From Novosphingobium sp. SG919 (GTDB taxonomy: Bacteria; Pseudomonadota; Alphaproteobacteria; Sphingomonadales; Sphingomonadaceae), in the NCBI RefSeq assembly GCF_012932495.1, contig NZ_JABCNG010000001.1, positions 558,001 to 622,000 on the forward strand: a stretch of DNA of 64,000 nt. Reading direction: 5' to 3'. The number at the start of each line of letters is the position of its first letter. The stretch's first letter is position 1. Of the stretch, positions 1-64,000 are shown piece after piece. A model generated the notes under the pieces. That model had not been told where the DNA came from and searched no databases. It saw only the letters and a list, made by a program, of their open reading frames with translations. Position numbers and translations under genes: made by a program.

Positions 1-3000
1 GTCAATGCCTGTTCGCCGCCCGAAAGCAGGGTCAGCGATTGCAACCGCTTGCCCGGCGGCTGGGCCATGATTTCCAACCCTGCTTCCAACGGGTCATCGC
101 TGTCCACCAGTGCCAGATGGGCTTCCCCGCCGCCGAACAGGCGGGTGAACAGGCGGCGGAAATGGCCATCCACCGCTTCGAACGCGGCGCGCAGGCGTTC
201 GCGGCCTTCGCGGTTGAGATTGCCGATAGAGCCGCGCAGGCGATTGACTGCTTCGGCCAGTTCCGCCTGCTCGGCCAGGCTTTCGGCCTGGCGCGCTTCG
301 GCCTGGGCCAATTCATCGGCGGCCACCAGGTTGACCGGGCCAATACGCTCGCGCTCGGCCACGAGGCGCTCGTGCGCGGCGCTTTCGGCACTCGCTTCGC
401 CCACGTCGGCGCCGGCAAAGGCAAAGCGTTCGGGCAGCAGTGGGGGCGGGCACTGAAAGCGCTCGCCGGAAATGCCGGCCATTTCCTGGCGGCGCTGGTC
501 TTCATGGGTGGCCTTGGTGCTGGCCGTGGCACGTGCTTCACGCGCAAGGGCGAGCGCTTCGTTGGCCTGGGCCAGGGCCGCATCGGCCGCCTTGCCTAAG
601 CTCTCGGCCTTGGCCAGCGCCGCCTCTGCCGCGGCGAGTTCGCGGGCAAGGCGGTCGCGGATCGTTTCGCCCTGTTCGATCTCGGCGATCAGGCCCGCGG
701 GCTTGGCCGCAGCGATCGTGCGTTCGGTGGCCAGCTCGTCTGCCCGGCCCGCCATCTGCGCCAGCCGCTTGGCGGCATCGCCAGCGCGGGCCTGCCAGTT
801 GCGGACGTCGGCCTTCATGCCACCCAGCCGCTCGTGTCCCACGGCAAGACCCTGTTCCAACGCGGCATGGGCGGCCATCGCCTGTTGCAGGCTGGCGCGC
901 GCGGTTTGGTGCGTGGCGCGAGCGGCATCGACCGTGGCGCGCCCGGCGGCCGGATCGGGCAGGGCAGCGTGGCGGGCCCGCGCGGCCTCCGCCTCGGCCT
1001 GCGCAGCCTGGATCTGCTGCGCCAGCGCGGTTTCCTGGCGGGTGAGATCGGCCGCGCGTGCCTCGCGCTGGGCGCGGGCAGCTTCGGCCTGGTCCAGCGC
1101 GCGCAGGGCGCTGCGCTCGGCTTCGGCAGCCTGGCCAATGGCGCGCTCCACCCCGCTCCATTCTGCCTGGACCTGGGCCAGCCCGTCGCGCGCGGCATCG
1201 TGGCTGGACTGTGCGTCCTGCACGGCCGCTTCCAGCGCGGGGCGGCGCGCTTCGAGTTCGGCAAGGCGGTTGTCCGCCTCCAGCGCGGCGGCCTCTGCCG
1301 CGCCTTCGCCACGCGCGACAAAGCCGTCCCAGCGGCGCAAGTGCCCGCCACGCGTGACCAGCCATTCGCCTGGGCCCAGCGGCTGGCCCTCGTCGGCATC
1401 TACCGCGCGCACCAGCGCCAGCCGGGCAGCCAGTTCGGGCGGATAGGTCGGCACATGGTGCAACAGCGCATCGGGCAGCGGTTCGGGCGCGTTGGCCCCG
1501 GTCCAGAAGCGCCCTTCGCCCGCTTGCGGGGCCGGGCCCAGTGGCGCCATGGCATCGCGGCCCAGCACGGCGGCCAGGGCGCGTTCCCAGCCTGGCGCCA
1601 CGCGGCAGCCCGAAAGCGCCGCCGGCCCGCGCCCACGTGCGGCTGCCGCCTTGGCGCGGGCGGCCTTGTCGCGGGCCAGGGCCTCGGCCTCGCGCGCCAC
1701 ACCCGCCAGTTCGGCCCGCGCCGTGGCCAGGGCATTGGCGGCAGCATCGCGTGCCTGGGTCAGGCTTTCGCGCGTTGCGGTCAATTCATCGCGGCGGGCA
1801 CGCTGGCTGGCGAGAGTGGCGGCCGCTTCCGTGCGCCGCCGTTCCGCCTCGGCCAAGGCCAGGGCGGGGTCGGGTTCGCCCGCCAGCGCTGCCTGCTGGG
1901 TGGCAAGGCGCTGCCCTTCGGCTTCAAGCCTGGCAAGGGCCGCCTGCGCGGCAGCCAGCGCGGCCTGGGCCACGCGCCAATCGGCTTCCACCCCGGCCTG
2001 TTCTGCTTGCGCCTGGGCCTGGGCCAATTCGGCAACGCGCGCGGCGCGCTCGGCATCGTCCAGCGCGGCGGCCAGCAGCGGCCGGCGCGCCTCGTCGGCC
2101 AAAAGCGTGGCTTGCGCGGCTGCCAGGTCGCTTTCCAGGCGGGACAGGGCCTGTGCCGCCTGCGCGGTAAGCTGGTCGGCTTGGGCGCGGTCTTCGGCAA
2201 TGGAGCGCAACTGCCGGTCGATGTCGGCCACGCGCTGCTCGGCCGCTTCCAACTGAGCGGAAAGGGCGGCCATGCGCTGCCCATGGGCAGAAGCGTCCTG
2301 GCGCCGGTCGAACAGTTCCTCGCGCGCGGCGGCAAGCGCCGTGGCGGCGCCGTGCTGCGCGCCCTGGGCGGTGACGGTGGCGGCCTGGGCGCCGGCCACG
2401 GCCGCTTCGGCGCGGGCGGCTTCGTCGCGCGCGGCTTGCGCGGCGGCGGCGGCATCGCGCCAGCGGGCAAAGACCAGCCGCGCTTCGGCCACGCGGATGC
2501 GCTCGGTCACGGCCTTGTAGCGTTCGGCCGAGCGGGCCTGGCGGCGCAGCGTGGCGATCTGCCCGTCCAGCCCGGCCATCAGGTCTTCCAGCCGGGCGAG
2601 GTTCGCCTCGGTCGCCCGTAGCTTCTGCTCGGCGTCGCGGCGGCGCACGTGGAGGCCGGCGATGCCCGCCGCCTCTTCCAGCATCATCCGCCGCTCGGCC
2701 GGCTTGGCGGCGATCACGGCGGCGATGCGCCCCTGGCTGACCAGCGCCGGGCTATGCGCACCGGTGGCGGCATCGGCAAAGATCAGGCCCACGTCCTTGG
2801 CGCGCACGTCGCGGCCGTTGACGCGATAGGCCGAACCGGCGCCGCGCTCGATCCGGCGCACCACTTCCAGTTCGCCGCCCCACTGGTCGTCCGCGTCGGT
2901 TTGGGCTGTCAGGGCCACTTCGGCAAAGGCGCGGGCCGGGCGGCTGGCGCTGCCGGCAAAGATCACGTCGTCCATCCCAGCGCCGCGCATGGCCTTGGCC

Positions 3001-3155
3001 GAAGCCTCGCCCATGACCCAGCGCAGCGCTTCGAGCAGGTTGGACTTGCCGCAGCCGTTGGGGCCGACCACGCCGGTCAGCCCCGGTTCGATGCGCAGTT
3101 CGGCCGGCTCGACGAAACTTTTGAAGCCGGCCAGTTTCAGCCGCTGGAAATGCAT
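1..3155 (-). CDS. smc: Chromosome segregation ATPase SMC (C-terminus cut by window edge)
   Basis: SMC is the core ATPase of the condensin-like complex that compacts and separates replicated chromosomes. About 1051 codons are visible, starting at the ATG read from 3155. The N-terminal head has the Walker A motif GPNGCGKSN at residues 31-39. Long Ala/Glu/Arg/Gln-rich coiled coils follow, with a compact central hinge of roughly 100 residues, which is usual for alphaproteobacterial SMC. The ABC signature LLSGGEQALTA lies right at the window edge, so only Walker B and the last few dozen residues are missing. It sits downstream of the dciA and dsbA-like genes on the same strand, a gene order I know from other Alphaproteobacteria. 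Identity is secure; only the extreme C-terminus is unseen. Confidence 0.97.
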   Translation of the reverse strand, partial: MHFQRLKLAGFKSFVEPAELRIEPGLTGVVGPNGCGKSNLLEALRWVMGEASAKAMRGAGMDDVIFAGSASRPARAFAEVALTAQTDADDQWGGELEVVRRIERGAGSAYRVNGRDVRAKDVGLIFADAATGAHSPALVSQGRIAAVIAAKPAERRMMLEEAAGIAGLHVRRRDAEQKLRATEANLARLEDLMAGLDGQIATLRRQARSAERYKAVTERIRVAEARLVFARWRDAAAAAQAARDEAARAEAAVAGAQAATVTAQGAQHGAATALAAAREELFDRRQDASAHGQRMAALSAQLEAAEQRVADIDRQLRSIAEDRAQADQLTAQAAQALSRLESDLAAAQATLLADEARRPLLAAALDDAERAARVAELAQAQAQAEQAGVEADWRVAQAALAAAQAALARLEAEGQRLATQQAALAGEPDPALALAEAERRRTEAAATLASQRARRDELTATRESLTQARDAAANALATARAELAGVAREAEALARDKAARAKAAAARGRGPAALSGCRVAPGWERALAAVLGRDAMAPLGPAPQAGEGRFWTGANAPEPLPDALLHHVPTYPPELAARLALVRAVDADEGQPLGPGEWLVTRGGHLRRWDGFVARGEGAAEAAALEADNRLAELEARRPALEAAVQDAQSSHDAARDGLAQVQAEWSGVERAIGQAAEAERSALRALDQAEAARAQREARAADLTRQETALAQQIQAAQAEAEAARARHAALPDPAAGRATVDAARATHQTARASLQQAMAAHAALEQGLAVGHERLGGMKADVRNWQARAGDAAKRLAQMAGRADELATERTIAAAKPAGLIAEIEQGETIRDRLARELAAAEAALAKAESLGKAADAALAQANEALALAREARATASTKATHEDQRRQEMAGISGERFQCPPPLLPERFAFAGADVGEASAESAAHERLVAERERIGPVNLVAADELAQAEARQAESLAEQAELAEAVNRLRGSIGNLNREGRERLRAAFEAVDGHFRRLFTRLFGGGEAHLALVDSDDPLEAGLEIMAQPPGKRLQSLTLLSGGEQAL

Positions 3156-3204
3156 TGCCCCCGGCCCCCCAATCCCTGCACGACCAGCCCCCGCCGGCGC
3201 AGGA

Positions 3205-3954
3205 TCAGCGCGCGCCGGCGCGCTGCAGGATCGGTTCCAGCTGTTCCCAGGTGGCCACGTCCACGTTCTTGCCATTGACGATGAACGTGGGCGTGCCGGT
3301 GATGGTGTACTTGTCACCCGCGGTCTGGGTGTCGCTGGCCAGCGCTTCGGCGGTCTTGCTGTTGGCAAGGCACGCGTTGGCCTGGTCGCGCGAAATGCCG
3401 CGCGCGCCGAAGAAATCGATCAGGCCGCCCTTGTCGGCCATCACGCCGAACATCTTGGCCGGCGGCAGGTTCATGCCCTGGATTTCCTTGGCAGCGGGCT
3501 GCAGCTTTTCAAAGATGTCCTTCTGGTTGGCATAGACCTGCTGTGTCAGCGCAAAGAAGCTTTCCGGCGCGCCGCAGTGGGTCAGCATGGCCATCGTGGT
3601 GTCGAACGGATCGCGCACGAAATTGCGGAATTCCAGGCTTACCCGGCCGCTGTTGACATAGGTGTCACGAAGCTTGGGAAAGCCCTTTTCCTCGAACTCG
3701 GCGCAGTGCGGGCAGGTGAGCGAGCCGAATTCGATCAGCTTGATCGGCGCATCGGGGTTGCCCATGACATAGCCGCCTTCGGTGGTCTTGCTGACCACGT
3801 CGCTCCACGCCTTGCCGGCGGGCGCGGCCACGGTGGGCAGGGCGGCGGCGGTTTCGGTCGAAGGGCCTGCTGCATCGTCCTTCTTGCTGCAGGCAGCAAG
3901 ACCCAGGGTGAGCGGCAGAGCCAGCAGCGCAAGGCGGGTATTGGCAAATTTCAT
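3205..3954 (-). CDS. DsbA-family thioredoxin-fold lipoprotein
   Basis: This 249-residue exported thiol-disulfide oxidoreductase has a thioredoxin-4/DsbA fold. The N-terminus is a lipoprotein signal with lipobox LAAC (Cys22), followed by a Pro/Ala linker and then the redox motif CPHC at residues 81-84. The cis-proline loop appears as GTPTF near residue 218. The acidic and aromatic context (LIEFGSLTCPHC) is typical of the alphaproteobacterial DsbA family that handles disulfides in the periplasm. Ser at +2 after the lipid-modified Cys favours outer-membrane sorting (inference). It is 50 bases from smc and next to a second, paralogous DsbA-like gene. No DsbB partner is seen in the window, so oxidase versus isomerase role is open. 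Confidence 0.9.
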   Translation of the reverse strand: MKFANTRLALLALPLTLGLAACSKKDDAAGPSTETAAALPTVAAPAGKAWSDVVSKTTEGGYVMGNPDAPIKLIEFGSLTCPHCAEFEEKGFPKLRDTYVNSGRVSLEFRNFVRDPFDTTMAMLTHCGAPESFFALTQQVYANQKDIFEKLQPAAKEIQGMNLPPAKMFGVMADKGGLIDFFGARGISRDQANACLANSKTAEALASDTQTAGDKYTITGTPTFIVNGKNVDVATWEQLEPILQRAGAR

Positions 3955-4000
3955 CGCGTGGGTTCCCGTGTGATGGGGCAGTGAACCGGTGGGTGGCCGA

Positions 4001-4741
4001 TCAGTTCATGCGGGCTTCGAGCTGCGGCTTGAGCGCGGCCCAGCTGGCCGTGCCGGCCAGCGGCAAACCATTGATCATGAAGGCAGGCGTGCCTTCGACA
4101 TAGTCCTTGTCGGCCGCTTCCTTGGTGCCGGCGGCCAGGCGATTGGCCAGGGCTTCGTCAGCCAGGCAACGATCGGCGGCGATGCGGCTCACCCCGCGCG
4201 AAGCCATCATGTCATAGAACTTGAAATCGCTGGCAATGGCGCGGGTGCGGCTGGCCAGCGGGCCGGTGATCCAGCGCTGGCGCTGGGCCTGGCTGGCGGT
4301 CATTTCCAGGCCGATCCAGTCTTCCTGACGCGTCAGGAACATGAGGTGCGTCTGCCAGAACTGGGCCGGCGCCACGCAATGGGTCAGCAGGGCCACCGTC
4401 AGGTCGATCGGGTCGCGCACGAAGTTGCGCACTTCGATCGAACCTTTGCCGGGCGCGATGAAGCCCAGGCGCAGCTGGCCATCGGCTTCCTGGGTGAAAT
4501 GGGCGCAGTGCGGGCAGGTATAGCTGATGTATTCCACCAGCTTGACCGGGGCATTGGGATTGCCCAGCACGAAGCTGTCACGTGGCGTGCGCACCACGGT
4601 CTGGTTCCAGTTGCGGCCGGCCGGGGCGGCCGGCGCCTTTTTCGGCGGGGCAGCCAGGGCCGGGTTCGTGGCGAACATGCCAAGGGCAGCGGCAAGCGAA
4701 AGGGCCAGCGCCCTGGCAGCGGAACGAAGTTTGATGGTCAC
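4001..4741 (-). CDS. DsbA-family thioredoxin-fold protein, periplasmic
   Basis: A 246-residue paralogue of the neighbouring DsbA-like lipoprotein. Here the N-terminus is a cleavable signal peptide (hydrophobic stretch to about residue 30, ending PALA/AP) with no lipobox. The active site is CPHC at residues 76-79, and the cis-Pro loop reads EGTPAF. The two proteins share the block N-P-(N/D)-A-P-(V/I)-K-L and the block V-R-N-F-V-R-D-P, so they look like an old tandem duplication with different localisation. The start overlaps the stop of dciA by four bases (ATGA), which implies translational coupling. Role: periplasmic disulfide formation; substrates unknown. Confidence 0.9.
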   Translation of the reverse strand: MTIKLRSAARALALSLAAALGMFATNPALAAPPKKAPAAPAGRNWNQTVVRTPRDSFVLGNPNAPVKLVEYISYTCPHCAHFTQEADGQLRLGFIAPGKGSIEVRNFVRDPIDLTVALLTHCVAPAQFWQTHLMFLTRQEDWIGLEMTASQAQRQRWITGPLASRTRAIASDFKFYDMMASRGVSRIAADRCLADEALANRLAAGTKEAADKDYVEGTPAFMINGLPLAGTASWAALKPQLEARMN

Positions 4742-5349
4742 TTCCGATTGTCCCTGTTGTCCGTGTCTTGTCTGGCGCTGGCTTCACCCAGAGAGCGGGC
4801 CAGCGATTCGAGCACCGCGCGCAATTCCGGATCGCCGATGGCGCGCAGGCTGTCACCCAAGTCCATCGGTACCGGCTTGAGTGAGGGCGGCGCCAGCGGC
4901 GCAGGGCCTGTCGGGCGCGGCGCCTGAACCACGCCTTGACGCAGTTTCACCTTGGCCACGGCACGATAGCCGAAGAAGCGGTTCACCCGCTCCATGATCT
5001 CGGGCACGACGTGCTGGATCAGCGGGGCATGGGCCGGCGTCACCACCAGTTGCAGGATGCCGTCCGACTTTTCGCCCGGCGCAAAACGGATCGATTCGGG
5101 CATGCAGTGGCGGGCATGCGCGGTACCGACGATTTCGGGCCAGCGGGTGACGACCGAGCTTTGCACGAAGCCGAAGCGGCGGAATGCGGTACGCCCGATG
5201 GCGGGCATCAGGTCGGCAATCTGGCGCGCATCGCCGCCGCGCTTGCGCTCGAACGCCTTGGGCGCAGGCTTGCTGGCTGCGGCCTTGGGGGCGGCCTTTC
5301 GGGCAGGACGTGATTTTGGCGGATCGCTTTCCATCTTGGCGCCTGCCAT
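4738..5349 (-). CDS. dciA: DciA-like (DUF721) protein, probable DnaB helicase loader
   Basis: 203 residues with a basic, Ala/Lys-rich N-terminal tail, then a DUF721 core (about residues 45-130: IGRTAFRRFGF..S.V...WPEIVG, followed by ILQLVVTPAHAPLIQHVVPEI). DUF721 proteins of the DciA type load or recruit the replicative helicase in bacteria that lack DnaC or DnaI. An alternative start at 5334 (MESDPP) is equally plausible. It is divergent from mutY with only 14 bases between start codons, so the promoters must overlap the genes or be shared. The downstream end overlaps the DsbA-like gene. Family assignment is from the recognisable DUF721 pattern; the helicase role is from family knowledge. 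Confidence 0.85.
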   Translation of the reverse strand: MAGAKMESDPPKSRPARKAAPKAAASKPAPKAFERKRGGDARQIADLMPAIGRTAFRRFGFVQSSVVTRWPEIVGTAHARHCMPESIRFAPGEKSDGILQLVVTPAHAPLIQHVVPEIMERVNRFFGYRAVAKVKLRQGVVQAPRPTGPAPLAPPSLKPVPMDLGDSLRAIGDPELRAVLESLARSLGEASARQDTDNRDNRK

Positions 5350-5363
5350 GCCATAGCGGCGCC

Positions 5364-6464
5364 ATGCAAGCCAGTGGCCATCCTGACGATTTCCCCGCCC
5401 GCAACACGGAAACCGGCGATGGCGTGGCGCCTGCGCTACTGGGCTGGTACGATGCCAATGCCCGGCGCCTGCCCTGGCGCAGCCATCCCGGAACGCCCGC
5501 GCCCGATCCCTATCGGGTGTGGCTGTCCGAAGTGATGCTGCAACAAACCACGGTGGCCGCGGTTGGCCCTTATTTCGAGAAATTCACTCGCACCTGGCCC
5601 ACGGTGCACGATCTGGCCGCGGCAGACGACGCGACGGTCATGGCTGCCTGGGCGGGGCTTGGCTATTATGCCCGTGCGCGCAATCTGCTGGCCTGCGCCC
5701 GGGCCGTGGCGCGACTGGGCGCCTTTCCCGATAGCGAAGAGGGATTGCGCGCCTTGCCGGGGCTGGGGGCCTATACCGCCGCAGCAGTGGCCGCGATCGC
5801 GTTCGATCGGCGGGCCGTGGTGGTCGATGCCAATGTGGAGCGCGTGGTGGCCCGGCTCTTTGCCATCGATACGCCGCTGCCCGCTGCACGCCCGGCGATT
5901 CGCGCCGCCACCGACACGATCACGCCCGCTGCCCGTGCCGGCGATTTTGCCCAGGCGATGATGGACCTTGGCGCCACGATCTGCACCGTGAAGGCGCCGC
6001 GCTGCCTGCTGTGCCCCTTGCGTGGCGCGTGCCGCGCCGAGCGCGAGGGCCGGGCCGAAACGCTGCCGGTCAAGGCGGCCAAGAAAGCCAAGCCGCAGCG
6101 CCAGGGCCGCGCGTTCTGGATCGAACGGACCGGCCCGGACGGCGCGGCACAAGTGCTGGTCGTGACGCGGCCGGACAAGGGCATGCTGGGCGGCATGCGC
6201 GCACTGCCCGACGATGGCTGGAGCGCGCGGGCCGATGGCCATGGCCAGCCGCCGCAGGATGGCACGTGGCGATCGGCGGGGGTGGTGCGCCACGGTTTCA
6301 CCCATTTCGATCTCGATCTGCAATTGATGGTGGGCGAAGGCGGTTCTGCCGCTAATATCCCCGGCGCTCATTGGTGGCCCCGCGCCGACATGGAAAATGC
6401 CGGGTTGCCAACGGTTTTTGCCAAGGCGGCGCGGCTGGCGCTGGCCGGTGCGCAAGAGGTTTGA
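5364..6464 (+). CDS. mutY: A/G-specific adenine DNA glycosylase MutY
   Basis: 366 residues. MutY removes adenine mispaired with 8-oxoguanine. The helix-hairpin-helix is LPGLGAYTAAA (residues 131-141), the catalytic Glu lies in LSEVMLQQT (E56), and the catalytic Asp in VVVDANVERV (D155). The 4Fe-4S loop C-x6-C-x2-C-x5-C follows (CTVKAPRC..C.....C), and a C-terminal NUDIX-like 8-oxoG recognition domain occupies roughly residues 240-366. The ATG at 5364 is chosen because the longer upstream frame would run through the divergent dciA. Position next to dciA and smc matches other Alphaproteobacteria. Confidence 0.97.
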   Translation: MQASGHPDDFPARNTETGDGVAPALLGWYDANARRLPWRSHPGTPAPDPYRVWLSEVMLQQTTVAAVGPYFEKFTRTWPTVHDLAAADDATVMAAWAGLGYYARARNLLACARAVARLGAFPDSEEGLRALPGLGAYTAAAVAAIAFDRRAVVVDANVERVVARLFAIDTPLPAARPAIRAATDTITPAARAGDFAQAMMDLGATICTVKAPRCLLCPLRGACRAEREGRAETLPVKAAKKAKPQRQGRAFWIERTGPDGAAQVLVVTRPDKGMLGGMRALPDDGWSARADGHGQPPQDGTWRSAGVVRHGFTHFDLDLQLMVGEGGSAANIPGAHWWPRADMENAGLPTVFAKAARLALAGAQEV

Positions 6465-6482
6465 AGAAAGGGTTTGCTCGCG

Positions 6483-7823
6483 ATGCACGATGGCCAGATG
6501 CACGATGGAATGACACTTCCGCGAACCCCGGCGCTCAGCCGCCGCGCTCTGTTGGGCGGGGCAGGCATGCTGGGCGGCGGCCTGCTGCTGCGGCGCTGGG
6601 CCCATGCCGCGCCCACCGATCCGCGCTTGCCCGCCCTGTCTGCCTTGCTTGATAACTACGTCGGCTCTGGCAAGCTCGTGGGTGCCGTGGCCACGCTGGG
6701 CTGGGGGCAGGGCGCCCCCGAAGTGGTGGCGCGGGGCGTGGGCACGCGCGGTGATGCACGCGCCCTGGATGAAAACAGCCTGTTCCGCGTCTATTCGATG
6801 ACCAAGCCGATCACCGGCATGGCCGCGATGATGCTGATCGACGAGGGCAAGCTCAAGCTTGACCAACCGATTGCCGATTTCCTGCCGGGCTTTGCGCACA
6901 TGAATGTGCTGGTCGATCCGGCTGGCCCGGTGGACAAGGTGGTGCCGGCCACGGCGCCGATCACCGTGCGCAACCTGCTGACCCACACGGCTGGCCTGGG
7001 CTATACCATCGTGCAGACCGGCCCGATCCGCGAGGCTTATGCCGCAGCGGGCATCACCCCCTATGCCGTGAGCCGCGTGCCCGTGCCCGGCTTTGGCGAA
7101 TCGCATCCCGCACCCAGCCTGGCCGCCTTTGCCGACAATCTCGCCAAGCTGCCGCTGGTATATCAACCCGGCACGCGCTGGTCCTATTCGGTCGGCCTCG
7201 ATCTGATGGGGCGGATCATCGAGCTGGCCTCGGGCCAGGATTTTGCTTCGTTTCTGCAAGCGCGGCTGTTCGATCCGCTGGGCATGGCCAGCACCGGCTT
7301 CCGCCTGGCGCAGGCCGACGTGGCGCGGTTCACCACCAATTATGCCGTCGCCAACGGCCGCCTGCTGCCGATCGATGTGGCCGCCAACTCGGTCTATCTC
7401 GATCCGCCGGCTTTCCCCTTTGGCGGGGCCGGGATGATCAGTAGCCCACGCGATTATGACCGCTTCCTGGCCATGTTGCTGGGCGGCGGGGTCTTTGCCG
7501 GCAAGCGGGTGATGAGCCAGCGCGCGGTGGACCTGGGCACCAGCAACCTGCTGCCGGCCACCGCCAGCACGGCGGGCACCTGGATTGCCGGGCATGGTTT
7601 CGGGGCCGGCGGCCGCGTGGGGCTGGGCGAATCGGCCGGCACTTATGGCTGGTCGGGCGCGGCCGGCACGATCGCGTTCATCAGCAAGGTGGGCGGGGTG
7701 CGCGCCGGGTTCTTCACCCAATACATGCCCAGCACCGCCTATCCGTTCAGCGATGCCTTTCCCCAGGCCGTGCGCAGCGACGTGCGCGCGCGGCTGCTCG
7801 CCCAACACAAGGTTGCCGCATGA
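6483..7823 (+). CDS. Tat-exported serine hydrolase, beta-lactamase/EstB family
   Basis: About 446 residues. The N-terminus carries a twin-arginine motif (LSRRALLGG) and a glycine/leucine-rich hydrophobic segment ending in AHA, so export by Tat is likely. The nucleophile motif SxxK is SMTK (about residue 105) and the second motif is YSVG (Tyr-Ser-Val in place of YxN), as in class C beta-lactamase-like esterases and carboxypeptidases. HGFGAGG and SGAAG lie near the C-terminus where the third motif is expected. Possible starts are TTG 6474, ATG 6483, ATG 6498 and ATG 6510; 6483 follows a GAAAGGG at about 10 bases. Substrate is unknown. It overlaps nudC by four bases. Confidence 0.85.
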   Translation: MHDGQMHDGMTLPRTPALSRRALLGGAGMLGGGLLLRRWAHAAPTDPRLPALSALLDNYVGSGKLVGAVATLGWGQGAPEVVARGVGTRGDARALDENSLFRVYSMTKPITGMAAMMLIDEGKLKLDQPIADFLPGFAHMNVLVDPAGPVDKVVPATAPITVRNLLTHTAGLGYTIVQTGPIREAYAAAGITPYAVSRVPVPGFGESHPAPSLAAFADNLAKLPLVYQPGTRWSYSVGLDLMGRIIELASGQDFASFLQARLFDPLGMASTGFRLAQADVARFTTNYAVANGRLLPIDVAANSVYLDPPAFPFGGAGMISSPRDYDRFLAMLLGGGVFAGKRVMSQRAVDLGTSNLLPATASTAGTWIAGHGFGAGGRVGLGESAGTYGWSGAAGTIAFISKVGGVRAGFFTQYMPSTAYPFSDAFPQAVRSDVRARLLAQHKVAA

Positions 7824-8749
7824 CCGATACTGCCACGCTGACCGCCGGCTTGCACAAGGCCTTGCCGCCGATTGCCTATGCCGGCAATCCGCTCGACCGG
7901 GCCGATGCCGTGCGCACCGATCCGGCGCGGCTGGCGGCGGTGCAGGCCGCGGCCGGGGCGCGCCTGCTGGTGCTCGATGGCCTGTCACCCGAATTTTCGG
8001 CCGAGGGCGGGCTGGTCTGGGCGCCGCTTGCGGCCGCGCCAGAGGGGGCCGATCTCGTGTTCCTGGGCCTTGATCCGCAGGGCCACGGCTGCTTTGCCGC
8101 GGTCGCGCCTGCCCTGGGCGGCAGCACGGCGCCCGCCGCGCCAAACTTGCGCGCCATGCTCGATGCCATGCCGGCAGCAGACCTGGCGATCTATGGCGGC
8201 GCGCGCAGCCTGGTCGATTGGCATGCCCGCCACCGCTTTTGCGCGCGCTGCGGCCATGCCACGCGCGCGGCCAAGGGCGGGTGGCAGCGATCTTGCGCCA
8301 ATGCCGCATGCGGGGCGGAGCATTTTCCGCGTGTCGATCCGGTCACGATCATGCTGGTCGAACACGATGGTCGGCTTCTGCTGGGGCGCCAGCCGCGCTT
8401 CCCCGCCGGGCGCTATTCCGCGCTGGCCGGGTTCGTGGAACCGGGGGAAACCGTGGAAGAGGCTGTCGCCCGCGAGGTGCTGGAAGAAGCAGGCGTGCGC
8501 GTGCGCGACGTGCGCTATGTCGCCAGCCAGCCCTGGCCCTATCCCTCGTCGCTGATGATCGCCTGCCACGCCCTGGCCGACGATCCGGCGATCGCGATCG
8601 ACCATGCCGAACTGGAAGACGCGCGCTGGTTCACCCGCGCCGAAGTGACCGCCGCGCTGGAAGGCCGGCCCGATGCCCCGTTCGGGGCGCCCACGCATAC
8701 GGCGGTGGCGCGGCACCTGCTGGAATGGTGGATGGTGGCGCGGGGATAG
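7820..8749 (+). CDS. nudC: NADH pyrophosphatase / RNA-decapping Nudix hydrolase NudC
   Basis: 309 residues. NudC cleaves NAD(H) to NMN(H) and AMP, and also removes NAD caps from RNA. The N-terminal domain is degenerate, followed by a zinc ribbon (CARCGH ... CANAAC) near residues 140-170. Then comes the Nudix box GFVEPGETVEEA..REVLEEAGV, and the NudC-specific signature SQPWPYPSS about 18 residues after it. That signature separates it from generic Nudix proteins. Start ATG overlaps the stop of the upstream serine hydrolase (ATGA), implying one transcript. Confidence 0.96.
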   Translation: MTDTATLTAGLHKALPPIAYAGNPLDRADAVRTDPARLAAVQAAAGARLLVLDGLSPEFSAEGGLVWAPLAAAPEGADLVFLGLDPQGHGCFAAVAPALGGSTAPAAPNLRAMLDAMPAADLAIYGGARSLVDWHARHRFCARCGHATRAAKGGWQRSCANAACGAEHFPRVDPVTIMLVEHDGRLLLGRQPRFPAGRYSALAGFVEPGETVEEAVAREVLEEAGVRVRDVRYVASQPWPYPSSLMIACHALADDPAIAIDHAELEDARWFTRAEVTAALEGRPDAPFGAPTHTAVARHLLEWWMVARG

Positions 8750-8779
8750 GTTGCGTCAGGCATCGCAAGCAACCCCGCT

Positions 8780-9187
8780 TCAAACCAGCCCCAGCTTGGC
8801 CAATTCCCCGGCAATCTCCGCTGGCAAGACATCGCCCGCCTCGCCATCGCCCAGATCGGCCGGCGCATCGCCTGGTTCCAGATAGCGCCAGCCCTGGTGG
8901 GCGCGGCGCGGCTTGGGCACCACGTCGATCAGGCGGGTGGACACCAGGATGTTGGTGCGGCCGCCTTCGGCCTCTTCAAAGCCCAGGATCTCGCTGCGGG
9001 CGACGAGCTGATGCTTCAAGATCCAATAGAGCGAGCCGCCGATCATCTCGGCATGGCGGCGCGGGCAATTGCGCGTGGTCAGGCGCGCCACGCCATCGGC
9101 ACCGTGCCGCCGCCCGGCGGAAAACCATTCGTGGACTTCGGCCAGCGACTGGGCGCCATAGGCCACCTTGGTCATGTGCAAGGGCAT
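8780..9187 (-). CDS. DUF1489 family protein
   Basis: 135 residues, matching the pattern of the alphaproteobacterial DUF1489 family: an N-terminal MPLHMTKVAYG, then TRNCPRRHAEMIGGSLYWI, and V.KPRRAHQGWRYLE. The Arg/Trp-rich central block suggests a nucleic-acid or nucleotide-binding role, but no function is established. It lies just downstream of mgtE on the same strand (21 bases apart), so it is probably co-transcribed. It is convergent with nudC. Confidence 0.8.
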   Translation of the reverse strand: MPLHMTKVAYGAQSLAEVHEWFSAGRRHGADGVARLTTRNCPRRHAEMIGGSLYWILKHQLVARSEILGFEEAEGGRTNILVSTRLIDVVPKPRRAHQGWRYLEPGDAPADLGDGEAGDVLPAEIAGELAKLGLV

Positions 9188-9208
9188 TTGCAGGTCTTCC
9201 GATCGGTA

Positions 9209-10666
9209 TCAGGCGGCAAGTCCGGTAACGACCGCCAGCCCCAGGAACGAGAAGAACCCCATGACATCGGTCGCCATCGTGACGAATACGGCCGAAGAGA
9301 CAGCCGGATCCACGCGCAGCCGATCGAGCGTGACGGGAACCATGATCCCGGCCAGCCCAGCCACCAGATTGTTGATGACCATGGCTGCCGCGATCACCGC
9401 GCCCAGGTGCGGGTTGCCGAATATCAGCGTGGTGCCCACCCCGATCAGCACGCCCAGCGACAGCCCGTTGGCCAGCGCAATGCGCAATTCGCGCAGGATC
9501 ATGCGCACGGTGTTGGAACTGGTCAGCTGGTTGGTGGCAATCGCGCGCACCACCACCGCCAGGGTCTGCGTGCCGGCATTGCCGCCCATCCCCGAAACGA
9601 TCGGCATCAGCACGGCGAGCAGGGCAAAGCGGGCGATCGCGCCCTGGAACAGGCCCACCACCGACGCGGCGATGATCGCCGTGCCCAGGTTCACCACCAG
9701 CCACGACAGGCGCGTGCGCACGGTCAAGGCGATCGGCTCGTTGATGTCGCCATCGCCCGCGCCCGAAAGACGCAGGATGTCTTCGCTGGCTTCTTCCTGG
9801 ATGATGTGGACCACGTCGTCCACCGTGATCTGGCCGACCAGGCGGCCGCTGTCGTCCACCACGGCGGCCGAGATCAGCGCGTATTTCTGGAAGCGCAGCG
9901 CCACTTCTTCCTGGTCCATGGTTACGGGAATCAGCGTCTGGTCGCGCTTCATCACATCGGCCAGGGCCACGCTGCGCGGCGCGCGCAGCAGCCAGGACAG
10001 CATGCAGGTGCCCACGGGGCGGTGCTTCACGTCAACGATGAACACTTCCCAGAATTCGGTGGCAAGGTCATCATCGTCGCGGCGCAAGTAATCGATCAGG
10101 TCGCCCACGCTCAGGTGTTCGGGCACCGCGATCACGTCGCGGCTCATCAGGCGGCCGGCGGATTCTTCCGGGTAGGACAGCGCGCTTTCGATCGCGGCGC
10201 GGTCTTCCGGCTCCATCTCGGCCAGGACCGCAGCCTGGTCTTCCTCGTCGAGATCTTCGATCAGGGCGACGGCGTCGTCCGTCTCCATCTGCTCGGCAAG
10301 ATCGGCAACTTCGTCCGGCTCCAGATCGTCGACCAGCGCATCACGCACCCAGTCGTTCAATTCGGCCAGCACTTCCGACCCCAAAAGGTCGTTGATCGCG
10401 CGGGCGAGCGGCGCGCGATATTCCTGCTCGATCAACTCGAACAAGTCGGCAATGTCGGCCGGATGCAGCGGCTCGACCAGGTTATAGACGGTTTCCTGGT
10501 CGGCCTCGTCCAGCGCTTCGGTCACCTTGCGCAGGAACGAGGGGCGCAGCGTGTTGTCTTCCTCGTCCAGCTCCTGCGAATTGCGCACAGGATCGGGCGC
10601 CGCCACCATCACGGTGTCGGTGTCGATCTGCGGTTCGTCGTCCCGGTGCGCGGCTTCATCCATCAT
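9209..10666 (-). CDS. mgtE: Magnesium transporter MgtE
   Basis: 485 residues from the ATG at 10666 (MMDEAAHRD). The longer open frame upstream overlaps the ppiB promoter and start and is rejected. Domain order: acidic N domain with the superhelical repeat (LHPADIADLFELI, residues about 60-190), two CBS domains (SAGRLMSRDVIAVPE ... ISAAVVDDSGRLVGQITVDDVV), then about five membrane helices from residue 320, with the pore segment MPIVSGMGGNAGTQT. MgtE is a Mg2+-gated Mg2+ channel of the inner membrane; the N and CBS domains sense cytosolic Mg2+. No M-box leader is visible between the divergent mgtE and ppiB starts. Confidence 0.96.
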   Translation of the reverse strand: MMDEAAHRDDEPQIDTDTVMVAAPDPVRNSQELDEEDNTLRPSFLRKVTEALDEADQETVYNLVEPLHPADIADLFELIEQEYRAPLARAINDLLGSEVLAELNDWVRDALVDDLEPDEVADLAEQMETDDAVALIEDLDEEDQAAVLAEMEPEDRAAIESALSYPEESAGRLMSRDVIAVPEHLSVGDLIDYLRRDDDDLATEFWEVFIVDVKHRPVGTCMLSWLLRAPRSVALADVMKRDQTLIPVTMDQEEVALRFQKYALISAAVVDDSGRLVGQITVDDVVHIIQEEASEDILRLSGAGDGDINEPIALTVRTRLSWLVVNLGTAIIAASVVGLFQGAIARFALLAVLMPIVSGMGGNAGTQTLAVVVRAIATNQLTSSNTVRMILRELRIALANGLSLGVLIGVGTTLIFGNPHLGAVIAAAMVINNLVAGLAGIMVPVTLDRLRVDPAVSSAVFVTMATDVMGFFSFLGLAVVTGLAA

Positions 10667-10772
10667 GGGCCGGGATAGGCGATCATCCGGCAAATGCAAT
10701 GATGCAGTGCAGCGTGACTTTGCCGGCAGATTGCCTATATCGGCGGCATTGTTTGCCAAGGAAGAGTGGTCG

Positions 10773-11228
10773 ATGTCTGAAGAAAAACTGGTCCTGTCGC
10801 TGGATTCGGGCGATGTGGTGATCAAGCTGCGTCCCGATCTGGCCCCCGGCCACGTGGAACGCATCAAGGAACTGGCCTCGGAAGGCTTTTACGATGGCGT
10901 GAAGTTCCACCGCGTGATCCCCGGCTTCATGGCGCAGGGCGGCTGCCCCCAGGGCACCGGCATGGGCGGTTCCGACAAGCCGGACCTCAAGGCCGAATTC
11001 AACGACCAGCCGCACGTGCGCGGCGTGTGCTCGATGGCCCGCACCAGCTATCCGCACTCGGCCAACAGCCAGTTCTTCATCTGCTTTGACGACGCGCGCT
11101 TCCTCGATCGCCAGTACACCGTGTGGGGCGAAGTGGAGAGCGGCATGGACCTGATCGACGCGCTGCCCAAGGGCGAGCCGCCGGCAAACCCGGGCGTGAT
11201 CCGCAAGGCGACCGTTCAGGCGGCCTGA
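10773..11228 (+). CDS. ppiB: Cyclophilin-type peptidyl-prolyl cis-trans isomerase
   Basis: 151 residues, cytoplasmic (no signal peptide). Cyclophilin signatures are present: FYDGVKFHRVIPGFMAQGG and SMARTSYPHSANSQFFICF, followed by the Trp-containing YTVWGEV. The start ATG at 10773 is preceded by AAGGAAG at 8-9 bases; the longer frame upstream overlaps mgtE on the other strand. The protein catalyses proline isomerisation during folding. A strong intrinsic terminator follows at 11291-11315. Confidence 0.95.
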   Translation: MSEEKLVLSLDSGDVVIKLRPDLAPGHVERIKELASEGFYDGVKFHRVIPGFMAQGGCPQGTGMGGSDKPDLKAEFNDQPHVRGVCSMARTSYPHSANSQFFICFDDARFLDRQYTVWGEVESGMDLIDALPKGEPPANPGVIRKATVQAA

Positions 11229-11290
11229 GCCAGAGCGACGACCGGGCGCTGTCTCGGTTCTGAGACGAAACCTGTATCATATCAGGGAAA

Positions 11291-11315
11291 GGCGGGGCTG
11301 GTCCCCGCCTTTTTT
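11291..11315 (+). terminator. Rho-independent terminator after ppiB
   Basis: A perfect 7-bp stem GGCGGGG/CCCCGCC with a 5-base loop (CTGGT) is followed immediately by six T. It ends the ppiB transcript and isolates the CoA-transferase gene downstream. Confidence 0.92.
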
Positions 11316-11377
11316 GCTGCCGGAATGGGCGCATCGGCCTAGGGGCAAGGGCAGACCGAACCCGAGAGGAGCCCCCC

Positions 11378-12922
11378 ATGAACGCCCCCGTTTCGTCAGC
11401 ACCCGTTTCCACCGCGCGCATTGCTCATCCCGATTATCGTGCCCGCCTGATGAGCGCGGACGATGCCGCCAGCCTGATCGGCCCTGGCGCGGTCGTGGGG
11501 ATGAGTGGCTTTACCGGCGCGGGCTATCCCAAGGCGGTGCCCCAGGCCCTGGCGCGGCGGATGGAAGCGGCGCATGCGGCGGGCGATCCCTATGCCATCA
11601 AGGTGTGGACTGGCGCATCCACGGGCCCCGAACTCGATGGCGCGCTGGCGCGGGCCAAGGGCATCGATTTCCGCCTACCCTACAATTCCGATCCCTTGGT
11701 GCGCGAACAGATCAACGCGGGCACCGTGCAGTATTTCGACATGCACCTGAGCCAGGTGGCGCCGGTGGCCTGGCAGGGCTTCCTCGGCCCGCTCGACGTG
11801 GCGCTGGTGGAAGTCTCGGCAATCCTGCCCGATGGCAGCGTGGTGCCGTCCTCTTCGGTGGGCAACAACAAGACCTGGCTGGACCGCGCGGGCAAGATCA
11901 TCCTCGAGGTCAATTCCTGGCAGCACGAAGCGCTGCACGGGATGCACGACATCTATTACGGCACGGCGCTGCCACCGCACCGCCAGCCGATCCCGCTGAC
12001 CCATCCCGATGATCGCATCGGCCAGCCCACGTTCCGCATCGATCCGGCCAAGGTGGTGGCGGTTGTTGCCACCGACACGCCTGATCGCAATGCCCCGTTC
12101 AAGGCGCCTGACGATGCCGCCCGCGCCATTGCCGGTCATCTGCTGGCGTTCCTGGAGCACGAAGTCACCGTGGGCCGCCTGCCGCGCAGCCTGCTGCCGA
12201 TCCAGTCGGGCGTGGGCAATATCGCCAATGCCGTGCTGCACGGGCTGATGGACAGCCCGTTCGAACCAATGACCGCTTATACCGAAGTGCTTCAGGACGG
12301 CATGCTCGAACTGCTGGCATCGGGCAAGCTGGCGATGGCTTCGGCCACGGCCTTTTCGCTCAGCCCCGATGCGGCCGAAGCGCTCAATGCCGAAATGCAC
12401 CGCTATCGCAATCGCATCGTGTTGCGCCCGCAGGAGATTTCCAACCACCCCGAACTGGTGCGCCGCCTGGGCTGCCTGGCCATGAACGGCATGATCGAGG
12501 CCGATCTCTATGGCAACGTCAACTCCACCCACCTGATGGGCTCGCGCATCCAGAACGGCATCGGCGGCTCGGGCGACTTTGCGCGCAATGCCTATATCTC
12601 GATCTTCATGGCGCCTTCGGTGGCCAAGGGCGGGGCGATTTCCACCATCGTGCCCCAGGTCAGCCATGTCGACCATATCGACCAGGACGTGCAGGTGATC
12701 GTCACCGACCAGGGCCTGGCCGACTTGCGCGGGTTGGCGCCCAAGCAGCGCGCGGAAAAGGTCATCGCCAACTGCGTCCACCCGCTCTACCGCGACCAGC
12801 TGGCCGATTACTACGCCCGTGCCCTGCGCGATTCCTATGGCAAGCACTCGCCCTCGCTGCTGCGCGAGGCGTTGTCATGGCACCAGCGTTTCGTGGAAAA
12901 GGGCACGATGCTGGCGGGGTGA
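11378..12922 (+). CDS. Acetyl-CoA hydrolase/transferase family, probable succinyl-CoA:acetate CoA-transferase
   Basis: 514 residues, full length for the AarC/Cat1 type of class I CoA-transferase. Seen in sequence: GMSGFTGAGYPK near the N-terminus, the probable catalytic Glu in YTEVLQDG (about residue 302), and the glycine-rich GNVNSTHLMGSRIQNG with GGSGDF. The C-terminal block VTDQGLADLRGLAPKQRA is also typical. The enzyme moves CoA between succinyl-CoA, acetate or related short acids and can act as an acetate assimilation or overflow step. A GAGAGGA ribosome binding site sits about 8 bases before the ATG. It is monocistronic, between a terminator and a repeat element. Confidence 0.9.
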   Translation: MNAPVSSAPVSTARIAHPDYRARLMSADDAASLIGPGAVVGMSGFTGAGYPKAVPQALARRMEAAHAAGDPYAIKVWTGASTGPELDGALARAKGIDFRLPYNSDPLVREQINAGTVQYFDMHLSQVAPVAWQGFLGPLDVALVEVSAILPDGSVVPSSSVGNNKTWLDRAGKIILEVNSWQHEALHGMHDIYYGTALPPHRQPIPLTHPDDRIGQPTFRIDPAKVVAVVATDTPDRNAPFKAPDDAARAIAGHLLAFLEHEVTVGRLPRSLLPIQSGVGNIANAVLHGLMDSPFEPMTAYTEVLQDGMLELLASGKLAMASATAFSLSPDAAEALNAEMHRYRNRIVLRPQEISNHPELVRRLGCLAMNGMIEADLYGNVNSTHLMGSRIQNGIGGSGDFARNAYISIFMAPSVAKGGAISTIVPQVSHVDHIDQDVQVIVTDQGLADLRGLAPKQRAEKVIANCVHPLYRDQLADYYARALRDSYGKHSPSLLREALSWHQRFVEKGTMLAG

Positions 12923-12928
12923 GGGAGT

Positions 12929-13045
12929 ACCCCTCCGTCGGCCTGCGGCCGCCACCTCCCCATCGGGGGATGGGGAGGAACTTCCGGTTCCTCCCTGCCG
13001 AAGGCGGGGAGGGGGACCGCCGCGAAGCGGTGGTGGAGGGGCGTG
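12929..13045 (+). repeat. Family-3 intergenic repeat (inverted GC-rich arms)
   Basis: A 117-base GC-rich element between the CoA-transferase gene and the convergent lysR gene. The left arm begins CCCCTCCGTCGGCCTGCGG and contains its own small hairpin (CCTCCCCATC.GGGGGATGGGGAGG). The right arm ends GGTGGTGGAGGGGC and is a diverged inverted copy of the left. A second copy lies at 26443-26533. It resembles dispersed intergenic repeats seen in sphingomonad genomes. Confidence 0.75.
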
Positions 13046-13048
13046 GGC

Positions 13049-13930
13049 CTAAAGCCCCGCCTTCAGCATCCAATCATGGAACAAGCGCACCGGGCGCGAT
13101 TGCAGCGCGCGCGGGCGGCAGACGAACCAGTAGGAATAAGGGCTGTCCACCTCGATATCATAGACCCGGGCCAAGCGGGGATCGTGGCTGCGGCTGAAGT
13201 GATCGTCGTGCATGATCGCGATGCCCAGCCCTTGCGCGGCGGCTTCCAGGATCAGCTGGCCCGAATCGAAATGGTCGATCGCCGCCGGTTCCAGCGCTTC
13301 CAGGTGCAGCGTGCGCTTCCACGCTTCGAAGCTGGCGGGCAGGTCGTTGTGGACCAGGAACGTCTGCTTGGCGAGCTTGGCCATGTCGGGCCGGTCGCCC
13401 AGTTCCTCGGCCAGTTGCTTGCTGGCGATGGCATAGACGCGGTTGTGATCAAGCCGCACCGAATGCAGCGTGGCATCGGGCCCTTCGGAAAGGACGATGG
13501 CCGCGTCGATCGTATCGCCCAGCTTGGTTTCGGCCGCGGTGGAGCTGTCGATGTCGATGTGCAGTTGCGGGTGCAGCTTGCGCAATTCGCCCAGGCGCGG
13601 GAACAGGCGCTGGCTGCCGAACAGCGGCAGCACGCCCAGGCGCAGGCGCATGACCTTGCCGGTGTCGATCATGCGGTCGATGCGGTCGGCCATCTCGTCG
13701 ATCAGCGGGGCCACGGCATCATACAGCGTCTGCCCGTCTTCGGTCAGCTTGAGTGCCTGGTGCTTGCGCTCGAACAGCGGCTTGCCCACGAATTCTTCCA
13801 GTGCCGCCAGCCGCCGCGACAGGGCCGAGGGGCTGAGCGCCAGTTCCGCCGCCGCCGTCTTGGCAGATCCCGCGCGCACCACGCGGATGAAGGCTTCCAG
13901 CGAACGCAGCGGAGGCAGGCGGCGGATCAT
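13049..13930 (-). CDS. LysR-type transcriptional regulator
   Basis: 293 residues from the ATG at 13930 (MIRRLPPLRSLEAF). The N-terminal winged helix-turn-helix is clear (GSAKTAAAELALSPSALSRRLAALEE), then a linker helix and a substrate-binding effector domain with LGVLPLFGSQ and the typical GLGIAI motif near the C-terminus. The MxRRLPPLxxLxAF opening is like the GcvA subgroup. The start overlaps the corC stop by one base, so it is the last gene of the minus-strand phoH-ybeY-corC run. Whether it controls that run or a distant locus cannot be told. Confidence 0.9.
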   Translation of the reverse strand: MIRRLPPLRSLEAFIRVVRAGSAKTAAAELALSPSALSRRLAALEEFVGKPLFERKHQALKLTEDGQTLYDAVAPLIDEMADRIDRMIDTGKVMRLRLGVLPLFGSQRLFPRLGELRKLHPQLHIDIDSSTAAETKLGDTIDAAIVLSEGPDATLHSVRLDHNRVYAIASKQLAEELGDRPDMAKLAKQTFLVHNDLPASFEAWKRTLHLEALEPAAIDHFDSGQLILEAAAQGLGIAIMHDDHFSRSHDPRLARVYDIEVDSPYSYWFVCRPRALQSRPVRLFHDWMLKAGL

Positions 13931-14913
13931 CAGGCGTCTTCTTCTTCTTCGGCAAGGGCAGTGGAGGGGGCATGCAGGCGGATGCGTGTCAGGCGGCGTT
14001 CGTCGCCCCCGGTCACTTCCAGGCGCCAGCCGGATTCGTGTTCCAGCACACGGCCCACCGGCGGCACTTCGCCGGCCAATACCACGGCCAGGCCGCCCAG
14101 CGTGTCGACATCTTCCTCCACTTCGGCGAGGCGCGGGTCGATGGTCTGGGCCACGTCTTCCAGTTCGGCGCGCGCATCGGCATCCCAGGTATCGGGATCG
14201 AGCTGGTTGAGCAGCACTTCGGGCGCGTCGTCGTGCTCGTCTTCCACGTCGCCGACGATTTCCTCGACCAGGTCCTCGAACGTGACGATCCCGTCGGTGC
14301 CGGAATATTCGTCGATCACCACGGCCAGGTGGGTGCGGCTGCTGCGCATGTCGGCCAGCACGTCGATCGCGCCGCGTGCCTGGGGCACGAACAGCGGCTG
14401 GCGCATCAGCGTGGTCCAATCGGCCGGCGCGGGTGCGCCTTTCAGGGCCATGTCCGCCAGGAACGGGAACACGTCCTTGATGTGCATCATGCCCTGCACT
14501 TCATCGAGCGATTCGCCATAGACCGGCAGGCGGCTGTGGCCATGCTCGGCAAAGGCGGCGACCACCTCGGCAAAGGTGGATGAGGCCGGAATGGCGATGA
14601 TCTGCCCGCGCGGGATGGCGACATCGTCGGCATCGCGTTCGCTGAAATGGAGCAGGTTCTTGAGCATCTGGCGTTCCACCGGCACCAGGTCGCCATCGGC
14701 GCCCTCGATGTGGCCGGGTTCGTGCTCGTGCTCTTCGATCGCTTCCTCGATCTGCGCCCGCAGCGATTGATCATGGTCGGGCCCCTTGAAAAAGGCCTTG
14801 ATCACGCGCCACAGCGCGCCGCTACTGTCTCCTTCGCCAGAACGGCCTTCGCCGCTTGGCCCATTGCCCTCGGGCACGGACATCGTTCCTTTCCCCGTTT
14901 CAGAAACCATCAT
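13930..14913 (-). CDS. corC: CorC/HlyC-family CBS-domain protein
   Basis: 327 residues. Order: acidic/glycine-rich N-terminal tail, the block LKNLLHFSERDADDVAIPRGQI, two CBS motifs (VYGESLDEVQGMMHIKDVF; AVVIDEYSGTDGIVTFEDLVEEIVG), then a CorC_HlyC C-terminal domain (DVDTLGGLAVVLAGEVPPVG). Such proteins are linked to divalent metal homeostasis. No membrane domain is present, as in CorC proper. The start at 14913 overlaps the ybeY stop (ATGA), supporting this start over the internal ATG at 14883. The ybeY-corC neighbourhood is conserved in many Proteobacteria. Confidence 0.92.
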   Translation of the reverse strand: MMVSETGKGTMSVPEGNGPSGEGRSGEGDSSGALWRVIKAFFKGPDHDQSLRAQIEEAIEEHEHEPGHIEGADGDLVPVERQMLKNLLHFSERDADDVAIPRGQIIAIPASSTFAEVVAAFAEHGHSRLPVYGESLDEVQGMMHIKDVFPFLADMALKGAPAPADWTTLMRQPLFVPQARGAIDVLADMRSSRTHLAVVIDEYSGTDGIVTFEDLVEEIVGDVEDEHDDAPEVLLNQLDPDTWDADARAELEDVAQTIDPRLAEVEEDVDTLGGLAVVLAGEVPPVGRVLEHESGWRLEVTGGDERRLTRIRLHAPSTALAEEEEDA

Positions 14914-15404
14914 GCATATGGGTCGGCCAGGCCCAGCAAGGCAAGCGCCTTCCGCTCCAGGTCTTCCATTTCCTCGGCCTGGGCCTCACCCTCTTCGTGA
15001 TCGTAACCGGCCAGGTGCAGCAGCCCGTGGACCACCAGGTGGGTGGCGTGGGTTTCCACCGAAACACCCTTTTCGGCCGCCTCGCGCGCGCAGACGCCCT
15101 GGGCCAGGATCAGGTCGCCCAGCATGCCCGGCGCGCCTTCATCGGCTGCGGCACGCAGCACATCCTCGCGGGCAAGCATCGGAAACGAGAGGACATTGGT
15201 CGGCTTGTCCTTGGCCCGCCACTGCTTGTTGAGTGCGTGCACTTCTTCGTCGTCGGCCAGGACCAGGCTGACCAGCAGGTTGGGATGCGCCAGTTCGGGT
15301 GCCACCTTGGCGGCCGCTTCGGCGGCACGGTTGGCCAATGCCTCCCAATCGGTGGCGTCTCCCCAGATGGGATCGATGTCGATTTCCAGAATCGGCGCGG
15401 TCAT
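14910..15404 (-). CDS. ybeY: Endoribonuclease YbeY (16S rRNA maturation)
   Basis: 164 residues from ATG 15404. The single-domain metalloprotein YbeY acts in 16S rRNA 3'-end maturation and late 30S quality control. The zinc signature H-G-x-L-H-L-x-G-Y-D-H is present as VHGLLHLAGYDH. The upstream block RAKDKPTNVLSFP is the second hallmark. The longer frame to 15782 crosses the repeat and phoH and is not real. It lies between phoH and corC. Confidence 0.96.
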   Translation of the reverse strand: MTAPILEIDIDPIWGDATDWEALANRAAEAAAKVAPELAHPNLLVSLVLADDEEVHALNKQWRAKDKPTNVLSFPMLAREDVLRAAADEGAPGMLGDLILAQGVCAREAAEKGVSVETHATHLVVHGLLHLAGYDHEEGEAQAEEMEDLERKALALLGLADPYA

Positions 15405-15510
15405 GCGGGGGCCTGTACAATTGGGGGGAGGCGATTCGCTTTGGCATGGTGGCGCAGGGTGCGCCAGCCGCCATGTGCAAAAAATGCAAGATCGGCCTCG
15501 CGCGAGGTTT

Positions 15511-15561
15511 CCACCACCCCCTCGCCCCCTCCTCTTCAGGGGAGCGGGTTGGGTGTGGTGG
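15511..15561. repeat. Family-4 hairpin repeat between phoH and ybeY
   Basis: A C-rich arm beginning CCACCACCCCCTCG and a G-rich arm ending GGGTGTGGTGG fold back around CTCCTCTTCAGGGGAG. A related hairpin occurs at 28031-28068. Because it lies inside an apparently co-directional gene run, it could modulate readthrough from phoH to ybeY. Confidence 0.65.
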
Positions 15562-15576
15562 AGCCACAGCGCAAGA

Positions 15577-16695
15577 TCAGGCCTCGTTCCCCTCATAGGC
15601 TTCCACGATCCGCCCCACGATCGGGTGGCGCACCACGTCGGCGCGGCTGAAATGAACCACGCCGATCCCGTCCACGCCCTCCAGCCGGCCCACGGCATCG
15701 GCCAGGCCGCTGGCCGCCACGCCGCCGGGAAGATCGACCTGCTTGGGATCGCCGCACACCACCATGCGGCTGTTCTGGCCAAAGCGGGTGAGGAACATCT
15801 TCATCTGCGCCGGCGTGGTGTTCTGCGCTTCGTCCAGGATGACAAAGGCATCGGCCAGCGTGCGCCCGCGCATGAATGCGATAGGGGCAATCTCGATTTC
15901 GCCGCTGGCGATGCGCCGCTCCACCTGTTCGGGCGGCATGCAGTCATAGAGCGCATCGTAGAGCGGGCGCAGATAGGGATCGACCTTTTCCTTCATGTCG
16001 CCCGGCAGGAAGCCCAGCCGTTCGCCCGCTTCCACCGCCGGACGCGACAGGATCAGGCGCTGTACCGATCCGGTCATCAACTGGGCCACGGCCTGGGCCA
16101 CGGCCAGGTAGGTCTTGCCGGTGCCCGCCGGCCCCAGGGCAAAGATCACGTCGTTCTTCACCAGCGCCTGCATATAGGAGATCTGCGTGGCCGAACGCGG
16201 CACGATCGTCTTGCGGCGGGTGCGGATCATGATCGGCGGGGCATTGCCGGGCGTGCCGGTGATGATGCCTTCCAGGGTGGGTTCCGCGCTCATCGCAATA
16301 AGGGACTCCAGTGCGCCGCTATCGATTTCGTGTCCGGTGTTGAGGCGCTGGTACAGGCCCTTGAGCACGTCGCGGGCGCGGGCCACGGCGTCTTCTGGCC
16401 CTTCGATCAAGACCTTGTTGCCGCGCGCGGAAATATACACGCCCAGGCGGTTTTCGATCTGCACCAGGTTGGTATCGAACTGCCCGAACAGCGCACCCAG
16501 CATCGTCTGCTCTTCAAATTCCACTTCCACGCGCGCGCGCCGTGGACTTTCCGGCCTGGCCCCGGTCCTTGCCCCGGCATCTCCGGTTATTCCGGCACGG
16601 TGCCCGGGGCGGTCGAAGGTCATGTCGCGATGCGCCTCTTCGTGGGCGCGGGGGAATTTGCGAGCCATGGGATGGGGTTTTCGCGCTCCTTTCAT
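15577..16695 (-). CDS. phoH: PhoH-family ATPase
   Basis: 372 residues. PhoH proteins are ATPases tied to RNA metabolism. An N-terminal KH-like region (ENRLGVYISARGNKVLIEGP) is followed by the Walker A motif ALGPAGTGKTYLA (about residues 165-177) and the Walker B block FVILDEAQNTTPAQMKMFLTRFG. Then come GDPKQVDLP and the C-terminal HFSRADVVRHPIV. The start at 16695 has a weak GAGAG just upstream; an in-frame ATG at 16668 is the alternative. Gene order phoH-ybeY-corC follows miaB in many Proteobacteria, as here. Confidence 0.94.
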   Translation of the reverse strand: MKGARKPHPMARKFPRAHEEAHRDMTFDRPGHRAGITGDAGARTGARPESPRRARVEVEFEEQTMLGALFGQFDTNLVQIENRLGVYISARGNKVLIEGPEDAVARARDVLKGLYQRLNTGHEIDSGALESLIAMSAEPTLEGIITGTPGNAPPIMIRTRRKTIVPRSATQISYMQALVKNDVIFALGPAGTGKTYLAVAQAVAQLMTGSVQRLILSRPAVEAGERLGFLPGDMKEKVDPYLRPLYDALYDCMPPEQVERRIASGEIEIAPIAFMRGRTLADAFVILDEAQNTTPAQMKMFLTRFGQNSRMVVCGDPKQVDLPGGVAASGLADAVGRLEGVDGIGVVHFSRADVVRHPIVGRIVEAYEGNEA

Positions 16696-16942
16696 CGAAC
16701 TCTCTATGCAAGTGTAAGGTGTGATCGGCGCGGTGCAAGCGCCGCAATCGTAAAATGCCTGTCATAGGTAACGAGACCGCGACACTTTGCTGCCAGGGCA
16801 CGACAAACCTGAGCGGTTTCTTGCGCAATCCTTCGGCACGCGTTCAGCCGCTGCGCGCCATAACCGCTTCATGGCCGACGGACACGCCAAGGCGCTCTGC
16901 CCCAAGTGTCTGCCAACCTCGGCCGATCAAGGAGTTACCCCC

Positions 16943-17251
16943 ATGCGCAAGTTCGTCCTCGCCATTGTCGCTGCCGCCGTTCTCGCTCCCGTGGTTGCCC
17001 CGGCCATGGCCAATGCCCAGCCGGTCCAGACCCCCGCAGTTGCCGCCGCCCGCCACGAAGTGCGCCATGACCGCGCCGAATTCCGCCACGATCGCGAACG
17101 CCTGGCCGTCGCCCGTGCGCATGGCAACGAACGCGCCGCCCGCGTTGCCCGTCACGAAGTGCGCCATGACGCCCGCGAACTGCGCCATGATCGCAAGGTG
17201 ATGCACCACAAGATCCGTCACGCCTACCGCCACCATCACCACCATGGCTGA
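16943..17251 (+). CDS. Small secreted His/Arg-rich protein, function unknown
   Basis: 102 residues from ATG 16943, preceded by AAGGAG at about 8 bases. The N-terminus is a clear signal peptide (MRKFVLAIVAAAVLAPVV..., cleavage probably after ANA). The mature part of about 76 residues has 15 histidines and many Arg/Asp, arranged as two repeats of (A)RHEVRHDRAEFRHDR / ARHEVRHDARELRHDR, and ends in five consecutive His plus Gly. This composition suggests periplasmic metal or acid binding (inference). It runs opposite to the surrounding miaB-phoH run and ends at a bidirectional terminator. I do not recognise a named family. Confidence 0.8.
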   Translation: MRKFVLAIVAAAVLAPVVAPAMANAQPVQTPAVAAARHEVRHDRAEFRHDRERLAVARAHGNERAARVARHEVRHDARELRHDRKVMHHKIRHAYRHHHHHG

Positions 17252-17275
17252 GGCCTGGCGCTGAGCTGACAAAGC

Positions 17276-17311
17276 AAAGGCCCCCGTCGCGTGATGCGGC
17301 GGGGGCCTTTT
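17276..17311. terminator. Bidirectional rho-independent terminator
   Basis: An 11-bp stem AAAGGCCCCCG/CGGGGGCCTTT with T-run on both strands lies between the convergent His-rich gene and miaB. It can end both transcripts. Confidence 0.9.
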
Positions 17312-17332
17312 CATGCCGACAAGCGCCGGCGT

Positions 17333-18655
17333 TCAGGCCACCAGTTGGCCGGCGAGCGAATTGGGCCCGGCTTCCACCAGATCGACCGTGACGAGATCGC
17401 CGATCGCCACCTCTCCGGTGAAATGCACCGATTGCAGCCAGGGGGACTTGCCCAGCCACTGGCCGGGATGGCGCCCGCGCCGTTCCACCAGAACCTGGCA
17501 GCGCCTGCCCACGCTGGCCTGGTTGAACGCGGTGGCATCGCGCACCAACGCGGCCTGCAGCCGTTTCAGCCGCTCGTCCATGACCTCGGCTGCGACCTGG
17601 CCGTCCATCGTCGCGGCCGGGGTGCCGGGGCGGGGCGAATACTTGAAGCTGAAGGCCTGGGCATGGCGCACCGTGGCCACCAGATCGAGCGTGTCCTGGA
17701 ACTCGGCCTCGGTCTCGCCGGGAAAGCCGACGATGAAATCGCCCGACAGCGCGATGTCGGGCCGGGCGGCGCGCACGCGATCGAGGATCTTCAGATAGCT
17801 TTCCACCGTGTGGCTGCGGTTCATCGCCTTGAGTACGCGATCGTTGCCCGCCTGCACCGGCAAGTGCAGGAACGGCATCAGCTTGTCGATCTCGCCATGC
17901 GCGGCAATTAAACCGTCGCTCATGTCGTTGGGATGGCTGGTGGTATAGCGGATGCGCGCCAGGTCCGGCTCTGCCGCCAGCACGCGGATCAGGCCGTCCA
18001 GGCCGATGGCGCGGCCCTTGTCGTCCTGCCCGCTCCAGGCATTCACGTTCTGGCCCAGCAGCGTGATCTCGCGCGCGCCACCGGCCACCAGCAGCTTGGC
18101 TTCCTCCACCAGATCGGTGAACGGACGCGAGATTTCCGCGCCGCGCGTATAGGGCACCACGCAATAGGTGCAGAACTTGTCACAGCCTTCCTGCACGGTC
18201 AGGAACGCGCTGGGGCCGGAACGGCGGCGCTTGGGCAGCGCGGCGAACTTCGCCTCTGCTGGCATATCCGTTTCGGTGCCGCTCTTGCCTGCGGCAGCGT
18301 CGGCCACCATGTCGGGCAGGCGGTGATAGGCCTGCGGCCCTACCACGACCTTGACCGACGGCGCGCGCTTCATGATTTCCTCGCCCTCGGCCTGGGCCAC
18401 GCAGCCGGCCACGGCGATCAGCGGCACGCTGCCATCGTCCCGGCGCAGGCGGCCGATGTCGGAATAGACCTTTTCGGTGGCCTTTTCGCGGATGTGGCAG
18501 GTGTTGAGCACGACAAGGTCGGCGCCATCGCGTTCTGCGGTCGCAGTCATGCCTTGCGCGGTCAGCAATTCGGCCATGCGCTCGCCGTCATAGACGTTCA
18601 TCTGGCAGCCGAAGCTCTTGACGTGAAACGTCCGGGGGGGATTCTCTGCGGGCAT
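17333..18655 (-). CDS. miaB: tRNA-2-methylthio-N6-dimethylallyladenosine synthase MiaB
   Basis: 440 residues from ATG 18655 (MPAENPPRTFHVKSFGCQMN). MiaB adds the methylthio group to ms2i6A37 in tRNA. The N-terminal MTTase domain has the three auxiliary-cluster cysteines (SFGCQMN, NTCHIRE, AVAGCVAQ). The radical SAM motif CxxxCxxC is GCDKFCTYCVVPYTRG, and a C-terminal TRAM domain follows (GRRCQVLVERRG ... GDLVTVDLV). The longer frame to 19009 overlaps plsC and is rejected. Part of the fur-plsC-miaB run; phoH and ybeY follow after the His-rich gene. Confidence 0.97.
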   Translation of the reverse strand: MPAENPPRTFHVKSFGCQMNVYDGERMAELLTAQGMTATAERDGADLVVLNTCHIREKATEKVYSDIGRLRRDDGSVPLIAVAGCVAQAEGEEIMKRAPSVKVVVGPQAYHRLPDMVADAAAGKSGTETDMPAEAKFAALPKRRRSGPSAFLTVQEGCDKFCTYCVVPYTRGAEISRPFTDLVEEAKLLVAGGAREITLLGQNVNAWSGQDDKGRAIGLDGLIRVLAAEPDLARIRYTTSHPNDMSDGLIAAHGEIDKLMPFLHLPVQAGNDRVLKAMNRSHTVESYLKILDRVRAARPDIALSGDFIVGFPGETEAEFQDTLDLVATVRHAQAFSFKYSPRPGTPAATMDGQVAAEVMDERLKRLQAALVRDATAFNQASVGRRCQVLVERRGRHPGQWLGKSPWLQSVHFTGEVAIGDLVTVDLVEAGPNSLAGQLVA

Positions 18656-18731
18656 AAGCCGCGCCCCATAAGGCAATCGGGCGGCAATTGGAACTGCCTT
18701 GCGCGCGTGCGAAGCACCCGCGCCAGCCGCA

Positions 18732-19586
18732 TCATGCCGCGCGGTCGTGCTTCTCGCGGCTATAGCCCACTTGCGGCACGTCCAGGTGGAACGGGCGCAA
18801 CGGCTTGCCCAGGTTGCGTTCCATCGCGGGCACGATGCGGTTGCGCGCTTCGGCGGCAATGGCCTTGCGGCCGGGGAAATCGCGCGGATCGAATGGGTCG
18901 AGGAAATGGATGTCCAGGCGGAACGCGCCGCGCCGGGCCAGGATGCGCATGGCATTGGCCATGCCGCCCTCGGTGCCGATCCAGCCGATCCATTCCGCCA
19001 CGGCGCCATAGTCGAGCACCACCGGCTGCACCAGCACGCCGGGCGGCGGCGGTTCCAGCACGCGCAGCATCGAGGTCTTGAACGGCAGCAGCGATTGCCC
19101 GTCGGTGGTGGTGCCTTCGGGGAAAACCGTGATGGCCCAGTTGTCGGCCAATGCCTCGCGCAGGCGGTTGATCTGTTCGGCCACGCCCAGGCGGTCTTCG
19201 CGGCTGACGAAGACCGTGCGGTTGAGCCGCGACAGCCAGCCCACCACCGGCGACTGGCCGATTTCAGCCTTGGACACGAATGCAGTGCCGCTCGCGCCGC
19301 CCAGCGCCAGGATATCCACCCACGACAGGTGATTGCTGATATAGAACACGTCGCGCCGCAGCGGCGTGCCGTGGACCCGCACCCGCGCCCCGCACAGGCG
19401 TGCGGTCAGGTACAGGAACACCCGCGGCAGCGGGGAGCCGTAGTGGATGGTGCGCCACACATAGTGCAGCGGCACGCAGACCAGCAGCGTCAGGATGATG
19501 CCAAGGGCACGCCAGAAGATGCGCAGCTTGCCCAGCGCGCCGATGGGGGAACCGCGTTCCGGTCCGATGCTGCGTGGGCGGGGCAT
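18732..19586 (-). CDS. plsC: 1-acyl-sn-glycerol-3-phosphate acyltransferase (PlsC family)
   Basis: 284 residues. The N-terminal hydrophobic segment (about residues 23-45) anchors it to the inner membrane. Acyltransferase motif I HxxxxD is NHLSWVD, motif III is FPEGTTTDG, and VFVSREDR matches motif II. It would convert lysophosphatidate to phosphatidate in membrane lipid synthesis; because an OlsB-like gene also occurs in the window, an OlsA role in ornithine-lipid synthesis is an alternative. It lies 7 bases after fur on the same strand. Confidence 0.9.
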   Translation of the reverse strand: MPRPRSIGPERGSPIGALGKLRIFWRALGIILTLLVCVPLHYVWRTIHYGSPLPRVFLYLTARLCGARVRVHGTPLRRDVFYISNHLSWVDILALGGASGTAFVSKAEIGQSPVVGWLSRLNRTVFVSREDRLGVAEQINRLREALADNWAITVFPEGTTTDGQSLLPFKTSMLRVLEPPPPGVLVQPVVLDYGAVAEWIGWIGTEGGMANAMRILARRGAFRLDIHFLDPFDPRDFPGRKAIAAEARNRIVPAMERNLGKPLRPFHLDVPQVGYSREKHDRAA

Positions 19587-19593
19587 GGGAGGA

Positions 19594-20016
19594 TCAGCTC
19601 TCTCGGCCGAGCTTCACGCCGTAGAGTTCCATGCGGTGATCGACCAGGCGATAGCCCAGCTTTTCCGCGATCTGCCGCTGCAACTGTTCGAGTTCGGGAT
19701 CGACGAATTCGATCACCTTGCCGGTTTCCACGTCGATCAGGTGGTCGTGGTGCGCTTCGGGTGTCGCTTCATAGCGGGCGCGGCCATCGCCGAAATCATG
19801 GCGATCGAGAATGCCGGCCTCTTCGAACAGGCGCACGGTGCGATAGACGGTGGCGATCGAAATGCGCGGATCGCGGGCAGAGGCCCGCTCGTGCAGCTTT
19901 TCCACATCGGGATGATCCGTGCTTTCCGACAGCACTTGCGCGATCACGCGGCGCTGGTCGGTAATGCGCAGGCCACGTTCGGCGCAAAGGGCTTCGAGAT
20001 CGATCACTCGGTGCAC
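19594..20016 (-). CDS. fur: Fur-family metalloregulator
   Basis: 140 residues. A winged-helix N-terminal domain (RITDQRRVIAQVL ... ISIATVYRTVRLFEEAGIL) is followed by the metal-sensing block EATPEAHHDHLIDVETGKVIEF. There is no C-terminal CxxC pair, as in alphaproteobacterial Fur/Mur, where the structural zinc is absent. It may respond to iron or manganese. It heads the plsC-miaB direction of the minus-strand run. Irr is less likely because the Irr-type HHH haem motif is not seen. Confidence 0.92.
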   Translation of the reverse strand: MHRVIDLEALCAERGLRITDQRRVIAQVLSESTDHPDVEKLHERASARDPRISIATVYRTVRLFEEAGILDRHDFGDGRARYEATPEAHHDHLIDVETGKVIEFVDPELEQLQRQIAEKLGYRLVDHRMELYGVKLGRES

Positions 20017-20267
20017 GCTGTTCTCGTCATTCTGATTGCTTCGCCACCCATATAGGGGAATTGGCAGGGCTTGTTAACCGGCCAAGCGGCCAGAACCGCA
20101 GGGGCCGTGGCAAGGCGCTGTGGAAGAGCGCAAAATCGATCACCCACGGCCCAATTCAAGCAACCTTTCCGGCATGCAAAAGCCCGGCGGACATGCAGCG
20201 CCATGCGCCACTGCCCGCCGGGCCGAAATTGCCGGTAGGGCGAGCCGGAAACGGCCCGCACACCCGA
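20017..20267. other. Non-coding gap between mucR and fur
   Basis: About 250 bases without a convincing gene. The fur-proximal 40 bases are less GC-rich (CATTCTGATTGCTTCGCC, ATATAGGGGAATT) and probably hold the fur promoter. I see no terminator with a U-run and no repeat here. Confidence 0.5.
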
Positions 20268-20726
20268 TCAGGCCGTTGCAGCAGCCTTGCGACCGCGCTT
20301 GGCGGGGGCAGGGGCAGCGGCCGGCTTGCGACCCAGGCCAATCTTCTTGGCCAGTTCGCGGCGCTTTTCGGCATAGGCCGGGGCAACCATGGGATAATCG
20401 GCCGGCAGGTTCCAGCGGGCGCGATACTGTTCGGGCGTCATGTTGTAGCGCGTGGCCAGGTGACGCTTGAGCATCTTGAGCTTCTTGCCGTCTTCCAGGC
20501 ACACGATGTGGTCGTTCTTGACCGAAGCGCGGATCGAAACGGCAGGTTCGGGCGCGGGTTCGGCCACGGGTTCCGACGGCTTGAGGCCGGCGAGCGCCGA
20601 ATAGACATTGGAAATGAGGACCGGCAGGTCACCCACCGAGACGCTGTTGTTGCTCACATGGGCGGCAACGATGTCCGAGGTTAGCGTGATCAGGGTTTCA
20701 CGCATATCATTTTCGATATCACTCAT
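20268..20726 (-). CDS. mucR: MucR/Ros-family transcriptional regulator
   Basis: 152 residues. The family core is clear: an N-terminal helical oligomerisation region (LTSDIVAAHVSNNSVSVGDLPVLISNVYSAL), then the zinc-finger-like DNA-binding part VCLEDGKKLKMLKRHL followed by MTPEQYRARWNLPADYPMVAP. The C-terminus is a basic Ala/Lys/Arg tail. MucR proteins act as H-NS-like silencers that bind AT-rich DNA in Alphaproteobacteria. The 170 bases upstream are conspicuously AT-rich for this genome, suggesting autoregulation. Confidence 0.95.
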   Translation of the reverse strand: MSDIENDMRETLITLTSDIVAAHVSNNSVSVGDLPVLISNVYSALAGLKPSEPVAEPAPEPAVSIRASVKNDHIVCLEDGKKLKMLKRHLATRYNMTPEQYRARWNLPADYPMVAPAYAEKRRELAKKIGLGRKPAAAPAPAKRGRKAAATA

Positions 20727-20801
20727 TGCGATCCGGCTTTCGTTCTATGTTGCTGTGCGACACGTTTTGACGGCAGCCCGACTAGTCAGGCGCGTGGCCT
20801 G

Positions 20802-20829
20802 TCTATACGCCATTGTATTCGAGAAACAA
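20802..20829 (-). promoter_or_regulatory. Probable mucR promoter
   Basis: On the minus strand, TTGTTT and TATAGA are spaced by 16 bases, about 75 bases upstream of the mucR ATG. The segment 20860-20910 beyond it is strongly AT-rich with several T-A steps (AAATTTC, CAAAATTTCAAATC), the kind of DNA MucR-type proteins bind. Confidence 0.5.
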
Positions 20830-20899
20830 CCACAGGATGCTACGGTATTCGACAAAATGACCGAAATTTCACAAAATGCTGATTTGCCAAAATTTCAAA

Positions 20900-21367
20900 T
20901 CACAGTCTTAGTTCCTGGCTGATTGCTGCAATCCTTTCGCCTGCCGTGCTGCGATAGTAACCCGGTCTAATTCCAATGGGTTGGAATCCGTGCTTGCGAT
21001 ATAGATAGCCGGCCGGATTGCCTTCGCGCATTTCCAGGAAAAGCCGCGTCATGCCCAGCTCGCGCGCTTGGGCGATAAAACGGGTCAGAAGCGAGTCGCC
21101 CAGGCCGCGCCGGCGGTATTGCGGTGCAACAGCGAACAGCAACAGTTCTTCTTCATCGAATATACTGCGCGACAAGAAAAAGCCGGCTGTCGATTCCGCG
21201 TCTAGAGGATATTCGCTGCCATCGGCACCGATCAGGCCATAGCGGGTGCGCCCGATCAGCAAGGCATCGCCCACCTGCCGGCGATTCCACGCTTCGCCAT
21301 AGTCGGGGGGGAAAGCCGCGGTCATCACGGCCATGATCCGGTCGAGATCGTCCACGGGTGCCGTCAT
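20900..21367 (-). CDS. rimI: Ribosomal-protein-alanine N-acetyltransferase-like GNAT enzyme
   Basis: 155 residues with a GNAT fold: LLLFAVAPQYRRRGLGDSLLTRFIAQA is the acetyl-CoA loop (R/Q-x-x-G-x-G/A), followed by LFLEMREGNPAGYLYRKHGF and IGIRPGYY. The LEVRxxNxxA-like block and position directly downstream of tsaB identify it as RimI, which acetylates the N-terminus of ribosomal protein bS18. The gene lies 24 bases after tsaB, same strand. Confidence 0.88.
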   Translation of the reverse strand: MTAPVDDLDRIMAVMTAAFPPDYGEAWNRRQVGDALLIGRTRYGLIGADGSEYPLDAESTAGFFLSRSIFDEEELLLFAVAPQYRRRGLGDSLLTRFIAQARELGMTRLFLEMREGNPAGYLYRKHGFQPIGIRPGYYRSTAGERIAAISQELRL

Positions 21368-21391
21368 GCCGGCTTCGTCACGCCAAGGCCA

Positions 21392-22066
21392 TCATGCGGG
21401 CAGGGCAGCAGCCGCGGCGGGCAGGCGCGCATCGGGCGCCCGGCCATAAGCTGGCGCCGCGCCATCGGACAGCAGACCCGGTGCGAGCAGGCCGGCGCTG
21501 CGCGCATCAGGCCACAGCGCGCGCGCTTCCACGCCGGGCCGCGCCGCGGCGCAGGCATCGGCCTGGCTGCCGGCAACCAGCGGTGCGGCAAGCCGAGCCA
21601 GCACGTCTTGCGGGGGCAGGGAAACCAGGGGGGCCAGCGGCTGGCCCGCGGCATCGAACGGACGGAAGAACCATTCGCCGTGGCCGCCGGTCATGATCAC
21701 ATCGACCGGGGTGGGGCTGTCCTGCCCGGCATGCGCCATGGCGGCCACCAGGGCCAGGCTCTGGTAACCCAGAACCCGGGCGTTCCAGGCCAGGGCCAGT
21801 GCGCGCGCTGCGGCCAGGCCGACACGGATGCCGGTAAAGCTGCCCGGCCCGCTATCGACCCAGATCGTGCCGGCGCGCCCCTTGTCGGGCAGGGCGGCGA
21901 TCATCGGCACCAACCGTTCGGCATGGCCGCGCCCGAGCATCAGGCATTCGCCGGCCAGCAGCACATCATCTTCGAAAAGTGCCACCGAACAGCTTTCGGT
22001 GGCACTGTCGATCACCAGTCGGCGCCTGTTGAACCAAGCAGGGTCGAACGGAGCGGGATCGGCCAT
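21392..22066 (-). CDS. tsaB: tRNA threonylcarbamoyladenosine biosynthesis protein TsaB
   Basis: 224 residues. TsaB is the non-catalytic partner of TsaD in making t6A37 in tRNA. The ASKHA-fold N-terminus is LVIDSATESCSVALF, then the hallmark GPGSFTGIRVGLAAARALALAW. The C-terminal half is Ala/Pro-rich and poorly conserved, as in the family. About 11 extra residues precede the usual start (MADPAPFDPAWFNRRR), so the true start may be slightly different, although no better ATG is seen. Grouped with rimI. Confidence 0.93.
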   Translation of the reverse strand: MADPAPFDPAWFNRRRLVIDSATESCSVALFEDDVLLAGECLMLGRGHAERLVPMIAALPDKGRAGTIWVDSGPGSFTGIRVGLAAARALALAWNARVLGYQSLALVAAMAHAGQDSPTPVDVIMTGGHGEWFFRPFDAAGQPLAPLVSLPPQDVLARLAAPLVAGSQADACAAARPGVEARALWPDARSAGLLAPGLLSDGAAPAYGRAPDARLPAAAAALPA

Positions 22067-22082
22067 CGTCGGGTCGCTGCGC

Positions 22083-22667
22083 TCAGGCCGCGCGCACTTC
22101 GGTCACTTCGGGCACGTAGTGCTTGAGCAGGCTTTCGATCCCGTGCTTGAGCGTGGCGGTGGACGAAGGGCAGCCCGAACAGGCGCCCTGCATCTTGAGG
22201 TAGACCACGCCTTCGCGGAAACCCTTATAGATGATGTCACCACCATCGTTGGCGACGGCCGGACGCACGCGGGTTTCGATCAGGTCCTTGATCTGGTCCA
22301 CGATATCGGCGTCGGCCGGATCGTCGCCCAGGTCCTCGTCCTCGCCGGGCACTGCGATCTCGGCCGCGCTGCCGCCGGCAAAGAGCGGCGCCTGCGACAC
22401 GAAGTGATCGAGCAGGATCGCCAGCACCTGCGGCTTGGCATCGGACCACTGCGCGCCCGGGGCGATCGTCACCGCCACGAATTCCTGGCCGAACAGCACT
22501 TCGGTCACGTCACCCAGGGAAAACAGGGCCTGCGCCAGGGGCGAGGCCTCGGCCTCTTCGGGCGAGGTGAACGAGCGCGTGCCGCTGGCCATCACCCGTT
22601 CTCCCGGGAGGAACTTGAGCGTGGCCGGATTCGGCGTGGTTTCGGTTTCGATGAACATGGTCTGCAT
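22083..22667 (-). CDS. nfuA: NfuA/NifU-family Fe-S carrier protein
   Basis: 194 residues. An N-terminal Nfu_N domain (MFIETETTPNPATLKFLPG) is followed by an acidic linker and the C-terminal NifU-like domain with the cluster-binding CxxC in GACSGCPSS (about residue 165). It delivers Fe-S clusters to targets; MiaB, encoded in the same minus-strand run, is a plausible client (inference). It lies 16 bases upstream of tsaB. Confidence 0.95.
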   Translation of the reverse strand: MQTMFIETETTPNPATLKFLPGERVMASGTRSFTSPEEAEASPLAQALFSLGDVTEVLFGQEFVAVTIAPGAQWSDAKPQVLAILLDHFVSQAPLFAGGSAAEIAVPGEDEDLGDDPADADIVDQIKDLIETRVRPAVANDGGDIIYKGFREGVVYLKMQGACSGCPSSTATLKHGIESLLKHYVPEVTEVRAA

Positions 22668-22768
22668 TTAGGGCGGGGGGGGCATGGGTCAAGGGGCGAG
22701 AGGGGTCAGAGGGCCCCTGGAACCGCGATTGGCGCGCTATTTCGCTGGAATGGGCCCGGCTGGCTGCT

Positions 22769-23449
22769 ATGAACCGCGCCATGATCACTGCCTTCTCGCG
22801 CCGCGCGCGCTTCGCCACGCTCGTTTCCGCTGCCTTGCTCGCCCTGCCGGCGCTTGCCGTCCCGGCCCTGGCAGTGCCTGCCAAGGCCCCGGCCAAGGCC
22901 GCTGCCCGCCCGGCCGCCGCAGCGGCGCTGTCCACCGCGATCCTGCCCGTGCCGCTGATGCCGGTGGTGCCCGCCGGCCAGCGCCGGTGCAGCGCCAAGA
23001 CCGCCTCGGGCCTGGGCACCGTCACGCTCAAGCCTTCGGCCGAAGCGGCGCATCCGGCCAAGGGCGATTACGTGCTGGTCAACTATATCGGCTATCTTGC
23101 TGCCGACGGCCGCGTGTTCGACCAGAACACCGCCGCCGCCTTTCCCGTGGAAGGCGTGATCCCCGGCTTTTCCGAAGGCCTGCAACTGATGGCCAAGGGC
23201 AGCACCTGGCGCTTCTGCGTGCCGGCCGCGATCGGCTATGGCGCGCAAGGGGCGGGCGATACCATCCCGGCCAACGCCGATCTCGTGTTCCAGGTCGAAC
23301 TGGTCGATTACAAGACCGCCGCCGAAGTGGAAAAGATGCGCGCCGCCGCCGCTGCTGCGCAAGGTGGCACCGGCCCGGCCGGCGCTGAACAGCCCGCGGC
23401 CCCCGCCACCCCGGCGGCTCCTGCTCCCGCTGCCACGCCCAAGCCATAA
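22769..23449 (+). CDS. Exported FKBP-type peptidyl-prolyl isomerase
   Basis: 226 residues. Hydrophobic N-terminus (FATLVSAALLALPALAVPALAV) suggests export or a membrane anchor. The FKBP domain spans about residues 90-187: GDYVLVNYIGYLAADGRVFDQN, GVIPGFSEGLQLMAKGSTWRF, IPANADLVFQVELVDY. A C-terminal Ala/Pro tail of about 35 residues is low complexity. It is a periplasmic folding helper; divergent from nfuA. The hairpin at 23478-23505 follows. Confidence 0.92.
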   Translation: MNRAMITAFSRRARFATLVSAALLALPALAVPALAVPAKAPAKAAARPAAAAALSTAILPVPLMPVVPAGQRRCSAKTASGLGTVTLKPSAEAAHPAKGDYVLVNYIGYLAADGRVFDQNTAAAFPVEGVIPGFSEGLQLMAKGSTWRFCVPAAIGYGAQGAGDTIPANADLVFQVELVDYKTAAEVEKMRAAAAAAQGGTGPAGAEQPAAPATPAAPAPAATPKP

Positions 23450-23477
23450 CGGCGTAAAATAGCGATACGATCTCGCT

Positions 23478-23505
23478 GAAGGGCCAGTCTATTCACTGGC
23501 CCTTC
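23478..23505. terminator. Perfect inverted repeat after the FKBP gene
   Basis: An 11-bp perfect stem GAAGGGCCAGT/ACTGGCCCTTC with a 6-base loop lies 29 bases after the FKBP stop and 27 before the M16 start. There is no T-run, so it is either a weak terminator or an mRNA-stabilising hairpin. Confidence 0.55.
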
Positions 23506-23531
23506 ACAAACCCCCTCCCTATAGATGGCGG

Positions 23532-26435
23532 ATGCGATCGAACACCTGGCGCTCGCGGCGCTTCGCTTTTCTCGTTCTTTCCCTGCTCGCCACCACGGCG
23601 CCGGCCGGCTTTCCCGCCCAGGCCCAGGCGCGTGCCGCCCCGATGGCGACGGCGGTGGACAACACCGCGCAGAACTGGCTCTACGTCGGCAGCGACGTGC
23701 CGCAGGACAAGGAATGGATCTTTGGCCGGCTGCCCAATGGCCTGCGCTATGCGGTGCGCCACAACGGGGTGCCGCCCGATCAGGTTTCGGTGCGCGTGCT
23801 GGTCGATGCCGGATCGTTCTATGAAACCGATGCGCAGCAGGGCTTTGCCCACCTGATCGAGCATCTCACGTTCCGCGATTCCAAGTATCTCAAGTCTGGC
23901 GAAGCGATCCCCACCTGGCAGCGCCTGGGCGCCACGTTCGGCAGTGACACCAACGCCGAAACCAGCGGCACGCAAACCGTCTATAAGCTCGATCTGCCTG
24001 GTGCCACGCCGGCCAAGCTCGACGAAACGTTCATGCTGCTGTCGGGCATGATCGCCGCGCCGATCTTTACGCCGCAGGGGGTGAAGACCGAAGTGCCGAT
24101 CGTGCTCGCGGAAATGCGCGAGCGCTCCGGTCCGCAAACCCGCGTTTCCGATGCCACCCGCGCGCTGTTCTTTGCCGGCCAGCCGGCCGCCACGCGTTCG
24201 CCCATCGGCACGGTCGAAACGCTCCAGGCCGCGACGCCCGAAAGCATCAAGGCGTTCCACGACAAGTGGTATCGGCCCGACAACACGATCATCGTGGTGG
24301 CCGGCGATGCCGATCCGCAGGCGATGATCGAGCAGATCAAGAAGTGGTTCGGCCCGTGGACGGGCAAGGGGCCCAAGCCCGCGCCGGTCGATTTCGGCAA
24401 GCCGGTGGCCCCCAAGGGCACCGATCCGGCCAATCCGGTGGACGGCGCCAAGGTCATCGTCGAACCCAGCGTTCCGTTGCAGTTCAACTATGCCATCGTG
24501 CGCCCGTGGAAGCGGCACGCCGATACCATCGCCTATAACCAGGGGCTGATGATCGACCGGCTGGCCATGGCGCTGATCAATCGCCGCCTGGCGGTGCGCG
24601 CGCGGGCCGGCGGCAGCTATCTCTCGGCTTCGATCGACCAGCAGAACTATGCGCGCTCTGCCGATACCACGCTGGTTTCGGTCACCCCGCTGGGCGACGA
24701 TTGGAAGGCCGCCGTGGCCGATGTGCGCGCGGTGATCGCCGATGCGCTCGCTTCGCCACCCTCGCAGGCCGACATCGATCGCGAAGTGGCCGAATTCAAC
24801 TTGTCGTTCAAGGTGCCGGTGGAAACCCAGCGGACCCAGGCCGGCTCTGACCTGGCGGACGACATCACCCAGGCGGTGGACATCCGCGAGACGGTGGCCA
24901 ACCCCGATACCGTCTACACCATCTTCCAGAAGTCGATCCCCCTGTTCACGCCCCAGGCCGCGCTGGAACACACCCGCGCGCTGTTCAGGGGCACCGCGAT
25001 CCGCGGCATGCTCACCACCCCGCGCGATACCGGCGCCACCGATGCCGACGTGCGCGCGGCGCTGACCGCCAAGCCGGTGGTGGCCAGCAGCATCCGCCTG
25101 CCGACCGACAAGCTGACTTTTGCCCAACTGCCCGCGATCGGTGCGCCGGGCACCGTGGCCCAGGCCGAGCAGACCGGCGTTCTGGGCATCGAGCGGCTTA
25201 CCCTGTCGAACGGGGTCAAGGCGCTGCTGTGGGCCAACGATGCCGAACCGGGGCGGATCATCATCCGCATCCGTTTTGGCGGCGGCCTGGCCGCGATTGC
25301 CCCCAAGGACGCAGTCTATGCCCCGCTGGGGGATATGGCGCTGATGGAAACCGGCTTTGGCCAGGTCGATCGCAATGCGATGGACGAACTGGCCACGGGC
25401 CGCAAGTTCAACCTCAATTTCAAGCTCGACGATACCGCGTTCGAGTTTTCGGCCGATACGCGCCCGTCCGACCTGAAGGACCAGCTCTATCTGTTCGCGG
25501 CCAAGTTGGCGCAGCCGCGGTGGGACGCAAACCCGATCATGCGGGCGGTGGCCGCGGCTAAGCTGCAATATGCCGCCAGCGGCTCGTCGCCCCAGGCGGT
25601 GTTGCAGCGGGACATGGGCTGGCTGCTCAAGGACAAGGATCCGCGCTACAAGATCCCCGATCCGGCCGCGCTCGATACCGTCACCGCCGACGATTTCCGC
25701 CGCGTGTGGCAACCCCTGTTGGCGCAAGGCCCGATCGAGGTGGACATGTTCGGCGATTTCACGCGCGAACAGGCGCTCGACGCGCTCAACGCCACGTTCG
25801 GCGCGCTGCCCCCGCGCGTGGCCGCCACGCCGCCGCCGCTCGATCCGCATCTGCCCGCCCACAACGAAACGCCCGTTGTCCTCACCCACAGCGGTGATCC
25901 CAACACGGCGGCGGCCATGGTGGCGTGGCCCACGGGCGGCGGGCGCACGGGGGTCCACGAATCGCGCCAGCTCGAAATCCTGGCGCAGATCGTCAACAAT
26001 CGCCTGTTCGATGAAATGCGCGAGAAGATCGGCGCGTCCTATGCGCCGCAAGTGGAATCGGTGTGGCCGATGGACTTGCCTTCGGGCGGATACCTGGGGG
26101 CCACGGTGCAGTTGCGGCCGCAGGATCTTACGGCCTTCTTCGCCTCGGCCGACAAGATCGCATCCGACCTTGTCGCCTATCCGCCATCGCCGGACGAGAT
26201 CGCGCGCGTGACCGAACCGCTCAAGCAGTTGATCACCCGTGCCAGCACGGGCAACAGCTTCTACATGTCGCTGCTGGGCGGCGGCGCGCAGGAACCGGGC
26301 AAGTTCGACGATATCCGCTCGATCCTGGTCGATTACAGCAAGACCACGCCCGAAGCGATGCAGGCGCTGGCCGCCCGCTATCTCCAGCACGACCGCTCGT
26401 GGCGTGTCGAAGTGGTTCCCCAACCCAAGAACTGA
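23532..26435 (+). CDS. M16-family zinc metalloprotease, periplasmic
   Basis: 967 residues. A signal peptide (FAFLVLSLLATTAPA) is followed by two tandem M16 units. The first has the inverted zinc motif HxxEH as HLIEHLTF with the distal Glu in the following helix region (NAETSGTQT). The second begins near residue 550 (ERLTLSNGVKALLWAND) and lacks the metal motif, as is normal for pitrilysin-type two-unit proteases. Such enzymes degrade peptides in the periplasm, for example released signal or transit-like peptides. The upstream ATG at 23525 in another frame is not coding. Confidence 0.93.
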   Translation: MRSNTWRSRRFAFLVLSLLATTAPAGFPAQAQARAAPMATAVDNTAQNWLYVGSDVPQDKEWIFGRLPNGLRYAVRHNGVPPDQVSVRVLVDAGSFYETDAQQGFAHLIEHLTFRDSKYLKSGEAIPTWQRLGATFGSDTNAETSGTQTVYKLDLPGATPAKLDETFMLLSGMIAAPIFTPQGVKTEVPIVLAEMRERSGPQTRVSDATRALFFAGQPAATRSPIGTVETLQAATPESIKAFHDKWYRPDNTIIVVAGDADPQAMIEQIKKWFGPWTGKGPKPAPVDFGKPVAPKGTDPANPVDGAKVIVEPSVPLQFNYAIVRPWKRHADTIAYNQGLMIDRLAMALINRRLAVRARAGGSYLSASIDQQNYARSADTTLVSVTPLGDDWKAAVADVRAVIADALASPPSQADIDREVAEFNLSFKVPVETQRTQAGSDLADDITQAVDIRETVANPDTVYTIFQKSIPLFTPQAALEHTRALFRGTAIRGMLTTPRDTGATDADVRAALTAKPVVASSIRLPTDKLTFAQLPAIGAPGTVAQAEQTGVLGIERLTLSNGVKALLWANDAEPGRIIIRIRFGGGLAAIAPKDAVYAPLGDMALMETGFGQVDRNAMDELATGRKFNLNFKLDDTAFEFSADTRPSDLKDQLYLFAAKLAQPRWDANPIMRAVAAAKLQYAASGSSPQAVLQRDMGWLLKDKDPRYKIPDPAALDTVTADDFRRVWQPLLAQGPIEVDMFGDFTREQALDALNATFGALPPRVAATPPPLDPHLPAHNETPVVLTHSGDPNTAAAMVAWPTGGGRTGVHESRQLEILAQIVNNRLFDEMREKIGASYAPQVESVWPMDLPSGGYLGATVQLRPQDLTAFFASADKIASDLVAYPPSPDEIARVTEPLKQLITRASTGNSFYMSLLGGGAQEPGKFDDIRSILVDYSKTTPEAMQALAARYLQHDRSWRVEVVPQPKN

Positions 26436-26442
26436 CAACGGA

Positions 26443-26533
26443 TCCTCCCTCCGCATCGCGGGGGGAGGTGGCGGCCACAGGCCGTCGGAGGGGGGCACGC
26501 GCAACGGCGCGGCCGCAGGCCGCCGTGAGGGGG
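26443..26533. repeat. Family-3 intergenic repeat, second copy
   Basis: This is an inverted, shorter relative of the element at 12929-13045. It contains CCTCCCTCCGC ... GGGGGGAGG and GTGGCGGCCACAGGCCGTCGGAGG, which on the minus strand reads CCTCCGACGGCCTG followed by GGCCGCCAC, then CCTCCCC. It starts 8 bases after the M16 stop and ends about 110 bases before aroG. Confidence 0.7.
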
Positions 26534-26642
26534 ATTTGCTTCCACCCACGCAACAAAATGTCGATCACAGTGTCCGCAAGGCTTCCTTTGCAATCCGGCG
26601 TGGCAGCGCCTATGTCCGCGCGTCTTGAAAGGAAAGAGGACA

Positions 26643-28016
26643 GTGGCACAGAACTGGAATGCAAAGAGCTGGCGGGATCAAGAGGCGCGGCATCTGCCCG
26701 TCTATCCCGATGCGGAGAAGCTGAACGCGGTGGAAAGCACCCTGACAAGCTTTCCGCCGCTGGTCTTTGCCGGCGAAGCACGCGCGCTCAAGGCCGATCT
26801 GGCCCAGGTGGCGGCGGGCAAGGGTTTCCTGCTCCAGGGCGGGGACTGCGCCGAAAGTTTTGCCGAGTTTCATCCCAACAACATCCGCGACACGTTCCGG
26901 GTGCTGTTGCAGATGGCCGTCGTCCTCACCTTTGCCAGCAAGCAGCCGGTGGTGAAGGTTGGCCGCATGGCCGGCCAGTTCGCCAAGCCGCGCTCTTCGC
27001 CGGTGGAACGCCAGGGCGATGTGGAACTGCCGAGCTATCTGGGCGACAACATCAACGGCATCGATTTCACGCCCGAGCAGCGGATTCCCGATCCCGACCG
27101 GATGCTGCGCGCCTATAGCCAGGCGGCCGCCACGCTCAACCTGCTGCGCGCCTTTGCCGGCGGCGGCTATGCCAACTTGCGCCAGGTCCACGGCTGGACG
27201 CTCGATCATATCGCCAAGAGCCCCTGGGCCACCAAGTTTGGCGAAATGGCCGACAAGATCGGCGAAGCGCTGGACTTCATGGAAGCCTGCGGGGTCAACC
27301 CGTCGAGCGTGCCGCAGTTGCAGGGCACGAACTTCTACACCAGCCACGAAGCGCTGTTGCTGCCGTATGAAGAGGCGATGACGCGGCAGGATTCGCTGAC
27401 GGGTGACTGGTACGACACCAGCGCGCACATGCTGTGGATCGGCGATCGCACCCGCTTCGAAGGATCGGCGCATGTCGAATTCCTGCGCGGCGTGGGCAAT
27501 CCCATCGGCATGAAGTGCGGCCCGAGCCTCACCCCGGATGCGCTGCTGCGCATGCTCGACACGCTCAACCCCGCGCGCGAAGCCGGGCGCATCACCCTGA
27601 TCAGCCGCTATGGCCACGACAAGGTGGAAGCCGGCCTGCCCGCGCTGGTGCGCGCGGTGAAGCGCGAAGGGCACCCGGTGGTGTGGAGCTGCGACCCGAT
27701 GCACGGCAACGTGATCAAGGCCGACAACGGCTACAAGACCCGTCCCTTCGACCGCATCCTGGGCGAAGTGAAGGGCTTCTTTGCCGTGCACCGCGCCGAA
27801 GGCACCCATGCCGGCGGCATCCACATCGAAATGACCGGTCGCGACGTGACCGAATGCACCGGCGGCGCCGTGGCGATTACCCAGGAAGGCCTGGCCGACC
27901 GTTACCACACCCACTGCGACCCGCGCCTCAACGCCGCGCAGTCGATCGAACTGGCGTTCCTCCTGGCTGAAATGCTCAACCTGGAACACGCCGAAAAGAA
28001 AGCCGAAGCGGCGTAA
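26643..28016 (+). CDS. aroG: Class II 3-deoxy-7-phosphoheptulonate (DAHP) synthase
   Basis: 457 residues if translation starts at GTG 26643, which directly follows the purine-rich AAAGGAAAGAGGA; a TTG at 26625 would put that ribosome-binding sequence inside the gene, so GTG is preferred. Class II (plant/AroH-II type) signatures: [11 protein letters not shown], the metal/PEP-binding [27 protein letters not shown], and [17 protein letters not shown]. It condenses PEP with erythrose-4-phosphate, the first step of the shikimate pathway. No allosteric extension is seen beyond the class II barrel. A hairpin repeat follows at 28031. Confidence 0.96.
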
Positions 28017-28030
28017 GCTGCCCCTGAAAG

Positions 28031-28068
28031 CCCCCTCCTCTTCGCAAGGAGGGGGTTGGGGGTGTTGG
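28031..28068. repeat. Family-4 hairpin after aroG, possible terminator
   Basis: A 9-bp stem CCCCCTCCT/AGGAGGGGG with a 7-base loop (CTTCGCA) followed by TTGGGGGTGTTGG. It is related to 15511-15561. It may end the aroG transcript although there is no T-run. Confidence 0.65.
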
Positions 28069-28092
28069 AAGCGTGGCGCCACGCTTCCAACA
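28063..28092. repeat. Perfect 30-bp palindrome
   Basis: TGTTGGAAGCGTGGC is immediately followed by its exact reverse complement, with no loop. It abuts the first REP-like palindrome. Part of the arm (GCTTCCAA) recurs just before the third palindrome at 28542-28549. Confidence 0.95.
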
Positions 28093-28096
28093 AGCA

Positions 28097-28173
28097 GGAC
28101 CCCGGATCAAGTCCGGGGTGACGAGCAAAAAACACATGTATTCCATCGTCACCCCGGACTTGATCCGGGGTCC
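28097..28173. repeat. REPIN-like inverted pair of palindromes, upstream of GIY-YIG gene
   Basis: Two 28-base copies in inverted orientation at 28097-28124 and 28146-28173, exact reverse complements of each other, with a 21-base spacer. Each copy has a core hairpin CCCCGGA-TCAAG-TCCGGGG and an asymmetric TGACGA tail that points inward. Two unit hairpins facing each other is the layout of REP doublets (REPINs). Confidence 0.95.
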
Positions 28174-28239
28174 CGCTTTTCTTCTGAATCGGCCGCAACT
28201 CGCGTTGACGACGCTCGCGTATCTACGTGACGATGCACC

Positions 28240-28539
28240 ATGGATCGCGAAATCTACGGCGGTTGGGTCTACATGATGGCAGACCGCTATCGCGGCACTC
28301 TGTACATTGGCGTGACAGCGGATCTCGCCCGCCGGGTCATGCAGTATCGCGGTGGCGCCGGCTCTGATTTCTGCGCACGCCATGGCTTGCATCGCTTGGT
28401 CTGGGCGGAGCGAGGCGAGCCGATCGACGCGTGCATTGCGCACGAAAAGCGGTTGAAGCGCTGGCGTCGGGAATGGAAGTTTGCGTTGGTGGAAAAGGCC
28501 AATCCTGATTGGGAGGACCTGTTTCCGCTGCTGGTGTGA
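28240..28539 (+). CDS. Single-domain GIY-YIG nuclease
   Basis: 99 residues, a full small GIY-YIG domain and nothing else. GIY corresponds to GWVYMM (residues 8-13), YIG to TLYIGVT (about residues 20-26), then ARRVMQYR with the conserved Arg, and the metal-binding Glu in HEKRLKRWRREWK. Members of this YhbQ/UvrC-like group are very common in Alphaproteobacteria but their role is not settled. The gene is bracketed by two inverted pairs of near-identical palindromes, an arrangement that recalls REP elements with their dedicated transposases. No Shine-Dalgarno is obvious before the ATG. Confidence 0.92.
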   Translation: MDREIYGGWVYMMADRYRGTLYIGVTADLARRVMQYRGGAGSDFCARHGLHRLVWAERGEPIDACIAHEKRLKRWRREWKFALVEKANPDWEDLFPLLV

Positions 28540-28557
28540 CAAGCTTCCAAAACAGCG

Positions 28558-28638
28558 GGACCCCGGGTCAAGCCCGGGGTGACGTTGGTAGAGAAAAGAC
28601 CGAAGATTTCTCGTCACCCCGGACCTGATCCGGGGTCC
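28558..28638. repeat. REPIN-like inverted pair of palindromes, downstream of GIY-YIG gene
   Basis: Copies at 28558-28584 (core CCCCGGG-TCA-AGCCCGGGG) and 28611-28638 (core CCCCGGACCTGATCCGGGG) in inverted orientation with a 26-base spacer. They differ from the upstream pair at only a few positions, some of them compensatory within the stem. The first is preceded by GCTTCCAAAACAGC, similar to the flank of the upstream pair. Confidence 0.95.
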
Positions 28639-28732
28639 CGCTTCCTGATGAAAACGCTGCGCCAGCGACTTTTCCGGGGACATCGCCACACCGCCACTTC
28701 CCCCCGGCCGCCCCATCGCGCACAACGCGGGC

Positions 28733-29020
28733 ATGAGCCAGCCCAACGCCCAAAAGCCCATGGACCCGCTTGCCCAGCGCGCGCTGTTTGCCCGTGCGGT
28801 GGACTTGTTGGGCGGGATCAAGGCGGCCGGGCAGGCGATCGGTGAGAGCGAGCTGGGCATGGCCGCGCTGCTGTCGGGCGCCGAACCATTGCAGCCGCGC
28901 GTGCTGGAGCGGGCGAGCAAGGCGCTGATCGCCCATGCCGATGCCTGCCGTGCGATGGAGCGGCGCATTTCCCCCGCCTTTACCGCGAATCTCACCAACG
29001 CCCAGATCGGCAAACCCTGA
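28733..29020 (+). CDS. Small protein with a possible Cro/YdaS-like HTH
   Basis: 95 residues; an alternative start is the ATG at 28760. I do not recognise a named family. The central part LLGGIKAAGQAIGESELGMAALL-SG-AEPLQPRVLERAS follows the spacing of small Cro/YdaS helix-turn-helix proteins (LGG..ALA.AIG.S...+..W..G..P+P......), so DNA binding is possible. Codon usage is like its neighbours. It lies between the repeat island and the S10 peptidase gene, which begins about 140 bases later. Confidence 0.6.
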   Translation: MSQPNAQKPMDPLAQRALFARAVDLLGGIKAAGQAIGESELGMAALLSGAEPLQPRVLERASKALIAHADACRAMERRISPAFTANLTNAQIGKP

Positions 29021-29142
29021 CGGCCCGCAACCAAGCGGCAACATTCGTCGGCTGCGGTTTGTCGTTCGTCGAACGGCGCAGGAACGATTGCTTGACACCG
29101 CCATCCGCGCGGGTTCGATGCGCGCCAATCTGGTTTCGCCTG

Positions 29143-29150
29143 AAAAGGAA
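29143..29150 (+). promoter_or_regulatory. Ribosome binding site that fixes a TTG start
   Basis: AAAAGGAA lies 7 bases before TTG 29158. No ATG sits in the right place ahead of the signal peptide of the S10 peptidase, so this site decides the start. Confidence 0.7.
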
Positions 29151-29157
29151 TTGCCCC

Positions 29158-30828
29158 TTGCGCCGCACTCTGTCGCTCGCTGCCGCCGCCGTTTCGCTGC
29201 TTGCCTTGCAACCCACGCTGGCCCTGGCCAAGGCCGAGGTGAAGGCCGATGCCAAGGCAGACGCAGCCCGCAGCGATGATCCCGACGGCGTGCCCGATCC
29301 CGATACCGCCACCACCACGCGCTTCTTCCAGCCGCGCAAGGTGCAGTCGGCCGGCACGGTGACGGTGGGCGGCCAGCGGATCGACTATACCGCCGAAGCC
29401 GGCACCGTGGTGGTGCACCAAGGCGATTGGGACGATGCCGATTGGCGCGAAAAGGCTGCGGCCGGCAAGGGCAAGGACGAGGCCAAGGACGCCCCGGCCG
29501 AAGCCTCGATGTTCTACACCGCCTATTTCAAGAAGGGCGCGCCTTCGGCCGATCGGCCGATTACCTTCCTGTTCAACGGCGGCCCCGGTTCGGCCACGGT
29601 GTGGCTGCACATGGGCGCGTTCGGCCCGCGCCGGGTGATCACGGCGAATGACAGCCACACCCCGCCCGCGCCTTATAACCTGGTGGACAACGCCTACAGC
29701 CTGCTCGACGCGTCGGACCTCGTGTTCATCGACGCGCCGGGCGCGGGCTGGTCGCGCATTGCCGGCAAGGACAAGGAAAAGGCGTTCTGGGGCGTGGACC
29801 AGGACGTCCATGCCTTCCGCGAATTCATCAAGGCGTTCCTGTCGGACCATGGCCGCTGGAATTCGCCCAAGTTCCTGCTGGGCGAAAGCTATGGCACGCC
29901 GCGTGCCTCGGCCCTGGTTAACGCGCTGCAATCGGACGATTCGGTCGATTTCAACGGCGTCGTGCTGCTTTCGGCGATCCTGAACTTCGATCTGTCGGCC
30001 GATGGCCCGCAGAACAACCCCGGCGTGGACAACGCCTATGTCGTCAGCCTGCCGACGGTGGCCGCCACGGCGTGGTATCACAACCGCCTGGCCGGCACGC
30101 GCCCGGCGGAACTCGAACCGTTCCTGCGCGAAGTGGAACACTTTGCCACCACCGACTATGCCATGGCCCTGATGCAGGGCAGCACGCTGCCCGATGCCCA
30201 GCGCCAGGACATGGCCAAGCGCCTGGCCGGCTACACCGGCATTTCGGCGGATTACTGGCTGCGCTCAAACCTGCGCCTCAATGTGGGGCAGGTGATGCAG
30301 CATATGCAGGAAGAGCAGGGGCTCACGACCGGCCGGCTCGACACGCGCTTTTCGGGCCCCACGCTCGATCCCACCGCCAAGGAAGCCGGCTACGACCCGC
30401 AAAGCGCGGCAATCAGCTCGGCCTATATCTCGGCCTTCAACGCCTATGCGCGCGACAGCCTGCATTACACGACGCAGCAAACCTACAAGCCCTTTGCCGG
30501 CAACGAGGAATGGGACATGACCCATCGCCTGCCCGATGGCAGCCGTTCGGAAAGCGGCCCGCTCAACGTGATGCCCGATCTTGCCAATGCGATGAAGCAG
30601 AACCCGGGGCTCAAGGTGCTGCTGGCCGGTGGCTATTACGATCTTGCCACGCCCTATTTCGAAGGGTTGTTCGAGGCGCGTCACCTGCCGATGGCGCCGT
30701 CGCTGCAGGCCAACATCAGCTATGCCTATTACCCTTCGGGCCACATGGTCTATGCCAACGAAGCCTCGCTCAAGGGCTTCCACGATGCGACAGCCGCTTT
30801 CATCGCCCGCAACAGCGGCAAGCACTGA
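29158..30828 (+). CDS. Secreted serine carboxypeptidase (peptidase family S10)
   Basis: 556 residues from TTG 29158. The signal peptide is RRTLSLAAAAVSLLALQPTLALA. The oxyanion-hole block FLFNGGPGSATVW, the nucleophile motif GESYGTPRA, the Asp-bearing GGYYDLATPY and the His in YPSGHMVY form the S10 triad in order. The long linker after the signal is charged and Lys/Ala/Asp-rich. It should trim C-terminal residues from peptides in the periplasm or outside the cell. The longer frame from 29059 has no signal peptide and lacks a ribosome binding site. Convergent with the porin gene. Confidence 0.92.
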   Translation: MRRTLSLAAAAVSLLALQPTLALAKAEVKADAKADAARSDDPDGVPDPDTATTTRFFQPRKVQSAGTVTVGGQRIDYTAEAGTVVVHQGDWDDADWREKAAAGKGKDEAKDAPAEASMFYTAYFKKGAPSADRPITFLFNGGPGSATVWLHMGAFGPRRVITANDSHTPPAPYNLVDNAYSLLDASDLVFIDAPGAGWSRIAGKDKEKAFWGVDQDVHAFREFIKAFLSDHGRWNSPKFLLGESYGTPRASALVNALQSDDSVDFNGVVLLSAILNFDLSADGPQNNPGVDNAYVVSLPTVAATAWYHNRLAGTRPAELEPFLREVEHFATTDYAMALMQGSTLPDAQRQDMAKRLAGYTGISADYWLRSNLRLNVGQVMQHMQEEQGLTTGRLDTRFSGPTLDPTAKEAGYDPQSAAISSAYISAFNAYARDSLHYTTQQTYKPFAGNEEWDMTHRLPDGSRSESGPLNVMPDLANAMKQNPGLKVLLAGGYYDLATPYFEGLFEARHLPMAPSLQANISYAYYPSGHMVYANEASLKGFHDATAAFIARNSGKH

Positions 30829-30834
30829 TCGCAA

Positions 30835-32214
30835 TCAATAGAACGCGGTCACGTTGAACGAGCCATAGGTGGTGGATTGCCCCGGTTGTGCATTGGGCGC
30901 GGTCTGCATGAAGCCACCTTTGGCCAAGTATACGCCGTCGAATTCCAGGCGCAGCCGCTTGGGCACGGCCCAATAGCGCAGGCGCGTGTCGAACTGGTGG
31001 CCGGCAAAGGTGCCGCTGGTGCCGGCCGCGTTCTTGACGCCCGAACTGCCGAACGCGTCACGCGCATTGGCCAGCCACATCGGGTGCCAGGTCAGCAGAT
31101 AGTCGAACCGCTTGGACGGGGTGCCTTCCAGCCGCAGCCCCGGCGCCACGATGTTGGCGCGATAGGGCACGTTATATAGCCCGCCTGGCGAAAAATCGTT
31201 GCGCCGCGTGGCATAGAGCGGATCGTACCGGGTGATCGTGCCGCCCGGCGTATCGCCGGTGGCATAGTCCAGCTCTGCGGTGAGGTGGGTCTTGGCGTGA
31301 TCGGCAAAGGTATAGCCCAGGCGGACGTGCAGGTTGGCCGCGCTGACCGGGAGCAGCGGGGCATTGGCGGCGGTGACGGTGGCTTCCTCGCCCCACTGGT
31401 AATTGCCCTCCAACTCGTAATCGAGGTGGGACGACGCCGGGTCTGCCGCCAGGCGCAGGCTTGCGGTGTTGAGCGAACGGTCGCGCGTGGGGGTGTCCGG
31501 GCGATCGCGCTCGCCCAGGTGCAAGAGGCCCGCTTCCACCAGCGTGACCGGCGCGCCCTTGGGTGAAATCACCTTGCCCACGAAACCGCCCCACAATTGC
31601 AGGTCGAAGCCTTCGTGGTCCCAGGCGAAATGCTGCGATTCCATGCCACGCCGGTCGAGCGGCAGGCGCTGGTCGGGCAGGGTATAGACCAGCGACGCGC
31701 GCCAGCCGCTGGGCCAGGACGCTTCGGCGTGCAGGCCGGTATAGCTGTTGATGGTGTTGCGATAATCGTCAGCGGCGATCAGCCGGCGCGATCCGATGTT
31801 GAGCGTTTCGCGCCCCAGCTTCACGTTCAGCTTGCTGCCCTTGCCCAGCGCATTGGGAAGGTCGAGCCCGACATAGCCCTGCACGAGTTCGAACGCGTTG
31901 ACTTCGCCCGTGGTGATCGGCGTGCCGGGGTTTTCGTTGAACACGCGCGCGTCCCACACCTCGCCCACCACTTGCCAGGGGCCTTTGGTCCACACCGCCT
32001 TGAGCGTGGCACGGGTGTTGATGATCTGGTCGGTCAGGTTGGCATTGGGCCGCGCCTGGCCGTCGATCACTTCATAGCGCACGCGCACCTGGCCCGAGAT
32101 GGCCAGGCCATCCTTGGGCCCGTTTTTCGCCTGGGCTTCGGCGCCATGGGCGGCGGGCACGGCAAGCGCCAGCGCCGGCAGTAGTGCGCAGGCATGACGG
32201 CGAATGGCAGGCAT
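30835..32214 (-). CDS. Outer-membrane porin of the alginate-export family
   Basis: 459 residues from ATG 32214, with AGGGGAAA about 6 bases upstream. A signal peptide (ACALLPALALAVPAAHG) precedes a beta-barrel with alternating patterns and a C-terminal aromatic ending (NVTAFY), typical for outer membrane insertion. Blocks such as RYEVIDGQARPN, LKLGRETLNIGSRRLI-like (KLGRETLNIGSRRL) and YLLTWHPMWLANARDAFG match the AlgE-like alginate_exp domain (PF13372). In sphingomonads these barrels import or export diverse small molecules, so alginate itself is not implied. Confidence 0.88.
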   Translation of the reverse strand: MPAIRRHACALLPALALAVPAAHGAEAQAKNGPKDGLAISGQVRVRYEVIDGQARPNANLTDQIINTRATLKAVWTKGPWQVVGEVWDARVFNENPGTPITTGEVNAFELVQGYVGLDLPNALGKGSKLNVKLGRETLNIGSRRLIAADDYRNTINSYTGLHAEASWPSGWRASLVYTLPDQRLPLDRRGMESQHFAWDHEGFDLQLWGGFVGKVISPKGAPVTLVEAGLLHLGERDRPDTPTRDRSLNTASLRLAADPASSHLDYELEGNYQWGEEATVTAANAPLLPVSAANLHVRLGYTFADHAKTHLTAELDYATGDTPGGTITRYDPLYATRRNDFSPGGLYNVPYRANIVAPGLRLEGTPSKRFDYLLTWHPMWLANARDAFGSSGVKNAAGTSGTFAGHQFDTRLRYWAVPKRLRLEFDGVYLAKGGFMQTAPNAQPGQSTTYGSFNVTAFY

Positions 32215-32294
32215 CGGTTTCCCCTGTGGCACATGCATGCCGCAGGGATAGGCCGCGCGCCGCCAATCCTGCGTGAAAGCGGGGTTAAGCGGAA

Positions 32295-33386
32295 TTACGG
32301 CCCATCGAACAGCACCACCGCCCGCGCGCCATCGCCCTGGCGCATCGCGGCAAAGCCTTCGTTCACTTGGGAAAGCCCGATCCGCATGGTCAGCATCGTG
32401 TCGAGTTGCAGCAAGCCGTTCATGTAGAAATCGACCAGGCGCGGCAGGTCCACCGGGAAGCGGTTCATCCCCATCAGCGCGCCCTGCAGTTTCTTGCCCG
32501 AAAGCAGGTCCATTGCCGAAAGGCCAACCTGGTGATCGAGCGGCATCATGCCCAGGATCGTGGCCGTGCCGCCACGGCGCAACACGTTCACCGCCAGCGC
32601 GCCGGAGTCCGGGCGGCCCACCGCCTCGATCGCGTGGTCCACTCCGCCCCGGGTCAGTTCCACGATCGTGCCGGCCGCGCCATCGATAGTGGGATCGATC
32701 GTGTCGGTGGCGCCCATCTGCCTGGCCAGCGCCCGCTTTTCCGGCGAAGGATCGGCCGCAATGATGCGGCCCGCCCCGGCAATGCGCGCGGCATTCACCG
32801 CCGCCAGGCCCACGCCGCCGCACCCGATCACCGCCACGCTTTCGCCCGGCGTCAGCTTGCAGGCATTGAACACCGTGCCCGCCCCGGTCGTTACCGCGCA
32901 GCCCAGCAGGGCCGCCCGGTCGAGCGGCATGTCGGGCCTGATCGCCACGCAGGCGTTCTCGTGCACCAGCATCATTTCGGCCAGCGCCGAAAGGTTGAGC
33001 ATCTGCTGCACCGGCGTGCCATCCGCGCGGGCCAGGCGCGGCGGCTCCCTGCGCGAACGCCGCGTGCCGCTGCCCAGGCACAGCGCCATGCGGCCCGAAA
33101 CGCAGAATTCGCAGGTTCCGCAAAAGGCAGAAAGGCACGTGACCACCGCATCGCCCTTTTTCAGCCGCTGCACATGGCTGCCCACCGCTTCCACGATACC
33201 CGCCGCCTCGTGACCTGGCACGGCGGGCAGGGCGTGGGGATAGGCGCCGTCGATGAAATGCAGGTCGGAATGGCACAAGCCGCAGGCGACCGTGCGGATC
33301 AGCACTTCGTGCGGGCCCGGCTGGTCGATCACCAGGTCCTCGATCGCCAGCGGCTGGCCCTGTTCCACGATCACGGCGGCTTTCAT
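32295..33386 (-). CDS. Zinc-dependent alcohol dehydrogenase (MDR class III-like)
   Basis: 363 residues. Catalytic zinc ligands in CGLCHSDLHF and GHEAAG; the structural zinc lobe has cysteines spaced C-x4-C-x2-C-x2-C-x7-C near residue 90-110. The Rossmann motif is VIGCGGVGLAAV. LGCAVTTGAGTVFN and the size fit the class III/formaldehyde-dehydrogenase-like branch of medium-chain dehydrogenases. The substrate alcohol is unknown. It is 16 bases upstream of nothing on its strand except the porin gene 80 bases on, so a joint transcript is possible. Confidence 0.9.
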   Translation of the reverse strand: MKAAVIVEQGQPLAIEDLVIDQPGPHEVLIRTVACGLCHSDLHFIDGAYPHALPAVPGHEAAGIVEAVGSHVQRLKKGDAVVTCLSAFCGTCEFCVSGRMALCLGSGTRRSRREPPRLARADGTPVQQMLNLSALAEMMLVHENACVAIRPDMPLDRAALLGCAVTTGAGTVFNACKLTPGESVAVIGCGGVGLAAVNAARIAGAGRIIAADPSPEKRALARQMGATDTIDPTIDGAAGTIVELTRGGVDHAIEAVGRPDSGALAVNVLRRGGTATILGMMPLDHQVGLSAMDLLSGKKLQGALMGMNRFPVDLPRLVDFYMNGLLQLDTMLTMRIGLSQVNEGFAAMRQGDGARAVVLFDGP

Positions 33387-33402
33387 TGCAGGTGCCCTCT
33401 CA

Positions 33403-34296
33403 TCATCGCCCGGTAAAGCGGATCATCCAGAAATCCGGCCGCGTACCGATGCGCAGCGGGAACGACCCTGATCCCACGCCGCCGCTAACCAGCACGATGC
33501 GATTGCGCCAGCGGACCAGTCCGCAGCGGAAGCGCGGGTTGTAATAGGTGGTGCCGGTGATGGGATTGCGGCCGCCGGTCCAGCCGGGCAGACGCACCTG
33601 CCCGCAATGGGTGTGCCCGGCCAGGATCACCGGCACATCGGGCGCCAGCAGGCGCAGCAGGCTGGGCGCATGCTCCATCACCACCAGCGGGCGGCCCGTG
33701 GCATGGGCCTGGGTCATCAGGATCGGCAGCCGCGCGCGCTTGGGCAGGGCATCGTCCACCCCGATCAGCGTGATCGGGCCCAGCGCAGCCAGTTGGTCCA
33801 CCAGCACTGTCACCCCGGCGCGGGTCAGCGCGGCCTGCACGGCAGCAGGGTCGGTGATGCGATCGTGGTTGCCCAGCACTGCAAACACCCCGAGCGGGGC
33901 ATGCAGCCGCGCGAGCGGGGCAGCCAGCAGATCGACGCGCATGGCCGGATCGCCGGGATATTCGCCGTTCACGAAATCGCCGGCCAGCAGGATGGCATCG
34001 GGCCGCCGCGCCATGATCTGGTCCACCACCCGGTCCAGCCGGGCGGCAGTCATGCCGTGATTGCCCACGTGGATATCGGACACCAGCGCGACGTTGAGCG
34101 ATCGGCCGCGCAGCGCCGGATCATCGAACGTGATCGTGGTTTCGCGCACTTGCGGGTCCCACGTCGGCACCCACAGGCCCCAGGCCAGCACCGCCAGGGC
34201 AAAGCCCAGCACGATGCAAAAGCCATGGGCCAGCCCAAGCGACCCCGCCTGGACCACGATCCGCCAGGGAGCGGGCAGGGGCGTGCCCAGCGCCAT
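33403..34296 (-). CDS. Membrane-anchored metallophosphoesterase
   Basis: 297 residues. One or two hydrophobic segments at the N-terminus (residues about 15-45) precede a calcineurin-like domain: VALVSDIHVGNHG, LLAGDFVNGEYPG, VLGNHDR, and GHTHCGQVRLPG supply the metal ligands in canonical order. It resembles the YkuE/YaeI group of phosphodiesterases that act at the membrane face. Substrate unknown. It lies 4 bases from the gmk stop and 16 bases from the dehydrogenase start, same strand. Confidence 0.9.
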   Translation of the reverse strand: MALGTPLPAPWRIVVQAGSLGLAHGFCIVLGFALAVLAWGLWVPTWDPQVRETTITFDDPALRGRSLNVALVSDIHVGNHGMTAARLDRVVDQIMARRPDAILLAGDFVNGEYPGDPAMRVDLLAAPLARLHAPLGVFAVLGNHDRITDPAAVQAALTRAGVTVLVDQLAALGPITLIGVDDALPKRARLPILMTQAHATGRPLVVMEHAPSLLRLLAPDVPVILAGHTHCGQVRLPGWTGGRNPITGTTYYNPRFRCGLVRWRNRIVLVSGGVGSGSFPLRIGTRPDFWMIRFTGR

Positions 34297-34300
34297 GGAT

Positions 34301-34972
34301 TTAGTGCCGGGTCAGTTCGCGGACAAAGCCGATCAGCCCGGTCTGGCGCGCGCGCTTCAGGCGCTCGGCCGCCAGGATCTGGCTGATCTGGGCATAGCAG
34401 GCATCCACGTCGTCGTTCACCACGACATAGTCATAGCCGTCCCAGTGGCTGATTTCGGCCTGGGCGCGGGCCATGCGCGCGGCGATCACTTCGGCGCTGT
34501 CGGTGCCGCGCCCGGTCAGGCGGCGGCGCAGTTCCTCGATGCTGGGCGGCAGGATGAACACGCGCACCACATCGGCTTCAGCCTTTTGGTACAATTGCTG
34601 CGTGCCCTGCCAGTCGATATCGAACAGGGTGTCGAAGCCCTCTTTCAATCGCGCGCGGATGTGGGCCTTGGGCGTGCCATAGCAATGGCCGAACACTTCG
34701 GCCCATTCATAGAATTCACTGGCTTCCACCATGCGGTCGAACGTGGCGCGGTCGACGAAGTGATAGTCCTTGCCATCCACTTCGCCCGGCCGGATCGGCC
34801 GGGTGGTGGCCGAAACCGATGCTTCGATCTGCGAATCATGGGCCAGCAGCCGCTTGGCGATCGTGGTCTTGCCGGCGCCAGAGGGCGACGACAGGATCAG
34901 CATAAGCCCGCGGCGATGCAGGGCATCGGCGGAATGAACGGGCTGGGTTGGGTGGGTTGCGCTTTCGGCCAT
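34301..34972 (-). CDS. gmk: Guanylate kinase
   Basis: 223 residues from ATG 34972. P-loop LILSSPSGAGKTTIAKRLL, then SATTRPIRPGEVDGKDYHFV, FDIDWQGTQQL and the Arg-rich R..GRGTDS lid. It phosphorylates GMP to GDP. About 30 residues precede the P-loop, a little longer than average; the in-frame ATG at 34859 region (MLILSSPSG) would be the minimal start, but MAESATHPT is preferred. The upstream extension to 35017 is not supported. Confidence 0.96.
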   Translation of the reverse strand: MAESATHPTQPVHSADALHRRGLMLILSSPSGAGKTTIAKRLLAHDSQIEASVSATTRPIRPGEVDGKDYHFVDRATFDRMVEASEFYEWAEVFGHCYGTPKAHIRARLKEGFDTLFDIDWQGTQQLYQKAEADVVRVFILPPSIEELRRRLTGRGTDSAEVIAARMARAQAEISHWDGYDYVVVNDDVDACYAQISQILAAERLKRARQTGLIGFVRELTRH

Positions 34973-35044
34973 GGTCGCAGATGGACCATGGCCGCCCCGC
35001 CGGTCAAGCCGGGGCATGTTGCGATTGCGAAGATTTTCGGCGGA

Positions 35045-35476
35045 TCAGCGGGTGACGGGGGGTGGTCCAGCGGCCGCCTTGGCGGCCTTGCGCGCGCGCC
35101 GGGCCTTGCGCCGGTCATAAAGCGCCTTGGCGACCAGGCCGCCGCCCACCACGATCGCGCCCGGAACCGAGCGGGTGGCAACGCGGGCAATCGCCGTTCC
35201 GACCAGGCTGCCCGCCAGCGAAGGCGCCTTGATCAGGCCGCCGGGGCTGCGCACCGGCAGGGCCCGGCCCAGCACGCGGCCAGCCAGGCCCCGGCCCGCA
35301 ACGCCGCGCGCCAAAAGTGCGCTTCCCGCGCTCAGCGCAATGTCGGTAAGGATAAGCGTGGTCAGCGGGCTGGTGGCGGGCGGTTCGCCCTTGGCCGGCG
35401 CGGCCTGTGCCTCAGCCGGCGTTTCGGCGGCGTTGGTGCTGCCATCCTTGGTGTCTTGCCCGGTCTTGGAAACCAT
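35045..35476 (-). CDS. Hypothetical Ala/Gly-rich protein
   Basis: 143 residues from ATG 35476 (MVSKTGQD). I do not recognise it. An Ala/Pro/Glu-rich N-terminal third is followed by glycine-patterned hydrophobic stretches (LTDIALSAGSALLARGVAGRGLAGRVLGRAL; further on PGAIVVGGGLVAKALY) like glycine-zipper membrane-interacting segments. The C-terminus is a basic tail (DRRKARRARKAAKAA). It lies between sspB and gmk on the same strand, with 72 bases to gmk. A peripheral or inserted membrane protein is a guess. Confidence 0.6.
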   Translation of the reverse strand: MVSKTGQDTKDGSTNAAETPAEAQAAPAKGEPPATSPLTTLILTDIALSAGSALLARGVAGRGLAGRVLGRALPVRSPGGLIKAPSLAGSLVGTAIARVATRSVPGAIVVGGGLVAKALYDRRKARRARKAAKAAAGPPPVTR

Positions 35477-35556
35477 CTGCGGATGCCCCGTTGGCTTGAT
35501 GGCCTGCGGCAAACGAAGACCGGGCTGATGGCCGGATCGGGGCTTGCGGCAGGCAG

Positions 35557-36066
35557 TTACTTCTTGCGGCCGAAATCGACCGTGACAACGTTCGATCCGT
35601 CATCGCTGCGTTCAACGGCGGGCTTGTCGGAAGTTTCCCCGTCGATGACCGAAGAATCGTTTTCCGCGTCTTCGTGCGTTTCGTCGTCCAGATCGTCGGC
35701 CGCCTGGAACTGCAGGCCAAAGTCCACCGCCGGATCGACGAAGGCGGTGATCGCGCGGAACGGGATGATCAGGGTGGAGGGCACCTGGTTGAAGCTGAGC
35801 CCCACCGAAAAGCCTTCTTCCTCAACCTTCAGGTCCCAGAACTTGTTCTGGAGCACGATGGTCATCTCGTCGGGGAAGCGTTCCTTGAGCCGGTTGGGAA
35901 TCGAAACCCCCGGCGCCCCGGTGCGGAAAGTGATGTAGAAGTGGTGTTGGCCGGGCAGCATCCCGCCGGATGCCTCCACCTGGCCCAGGACACGGCCTAC
36001 CACGGCGCGCAGGGCCTCCTGCACGATTTCGTCATAGGGGATCAGGCTGTCGGGCGTTTCGCTCAT
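35557..36066 (-). CDS. sspB: Alphaproteobacterial SspB (ClpXP specificity adaptor)
   Basis: 169 residues from ATG 36066 (MSETPDSLIPYDEI). The core HHFYITFRTGAPGVSIPNRLKERFPDEMTIVLQ and the following F-W-DL-V-E-FSV-L-F are those of SspB-alpha, which tethers ssrA-tagged proteins to ClpXP. The acidic linker (residues about 120-160) and the conserved short C-terminal motif VVTVDFGRKK, which docks on ClpX, are both present. Divergent from hisB. Confidence 0.93.
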   Translation of the reverse strand: MSETPDSLIPYDEIVQEALRAVVGRVLGQVEASGGMLPGQHHFYITFRTGAPGVSIPNRLKERFPDEMTIVLQNKFWDLKVEEEGFSVGLSFNQVPSTLIIPFRAITAFVDPAVDFGLQFQAADDLDDETHEDAENDSSVIDGETSDKPAVERSDDGSNVVTVDFGRKK

Positions 36067-36149
36067 ATCCAGCACAACTGGCGCTGGCACGGGCGCGGGT
36101 CAAGAGGGAGAGATTGATTCTCGCCCCTTGGCGCGTATAGGCATGGCCC

Positions 36150-36743
36150 ATGCGCACCGGATCGATCACCCGCACCACCGCCGAAACCGATATCAAGGTC
36201 AGCGTCAACCTGGATGGCTCCGGGGTTTATGACGTGAACACCGGGATCGGCTTCCTCGATCACATGATCGAGCAGCTTTCGCGCCACGGGCTGATCGACA
36301 TCACCTTGCACGTGAAGGGTGACCTTCACGTTGACGAGCACCACACCGTGGAAGACAGCGCCATCGCGCTGGGCCAGGCGATCGCCCAGGCGCTGGGCGA
36401 CAAGAAGGGCATCACCCGCTACGGGTCCACCTACGCCCCGATGGACGAGGCGCTAGCCCGCGTGGCGCTGGATATTTCCGGCCGCCCGATCCTGGTGTGG
36501 AAGGCGCGCTTTTCCCAGCCGCGCCTGGGCACGATGGACACCGAGATGTTCGAGCACTGGTTCCACTCGCTGGCCCAGGCCGCCGGAATCACGCTGCACA
36601 TCGAATGCCTCTACGGCACCAACAACCACCACATCATCGAAGGCATCTACAAGGCCTTTGCCCGTGCCCTGGCGCAAGCGATCACGATCGATCCGCGCAA
36701 GGCCGATGCCGTGCCCTCGACCAAGGGCATCCTCGGTGGCTGA
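36150..36743 (+). CDS. hisB: Imidazoleglycerol-phosphate dehydratase
   Basis: 197 residues, the monofunctional dehydratase without a phosphatase domain. Metal-binding motifs: [28 protein letters not shown], and [17 protein letters not shown]. It makes imidazole-acetol phosphate in histidine biosynthesis. First gene of the his cluster; its end overlaps the hisH start by 8 bases. Confidence 0.97.
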
Positions 36744-37365
36744 GGTGCTGGCCCTGATCGACTACGGCGCGGGCAACCTGCGCTCGGTGGCCAATGCCCT
36801 GAAAGTGGCGGGCGCCGAGCATGTCACGCTCACCGCCGATCCCGATGTGGTGCGCCGCGCCGATCGCATCGTGTTGCCCGGCGTGGGCGCCTATCGCGCC
36901 TGTGCGGGCGCGCTGCGTGGCGTGACAGGCATGATCGATGCGCTGGAAGAGCGCGTGCTGGTCGATGCCGTGCCGTTCCTGGGCATTTGCGTGGGCATGC
37001 AACTGCTTGCCTCGCGCGGGGTGGAATATGGCGTGACCGAGGGGCTGGACTGGATCGCGGGCGAAGTGCGCCTGATCGAACGCACCGACCCGGCGATCAA
37101 GGTGCCGCACATGGGCTGGAACGATGTTTCGCCCACGCTCCATGGCGATGGCGCCGCCCTGATCGAAGGGGGCGAGGCCTATTTCCTGCATTCCTACCAC
37201 TTTGCCGCCGACAACGGCGCCGATGTGGCGGCGATGACCGATCATGGCGGCGGGCTGGTGGCGGCCGTTGCGCGCGACAACATCCTGGGCGTGCAGTTCC
37301 ACCCTGAAAAGAGCCAGGGCTATGGCCTGCGGCTGCTCTCGCGCTTCCTCGACTGGAAGCCCTGA
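36736..37365 (+). CDS. hisH: Imidazole glycerol phosphate synthase, glutaminase subunit
   Basis: 209 residues from GTG 36736, which overlaps the end of hisB; the encoded N-terminus [18 protein letters not shown] matches the family, whereas the longer frame runs inside hisB. Class I amidotransferase triad: Cys in [11 protein letters not shown], His and Glu in VQFHPEKSQ. It feeds ammonia to HisF. Confidence 0.96.
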
Positions 37366-37440
37366 AGAAAGGGCAGGCCGCGGAACCACCCGCTGCCCCC
37401 GCGCTTTCCCTTTCCTGATACCCGCAGGAAAGGACAAATC

Positions 37441-38220
37441 ATGGCAACAGGTTATGCCGCAACGGCGGCCAAGCCGGGGCACACCGCGCAAACGCCCCTT
37501 GCCGGGCGGCGCATCGCCATTACCGGCGGCACCACTGGCATCGGCCGGGCGACAGCACTGCTCCTGGCGGGCGAAGGTGCGCAGATTTTCACCTGCGGCC
37601 GCGATCCCGAACACCTGAACGATTGCCTGGTGGCCGTGCGCGAGGCGGGCGGCACGATTGATGGGCTGGCGCTCGACCTGGCACACGAAGGGGCGGTCGA
37701 TCGCTTTTTCGGTGCGGCCGAGCAGGCCATGGGCGGGCTCGACGTGGCCGTGATCAACGCGGCCGTCCCTGCGTCCGGCTTGACCGAGATGGACGAGGCC
37801 GGCCTGCGCTATGCGATCGCTGCCGATTTCACCGCCTATCTCGTTTCGGCCTGGCGCGCCGCCGCCGCGCTTTCGGGCAAGGGCGGCGATATCGTGCTGG
37901 TTGGTTCGATGAGCGCGCATGTGCTGGGTGGGCATTCCACCGTCTATGCCGGGATGAAGGCCGGGATTGCGGGTTTTTCCGAGGCGCTGCGCCGCGAAAT
38001 GGGCGGCAAGGGCGTGCGCGTCGGGTTGGTGGAGCCGGGCCTTGTCGGCACCGATTTCCAGTATCCCGACATTCCCGCCGACAAGCAGCGCGACATGATC
38101 GCCGCTGAAAAGATGCTGCGCGCCGAGGATATCGCCGTTGGCATCCATTATTTCCTCACCCAGCCCAGCCGCACCGTGGTGCAGCAGCTGGTCATCGTTC
38201 CCAGGGTCAACGAAGAATGA
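37441..38220 (+). CDS. Short-chain dehydrogenase/reductase (SDR)
   Basis: 259 residues. Classical SDR features: cofactor motif TGGTTGIG (about residues 29-36), NAA in VINAAVP, catalytic Ser in VGSMSAHV and YAGMK (Tyr-x3-Lys). The residue after the second strand (CGRDPEH) suggests NADP preference (inference). It lies between hisH and hisA, so inside the histidine cluster, but is not a known histidine enzyme. Its stop overlaps the start of the GH130-like gene (ATGA). Substrate unknown; a sugar or cyclitol substrate is plausible from the partner gene. Confidence 0.9.
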   Translation: MATGYAATAAKPGHTAQTPLAGRRIAITGGTTGIGRATALLLAGEGAQIFTCGRDPEHLNDCLVAVREAGGTIDGLALDLAHEGAVDRFFGAAEQAMGGLDVAVINAAVPASGLTEMDEAGLRYAIAADFTAYLVSAWRAAAALSGKGGDIVLVGSMSAHVLGGHSTVYAGMKAGIAGFSEALRREMGGKGVRVGLVEPGLVGTDFQYPDIPADKQRDMIAAEKMLRAEDIAVGIHYFLTQPSRTVVQQLVIVPRVNEE

Positions 38221-39377
38221 AATTTCCCCACGATCGTCTCGTCATCACGCCCCACGTGATCGACCTTTCGCGCTCGCCGCTGGCCGGGCATTTCGATGCG
38301 GAAACCTATGTGCTGGGCGCGTTCAACCCAGGCATGACCGTGCTGCCCAATGGCAATGTGCTGCTGATGGTGCGCGTGGCCGAGGCGCTGCGCGAACCGG
38401 TGCGCGACGGCAAGGTCCACGCGATCCGCTGGGATGGCGACGGGCGCACCGTTGGCGGGCAGGCCTTTGGGCGTTACGTGCTCGATGCCTGGCCGCTGGA
38501 ACTGGCCGACACGCGCGATCCGCGCAAGTTCGTGGTGCCGGGCGGTGGTTGGAAAGTCATGGCGCTCACCTCGCTGTCCTGGTTGCTGCCGGTGGAAATG
38601 ACGCCCGATGCGATGGACATCGTGGCGGTGCATTACGACAAGGCGATCGCGCCCGAAGGGCCCTGGCAGTGCTATGGCCTGGAAGATGCACGCATTTCGC
38701 GCGTGGCAGACGGGCAATACCTGATGACCACCTGCTCGGTCAGCCCCGAACGCCATTCCACCACGCTCTATTCCTCTGACAATGGGCTGGACTGGACGTT
38801 CGAAGGCCTGGTGCTCGATCACCAGAACAAGGACATGTTGATCTTCGAAGGCCTGATCGATGGGCAATACTGGGCGCAGACGCGGCCCTTGGGTGACTTG
38901 TGGTTTGCCTATCCGCCCGGCAGCCCGTGGCGTGCGGGCCCGTCGATCAACCTGGCCACGTCGCCCGATGGCCGCCACTGGAAGCCGCACCTTTCGCCCC
39001 ATATCCGCCCCCGCACCGATCGCCCGGCCAGCGCACGCATGGGCGGCGGCGCGCCACCGATCCTGACCGAGGTGGCCGGCCAGCGCGGCTGGCTTTCGCT
39101 GTGGCACGGGGTGGAGCCCAAGGAGATCGTGGGGATCTATCGCACGTTCTGGACGCTGCTCGACGAAGCTGATCCCACCCGGATCCTGGCGCAGGGCGAG
39201 GGGCCCCTGCTTGAACCCGACGCCGAACTGACGCACCCCCTCGAAGACTTGCTCTACTTGCGCGACGTGGTGTTCACCACCGGCGTGATCGACCAGGGCG
39301 ATCGCTTCATTGTCGCCTCGGGCGAGGCAGACCTGGCCTGCCGCGTGACCCACGTGCCCAAGGATGCGTTTGGGTAA
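38217..39377 (+). CDS. GH130-like five-bladed beta-propeller protein
   Basis: 386 residues. The pattern fits glycoside hydrolase family 130 (beta-mannoside phosphorylases and hydrolases): AFNPGMTVLPNGNVLLMVR near the N-terminus and the motif GLEDARI (residues 154-160), matching the family's E-D-P-R region with Ala instead of Pro. Blades are marked by SPERHSTTLYSSDNGLDW and NLATSPDGRHWKPH. No signal peptide, so cytoplasmic. Translation is coupled to the upstream SDR. If the assignment holds, it would act on a mannoside or related glycoside; hydrolase versus phosphorylase cannot be decided by eye. Confidence 0.75.
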   Translation: MKFPHDRLVITPHVIDLSRSPLAGHFDAETYVLGAFNPGMTVLPNGNVLLMVRVAEALREPVRDGKVHAIRWDGDGRTVGGQAFGRYVLDAWPLELADTRDPRKFVVPGGGWKVMALTSLSWLLPVEMTPDAMDIVAVHYDKAIAPEGPWQCYGLEDARISRVADGQYLMTTCSVSPERHSTTLYSSDNGLDWTFEGLVLDHQNKDMLIFEGLIDGQYWAQTRPLGDLWFAYPPGSPWRAGPSINLATSPDGRHWKPHLSPHIRPRTDRPASARMGGGAPPILTEVAGQRGWLSLWHGVEPKEIVGIYRTFWTLLDEADPTRILAQGEGPLLEPDAELTHPLEDLLYLRDVVFTTGVIDQGDRFIVASGEADLACRVTHVPKDAFG

Positions 39378-39386
39378 GTGGGTGAA

Positions 39387-39464
39387 GGGGCTTCGACAGG
39401 CTCAGCCCGAACGAGATGCAAGCATGAATTTCCCAGCCCGTTCGCCCTGAGCTTGTCGAAGGGC
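39387..39464. repeat. Family-2 inverted palindrome pair upstream of hisA
   Basis: Left arm CTTCGACAGGCTCAGCCCGA (from 39391) and right arm ending GAGCTTGTCGAAGGGC (to 39464) are inverted copies of one roughly 23-base unit, separated by about 24 bases. Related pairs occur at 58112-58188 and, inside hrpB, at 61992-62073. Confidence 0.9.
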
Positions 39465-39553
39465 ATCATGCGCTACGGTTGCCGGATGAGGCGCTAGCAG
39501 GGCACGCGCAAAACCCATTGGACATGCCCGCGCGCGATGCTAGGCGCGCGGGC

Positions 39554-40279
39554 ATGATCGTGTTTCCCGCCATCGACCTCAAGGGAGGTCAGGTCGTCCG
39601 CCTTGCTGAAGGCGATATGGATCGTGCCACCGTCTATGGTGACGATCCCGCCCACCAGGCCACGCTGTTTGCCCAGGCCGGCTCGCAATACCTGCATGTC
39701 GTCGATCTCGACGGCGCCTTTGCCGGCGAAGCGCGCAACCGTGGCGCGGTGGAGGGCATTCTCAAGGCGTTCCCCGGCCATGTCCAACTGGGTGGCGGCA
39801 TCCGCAATCCCGTGGCGGTGGATGGCTGGTTCGATCTGGGCGTCTCGCGCGTGGTGATCGGCACCGCCGCGCTGAAAGATCCGCAGTTCGTCAAGGACAT
39901 GGCCAAGGCCTATCCCGGCGGCATCGTCGTGGCGGTTGACGCGCGCGATGGCATGGTGGCCACGGCCGGCTGGGCCGATGTGTCCGACGTGTCGATCGTG
40001 GAGATGGCCCGCCGGTTCGAGGATGCGGGCGTTGCCTCGCTGCTGTTCACCGACGTGGGTCGCGACGGGCTGCTCAAGGGCTGCAATATCGAGGCGACGG
40101 TCGACCTGGCGCGCGCCACGCGCCTGCCGGTGATCGCCAGCGGCGGGGTGAAGGGCATTGATGACATCGCCATGCTCAAGGTGCATGAAGCCGATGGCAT
40201 CGAAGGCGTGATCACCGGCCGCGCGCTTTACGATGGGCGGCTCGACCTTGCCGCCGCGATCCAGATCGCCGAGGGCTGA
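39554..40279 (+). CDS. hisA: Phosphoribosylformimino-5-aminoimidazole carboxamide ribotide isomerase
   Basis: 241 residues from ATG 39554 ([17 protein letters not shown]). A (beta/alpha)8 barrel with the first catalytic Asp in AIDLKGG and the second in [12 protein letters not shown], plus phosphate-binding [11 protein letters not shown]. It isomerises ProFAR to PRFAR. The longer frame upstream runs into the family-2 repeat. Confidence 0.96.
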
Positions 40280-40307
40280 AAGGCCGAAACCGCTGAAAGG
40301 CAAAGCC

Positions 40308-41069
40308 ATGACCGTTCGCGTCCGTGTCATTCCCTGTCTCGACGTGGCCGAGGGCCGCGTGGTCAAGGGCGTCAATTTCGTGGACTTGCGCGATGCCGGC
40401 GATCCGGTGGAGCAGGCCCGCGCCTATGACGCGGCGGGCGCGGACGAGCTGTGCTTCCTCGACATTTCCGCCACGCACGAAGGGCGCGGCACGCTGCTCG
40501 ATGTGGTGGCGCGCACGGCCGAGGTCTGCTTCATGCCGCTGACCGTGGGTGGCGGCGTGCGCGCGGTGGACGATGCCCGTGCGCTGCTGCTGGCCGGGGC
40601 GGACAAGGTTGCCGTCAACAGCGCGGCGGTCGCCCGCCCAGAACTGGTGCGTGATATTGCCGAGAAATTCGGCGCGCAATGCGTGGTGGGCTCGGTCGAT
40701 GCGCGGCGCGTGGGGCCGGGCAAGTGGGAAATCTTCACCCACGGCGGCCGCAAGGGCACCGGGATCGACGCGCTGGTTCATGCAGAGCGCCTGGCCAAGC
40801 TGGGGGCGGGCGAATTGCTCGTCACGTCGATGGATGGCGATGGCACCAAGGCGGGCTATGACCTGGAACTGACCCGCGCGATTGCCGATGCGGTGCCCGT
40901 GCCGGTGATCGCCAGCGGCGGGGTGGGCAACCTGGACCATCTGGTGGATGGGGTCACCAAGGGCCATGCCAGCGCCGTGCTGGCAGCGTCCATCTTTCAC
41001 TTCGGCACCCATTCCATTGCCGAAGCCCATGCCGCCCTGCGCGCCGCCGGATTGCCCGCGCGGGGTTGA
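40308..41069 (+). CDS. hisF: Imidazole glycerol phosphate synthase, cyclase subunit
   Basis: 253 residues from ATG 40308, with GAAAGG 7 bases upstream. Barrel with catalytic Asp in [17 protein letters not shown] and in [16 protein letters not shown]; phosphate site [12 protein letters not shown]. It pairs with HisH. Stop of hisF overlaps the region of the possible hisE TTG start. Confidence 0.97.
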
Positions 41070-41089
41070 CCCTCGCGCCGCGCCGTTCC

Positions 41090-41425
41090 ATGCCGCAGCC
41101 CATGGACCAGAGCACGCTTGCCCGCCTTGAAGCGACCATTGCCGCGCGCCGCAGCGCCGATCCCGATGCCAGCTATGTCGCGCGGCTCCATGCCAAGGGG
41201 CTCGGCAAGATCGCGCAGAAAGTGGGCGAGGAAGGCGTGGAAACCGTGATCGCCGCGCTTTCGGGCAGCGAGAGCGAACTGGTGGGCGAAGCGGCCGACC
41301 TTTTGTTCCACCTCATGGTATTGCTGGGCGCGCGCGACGTGCCCTTTGCCCAGGTCCTGGCCGAACTGGACCGGCGCGAGGGCCTTTCGGGCCTGGCGGA
41401 AAAGGCCGCGCGCCCACGCGATTGA
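41090..41425 (+). CDS. hisE: Phosphoribosyl-ATP pyrophosphatase
   Basis: About 111 residues. The MazG-like all-alpha fold is shown by KIAQKVGEEGVETVIAAL and ELVGEAADLLFHLMVLL. Start could be ATG 41090, ATG 41102 (MDQSTLARLE) or TTG 41066 overlapping hisF; none has a clear ribosome binding site, so coupling to hisF is likely. It removes pyrophosphate from PR-ATP. No HisI (cyclohydrolase) is fused. Confidence 0.94.
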   Translation: MPQPMDQSTLARLEATIAARRSADPDASYVARLHAKGLGKIAQKVGEEGVETVIAALSGSESELVGEAADLLFHLMVLLGARDVPFAQVLAELDRREGLSGLAEKAARPRD

Positions 41426-41500
41426 GCCGGAATTCACCAGTCTGAACAATCCACATATCTGAAAACCCAACGGTTTCAGCGTTCTGCGGAGAGCCATTCC

Positions 41501-41878
41501 ATGCCGATCGATGCCACGCTGCCCTATGACGATCAGAACGTCTTTGCAAAGATCCTGCGCGGGGAGATCCCTTCGAAGAAGGTCTACGAAGACGAATTTG
41601 CCCTGGCATTCCATGACATTGCGCCCCAGGCGCCGGTCCATGTGCTGGTCATCCCCAAGGGGCCATACGTGGCGTGGGACGATTTTGCGGCCCATGCCCC
41701 CGCTGACCTCATCGCCGGCTTCGTGCGCGCGGTGGGCAAAGTGGCGCGCGATCTCGGGCTGGTGGAGCCGGGCTATCGCGTGCTCGCCAACCTGGGCGGC
41801 CATGGTGGTCAGGAAGTGCCGCACCTGCACGTCCACCTGTTCGGCGGGGCGCCGCTTGGCCCGATGCTGGCGCGTTAA
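41501..41878 (+). CDS. HIT-family nucleotide hydrolase (HinT-like)
   Basis: 125 residues with the histidine triad HLHVHLFGG near the C-terminus and the HinT N-terminal block NVFAKILRGEIPSKKVYEDEFALAFHDIAP. It cleaves nucleoside phosphoramidates and aminoacyl-adenylates. It follows hisE in the same direction, 75 bases on, a neighbourhood also seen in other Alphaproteobacteria. Confidence 0.95.
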   Translation: MPIDATLPYDDQNVFAKILRGEIPSKKVYEDEFALAFHDIAPQAPVHVLVIPKGPYVAWDDFAAHAPADLIAGFVRAVGKVARDLGLVEPGYRVLANLGGHGGQEVPHLHVHLFGGAPLGPMLAR

Positions 41879-41949
41879 TCCTTTCGCAGCGCAGCAGAAT
41901 AGGTTAACACAACCTTGTCATTCCGTCGCAAGGCAGCCACGCTTCGTCC

Positions 41950-42420
41950 ATGAACGGCCCGGATTTCCCTGCTGGCTGCCTTGATGGCAAGACGCATCGC
42001 TTTGCGGTGCGGGTTTATTATGAAGACACCGATCTATCCGGCGTTGTCTATCATGCCAATTACTTGCGCTGGTTCGAACGCGCCCGATCGGATTTGTTGC
42101 GGCTGATTGGTATCGATCAGCGCGCGGCCCATGAAGCCGGTGAGGGCGCCTTTGCCGTGGCCGACATGGCGCTGCGCTATGCCAGCCCCGCGCGCCTGGA
42201 TGACGGCGTCGTGATCGAATCGCGGCTCGCCGCACTGCAAGGTGCGAGCGCTACCCTGCTTCAGCAGGCGTTCAGGCAAACCACCCTTCTTTGCACCGCG
42301 CGCGTTCGCGTTGCTCTCGTCACGCCGGGAGGGCGGCCGCGCCGTCTACCGCCCGCCTGGCACCACGCATTTGCCGCCCTGATTGTTTCCGAACAGGACC
42401 TTGAGAAAGCCCGCCCATGA
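41950..42420 (+). CDS. ybgC: Acyl-CoA thioesterase YbgC (Tol-Pal system)
   Basis: 156 residues, hot-dog fold. The 4-hydroxybenzoyl-CoA-thioesterase motif is VYYEDTDLSGVVYHANYLRWFERAR with the catalytic Asp in YEDTD. First gene of the Tol-Pal operon; its stop overlaps tolQ (ATGA). It hydrolyses acyl-CoA and is linked to phospholipid metabolism at the envelope. Confidence 0.94.
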   Translation: MNGPDFPAGCLDGKTHRFAVRVYYEDTDLSGVVYHANYLRWFERARSDLLRLIGIDQRAAHEAGEGAFAVADMALRYASPARLDDGVVIESRLAALQGASATLLQQAFRQTTLLCTARVRVALVTPGGRPRRLPPAWHHAFAALIVSEQDLEKARP

Positions 42421-43127
42421 CATTGGCCCTTCTTGCCGCCGCCGCAAGCGTGACTGCCGGCGCACCCACCCGGCTCAACCCGGTTGCCCTGTTCCTTCAT
42501 GCCGATATCGTGGTGCAGATCGTGATGGGCGCGCTGGTTCTGGCCAGCGTGTGGGTGTGGATGATCATCGTATCGTTCAGCCTGCGGATGGCCGGCGCCC
42601 AGCGCCGTTCCAACCGCTATGAGCAGGGCTTCTGGGAAGCGCGCGACATCGACGCCTATCACAAGGACAACGGCAAGGGCGACGTGCCCGCCGCCCGCGT
42701 GGTGAGCGCCGCCCTGGGCGAATGGCGCCGCTCCACCGCCGGCAAGAACGTGGACCGCGAAGGCACGCGCCAGCGCCTGTCCGTGGCGATGGACAGCGCC
42801 GTCGCGGCCGAGACGGACCGCCTTTCGGGTCGGCTCAATTTCCTCGCCACGGTGGGTTCGGTCGCGCCGTTCGTGGGCCTGTTCGGCACGGTCTGGGGCA
42901 TCATGGACAGCTTCTTCAATATCGGTGCGCAGGCCAATTCCTCGCTCGCCGTGGTGGCGCCGGGGATTTCCGAAGCGCTGTTCGCCACGGCGATCGGCCT
43001 GGTCGCGGCGATACCCTCGGTCATCGCCTACAACCGCTTCAGCAACGCGGTGAACCGCTTCGAGGCGCGCCTGTTCCGTTTTGCCGACCGTTTCCACGCC
43101 ACCTTGAGCCGCGAGCTGGAGCAATAA
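42417..43127 (+). CDS. tolQ: Tol-Pal system proton channel subunit TolQ
   Basis: 236 residues, three membrane helices (about residues 24-46, 140-165, 180-200). MotA/ExbB signatures: LNFLATVGSVAPFVGLFGTVWGIMDSF and ISEALFATAIGLVAAIPSVIAYN. With TolR it converts the proton motive force into motion of TolA at the division site. Confidence 0.96.
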   Translation: MTLALLAAAASVTAGAPTRLNPVALFLHADIVVQIVMGALVLASVWVWMIIVSFSLRMAGAQRRSNRYEQGFWEARDIDAYHKDNGKGDVPAARVVSAALGEWRRSTAGKNVDREGTRQRLSVAMDSAVAAETDRLSGRLNFLATVGSVAPFVGLFGTVWGIMDSFFNIGAQANSSLAVVAPGISEALFATAIGLVAAIPSVIAYNRFSNAVNRFEARLFRFADRFHATLSRELEQ

Positions 43128-43130
43128 GCC

Positions 43131-43619
43131 ATGGCCATGAACCTGGGCCAGGGTAGCAGCGGTGGCGGGCGCAGGCGCCGGTCGCGCGGCGCGCCCATGG
43201 CGGAAATCAACGTGACGCCGCTGGTGGACGTGATGCTGGTGCTGCTCATCATCTTCATGGTGACCGCGCCGATGCTGACGGCGGGCGTGCCGATCGACCT
43301 TCCCGACAGCAAGGCCGAAGCGCTGCAGGAAAAGAAGAACGAGATTACGCTGAGCATGGATGGCCAGGGCCGGCTGTTCCTGGATGACCAGGAACTGGCG
43401 CCGGGCGAACTGGCCGACCGGCTGGCCGCGGTGCGCAAGCCCGATGGCAAGGCCCCGCTGGTGACGCTGCGCGCGGACAAGGCGCTCGATTATGGCCGCG
43501 TCATGGCGGTGATGGGCGAATTGAACGCCGCTGGGTTCAAGCAGATCTCGCTGGTCAGCAATGGCACGGCGGGCGGTGGGGAAAGCGCCGCCGCGCCCGC
43601 AGCGGAAAGCCAGCCCTGA
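43131..43619 (+). CDS. tolR: Tol-Pal system protein TolR
   Basis: 162 residues. A basic Gly/Arg-rich N-terminus, then MAEINVTPLVDVMLVLLIIFMVTAPML with the essential membrane Asp (VD), and a periplasmic domain with the ExbD/TolR pattern (VTLRADKALDYGRVMAVMGELNAAGF). It starts 4 bases after tolQ. The C-terminus has a short Ala-rich tail. Confidence 0.96.
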   Translation: MAMNLGQGSSGGGRRRRSRGAPMAEINVTPLVDVMLVLLIIFMVTAPMLTAGVPIDLPDSKAEALQEKKNEITLSMDGQGRLFLDDQELAPGELADRLAAVRKPDGKAPLVTLRADKALDYGRVMAVMGELNAAGFKQISLVSNGTAGGGESAAAPAAESQP

Positions 43620-43624
43620 TCCCC

Positions 43625-44635
43625 ATGGCCACGCGCGATCCCCTTGATACGCCTCCATCCGGTTTCCGCCGCGAAGAAGCCGTGGCGCTGGGCATTGCGG
43701 CCGCTGCCCATGTTGCGCTGATTGCCGCGCTCACGCTGTCGCCGCCGGGCAAGAGCATCAAGCCGCCGCCCGAGCGCATGGTGGTGACGATTGCCGACCA
43801 GGTGGCCGATACCGCCACCTCGCCCGATCCCAACGCCCAGGCCGCGCCCGACGTGGCACCGGATCTGGGCGAGCAGCAGGCCGCCGCCGAACCCGAACCC
43901 GCGCCGCCAGCGCCGGTGGAAAAGCCGCAGCCCGCGCCGCCGCAACCGGCGCCGCCCAGGCCCGCCCCACCCAAGCCTGCGCCGCCACAGCCGGCCCCCC
44001 GGCCCCAGCCAGCGCCGCGACCGATGCCCCGGCCCGAGCCGCGGCCGCAGCCGGCCCCGCCCAGGCCCGCGCCCGCCAAACCCGCGCCGCCCAAGCCGGC
44101 CCCGCCCCGGCCTGCGCCGCCCCGGCCCGCGCCCGCCAAGCCGACACCGCCCGCGCCGCGCCAGGCGGAGCATGCCCCCGGCCGCGCCAGCCCGGCGCCC
44201 ACCCCGCCGCGCAAGGCGCCGCAAGGGGGGAACCGCATCGGCAGCGATTTCCTGGCCGGCGTGCCCAGCAACAGCAATCCGGGCACCTCGCGCAACCCTC
44301 CGGCGCAAACTGCCGGGCCGGATGTGCGGGCCTCGCTCGGCATGGCGCTGTCACGCCAGATCAAGCCGCACTGGGTGGGGCCATCGGGCGTGGATGTGGA
44401 CAAGCTGGTGACGGTGGTGGCATGGAACCTCAATCCCGACGGTTCGTTGGCCGCAAAACCGGTGGTGGTTTCGCAAAGCGGGATCACCGATGCCAATCGC
44501 GCCCAGGCCCGCCGCCATGCCGAACTGGCCATCCGCGCCGTGGAACTGGCCGCTCCGTTTGACTTGCCGCCGCAATACTACAACAGCTGGAAGCGCGTTT
44601 CCGCGTTTCGCTTTGACTGGAAACTGTCGCAATGA
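43625..44635 (+). CDS. tolA: Tol-Pal system protein TolA
   Basis: 336 residues. One membrane segment (ALGIAAAAHVALIAALTLS, about residues 20-38), then a long Pro/Ala-rich domain (residues about 95-200, many PAPPRPAPPKP-type repeats) in place of the helical TolA-II of E. coli, and a C-terminal domain with IKPHWVGPSGVDVDKLVTVVAWNL. It spans the periplasm to contact Pal and TolB. The repeats explain the extreme GC content here. Confidence 0.92.
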   Translation: MATRDPLDTPPSGFRREEAVALGIAAAAHVALIAALTLSPPGKSIKPPPERMVVTIADQVADTATSPDPNAQAAPDVAPDLGEQQAAAEPEPAPPAPVEKPQPAPPQPAPPRPAPPKPAPPQPAPRPQPAPRPMPRPEPRPQPAPPRPAPAKPAPPKPAPPRPAPPRPAPAKPTPPAPRQAEHAPGRASPAPTPPRKAPQGGNRIGSDFLAGVPSNSNPGTSRNPPAQTAGPDVRASLGMALSRQIKPHWVGPSGVDVDKLVTVVAWNLNPDGSLAAKPVVVSQSGITDANRAQARRHAELAIRAVELAAPFDLPPQYYNSWKRVSAFRFDWKLSQ

Positions 44636-46050
44636 AGCGTAAGCCCCCCGCACGCCTTGCCCCCGCTCTGATTGGCTTGGTCGCCCTGACACTGGGCGCC
44701 GCGCCGGCGTTGGCTCAACAACAGCCTTTGCCGGCTTCCAACGCGCCCCAGGCCGCACCGACCACGGCCGCCCCGGACGATGGCGGGCTGACCGGCTCTG
44801 TCACGGGCGAGGGCGCCTGGCAGGACCTGGGCGTGGCGATCCCCGCGTTTCCCACCGACAATCCTGTGCCGACGGCCGCCGAAGGGGGCAACACAGCGGC
44901 GCTGGGCAAGAGCCTGGCGCGGGTGGTCTATAACGATCTCAAGAACAACGGCCTGTTCAAGCCGACCGGGCCAGATGCGCTGCCGGGCGTGGCCTATCCC
45001 CAGGTTTCGGCGCCTGATTTCGGCGGGTGGCGCGCGCGTTCGGCCGAAATGCTGGTGCAGGGCTTTGTCCGCGCCGCGCCCGACGGGCGGCTGACGGTCG
45101 GTTGCTATCTCTATGACGTGGCGCTGGGCAGCGAACTGGCGCGCCAGGGCTATGTGGTGCAGCCGGCGGACTGGCGCCGCGCGGCGCACAAGTGCGCCGA
45201 CATGGTCTATTCGCGTCTTTCCGGCGAAAGCCCGTTCTTTGACAGCAAGATTGCCTATATCGCCGAAACCGGCCCCAAGGACCATCGGCGCAAGCAGCTG
45301 GCGATCATGGATTCCGATGGCGCCAACCACCGCTTCATCACCAATGGCCAGGCCACCGCGCTGACCCCGCGCTATTCGCCCGATTACCAGCAGATCGCCT
45401 ACCTTTCCTATCTCAACGGCAATCCGCGCATCTATGTCTATGACATCGGTACGGGCACGCAGCATCTCGTGCTGCAAAGCCGCAACCCCACGTTTGCGCC
45501 GCGCTGGTCTCCCGATGGCAAGAGCCTGCTGTTTTCCATGGCGATCGGCGGCAACACCGATATCTATCGCATTCCCGCCACGGGCGGCACGCCGGTGCGG
45601 CTGACCAACACGCCGGGCATCAACGTGGGCGGATCCTATAGCCCCGATGGCAAGCGCATCGTGTTCGAAAGCGATCGTTCGGGCAGCCAGCAGGTCTATG
45701 TGATGAACGCCGATGGCACCGACCAGAAGCGCATCAGCTTCTTTGGCGGGCGCGCGGCCACCCCGGAATGGAGCCCGCGCGGCGACCAGGTGGCGTTCAC
45801 CTGCATCTGTGGCAACTTGCGCGTGGCGGTGATGAACCCCAGCGGTGGCGACATGCGTTTCCTGACCAACAGCTGGCAGGATGAAGCACCGACCTGGTCG
45901 CCCAACGGCCGTATCATCCAGTTTTTCCGTACCGAAAAGAACACGGGCCGCACGTCCATCTGGCAAGTAGACCTGACGGGTCGCAACGAACGCAAGCTCA
46001 ATACCCCGGTCGATGCATCGGACCCTGCCTGGGGCCCGGTGCTGCCGTGA
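44632..46050 (+). CDS. tolB: Tol-Pal system beta-propeller TolB
   Basis: 472 residues. Signal peptide (LIGLVALTLGAAPALA), N-terminal TolB_N domain (about residues 50-190), then a six-bladed propeller with repeated WSPDGK/YSPDGK motifs (RYSPDYQQIAYLSYLNGNPRIYVYD; RWSPDGKSLLFSM; YSPDGKRIVFESDRSG; EWSPRGDQVAF; TWSPNGRIIQF). Its start overlaps the tolA stop by four bases. Confidence 0.96.
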   Translation: MKRKPPARLAPALIGLVALTLGAAPALAQQQPLPASNAPQAAPTTAAPDDGGLTGSVTGEGAWQDLGVAIPAFPTDNPVPTAAEGGNTAALGKSLARVVYNDLKNNGLFKPTGPDALPGVAYPQVSAPDFGGWRARSAEMLVQGFVRAAPDGRLTVGCYLYDVALGSELARQGYVVQPADWRRAAHKCADMVYSRLSGESPFFDSKIAYIAETGPKDHRRKQLAIMDSDGANHRFITNGQATALTPRYSPDYQQIAYLSYLNGNPRIYVYDIGTGTQHLVLQSRNPTFAPRWSPDGKSLLFSMAIGGNTDIYRIPATGGTPVRLTNTPGINVGGSYSPDGKRIVFESDRSGSQQVYVMNADGTDQKRISFFGGRAATPEWSPRGDQVAFTCICGNLRVAVMNPSGGDMRFLTNSWQDEAPTWSPNGRIIQFFRTEKNTGRTSIWQVDLTGRNERKLNTPVDASDPAWGPVLP

Positions 46051-46154
46051 TGGCGCCGGCCGGATTTACTTGGGGGCGATGAGCCCTTCGCAATTCATTT
46101 GCCGATTCGCCTTGTGCAATGCAACATCCTGAAACACGCCTGAGGAGACACCCC

Positions 46155-46682
46155 ATGAATCGCAAGCTTCTTGTCGTGACCATGCTTGCTGGCAGCCTCT
46201 CGCTGGCGGCCTGCTCGTCCAATTCGGCCAAGAACCGCTCGGCCGCCGAACTGCCGCCGCAGCCCAGCGCCGGCACGACCACGACCACGCCGCCTCCTGC
46301 CGGGCCCAGCGGCCCGACCGCCGGCAGCCAGGCCGATTTCGTCGCCTCGGTGCAGTCCGACACGATCCACTTCGATCTCGATCGCTACAATGTCGATGCG
46401 CAGAGCCAGGCGATCCTGCAAAGCCAGGCGCAGTGGCTGGCGCGCTATCCCGGCAAGCTGGTGACGATCGAGGGCCACTGCGACGAACGCGGCACGCGCG
46501 ATTACAATATCGCGCTGGGCGAGCGCCGCGCCAATGCGGCCAAGGCCTACCTTGTCAGCCTGGGCATCGACGCCAGCCGCATCACCACGGTGAGCTATGG
46601 CAAGGAACGCCCGATCGCACTGGGTTCGGACGAAGCCAGCTATGCCCAGAACCGCCGCGCGGTGACCGTGACGGTCCAGTAA
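46155..46682 (+). CDS. pal: Peptidoglycan-associated lipoprotein Pal
   Basis: 175 residues from ATG 46155, preceded by GAGGAG at 7 bases. Lipobox LAAC at residues about 17-20, a Thr/Pro-rich linker, then the OmpA-like peptidoglycan-binding domain: TIHFDLDRYNVD, IEGHCDERGTRDYNIALGERRA, and the closing RRAVTVTVQ. Last of the ybgC-tolQRAB-pal operon. No ybgF (cpoB) follows within the window. Confidence 0.96.
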   Translation: MNRKLLVVTMLAGSLSLAACSSNSAKNRSAAELPPQPSAGTTTTTPPPAGPSGPTAGSQADFVASVQSDTIHFDLDRYNVDAQSQAILQSQAQWLARYPGKLVTIEGHCDERGTRDYNIALGERRANAAKAYLVSLGIDASRITTVSYGKERPIALGSDEASYAQNRRAVTVTVQ

Positions 46683-46816
46683 AAGCGGGGGCAGTAAGGA
46701 CAGCTTGCGCCGGGGCGCACCCGGCGGTTAAGAGCGAATCCGTTTGAGAGGGGGCGCTTTGTGCGGCATCGCCGCGCGGGGCGCCCCGTCTGCTTGAGGA
46801 GCGAACGTTAGGGCCG

Positions 46817-47350
46817 ATGGCACGGCAAGGGCGATCTACTGATTGGGGCTTTCCCCGCTGGCGCGGCTATGGCAGCGCCCGCGAGGCCGTGAACGTGCGC
46901 CTGTGCGACCGCGCCGGGTGCAGCGAGCCGGGCAATTGCCCGGCGCCCAAATCGCCCAATAGCCCCGATCGCTGGTACTTCTGCGAAAAGCATGCGGCCG
47001 AATACAACGCCGGCTGGGATTATTTCGCCGGGCTCGACAAGGAAGAGGCCGCCGCGCGCGAGCAGGCCGAGCGCCGCACCAACGAAGGCTATACCGATTC
47101 GTCGTGGAAAGCCTGGGCCGGGCCCGGCGATGGCACCCGCAGCCGCGACGAACTGCGCGCACTCGAAGCCCTGGGCCTCGATCCCGATGCGCCGTTCGAA
47201 GACGTGCGCAAGGCCTGGCGCACCCGCGCCAAGGAAGTGCACCCCGATGTGCGCCCCGGCGACGAGAAAGCCGCCGCCGAATTCCAGAAGCTGCAACTGG
47301 CCTATGAAGTGCTGCGCGCCGCCGAGGATCGCCGTACCTGGAAGGGGTGA
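46817..47350 (+). CDS. J-domain protein with N-terminal cysteine cluster
   Basis: 177 residues. The C-terminal J domain (about residues 115-177) carries the HPD motif in AKEVHPDVRPGDEKAAAEFQKLQLAYEVL, so it should stimulate a DnaK-type ATPase. The N-terminal half has cysteines and a histidine spaced like a zinc site (C-x4-C-x5-C, then FCEKH), which is not part of a standard DnaJ. It has no Gly/Phe region or DnaJ zinc-finger repeats. It follows pal by about 135 bases in the same direction. Client unknown. Confidence 0.85.
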   Translation: MARQGRSTDWGFPRWRGYGSAREAVNVRLCDRAGCSEPGNCPAPKSPNSPDRWYFCEKHAAEYNAGWDYFAGLDKEEAAAREQAERRTNEGYTDSSWKAWAGPGDGTRSRDELRALEALGLDPDAPFEDVRKAWRTRAKEVHPDVRPGDEKAAAEFQKLQLAYEVLRAAEDRRTWKG

Positions 47351-47367
47351 GGGCGGGCGCCAGGCCG

Positions 47368-48240
47368 TCAGCCTGTCAACGCCGCCACCGCGCCGGGCGG
47401 GGCTTGCGGGCTGGCCAGCGTGACCAGGTCCACCGTGGCGGCATGGTCGGCCAGGGGGCGAAACACCAGGCCTTCGAGATGGAGCCGTGCCAGGCTGGCC
47501 GGTGCCAGGATCACGCCCTGGCCGGCAGCGGCGAGGCTGGCCGCCGTGATGAAATCGGCGGTGCGGCGGATCGGCGGCGGGGGCAGGCCAGCGGCCTTGG
47601 CCAGCGCGGCAACGGTTTGCGCCAGGCCCACTTCTTCGTGAAATTGCGGGGTCAGGAAGGTTTGGCCTGCCAGGTCGGCCGCACGCAGCGGGCTTGCCGC
47701 GGCCAGTGGGCTGGTCTCCCCCATGGCAACCAGCAGCCCTTCGCGTTGGCGCGCCACTTCCACGCAACCGGCCGGCCATGACGGGCGCGGCCGCACGATC
47801 GCCAGATCAATCCGGCCATCGGCCAGCGCCTTGAGCTGGTCGGGCGTTTCCATCAGCGCGGGCATGACCTCCACCCCCGGCAGCACTTGCGCCAGCGTGG
47901 CGATCAGGCGCGGCAGCACGCCGGCCATGGCCGCGGAAAAGACATAGCCTACTTGGATCGGCCCTGCTTCGCCGCGTGCCAATGCCCGGCCGACGCGCTG
48001 CGTGCGGGCAAGCGTTTCCAGCGCGGCGCGGGCCTGGGGCAGGAACAGCATGCCTGCCCGCGTGGGCGCCACGGCCATGCGGCTGCCGCGTTCGATCAGC
48101 CGGGCACCCAGCGCATCTTCCAGCCGTTGCAACCGCTTGCTGGCCACCGACTGGGCAATGCCCAGGGCATCGGCGGCACGCTGGAAATGGCCATGATCGG
48201 CCACGGCCACGAACACGGCGAGGGTATCGGGATCAAGCAC
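47368..48240 (-). CDS. LysR-type regulator, probable controller of gcdH
   Basis: 290 residues. N-terminal HTH ([33 protein letters not shown]) and an effector-binding domain with [12 protein letters not shown] near the end. It is divergent from gcdH with 94 bases between the start codons. An imperfect dyad at 48249-48285 in that gap is a candidate operator. The divergent arrangement strongly suggests it regulates gcdH and the CoA-transferase, with glutarate or glutaryl-CoA as possible inducer (inference). Confidence 0.88.
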
Positions 48241-48248
48241 GGCCAGCT

Positions 48249-48285
48249 ATTCCAAAACGCGATCAAAATCGCCGTTTCGTGGAAT
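48249..48285. promoter_or_regulatory. Candidate LysR operator between lysR and gcdH
   Basis: Nested inverted repeats: ATTCCA(48249)/TGGAAT(48280), AAACG/CGTTT and CGAT/ATCG around a CAAA centre. It starts 9 bases upstream of the lysR start codon and 50 bases before gcdH, the usual place for an autoregulating LysR site. Confidence 0.55.
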
Positions 48286-48334
48286 TGATGCGATTGCCGG
48301 GCTCTGTCAATCCTGCGGCAAAAGGAGAGCAGCG

Positions 48335-49516
48335 ATGGCCAAGGCAAGGTTCGACTGGGAAGATGCCCTGGGGCTGGAGAGCCAACTGACCGACGAGGAG
48401 CGGATGATCCGCGATGCGGCCCGCGCCTTTGCACAGGACAGGCTGCAATCGCGGGTGATCGATGCCTTTGCCAGCGAAACCACCGACCCTGAAATTTTTG
48501 CCGAAATGGGCGCGCAAGGGTTGCTGGGCGTGACTCTGCCCGAGCGCTTTGGCGGGGCGGATGCATCCTATGTGGCCTATGGCCTGACCGCGCGCGAAGT
48601 GGAGCGGGTGGATTCGGGCTATCGCTCGATGATGAGCGTGCAATCGAGCCTGGTGATCTATCCGATCCATGCCTATGGCTCTGACACGCAACGGGAAAAG
48701 TATTTGCCCAAGCTGGCCAGCGGCGCCGCGATCGGCTGCTTTGGCCTGACCGAGCCAGACGCCGGATCAGACCCCGGCGGGATGCGCACCCGCGCGCAGA
48801 AGGTGGACGGCGGTTATCTGCTGAGCGGCACCAAGACCTGGATTTCCAACGCGCCGATTGCCGATGTCTTCGTGATCTGGGCCAAGAGCGATGCCCATGG
48901 CGGGGCCATTCGCGGGTTCATTCTGGAAAAGGGCATGAAGGGCCTGTCTGCGCCCAAGATCGCCGGCAAGATCTCGCTGCGCGCCTCCATCACCGGGCAA
49001 GTGGTGATGGAGGATGTCTTCGTGCCAGAAGACGCGCTGCTGCCCGGCGTGGAGGGGCTGAAGGGACCGTTCGGCTGCCTCAACCGCGCGCGTTATGGCA
49101 TTGCCTGGGGGGCGATGGGCGCGGCGGAGTTCTGCTTTGCCGCCGCGCGGCAATATGGGCTGGACCGGCACCAGTTCGGCCGCCCGCTCGCCGCCACGCA
49201 GCTTTACCAGAAAAAGCTGGCCGACATGCTGACCGAGATCACCCTGGGCCTGCATGCCGTGCTGCGCCTGGGCCGCATGATGGACGAGGGTGCTGCGCCG
49301 CCCGAGGCGATTTCGATCCTCAAGCGCAACAACGTGGGCAAGGCGCTCGATATCGCCCGCATGGCGCGCGACATGCACGGCGGCAACGGCATTTCCGGCG
49401 AATACCAGGTGATCCGCCACATGGTGAACCTGGAAACGGTCAACACTTATGAAGGCACGCACGATGTGCACGCGCTGATCCTGGGCCGTGCGATCACCGG
49501 GATCGCCGCGTTTTGA
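48335..49516 (+). CDS. gcdH: Glutaryl-CoA dehydrogenase
   Basis: 393 residues, acyl-CoA dehydrogenase fold. FAD-binding block [17 protein letters not shown], then [27 protein letters not shown] and the catalytic Glu in [10 protein letters not shown]. The opening [31 protein letters not shown] and [13 protein letters not shown] are GcdH-like rather than generic acyl-CoA dehydrogenase. It oxidises and decarboxylates glutaryl-CoA to crotonyl-CoA. AAAGGAG lies 7 bases before the ATG. The next gene is translationally coupled. Confidence 0.93.
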
Positions 49517-50649
49517 GCGCGGAGGCAGCGCCGCCACTGGCGGGCATAAAGGTGATCGAATTTGCCCGCGTGCTGGCCGGCCCCTGGGCCGGGCAGGTGC
49601 TGGCAGACCTGGGGGCAGAGGTGATCAAAGTGGAAAGCCCAGCCGGCGACGATACCCGCGCCTGGGGCCCGCCGTTCATTGCCAACCCGGATCGCAGCCA
49701 GGATGCGGCCTATTTCCACGCCACCAACCGGGGCAAGCGGTCGCTGGTGCTCGATCTTTCCAGTGCCGAGGGCCAGGCGCGCGCGCGCGAACTGGTGGCC
49801 GGGGCCGACGTGGTGATCGAGAATTTCAAGCTGGGCGGCATGGCCAGGTTCGGGCTGGATTATGAGACCCTCGCAGCCATCAATCCAGGGCTGGTCTACT
49901 GCGCGATCACCGGGTTCGGCCAGGATGGCCCCTATGCCGCGCGCGCGGGCTATGATTTCATCGTCCAGGGAATGAGCGGGATCATGGACCTGACCGGCGT
50001 GCCCGAGGGCCCGCCGCAGAAGATCGGCGTGGCCTTTGCCGATATCATGACCGGGCTCTATGCCGTGATCGCGATCCAGGCCGCGCTGGCCGAACGCGCG
50101 CGATCCGGGCGCGGGCAGATGATCGACATGGCGCTGCTGGACGTGATGACCGGGGTTCTCGCCAACCAGGCGATGAACCATCTGGCCGGTGGCACAACGC
50201 CCATGCGCATGGGCAATGCCCATCCCAATATCGTGCCTTATGCGGTGTTTCCTGCGGCCGATGGCTGGCTGATCCTGGCGGTGGGCAACGATGGGCAATT
50301 CGCCCGCCTTGGCGCGGTGCTGGGCCTGGCCATGCAGCCGGGGTGGGAAACCAACCCTGGCCGCCTGGCCGACCGCTTCACGCTGACCGCCGCGATCGAA
50401 GCGGCAACCGCCCGGTGGGCGCGGGACGACCTGCTGGCCGCGCTGGAGGCACAGGGCGTGCCGGCCGGGCCGATCAACACCGTGGCCCAGGCCTTCGCCG
50501 ATCCCCAGATCCGCCATCGCGGACTGGAACTGGCGATGCCGCGCGAGGCGGATGGCAGCACGGTGCCCGGCGTTGCCTTGCCGATCCGCTTTTCGCGCTC
50601 CCCCCTGGCGGCGCCGCGCCCTTCGCCCGGATTGGGTGACATGAACTGA
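49513..50649 (+). CDS. CaiB/BaiF-family CoA-transferase (probable succinyl-CoA:glutarate type)
   Basis: 378 residues from TTG 49513, which overlaps the gcdH stop codon (TTGA), so coupling replaces a ribosome binding site. Family III CoA-transferase motifs: [33 protein letters not shown] with Asp-containing [28 protein letters not shown] (the catalytic Asp is in FADIMTG). Next to gcdH this most likely activates glutarate with succinyl-CoA, as the SUGCT enzymes do (inference from context). Confidence 0.88.
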
Positions 50650-50774
50650 AACCATCTGCTGGACGGTGCGCCGCTGCGGCAGGCCGCACCGCCAGGCGGT
50701 TGACAGGGACGGCCCCAGACCGCGATGCTGCCGCCTGCAGGGACAACCGCGGGGCAGGAAAGCATGGGGTTGCA

Positions 50775-51179
50775 ATGAACAGGATTGGTGTTGGTCTGGC
50801 GCTGGCGGCGGGCCTGCTGGCGTTTCCGGCCCTGGCGCAAGCCCAGGGGCTGGGCGTGGAAGCCACCGGCGGCAAGGCGGCTGGCGAATGGGGCGCCGAA
50901 CTGGGCGCCAGCTATAGCATGGGCTTTGGCCCGTTCACGGTGCGCCCGGTGGTGGGTGCGTTCATCCCCACCGAAAGCGGCGCCAGCACTTCGGTCTATG
51001 CCAAGGGCGAGGCGACGTTCACCATTCCGGCCGTTGCCGAAGTGGGCCTGGGCGCGCGCCTGGCGCATGAAAAGGTGCGGGCCTATGCCCTCGCGGCCTT
51101 TCCCATCCTGCCCAAGTTCAAGCTGACCCTGCAGGGCGGGGAACACTATGGCGCGGCAGGGCTTCGGTTTTCATTCTGA
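50775..51179 (+). CDS. Small exported protein of unknown function
   Basis: 134 residues from ATG 50775. Signal peptide [18 protein letters not shown], then alternating short beta-like segments ([52 protein letters not shown]) and a C-terminal aromatic (GLRFSF), which together resemble a small outer-membrane beta-barrel. I know no family. Its end overlaps the tail of glsA by 9 bases, tail to tail. Confidence 0.7.
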
Positions 51180-52127
51180 TGCGATAGCCTGGCCCAGACC
51201 CGGCTCGAACACCGACCAGCCGGTTGCCTGGACCAGGCGCTCTAGCGCCAGGGTTCCGGCCAGCGAATTGCCGCGCTCGTTCAAGCCGGGTGACCACACG
51301 GCAATGCTGGCCACCCCCGGCGCAATCGCCAGGATGCCGCCGCCCACGCCCGATTTGCCGGGCAACCCGGTGCGAAACGCGAATTCGCCCGATCCGTCAT
51401 AGTGCCCGCACGTGAGCATCAAGGCGTTGATGCGCCGCGCGCGCTGCGGTGAAACTACACTGCGCCCCGTGTCCGGATTGCGCCCGCGTGCCATGAGATA
51501 GCGCCCGGCCATCGCCAGTTGTTGGCAACTCATCGCCAGGGCGCATTGGTGGAAATAGAGGCCCAGCACCTTTTCCACCGGGTGGCGGATATTGCCGAAG
51601 GCGCGCATGTAGTTGGCCAGCGCCATGTTGCGATAGCCAGTTTCCTGCTCGCCCCGCGCCACTTCCTCGTCGATAACGATGCTGTCGTCGCCCGCGAGGG
51701 CACGCACGAAGCGCAGCATCTCGCCGATTGCCTCGCGCGGTTCATAGCGGCCCAGCAGGATGTCGCTCACCACGATGGCCCCGGCGTTGATGAACGGATT
51801 GCGCGGGATGCCGTGTTCGCTTTCCAACTGGACGATGGAGTTGAACGCGCTGCCCGAAGGTTCGCGGCCCACGCGCTGCCACAACTGGTCACCCACCGCG
51901 CCCAGCGCCATGGTGAGGGCAAAGACCTTGGAAATGCTCTGGATCGAAAAGGCCTGTTGCGCATCGCCCGCCATGTGGCAGGTGCCATCGGCCATCACCA
52001 CCGCGATGCCGAAGCGTTCCGGGGCGATGGCGGCCAGTGCTGGGATATAGTCGGCCACCTTGCCCTTGTAAGCGTGCTCGCGCATTTCTTCGGCAATGTC
52101 GCGCACGATGGCGCCCAGATCGGGCAT
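51171..52127 (-). CDS. glsA: Glutaminase (GlsA family)
   Basis: 318 residues from ATG 52127, with AAAGGAG 6 bases upstream, which excludes the longer start at 52157. Serine-dependent beta-lactamase-like fold: [16 protein letters not shown] (Ser-x-x-Lys), [11 protein letters not shown] and [13 protein letters not shown]. It converts glutamine to glutamate and ammonia. Confidence 0.95.
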
Positions 52128-52223
52128 GGCACTCTCCTTTGCGCTGTGTCGTTCCACAAGTGGCGGGGGCTGGGCAAGTGCGGGATAGCCAGCGGGGGCA
52201 TTTACAGTTTAGGAGGCCGCGCC

Positions 52224-53063
52224 ATGGACCAGATTACCGTTGCCGCGCTTTACCAGTTTGCCCCATTCGTCGATCCGGCGGCCTTGCGTGCGCCGCTCTT
52301 GGCGATGTGCCAGGAACAAGGCGTCAAGGGCACGCTGCTGCTGGCGGGCGAGGGGATCAACGGGACGATCGCCGGCACGGGTGAGGGCATCGCCGCCGTG
52401 GTGGCCCACGTCCGCGCGCTGCCCCATTGCGACGGGCTGGACGTGAAGTATTCCACGGCCGCCTCGATGCCCTTTGCCCGCATGAAAGTGCGCCTCAAGC
52501 GCGAGATCGTGACCATGGGGGTGGAAGGGATCGATCCGCTGGCGAGCGTTGGCACTTATGTCGATCCCCAGGACTGGAACGCCCTGATCAGCGACCCGGA
52601 CACAATCGTGATCGACACGCGCAACGATTATGAAGTGGCCGTGGGCACCTTTGCCGGGGCGATCGATCCGCACACGCGCACCTTTCGGGAATTTCCCGAA
52701 TGGTTCCGCCGCGAGCGCGCGGTGCTGCTGGGCCAGGGGCGCACGCCGAAAGTGGCAATGTTCTGCACCGGCGGCATCCGCTGCGAGAAATCCACCGCTT
52801 TCCTCAAAGGCGAAGGAGTGGATCAAGTCTATCACCTCAAAGGCGGCATTCTCAATTACCTGGAAAAGGTGCCGGCGCAGGACAGCCTGTGGCAAGGCGA
52901 ATGCTTCGTGTTCGACGAACGCGTGGCGATCGGCCATGGCCTGTCACCGGGCAGCCACGTGCTGTGCGGCCCTTGCGGACGACCGGTAGATGCCGCCGGC
53001 CAGCAATCACCGCAATACCGGCCCGGCGTTTCGTGCCCGGCTTGCTGCGAGAGCGTGGATTGA
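52224..53063 (+). CDS. trhO: tRNA uridine(34) hydroxylase TrhO (rhodanese-like)
   Basis: 279 residues from ATG 52224, preceded by AGGAGG at 7 bases. An N-terminal ferredoxin-like domain ([37 protein letters not shown]) is followed by a rhodanese domain with the active-site Cys in [14 protein letters not shown], and a C-terminal cysteine-rich segment ([10 protein letters not shown] ... [10 protein letters not shown]). TrhO makes 5-hydroxyuridine at the wobble position of some tRNAs. It is the gene next to tRNA-Pro. Confidence 0.94.
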
Positions 53064-53072
53064 ATGAATAAG

Positions 53073-53149
<77 letters not shown>

Positions 53150-53207
53150 ACAGGCACGCCCTTAGGTATGCCCTTCGCTTCGTGCAAGCGCGAAGTGCGT
53201 GGTGGGG

Positions 53208-54005
53208 TCAGGCGGCCACGCTGAAACGGGTGGCATAGCGCTGGCTGATCTGCTCCACGGGCAGCACCACGCACACGTCCACGGTGTTGAATGCGTGGTC
53301 GATGAACGCGCCGTCGCCAAACCGTGCGCCGCAGCGCAGGTAACCCTTGATCAGCGGAGGCAGAGCCAGCATCGCGCGGCGTTCGTCATAGCTGCCGCGC
53401 GGCAGGCGTTCCAGCGCCACGCCGTGGTGCACGCGCGGGCGCTGGCCGGCCGGTGCCAGGCACGTGTGCGCCAGCAGCGACAGCGCCGGGGCGTGGGCAT
53501 CGGGATCGGTGCCGGGGAAAGACGCACAGCCGAACATCAGGCCGATATCGTGCGCGGCGATGTAATCGGCGATGCCGCGCCACAGCAGGGAAATCGTGGC
53601 GCTGGTGCGAAACGCGGGCAGCACGCACGAGCGGCCCAGTTCGAGCAATTCGCCGCCCACGCGACCTTCGCCCGCCAGCAGCGGCGCCAGGTCGAATTCG
53701 CCGGCGCTGTAAAACCCTTCGGCCGCGCGGGCCACGCTTTCACGCAGCAGGCGGTACGTGCCCACGACCTGGCCATCGGCAACCAGCGTGCCGGGTTGGT
53801 CTTCGTCGATCACCAGCAGATGATCGCACAGCGCATCATAGGGGTCGGCATCGATTTCATCCAGCAGGCCTTGCGCCTGGGCGCCCATTTCCTCGAAAAA
53901 CACCTGCCAGCGCAGCCGCTGTACCGCCGCCAGATCCGTGGCATCGCGCGCCAGGCGCACGGCCAGGCGGCGCTGCCGCTTTTCGATCCCGATCACATCG
54001 CCCAT
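53208..54005 (-). CDS. GNAT-like acyl-ACP N-acyltransferase (OlsB/hemolysin-like)
   Basis: 265 residues from ATG 54005 (MGDVIGIEKRQRRLAVRLA); upstream in-frame ATGs at 54086 and 54035 are alternatives. The family pattern is clear: LRWQVFFEEMGAQ, D..CDHLLVID, VVGTYRLL, ELGRSCVLPAFRTSATISLLWRGIADYI, FGCASFPGTDP and PPLIKGYLRCGARFG. It resembles OlsB, which N-acylates ornithine with acyl-ACP to give lyso-ornithine lipid. The partner OlsA is not adjacent; the plsC at 18732 is a distant candidate. Confidence 0.85.
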   Translation of the reverse strand: MGDVIGIEKRQRRLAVRLARDATDLAAVQRLRWQVFFEEMGAQAQGLLDEIDADPYDALCDHLLVIDEDQPGTLVADGQVVGTYRLLRESVARAAEGFYSAGEFDLAPLLAGEGRVGGELLELGRSCVLPAFRTSATISLLWRGIADYIAAHDIGLMFGCASFPGTDPDAHAPALSLLAHTCLAPAGQRPRVHHGVALERLPRGSYDERRAMLALPPLIKGYLRCGARFGDGAFIDHAFNTVDVCVVLPVEQISQRYATRFSVAA

Positions 54006-54131
54006 AAAACTCGCGCCCTCCGTTCGGAACGGCATAGCGTGCGGGCGTGACGTGGGTTTTGCAGAACGATGATGGTCTTGCGTCAATTGCCGGGGCGCTG
54101 TCGCACAGCTGTCGCAATGACGGGGAAGGAA

Positions 54132-54207
54132 TGGTAGGCCCGGCAGGATTTGAACCCGCGACCTAGCCGTTATGAGCGGCCAGCTCTAACCACTGAGCTA
54201 CGGGCCC
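54132..54207 (-). tRNA. tRNA-Ile2 (anticodon CAT, lysidine type)
   Basis: A 76-base cloverleaf on the minus strand. Acceptor GGGCCCG/CGGGCCT (one G-U), D-arm AGCTCAGTGGTTAGAGC, anticodon loop CTCATAA and CCA encoded. The body pattern (TAGCTCAGTGGTTAGAGC ... CTCATAA) matches tRNA-Ile with a CAU anticodon modified by TilS rather than an initiator or elongator tRNA-Met. Confidence 0.9.
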
Positions 54208-54285
54208 CCGTTGCGCCAGTTGCCGTTAAAGCGCCGCTGCGCACTTGGCAAGAAAGCGTGTTGGCGCGTGGTGTCTTGGAACACG

Positions 54286-55323
54286 TCAGATCAGCGCGGC
54301 CTGCATGATATCGTGAACGCCGGCCGGCTTGATGCCGCAGCACGCCAGGTGCGTGAAGACAACGCGCCACCAGTCATAGAGCTGGTCGAGCTGGCGCGCG
54401 TCGCGCACGTAAGGGGTATGGCCGGGGCGCAGCGAGGGGCTGTGGAACGAGAACACCAGGACAGGCAGGCCATCGGCCAGCGCGAGGTCGATGCAGCGCA
54501 CCGCTTCGGCTGCGGTGACGCCTTCGGGTGTCAGCGGCACCCGATTCATCATGCCCGCGCGCGCCATCCCGCCGCGCAGGCGCGGCACCCGCCACAGGCG
54601 CGGGAACAGCCAGGGCCCCTGATGGCGCAACAGGCCCGAAAACACCGTGGTCAGCGGCAGTTCCATCAACCCGCCCTGGCGATCCACCCACCAGGGATGC
54701 AGCGGCAGCCCGGTGAAATCGGGGCCACCCTGGCTGGAATAATCGAAATGGGTGCGCACCGAGGTATCGATGGCAATGCCCGATTCGGCCAGGATCCGCG
54801 CCGTGGCCGGGCCCACGCCATAGCGCCCGGCGCGATAGATGCGCGGCGCATCGCCAAAGGCCGCGGCAATCGTATTGCGCAGCTTGACCAGCTTGGCGCG
54901 TTCCAGCGCGGGGGGCAGGTTGCCGGCAAAGCTGTTGAAGGTGTTGAGCTCTTCCTGGTGTGGTGGATTGACCCAGGGATGCAGCTGCACGCCGATTTCG
55001 GCGCGGCCATCGCGCACCGCCTGGCCCAGCGCGTCGCCCACGGCCGGGTCGCTGGCGATGGGATAATCGATCAGGTAGATCGGGGCGACGCCGAACCCCT
55101 CGCAAAACTGCTGGAACTTGGCCAGGCGCGGTACATGGCTCAGGCCATGGCCGGTCCGTTCGAACGGCTTGGCCCAGTCGAACTCTTCCTCGGTATCGAC
55201 CGTGACCACGAAGCGCTGTCCGAAATCAGGCGCAAAGCGCACCCGCGCGGCTGCAGGCGGCGGACAGGTGATCCGCGCATCGGGGCCAGCGCCGCCGGCG
55301 TCGCGCGCAACCGGGGCAGGCAA
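54286..55323 (-). CDS. Polysaccharide deacetylase family protein (WalW-like)
   Basis: 345 residues. NodB-like fold: FVVTVDTEEEFDW (the first metal Asp), GVQLHPWVNPPHQEE, YRAGRYGVGPAT and FSFHSPSLRPGHTPYV. The motif pattern and length match the WalW-type polysaccharide deacetylase found beside sensor kinases in sphingomonads. It lies 5 bases after the histidine kinase gene and is likely co-transcribed. Substrate: some N-acetylated glycan, unknown. Confidence 0.85.
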   Translation of the reverse strand: MPAPVARDAGGAGPDARITCPPPAAARVRFAPDFGQRFVVTVDTEEEFDWAKPFERTGHGLSHVPRLAKFQQFCEGFGVAPIYLIDYPIASDPAVGDALGQAVRDGRAEIGVQLHPWVNPPHQEELNTFNSFAGNLPPALERAKLVKLRNTIAAAFGDAPRIYRAGRYGVGPATARILAESGIAIDTSVRTHFDYSSQGGPDFTGLPLHPWWVDRQGGLMELPLTTVFSGLLRHQGPWLFPRLWRVPRLRGGMARAGMMNRVPLTPEGVTAAEAVRCIDLALADGLPVLVFSFHSPSLRPGHTPYVRDARQLDQLYDWWRVVFTHLACCGIKPAGVHDIMQAALI

Positions 55324-55328
55324 CGTGA

Positions 55329-57314
55329 TCAGCCCGCTTGGGCCGGGGCGATGCTGCCCTCGTCTGGATGATCGCCCTGCGCGCCCGCTGCGGGCAACTG
55401 CACGACCAGGCGGGCCGCCTCGCGCCGCAACTGGCCGCCCATGGCGCGCAGTTCGGCCGCAGCCAGGCGCAGGGCAAAGCCGTTACCCATCATGCCACCT
55501 GGCCCCAGCGCGCCGCCTTGTGCCCTGGCGCCATCGGCGGCGAACAGGGTGGCATCATCGCGCATGGCGAGCGCGGCGGGCAAGGGCAGGTCGAGCCGCA
55601 CGGCCCCGCCCGTGGCCCCCGGTTCGAGCGCGATCGCCAGCCGCTCGCCAGGCGCTGCGGTGCTGGCGATCACCGCCAGCAGCCGCCACATGGCGTGTTC
55701 GAGTTCGGCAGCCGGTGCTGCCACGGCAACCGGGGCGGCGGGCGCCTGCCAGCGCAGCCGCACTTCACGCGGGCCGATCACCGGATCGAGCTGCGCCACC
55801 AGGCGGGCGAGCAGCGCGGCAAGATCGGTGGCATCGCCGGCCACCGGCATATCGGCCGCGCCGGTTTCCAGGCGGGCCAACCGTTCCAGATCTTCAAAGC
55901 CGGCCAGCATGCGCGCGGCATCGGCCGCGATGCTGGCGGCCAGGCTGCGATACTGGTGCGGCGTGGCGCCGAACACCTGCTGCTGGATCATTTCGGCAAA
56001 GCCCTGGATCGCGTTGATCGGGGTGCGCAACTCGTGCAGCGTCTGGCGCAGGCGGTCAGCGCCCTGGGCCACCGGGGCCGGTTCGGGGGCAGCGGCGGCC
56101 ATTGCCTGCGCCGGGCGGCGCAGGCGGGCGCGATAGCCGGCAAAGGCGCCACCGGCCTGGGCGAACACCGGCACCGCATCGATCTGCCATGCGCCGGCGA
56201 CCGCTGCGGCGCCATCGATCAGCAGCACCCCGGCACTGATGGGAAGGCGCGCGGCAAAGGCGCGGGTGCTGCGCGCATCGAGCCGGGCCGGGGCATGCGG
56301 CTGGCCGGTAAACGGGCGATGCCCCACCAGCATGGGCGCCCAATCGGCATCGGCGGCCACCACGGTGCCCAGCGCATCGATCGCCAGGTCTATGCCCAGC
56401 GGGCGCGGCGCGTCGATCGCTGGCTCATCGGCAAAGGGCAGGCGCGGGTGGGGATCGGCGGCCAAGCCGGCACGGTCGGCCGGGCTGGCGATGGCGGTCG
56501 GCCCGCCGGGCCGCGCTTCGCGATCGCGGCGGAACGCTTCGATCCGACGCACGATGGCGCCGATGCCCTCGCTGGCGGCAGGCGACAGCAGCGGGGCGGG
56601 CGGCGGGCCAGCGTCGATCGTGTCTGCCGAAGGCAGTGGGGCCGGCGGGGCGGCTGGTTCAGTCGCCGCGGCGACCGGTTGGGGCACGTCAACGACCTCA
56701 GGCGCGACCGCCACGGTGGCGGCGGCGTGGTCGCCATCAGGTTCGGGTGCGGACAGCGCGAAATCGTCGATGCCCAGCCGCGCGAGCAGCGCTTCCACTG
56801 CCGGGCCCAGATCGCGGCGGTGGCGCAGGAAACCGCGGGCATGGATCGGCAAGCGCGGTACCAGGTTCAGCCAGGCTGCCTCATCAAGCCGGGCGGCGCG
56901 AATGGCGGCGAGCGCCAGGCGCGGCGCCTGGGCAGCGAAATGTGCCACCAGACGCGGATTGGCCAGCGGCGTCCCGGCAAGCAGCGCGGCGGCGCCTTCG
57001 TGCCCGCCCGGTGCAGCGGCAATGGCCTGGAACAACGAGTCGAGCCGGAAGAGGCCATCGTCGTGCCGCTCTGTCCAGGCGGCCTGGTCCACGCGGCCCA
57101 GCAGATCGGCCAGCTGGCGAAACTGCACGCGCATGCCAGCAGGCCCGGCGGCGCGCGTGCGCAGCACCGTTTCCAGGCGATCGTCCACGATCATCTGGAG
57201 ACCGGGCATGTGGAGACCGGGCGCCCGGCCGCCTGGCGCCAGGCGGCCGGGCGCGGGCGCGAAGGGAGGATCAAGATCGGCAGGCATCGCTCTCGCCGGG
57301 ACATCCTTGTGCAC
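55329..57314 (-). CDS. Unusual histidine kinase with degenerate ATP-binding domain
   Basis: 661 residues, no membrane helix. Residues 40-185 are an Ala-rich helical domain, followed by a Pro/Ala linker (190-290), a PAS-like domain (about 305-400), a HisKA dimerisation domain with phospho-acceptor His428 in LHELRTPINAIQGFAEMI, and a HATPase-like tail. In that tail the conserved Asn of the N-box is not seen (ELEHAMWRLL, residues 537-546) and the G-box is weak (MGNGFALRLAAAELRAMGG). It may therefore be a weak kinase, a phosphatase or a pseudokinase. No response regulator gene is adjacent; the deacetylase follows. Confidence 0.82.
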   Translation of the reverse strand: MHKDVPARAMPADLDPPFAPAPGRLAPGGRAPGLHMPGLQMIVDDRLETVLRTRAAGPAGMRVQFRQLADLLGRVDQAAWTERHDDGLFRLDSLFQAIAAAPGGHEGAAALLAGTPLANPRLVAHFAAQAPRLALAAIRAARLDEAAWLNLVPRLPIHARGFLRHRRDLGPAVEALLARLGIDDFALSAPEPDGDHAAATVAVAPEVVDVPQPVAAATEPAAPPAPLPSADTIDAGPPPAPLLSPAASEGIGAIVRRIEAFRRDREARPGGPTAIASPADRAGLAADPHPRLPFADEPAIDAPRPLGIDLAIDALGTVVAADADWAPMLVGHRPFTGQPHAPARLDARSTRAFAARLPISAGVLLIDGAAAVAGAWQIDAVPVFAQAGGAFAGYRARLRRPAQAMAAAAPEPAPVAQGADRLRQTLHELRTPINAIQGFAEMIQQQVFGATPHQYRSLAASIAADAARMLAGFEDLERLARLETGAADMPVAGDATDLAALLARLVAQLDPVIGPREVRLRWQAPAAPVAVAAPAAELEHAMWRLLAVIASTAAPGERLAIALEPGATGGAVRLDLPLPAALAMRDDATLFAADGARAQGGALGPGGMMGNGFALRLAAAELRAMGGQLRREAARLVVQLPAAGAQGDHPDEGSIAPAQAG

Positions 57315-57541
57315 GGCCTTTTCACATGGGGCATTGCCCTGCCGGAGGCAAGCCGGTTACGGACCGTTTCGAAACTCATCCCTCTGCCTTTAAGCCCCAG
57401 GCTTTTAAGAAAGTGTGGCGATGCATCGGGGGCCGTGCAGAAGCGGTTCGTTCATCCTGGAGCGGGTTTTTGCAGGCTATGCACCGCCTTTGGTGCTGGC
57501 TGTTGTGATGGTGCGTTGCATTGTAGGACAATTGCGATATG

Positions 57542-57558
57542 AGCTAATAATATTAGCT
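57542..57558. promoter_or_regulatory. Palindromic operator upstream of lrp
   Basis: AGCTAATA-A-TATTAGCT, a perfect 8-bp inverted repeat around one A, about 55 bases before the lrp ATG. Its AT-rich dyad form resembles Lrp/AsnC binding sites (C/TAG-rich ends, AT centre), so autoregulation is likely. The 299-base gap 57315-57613 holds nothing else I can support. Confidence 0.7.
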
Positions 57559-57613
57559 TCACTGCCAGCGGTGACGCACAATCTTGCGGATCGAGCGGCT
57601 AACGAACACGAAC

Positions 57614-58081
57614 ATGGCAACACTGGACGGAATTGACAGGCGGCTGCTGGCCGAACTTCAGGACGAGGGCCGCGTCACCAACGTGGAATTGGCCCAGCGC
57701 GTGGGATTGACCGCGCCGCCTTGCCTGCGCCGCGTGCGCGCGCTGGAAGAGGCTGGCGTGATCCGCGGCTATCACGCCGATCTCGACCCGGCCAAGCTGG
57801 GCTTTGCGATCACGGTCTTTGCGCTGGTCAGCCTGAAGAGCCAGGCCGAAGAATCGCTGCGCCAGTTTGAAGAGCACATGCGCACGCTGCCCGAAGTGCG
57901 CGAGTGCCACATGCTAAACGGCGAGATCGACTTCATCCTCAAGATCGTCAGCCGCGACCTGCAGAGCTTCCAGGAATTCCTGACCAGCAAGCTGACGCCT
58001 GCGCCCAACGTGGCAAGCGTGAAGACCTCGCTCACCATCCGCACGGCCAAGCAGGTGCCCGGGGTGCCGTTCAGCGAGTGA
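57614..58081 (+). CDS. lrp: Lrp/AsnC-family transcriptional regulator
   Basis: 155 residues from ATG 57614 (MATLDGIDRRLLAELQDEGRVTN). N-terminal HTH (NVELAQRVGLTAPPCLRRVRALEEAGVIRGY) followed by the RAM ligand-binding domain (FAITVFALVSLKSQAEESLRQFEEHM ... VRECHMLNGEIDFILKIV). Length and motifs are those of Lrp proper, a leucine-responsive global regulator. Divergent from the histidine kinase. A palindrome lies 55 bases upstream. Confidence 0.94.
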   Translation: MATLDGIDRRLLAELQDEGRVTNVELAQRVGLTAPPCLRRVRALEEAGVIRGYHADLDPAKLGFAITVFALVSLKSQAEESLRQFEEHMRTLPEVRECHMLNGEIDFILKIVSRDLQSFQEFLTSKLTPAPNVASVKTSLTIRTAKQVPGVPFSE

Positions 58082-58111
58082 CCGCCTCGGCGTTTCGGGC
58101 CGGGCGTGTGG

Positions 58112-58188
58112 GGCTTTGACAAGCTCAGCCCGAACCGACCCTGGGATGGTAAACCCCATCTCCGTTCGCCCTGAGCCTGTCGAAGGGC
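58112..58188. repeat. Family-2 inverted palindrome pair between lrp and the chorismate mutase gene
   Basis: Left arm GGCTTTGACAAGCTCAGCCC (from 58112) and right arm CTGAGCCTGTCGAAGGGC (to 58188) are inverted copies with about 25 bases between. It sits in the gap between two convergent genes, where it could also act as a transcription-end hairpin. Confidence 0.9.
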
Positions 58189-58246
58189 GCTGGCGCCGCG
58201 CTTGTGGCGCATGGCCCACCCTTTCGGGCAGGGCACGCGGCGTGGT

Positions 58247-58549
58247 TCAGCCTTCCGCCTTGGCCTGCTTGTGGTGGCGGATCACTTCCTCGATGACGAA
58301 GCGCAGGAATTTTTCGGAAAATTCCGGGTCCAGCCGTGCTTCTTCGGCCAGCTTGCGCAGGCGCGCGATCTGGCGTTCCTCGCGGCCCGGATCGCTGGCC
58401 GGAAGGGCGTTTTGCGCCTTGTAGGCGCCCACCGCCTGGGTAATGCGAAAGCGTTCGGCCAGGATGTGAATCATCGCGGCATCGATGTTGTCGATGCTCT
58501 GGCGATAGCCGGCCAGAACCGGGTCTTGCCCTTCGGCAGGTGCGCTCAT
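58247..58549 (-). CDS. Chorismate mutase (AroQ class)
   Basis: 100 residues, a single all-helical AroQ domain: YRQSIDNIDAAMIHILAERFRITQAVGAYKA, then RE.RQIARLRKLAEEARLDPEF and FLRFVIEEVIRHHK. It converts chorismate to prephenate. It is divergent from the polyprenyl synthase gene and convergent with lrp. Confidence 0.93.
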   Translation of the reverse strand: MSAPAEGQDPVLAGYRQSIDNIDAAMIHILAERFRITQAVGAYKAQNALPASDPGREERQIARLRKLAEEARLDPEFSEKFLRFVIEEVIRHHKQAKAEG

Positions 58550-58653
58550 GTGCCTGTCTTGCCTTTTCGTCGATCGCGTTCAAGTGCTCCGCTTGCCGCT
58601 ACCGTGCAACTTGCGACTTGCCAAGCCGTGCCCCACACGCCAAGCGGGCAGCG

Positions 58654-59667
58654 ATGACTGCTACCCTCCATACGCTCCCCCGCAAGGCCGAACCCTCGCT
58701 GGCGCCGCTGATGGCGCTGGTGGCCGATGACATGAACAGCGTCAACGCGGTGATTCTCGACCGGATGCAATCACGCATCCCGTTGATCCCGGCCCTTGCC
58801 GGGCATCTCATTGCCGGTGGCGGCAAGCGCATGCGCCCGATGCTCACGCTCGCCGGGGCGGCGCTTCTGGGCTATGGCGGCAGCCGCCATTTCAAGCTGG
58901 CAGCGGCCGTGGAATTCATCCACACCGCCACCCTGCTGCACGATGACGTGGTCGATGGATCGGACATGCGGCGCGGCAAGAAGGCCGCCAACATCATTTA
59001 TGGCAACCCGGCCACGGTGCTGGTGGGCGATTTCCTGTTTTCGCGCAGTTTCGAACTGATGGTCGAAGACGGTTCGCTCAAAGTGCTGCGCATCCTCTCC
59101 AATGCCTCGGCCGTGATTGCCGAGGGCGAGGTGGACCAGCTTGTGGCCCAGCGCCAGGTGGAAACCAGCGAAGAACGCTATCTTTCCATCATCAACGCCA
59201 AGACGGCAGCGCTGTTTGCCGCCGCCTGCCGCATCGCCGCGGTGGTGGCCGAGCGGGGCGAGGCCGATGAACTGGCGCTCGATGCCTATGGCCGCAACCT
59301 GGGCATAGCATTCCAGCTGGCCGACGATGCCATCGACTATGATTCCGATGCTTCGGAAATGGGCAAGGACCAGGGCGACGATTTCCGCGAAGGCAAGATG
59401 ACCCTGCCGGTGATCCTGGCCTATGCGCGCGGCAACGAGGAAGAGCGCGGGTTCTGGCGCGATGCGATTGCCGGCAACCGCAACAGCGATGCCGATCTGG
59501 CCCAGGCGATCGCCCTGATCCGCAAGCACGATGCCGTCAACGCCACGCGTGAGCGTGCGCGCCATTATGCCCAGCGCGCGATCGATGCGATTGCCGGCTT
59601 CCCCGCCAGTGCGGCCAAGGCGGCGATGGGCGAAGCGGCCGAATTCGCGGTGGCGCGCCGTTATTAA
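58654..59667 (+). CDS. Long-chain polyprenyl diphosphate synthase (ubiquinone side chain)
   Basis: 337 residues from ATG 58654. The two aspartate-rich motifs are LLHDDVVDGSDMRRG (first) and FQLADDAIDYDSD (second), with GGGKRMRPMLTL before them and EGEVDQLV and KTAALFAAA between. The residues just before the first DDxxD are small, which allows a long product; in sphingomonads this should be decaprenyl diphosphate for ubiquinone-10 (inference). The longer frame overlapping the chorismate mutase gene is rejected. Confidence 0.92.
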   Translation: MTATLHTLPRKAEPSLAPLMALVADDMNSVNAVILDRMQSRIPLIPALAGHLIAGGGKRMRPMLTLAGAALLGYGGSRHFKLAAAVEFIHTATLLHDDVVDGSDMRRGKKAANIIYGNPATVLVGDFLFSRSFELMVEDGSLKVLRILSNASAVIAEGEVDQLVAQRQVETSEERYLSIINAKTAALFAAACRIAAVVAERGEADELALDAYGRNLGIAFQLADDAIDYDSDASEMGKDQGDDFREGKMTLPVILAYARGNEEERGFWRDAIAGNRNSDADLAQAIALIRKHDAVNATRERARHYAQRAIDAIAGFPASAAKAAMGEAAEFAVARRY

Positions 59668-59678
59668 TTCCAGGAGGC

Positions 59679-59867
59679 CTAGTGCAGCAACTGCGCCAGG
59701 CCTTCGACCACCGAGGATCCGGCCAGCGGGCCGATCAGCAGAAACAGCAGGTTGACCGCCACGATCAACACCACGATGCGCTGGCGGCGCGGCGTGAGGC
59801 GGGGCGCGGAAGCGGGCTGCCGGTTGGGTGGTGCCGGCGGCCACGGGTCTTTCAGGTCGAGAAACAT
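59679..59867 (-). CDS. Small single-pass membrane protein, function unknown
   Basis: 62 residues from ATG 59867 (MFLDLKDPWPPAPP), with AAGAGGA about 5 bases upstream. A Pro-rich basic N-terminus leads to one membrane helix (RIVVLIVAVNLLFLLIGPLAG). It is convergent with the polyprenyl synthase gene, 11 bases away. I recognise no family; similar short proteins are commonly annotated as hypothetical in sphingomonads. Confidence 0.65.
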   Translation of the reverse strand: MFLDLKDPWPPAPPNRQPASAPRLTPRRQRIVVLIVAVNLLFLLIGPLAGSSVVEGLAQLLH

Positions 59868-60069
59868 GGCGTCCTCTTGGGGGCTGGGCCGTGCCCCAGG
59901 GGCACCTGCGAACAAAGAGTATCACGCTTTGCCCGTCACCGCACGGGCCCTCATGGGCAGTTCGGATGCACTTGGCCGCGCGCAGGCGGCTGCGCACCTT
60001 GCCAGCCGCGGGGGCCGGCGTGCTATGGCGGTGCACCCATCCTTTCCCCCATCGTGACAAAGGCCTGCC

Positions 60070-60450
60070 ATGACCGCCACGCCCTTTCGCCCCGTTCTCT
60101 ACCTCAAGCGCTCGTGCCCGTTCTGCCTCAAAGTGGCGGCGCTGTTGCGCGAGGTGGGCGCGTTCGACACTGTCGACCTGCGCGCGTTCTGGCCCGGTGA
60201 TGAGCACGAAGCACCGATCCGCGCAGCGCTTGCGCCACATCTTGAGAAGATCACGTTTCCCGCCCTGGAAGTGGAGCCGGGCCGCTTCATTGCCGATTCC
60301 GATGCGATCGTGGCGCTCTATGCGCAAAAGGCCGGCGTCGATCCGGCGAACCTGCCGTTCTATCAGTATGTCATGGCCGGCCCGTTCCGTCGCATTCGCG
60401 AAGCACACGTGGAAACCCTGGAACTCAAGAAGCGGCTGGGCGAGGCCTGA
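60070..60450 (+). CDS. Glutathione S-transferase N-terminal/glutaredoxin-like protein
   Basis: 126 residues. A thioredoxin-like fold with the redox motif CPFC at residues 16-19 (YLKRSCPFCLKVAALLREVG) and the cis-Pro/GSH site ITFPALEVEPGRFIADSDAIVALY. There is only a short helical tail instead of a full GST C-terminal domain. AAAGG lies 6 bases before the ATG. It may act as a monothiol or dithiol glutaredoxin-type reductase. It precedes hrpB by 54 bases. Confidence 0.88.
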   Translation: MTATPFRPVLYLKRSCPFCLKVAALLREVGAFDTVDLRAFWPGDEHEAPIRAALAPHLEKITFPALEVEPGRFIADSDAIVALYAQKAGVDPANLPFYQYVMAGPFRRIREAHVETLELKKRLGEA

Positions 60451-60504
60451 CGGCCATTGCACCGGTGATGGCCAAGCGTCGGGCAAGACGATAAAGGCAG
60501 CGGC

Positions 60505-63060
60505 GTGACCGACCTGCCCATTCATGCCGTCTTGCCCGATCTGCTGGCTGCGCTGGCCAGCCAGGCCCCTGCCGCTCTTCCCAATGCCGTGCTGATCGCC
60601 CCGCCCGGCGCGGGCAAGACCACCACGGTGGCCACGGCGCTTTTGGGGCAGGATTGGTGCCGCGGCACGGTGATCCTGTTGTCTCCGCGCCGGGTGGCGG
60701 CGCGCGCCGCGGCCGAGCGCATGGCCGACTTGCTGGGCGAGGCGCCGGGCGAGACGGTCGGCTATCTCACCCGCCTGGACAGCAAGCGTTCGGCGCGCAC
60801 CCGCGTGCTGGTGATGACCGAGGCGATTTTCGTCGCCACGATCCTGTCGGACCCCGAGCTTTCGGGCATTTCGGCGGTGCTGTTCGACGAAGCGCACGAA
60901 CGCCATCTCGATTCCGACCTGGGCCTGGCCTTGGCGCTGGAAGCGCAAGGCGTGCTGCGCGAGGATCTGCGCGTGGTGGTGATGTCTGCCACGTTGGATG
61001 GCGCGCGCTTTGCCGCGCTGATGGGCCGCGATACGCCGGTCATCGAAAGCGCGGGCAAGGCCCATCCCTTGCGCATTCGCTGGCTGGGCAGCAACCCGCA
61101 ACTGCGCACCGAACAGGCCATGGCCAACGCCATTGCCACGGCCTGGGCCGAGGAAACCGGTGATATCCTGGCGTTCCTGCCCGGCGTGCGTGACATCGAC
61201 CGCACGGCCGATATCCTGGCGCAGCGCCTGCCCACAGCGCTGGTGCTGCCGCTGCACGGCCAGGTGGAACCGGCCGGCCAGCGCGCCGCGATACGCCGCG
61301 ATGCGCAAGGGCGCCGGCGCGTGGTTCTGGCCACGGCGATTGCCGAAACCTCGCTCACGCTCGATGGCGTGGCCGTGGTGGTCGATGCCGGCCTTTCGCG
61401 CCGGGCCGAGTTCGACAAAGTGGCCGGGGTGACGCGCCTGGTCACCACGCGCGCCAGCCAGGCCGCCGCCGCGCAGCGCGCCGGGCGCGCCGCGCGCCAG
61501 GGGCCGGGCGTGGCCTATCGCTTGTGGGAAGAAGCCGCGCACGCCGGGCGCGCGCCGTTCGATCCGCCCGAGATGCTCACGTCCGATCTGGCGCCGCTGG
61601 CACTGACGCTGGCGCAATGGGGCGCGGGCGATCCGGCGGCGATGGCCTGGATCGATCCGCCGCCCGCCGCTGCCATGGCCACCGCGCAGGCCAGCTTGCA
61701 GGCGCTGGGCGCGCTGGACGAGGAACGGCGGATCACTGCCCACGGCCGGGCCATGGCGCGCCTGCCGATGGAGCCGGCACTGGCGCACATGCTGATCTAT
61801 GCGGCGCGCCATGGCGCGGCCGGCGACGCTGCGCGGCTGGCGCTGCTGTTGCAGGAACGTGGCCTGGGTGGTAGCGGCGAAGACCTGGCGCGGCGGTTCG
61901 ACCGTTGGCAAGGCGATCGCAGCGGCCGTGCCGAAGCCTCGCGCAAGTTGGCGGCGCGCTGGGCCGGTCTGGCGGAGCGGGCGGCTTCGGGGAGCTTCGA
62001 CAAGCTTAGCCCGAACGGACTTTCGGAAAGAAACAATCCCTCCACCCCCGTTCGTGCTGAGCCTGCCGAGGGCCGCCAGCGCAACGCCGGCCGGCCCCCG
62101 CTGGCCGTGCTCTTGGCCGAAGCCTTTCCCGATCGCATCGCCCGCGCGCGCAGTGCGAGTGGCGAGGAGTGGCTCGCTTCGGGCGGGCGGGGCTATCGCC
62201 TTGATCCGGCTTCGCCGCTGGCCACTGCGCGCTGGCTGGTGATCGGCGAGGCACAAGGGGAGGCCAAGGGCGCGCGGATCATGAGCGCCCTTGCGCTCGA
62301 TGAGGAGGATGTCACCACCTGGCTGGCCCATCGCATGGACCAGCGCCACACCCTGTCATGGAACGCCGCGGAAGGCCGGGTGGAAGCGCGGCTGGAGCGG
62401 CGCCTGGGCGCCATCGTGCTGGCGCGCGTGCCCGATCCGGTGCCCGATCCGGCAGCGATGACGGCGCTTTTGCTCGATGTGGTGCGGCGCGAGGGGCTTT
62501 CCGCCCTGCCGCTGGGTGGCGCGGCGCAGGCACTGCTGACGCGGGCGCGCTATGCCGGCCTTGCCGCGCTGGATGAAGCTGCGCTGCTCGCCGATCTGGA
62601 TGCATGGCTCGCGCCGCTGCTCTCTGGGCGGCGCGATCTGGCGGTGTCGCCAGGCAAGCTGCACGAAGCGCTGGAGAACCGGCTGGACTGGAACGAGCGG
62701 CAGGCGCTCGACCGCCTTGCCCCTCCGCAATTCCGCTCGCCCGCAGGCACAACCCACGCGATCGATTATGGCCACGAAGGCGGCCCGGCGGTGGAACTGC
62801 GCGTGCAGGCGCTGTTCGGCCTCGACCGCCACCCCATGATCGGCCAGCCGCCGCGCCCGCTGCTGCTCTCGCTCACTTCGCCGGCCGGGCGGCCGATCCA
62901 GACGACGGCCGATCTGCCCGCGTTCTGGCGCGGATCGTGGCGCGATGTGGTGAAAGACATGAAGGGTCGCTATCCGCGCCACCGCTGGCCCGACCAGCCC
63001 TGGGCCGAAGACCCCAGCCTGAAAACCCGCAATGCGTTCGAGGCGACACGCAAGGGTTGA
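60505..63060 (+). CDS. hrpB: ATP-dependent helicase HrpB, carrying an in-frame repeat insertion
   Basis: 851 residues from GTG 60505 (AAAGG 7 bases upstream). DEAH-box helicase: Walker A PPGAGKTT (residues 34-41), DEAHERH (motif II), VVMSATLDG (motif III), ATAIAETSLTLDGV and QRAGRAAR (motif VI), then an HA2-like region and the C-terminal HrpB domain (NRLDWNERQALDRLAP). Residues 497-524 are not helicase sequence: they are the translation of a family-2 palindrome pair (SFDKLSPNG ... VRAEPAEGR) inserted in frame between the helicase and C-terminal regions. The frame is open throughout, so the gene looks functional. Confidence 0.94.
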   Translation: MTDLPIHAVLPDLLAALASQAPAALPNAVLIAPPGAGKTTTVATALLGQDWCRGTVILLSPRRVAARAAAERMADLLGEAPGETVGYLTRLDSKRSARTRVLVMTEAIFVATILSDPELSGISAVLFDEAHERHLDSDLGLALALEAQGVLREDLRVVVMSATLDGARFAALMGRDTPVIESAGKAHPLRIRWLGSNPQLRTEQAMANAIATAWAEETGDILAFLPGVRDIDRTADILAQRLPTALVLPLHGQVEPAGQRAAIRRDAQGRRRVVLATAIAETSLTLDGVAVVVDAGLSRRAEFDKVAGVTRLVTTRASQAAAAQRAGRAARQGPGVAYRLWEEAAHAGRAPFDPPEMLTSDLAPLALTLAQWGAGDPAAMAWIDPPPAAAMATAQASLQALGALDEERRITAHGRAMARLPMEPALAHMLIYAARHGAAGDAARLALLLQERGLGGSGEDLARRFDRWQGDRSGRAEASRKLAARWAGLAERAASGSFDKLSPNGLSERNNPSTPVRAEPAEGRQRNAGRPPLAVLLAEAFPDRIARARSASGEEWLASGGRGYRLDPASPLATARWLVIGEAQGEAKGARIMSALALDEEDVTTWLAHRMDQRHTLSWNAAEGRVEARLERRLGAIVLARVPDPVPDPAAMTALLLDVVRREGLSALPLGGAAQALLTRARYAGLAALDEAALLADLDAWLAPLLSGRRDLAVSPGKLHEALENRLDWNERQALDRLAPPQFRSPAGTTHAIDYGHEGGPAVELRVQALFGLDRHPMIGQPPRPLLLSLTSPAGRPIQTTADLPAFWRGSWRDVVKDMKGRYPRHRWPDQPWAEDPSLKTRNAFEATRKG
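61992..62073 (+). repeat. Family-2 inverted palindrome pair inside hrpB
   Basis: Left arm GAGCTTCGACAAGCTTAGCC (from 61992) and right arm GCTGAGCCTGCCGAGGGC (to 62073), homologous to the intergenic pairs at 39387 and 58112. The inserted segment is about 84 bases, a multiple of three, with no stop in the hrpB frame. Confidence 0.9.
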
Positions 63061-63061
63061 G

Positions 63062-63082
63062 CCGGTGCGCCCGATGCACCGG
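63062..63082. terminator. Hairpin after hrpB
   Basis: A 7-bp stem CCGGTGC/GCACCGG with loop GCCCGAT begins right after the hrpB stop. The T-run is weak (GATTTT, 10 bases further), so its activity as a terminator is uncertain. Confidence 0.4.
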
Positions 63083-63157
63083 TGGCCGTCGATTTTGCAC
63101 TCTAGGCGCGCCGCCTGCCGTTTTGCAGGATGGCGCCGGCCACAAGGGGAGCGCGCC

Positions 63158-64000
63158 ATGGACACCGATCGCCAGCTGGGCATGGATTGCCCGATCAGCC
63201 GCCGCCAGTTCGTCAATGGCGTGGCCGTGGGCCTTGGAGCGTTGAGCGTCGGGCCACTGGGCCTGCCAGCATCCGCCGCAGAAGTTCCGCTGGCGGCCTA
63301 TCCCCCGGCGCGCACCGGCATGCGCGGGTCGCACCCCGGCGCGTTCGAGGCGGCCCATGCCCTGCGCGATGGCACGCTCAAGCTGGCCGATGCGCAGGAT
63401 GCCGGTGAGGACTATGACCTGGTGATCGTGGGTGGCGGTCTTTCGGGCCTGTCCGCTGCGCACTTCTTTCACCAGCGCATGGGGGCGGGGATGAAAGTCC
63501 TGATCCTCGACAACCACGATGATTTCGGTGGCCATGCCAAGCGCAACGAATTCACCGTCAACGGCCGCCAGCTGGTGGTCAACGGCGGAACGCTCAACAT
63601 CGAAAGCCCGTCGCGCTACAACCGCTGGGCCCAAGGCGTGCTGGACGATCTGGGCGTGGATCTGGCCCGCTTTCGCGCCGCCAACACGGCCGAGGCGGGG
63701 CTCTACCAGAAACTGGGCCTCAAGCACGCCTGGGGGTTCGACAAGGAAACCTTCGGGGCCGATCGCGTGGTGCCATCGGCCGCAAGTGGCTGGCACGGCC
63801 CGGATGCGGCCACGGTGGCGGCGGCGCCGCTTTCTGCTGCGGCCAAGGCGGGCCTTACCCGGTTGCTGGCAACAGACCAGCCCGATTACCTGCCTGGCAT
63901 GGACCGCGCGGCCAAGCTCGATTGGCTGGCGCGCCATTCGTTCCGGCAGTTCCTGATCGAGAAAGTGGGGCTGGACCCGCAGGCCGAATGGTTTTTCAGC
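63158..64000 (+). CDS. Tat-exported FAD/NAD(P)-binding oxidoreductase (C-terminus beyond window)
   Basis: 281 residues visible from ATG 63158, with AAGGGGA about 8 bases upstream. Twin-arginine signal ISRRQFVNGVAVGLGALSVG at residues about 13-32, then a FAD Rossmann motif DLVIVGGGLSGLSAAHFF (about residue 88) followed by LILDNHDDFGGHAKRNEF, typical of flavin amine-oxidase-like proteins. The N-terminus before the Rossmann fold has RTGMRGSHPGAFEAAHALRDG, seen in exported sphingomonad flavoproteins. Substrate unknown. The gene continues past 64000. Confidence 0.88.
   Translation, partial: MDTDRQLGMDCPISRRQFVNGVAVGLGALSVGPLGLPASAAEVPLAAYPPARTGMRGSHPGAFEAAHALRDGTLKLADAQDAGEDYDLVIVGGGLSGLSAAHFFHQRMGAGMKVLILDNHDDFGGHAKRNEFTVNGRQLVVNGGTLNIESPSRYNRWAQGVLDDLGVDLARFRAANTAEAGLYQKLGLKHAWGFDKETFGADRVVPSAASGWHGPDAATVAAAPLSAAAKAGLTRLLATDQPDYLPGMDRAAKLDWLARHSFRQFLIEKVGLDPQAEWFFS

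Follow-up and report, generated by a model that had tools for sequence, protein, structure and literature searches.

A minimal GIY-YIG nuclease gene between inverted CGTC-type REPs in Novosphingobium: a candidate enzyme for its own repeat

REPINs, which are moved by RAYTs, and MITEs, which are moved by transposases, are non-autonomous units. RAYTs are HUH/Y1 transposases whose cognate REPs carry GTAG tags. In alphaproteobacteria, few short repeats are as common as REPs with a CGTC tag, which are also present in other phyla. A family of small GIY-YIG enzymes termed Ssn, first recognized in Neisseria, was reportedly characterized by Chenal et al. in 2025 as site-specific single-strand nucleases that cut cognate repeats; these repeats are said to occur in hundreds of copies, the study reportedly treats cleavage and transformation, and the Neisseria meningitidis enzyme is said to modulate transformation through its repeat. 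The passages that describe the CGTC REP superfamily (Di Nocera et al. 2013, PMC3733652) define it by a CGTC end tag, an 8-bp stem opening with an A-T pair, a 5-nt loop and the formation of dimers, with tails of which most, but not all, fit CCA. According to the same passages, CGTC REPs are mainly alphaproteobacterial (Novosphingobium aromaticivorans and other sphingomonads are named), are unassociated with transposase genes and apparently lack a dedicated transposase; GIY-YIG genes are unmentioned there (PMC3733652). Likewise, the word 'nuclease' does not occur in the available portion of a 2025 REP survey (PMC12306157).

The stretch analyzed here (the window, 64,000 nucleotides of the Novosphingobium sp. 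SG919 genome) contains a gene for a 99-residue, single-domain GIY-YIG nuclease (28240-28539, forward strand), which belongs to the GIY-YIG superfamily based on its match to the PF01541 profile (35.1 bits, cut-off 22.6, E = 1.7e-8). The gene is directly bounded by an inner upstream REP (28147-28178, forward strand; CGTC tag 28147-28150, hairpin 28151-28171, gene-facing tail CCCGCTT to 28178) and an inner downstream REP (28554-28584, reverse strand; tail 28554-28559, hairpin 28560-28580, GACG tag 28581-28584), with both tails inward and both CGTC tags outward, to give a complete cassette of the form CGTC-REP / gene / REP-GACG (28147-28584, forward strand). Extra outer copies of the REP are located upstream (28092-28124, reverse strand) and downstream (28610-28643, forward strand), each with its tag towards the tag of its inner neighbor, and it is the resulting tag-to-tag doublets that distinguish the window locus from the usual unit. 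The palindrome pattern has 8 matches in the window (four sites on both strands), every one at the GIY-YIG locus, compared with a mean of 0.65 and a maximum of 6 in 100 shuffles. The profile match and the pattern scan thus confirm what had been described from the sequence, namely a gene of this kind bracketed by two palindrome doublets. The arms of the upstream doublet are 97% complementary over 33 nt and are, as claimed, exact inverted copies over the 28 nt originally named, while the downstream pair, said to have a like layout with a few changes, has arms that are 90% complementary over 31 nt and members that are 90% and 97% similar to their upstream counterparts. Folding as single-stranded DNA gives -40.9 kcal/mol for the upstream doublet (z = -12.2 versus shuffles) and -36.1 kcal/mol for the downstream doublet (z = -8.3). 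The shared sequence GCTTCCAA does precede both doublets of the window, but the idea that it is a component of the element is unsupported; it is absent beside the other dispersed REP copies examined and is therefore taken as local. A GC-rich, hairpin-like stretch at 28031-28056, directly 3' of a DAHP synthase gene, is a possible terminator of that gene.

The window REP shares with the CGTC superfamily the tag, the 8-bp stem opening with an A-T pair, the 5-nt loop, the inverted dimers and the dispersion. In contrast to the usual CCA, its tail is TCCCGCTT; since CCA fits most but not all CGTC REP tails, the window tail is regarded as a variant. Most of the dispersed copies carry TCCNGC. The host genome contains 25 exact copies of the 14-nt REP core, 16 within 12 doublets and 9 standing alone, and 24 matches to the extended window-type REP pattern. 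Of the doublets, 9 have the partner at the tail and 3 at the head. Similar to a RAYT/REPIN system, a small enzyme gene is flanked by a REP that is dispersed as inverted doublets. In contrast to such a system, the enzyme is a GIY-YIG rather than an HUH/Y1 protein, the tag is CGTC rather than GTAG, and a search of the host genome with the Y1 transposase profile PF01797 gave no match (5 of 14 control genomes were positive), so that a RAYT or IS200-like enzyme of the host genome is rejected as the mobilizer. In our judgement there is an even chance that the locus is a minimal mobile cassette, in which the nuclease acts on its own cognate REPs and an unrelated enzyme plays a RAYT-like role. It could be argued instead that a RAYT or another transposase spreads the REPs and that GIY-YIG genes have ended up between them through chance or insertion tolerance, as REPs are also found away from the gene and in genomes without it. 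This reading is at odds with the negative PF01797 search of the host genome and with the 2013 survey, which, in the passages cited above, ties no transposase gene to CGTC repeats (PMC3733652). The GIY-YIG matches in the host genome number 4: UvrC, the window gene, a YhbQ-like domain within a 334-residue open frame (L027), and a second small GIY-YIG gene of 103 aa (L026) bracketed by a different CGTC palindrome of the ATTCCCGC type.

A gonococcal relative from the same clade as the window protein (clade B, below) is 42% identical to it over 86 aa (E = 2e-26, a single comparison) and has CGTC palindromes on both sides. The window system resembles the reported Ssn family in that the protein is homologous to a Neisseria gene and the cognate repeat is multi-copy (25 cores). 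The sequence-only reading had stated that no system of this kind was firmly described. This is probably out of date: taken together with the Ssn family reported by Chenal et al. in 2025, the gonococcal relative and its palindromes suggest that the pairing of enzyme and repeat is probably known already and that the window locus is a new instance. A literature search, with many journals outside its coverage, found among the papers listed none linking GIY-YIG genes to REPs, nor any account of the relation between cassette and gene-less doublet, of the palindrome family of clade A described below, or of a GIY-YIG answer to the missing CGTC REP transposase.

The window protein is invariant at Y11, Y22, G24, T26, R32, E57, E69, K70 and N88, with Y11, Y22, R32, E69 and N88 invariant in 25 and in 19 aligned relatives; we take these two Tyr, Arg, Glu and Asn to be the GIY-YIG active-site residues. 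Position 36 is Tyr in the window protein and His in 129 of the 130 readable clade-B proteins (two of 132 were unreadable). The UvrC of the host genome also has Tyr at the equivalent position, so Tyr36 may be compatible with activity. The predicted structure (pLDDT 92.1) keeps the fold, with UPF0213 1zg2 as the best match (E = 4e-3, none lower) and a resemblance to SLX1 and UvrC, while profile matches include 1zg2 (E = 2.2e-8), 1ywl (4e-7), UvrC 1yd6 (8.3e-4) and SLX1 (0.012). The window protein therefore has the same domain as the UPF0213/YhbQ-like proteins and SLX1 (PDB 1zg2, 1ywl, 7cq2), but none of the deposited relatives has a closely similar sequence, and unlike the window locus, the canonical UPF0213 loci L312, L313 and L315 have no flanking inverted repeat. 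An NCBIfam search gave no match near the cut-offs.

The association between gene and palindrome was probed in 99 genomes of the same family (Sphingomonadaceae) by a PF01541 profile search. The loci taken comprised 4 of the host genome, 30 returned and the next 60 listed (94 in total), from which a UvrC (L028) and a locus with an internal stop (L054) were dropped. Among the matches listed, the remaining 92 GIY-YIG loci split into two clades (SH-aLRT 100 each), clade A with 40 loci and clade B, which includes the window gene, with 52. A palindrome of one of six types is present within 130 bp of the gene at all 52 clade-B loci listed, on both sides at 41; the strict forms are found in 4/52 distal stretches and near 5/40 clade-A loci, and the looser, label-assigning forms in 14/52 and 12/40, respectively. 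The six types were defined after inspection of the same clade-B flanks. A tag-free test found the two flanks to be mutually inverted repeats at 46 of the 52 listed clade-B loci, compared with 4/52 distal stretches and 0 when shuffled. Similar results were obtained with the best 80 of at least 586 confirmed stretches from a profile search of genome contigs, whose record titles include alpha-, beta-, gamma- and deltaproteobacteria, Bacteroidetes, Omnitrophota, candidate phyla and others: a tagged hairpin lies no more than 200 bp from the gene in 65 of these 80 (distal 4/71) and 52/77 pass the inverted-repeat test (distal 2/71). Within the genus, all 15 loci whose flanks are complete have a palindrome next to the gene (distal 1/15), five loci having been left out because a contig end or an indel altered their length. 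Other gene copies without nearby palindromes had been named as one part of the condition that would undo the link, and these genus loci show the opposite. Chance adjacency is rejected by the distal, shuffled, clade and held-out controls (for the last, see clade A below). The link between GIY-YIG gene and palindrome is real, clade-specific and present in many phyla, and the palindrome type tracks the protein lineage. A search of phage sequences with the clade-B query gave no match. Some clade-B genes are located at recurrent places in different genera (L050, L053, L071, L088, L094 and L096; L055, L077, L101 and L119). By flank reading, these places are the sucD-sucA and sucB-lpd intervals; the palindromes there lack the usual CGTC tag, and the genes are perhaps domesticated copies.

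Clade A consists of YhbQ-like single-domain GIY-YIG genes (in the range L030-L112, e.g. L045, L067 and L032) mostly adjoined by palindromes of the TCCTGAGCTTGTCGAAGGA kind. No CGTC hairpin is found beside any of the 40 clade-A loci among the matches listed, from which it was thought that clade A is palindrome-free. This proved too narrow, as the tag-free test found inverted repeats beside 18/40 of these listed loci and a second palindrome family was then identified. The motif GAGC-N(2-5)-GTCGA, picked on the same loci where it was counted, occurs near 37/40 clade-A and 3/52 clade-B loci among the matches listed and in 3/40 distal clade-A stretches. In held-out, class-level loci the motif is near 9/28, with 7 among the 20 best-scoring (L292-L311), because others carry a variant; in the tag-free test, 18 of the 25 uncut held-out loci pass, compared with 1 distal stretch and 0 when shuffled. 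Loci failing the inverted-repeat test are the three canonical UPF0213 loci named above as well as L300, L305, L307 and L318. The C-termini of several clade-A proteins appear to be translated palindrome (e.g. PSTSL).

The relationship between palindrome type and protein was also examined within clade B. The six types require 13 changes on the clade-B tree, compared with a mean of 28.1 and a minimum of 23 in 300 sets of shuffled labels. The nearest protein in another genome shares the palindrome type at 37 of the 52 clade-B loci listed, against a background of 591/2566 for other cross-genome pairs and 5/17 for paralogues within one genome. Palindrome type goes with protein lineage, not with genome, and several different cassettes coexist within one genome, each with its own REP. 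Within the genus, inspection by eye pairs window-type proteins with CCCCGGGCTTGACCCGGGG and the tail TCCCGC, two of their close cousins with the tail TGAGGCTT, pNL2-type proteins with CCCCGTGCTTGACACGGGG, and others with CCCCCGCGAAGGCGGGGG or a mixed pair. The matching of palindrome types to clade and lineage is a further argument against a separate transposase as the agent that spreads the REPs. Somewhat short of an even chance, and thus tentatively, we propose a broader reading in which small single-domain GIY-YIG proteins would be the missing dedicated enzymes of non-RAYT REPs throughout bacteria, each subclade owning one palindrome type (the CGTC superfamily in clade B, a second superfamily of the TCCTGAGCTTGTCGAAGGA kind in clade A), with doublets as the gene-less, MITE-like form of the cassette of ~440 bp; this would be a second mobile system of enzyme and REP, unrelated to RAYT/REPIN.

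The arrangement of REPs relative to one another offers insight into the unit itself. Among the places listed, the tail-to-tail arrangement accounts for 76 of the close REP pairs, the tag-to-tag one for 6 and the direct one for 1, and 7 of the 8 tail-inward pairs spaced 250-800 bp enclose a GIY-YIG gene. The eighth (L340, G138:C381) surrounds a small, unrelated gene whose start resembles a signal peptide, a possible passenger. This one unrelated gene favors the idea that GIY-YIG genes are hitchhikers between REPs moved by another enzyme, and the 7 of 8 gene-sized pairs listed that enclose a GIY-YIG gene argue against it; we consider that idea highly improbable and already largely refuted. The 14 doublets examined from genome G031 carry a CGTC tag at each outer end and have interiors of ~50 bp that are mostly alike, the eight measured being 102-107 bp long; the GIY-YIG gene of G031 itself is split between two frames. 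As the doublet layout is that of the cassette, the common ~100-bp doublet and the cassette are one layout without and with the gene; the ~100-bp REP pairs, which are commoner than the cassette, are the CGTC-REP / gene / REP-GACG unit minus the gene.

If the locus is a minimal mobile cassette, its mechanism would be as follows. The cassette would consist of a small GIY-YIG gene and the cognate CGTC-type REPs that enclose it in inverted orientation with tags outward. First, the nuclease would bind the REP hairpin when the latter is extruded or single-stranded, as during replication, uptake or repair. Next, it would nick the DNA adjacent to the CGTC tag, releasing a strand with REPs at its ends that would be copied or joined into a new site. 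Finally, the gene-less doublets would be non-autonomous derivatives moved by the same enzyme, comparable to MITEs with their transposases and REPINs with their RAYTs. Nicking and mobilization of REPs by the GIY-YIG nuclease are thus what we infer from the arrangement, and CGTC-type REPs probably have a dedicated enzyme that helps their spread.

Comparison of equivalent sites between relatives shows cassettes, and gene-less doublets as well, to be present or absent. The window-type gene occurs in 8/59 genus genomes, two of these copies being broken or partial, and it is never beside the DAHP synthase gene in the 7 genus genomes besides the host; five of these 7 loci were compared and have only the gene and REPs in common with the window neighborhood. 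G144, which is the nearest relative at the DAHP locus (90%), has no cassette at that position and gave no match in a search with the window protein, and no GIY-YIG motif was found downstream of DAHP synthase at the 11 loci besides the window (12 parsed of 30). In seven Sphingobium megaplasmid records, a cassette whose REPs and tails are of the window type lies between fnrL and a response-regulator gene (an fnrL/fixJ-type site). Its product is a cousin of the window protein (68% identity over 93 aa); the alignment covered four of the seven sequences, and the remaining three are 100% identical over the region (BLAST). The TYG73 copy of the gene is broken. In TYG74 and TYG64, the fnrL site is occupied by a solo REP with a tag at either end, and in TYG65 by a different palindrome; TYG72 and S. 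herbicidovorans have no recognizable REP there. At another site, shared by two species (G109 and G156; L321 and L324), the cassette is in opposite orientations, which may reflect inversion between the REPs or independent insertion. Four G031 doublet sites were examined in two congeners: two are without the doublet in both (one also missing neighboring bases), one is occupied in G157, and the fourth could not be read. No target-site duplications are readable, and the junctions at the G031 sites are ragged.

These comparisons bear on two further explanations. In the first, the nuclease would act as a homing enzyme that cleaves REPs already in place, or their tag, with its gene then copied in at the cut; the REPs would be targets interrupted by the gene and not moving ends, and the doublets would spread by other means. 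Such behavior would fit a fold described as a classical homing-endonuclease fold in the part of the literature consulted (PMC1564403), the doubly tagged solo palindrome of TYG74 and TYG64 versus REP-gene-REP in the seven other records, and the opposite orientations of the G109 and G156 cassettes. The solo REP may be a target or a scar, however, as deletion between repeated arms also yields a solo REP, and the case for a gene interrupting its own target comes from one plasmid site, where solo REP and REP-gene-REP are both seen and either may have come first. Additionally, gene-less doublets share the exact layout of the cassette and homologous interiors of ~50 bp and therefore look like copies of a unit, and we regard homing as unlikely. 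In the second explanation, which we consider improbable, the enzyme is a resident host nuclease that processes REP hairpins of single-stranded DNA by trimming or cutting and so controls uptake, recombination or replication; nothing spreads, and REPs near the gene are kept as autoregulatory targets. The conservation of the catalytic residues would suit this role, as would the effect on transformation reported for the N. meningitidis Ssn and those clade-B genes that keep to one location across several genera, apparently flanked by suc genes, where the palindromes are altered. A resident function does not sit well with cassettes that are present or absent at equivalent sites and at differing sites in congeners, nor with several cassettes per genome, each with its own REP.

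The mobile-cassette reading was also considered in terms of copy number. REP and clade-B gene counts correlate across the 99 genomes (Spearman 0.60), with a median of 13.5 REPs in the 66 genomes with a clade-B gene versus 1 in the 33 without. This raw correlation is inflated because the REPs flanking the genes are counted; after subtraction of four REPs per gene the Spearman coefficient is 0.24 (p = 0.016) and the presence/absence comparison gives p = 0.08. The expectation that copy number tracks the gene is therefore borne out in the raw counts and only weakly after correction, and copy number is weak as proof that the REPs depend on the gene. Among genomes with at least 20 REPs, 24/26 have a clade-B gene, while the correlation of REP count with clade-A gene count is 0.28. 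There are REP-rich genomes without an intact clade-B match (G045 with 176 REPs, G024 with 53), and 7 of the 66 genomes with a clade-B gene have zero REPs of the pattern. Equal abundance of the palindromes in genomes lacking the gene had been raised as the other part of the condition under which the link would be chance. Within the genus, the extended window-type REP is present in 8/8 genomes with a window-type gene versus 18/51 without (p = 0.0007), but some genomes without the gene have many copies (17 in G102, 13 in G140), so that the answer is mixed.

A nuclease gene inside the CGTC repeat unit is a named, testable candidate for the missing dedicated enzyme. The match of palindrome type to protein subclade offers many natural enzyme-target pairs with which to learn how a 100-residue nuclease reads a hairpin. 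If mobilization is true, enzyme-driven REP doublets arose at least twice, from unrelated nuclease folds. Two other repeat arrangements were observed. Near L138, L144 and L049 there are half-REP ladders (CGTCATTCCC... repeated, with the second arm missing), which might record repeated aborted copying. At L281, on pSymB of Sinorhizobium meliloti, the clade-B gene adjoins a series of long mosaic palindromic modules, which recall the rhizobial RIME elements.
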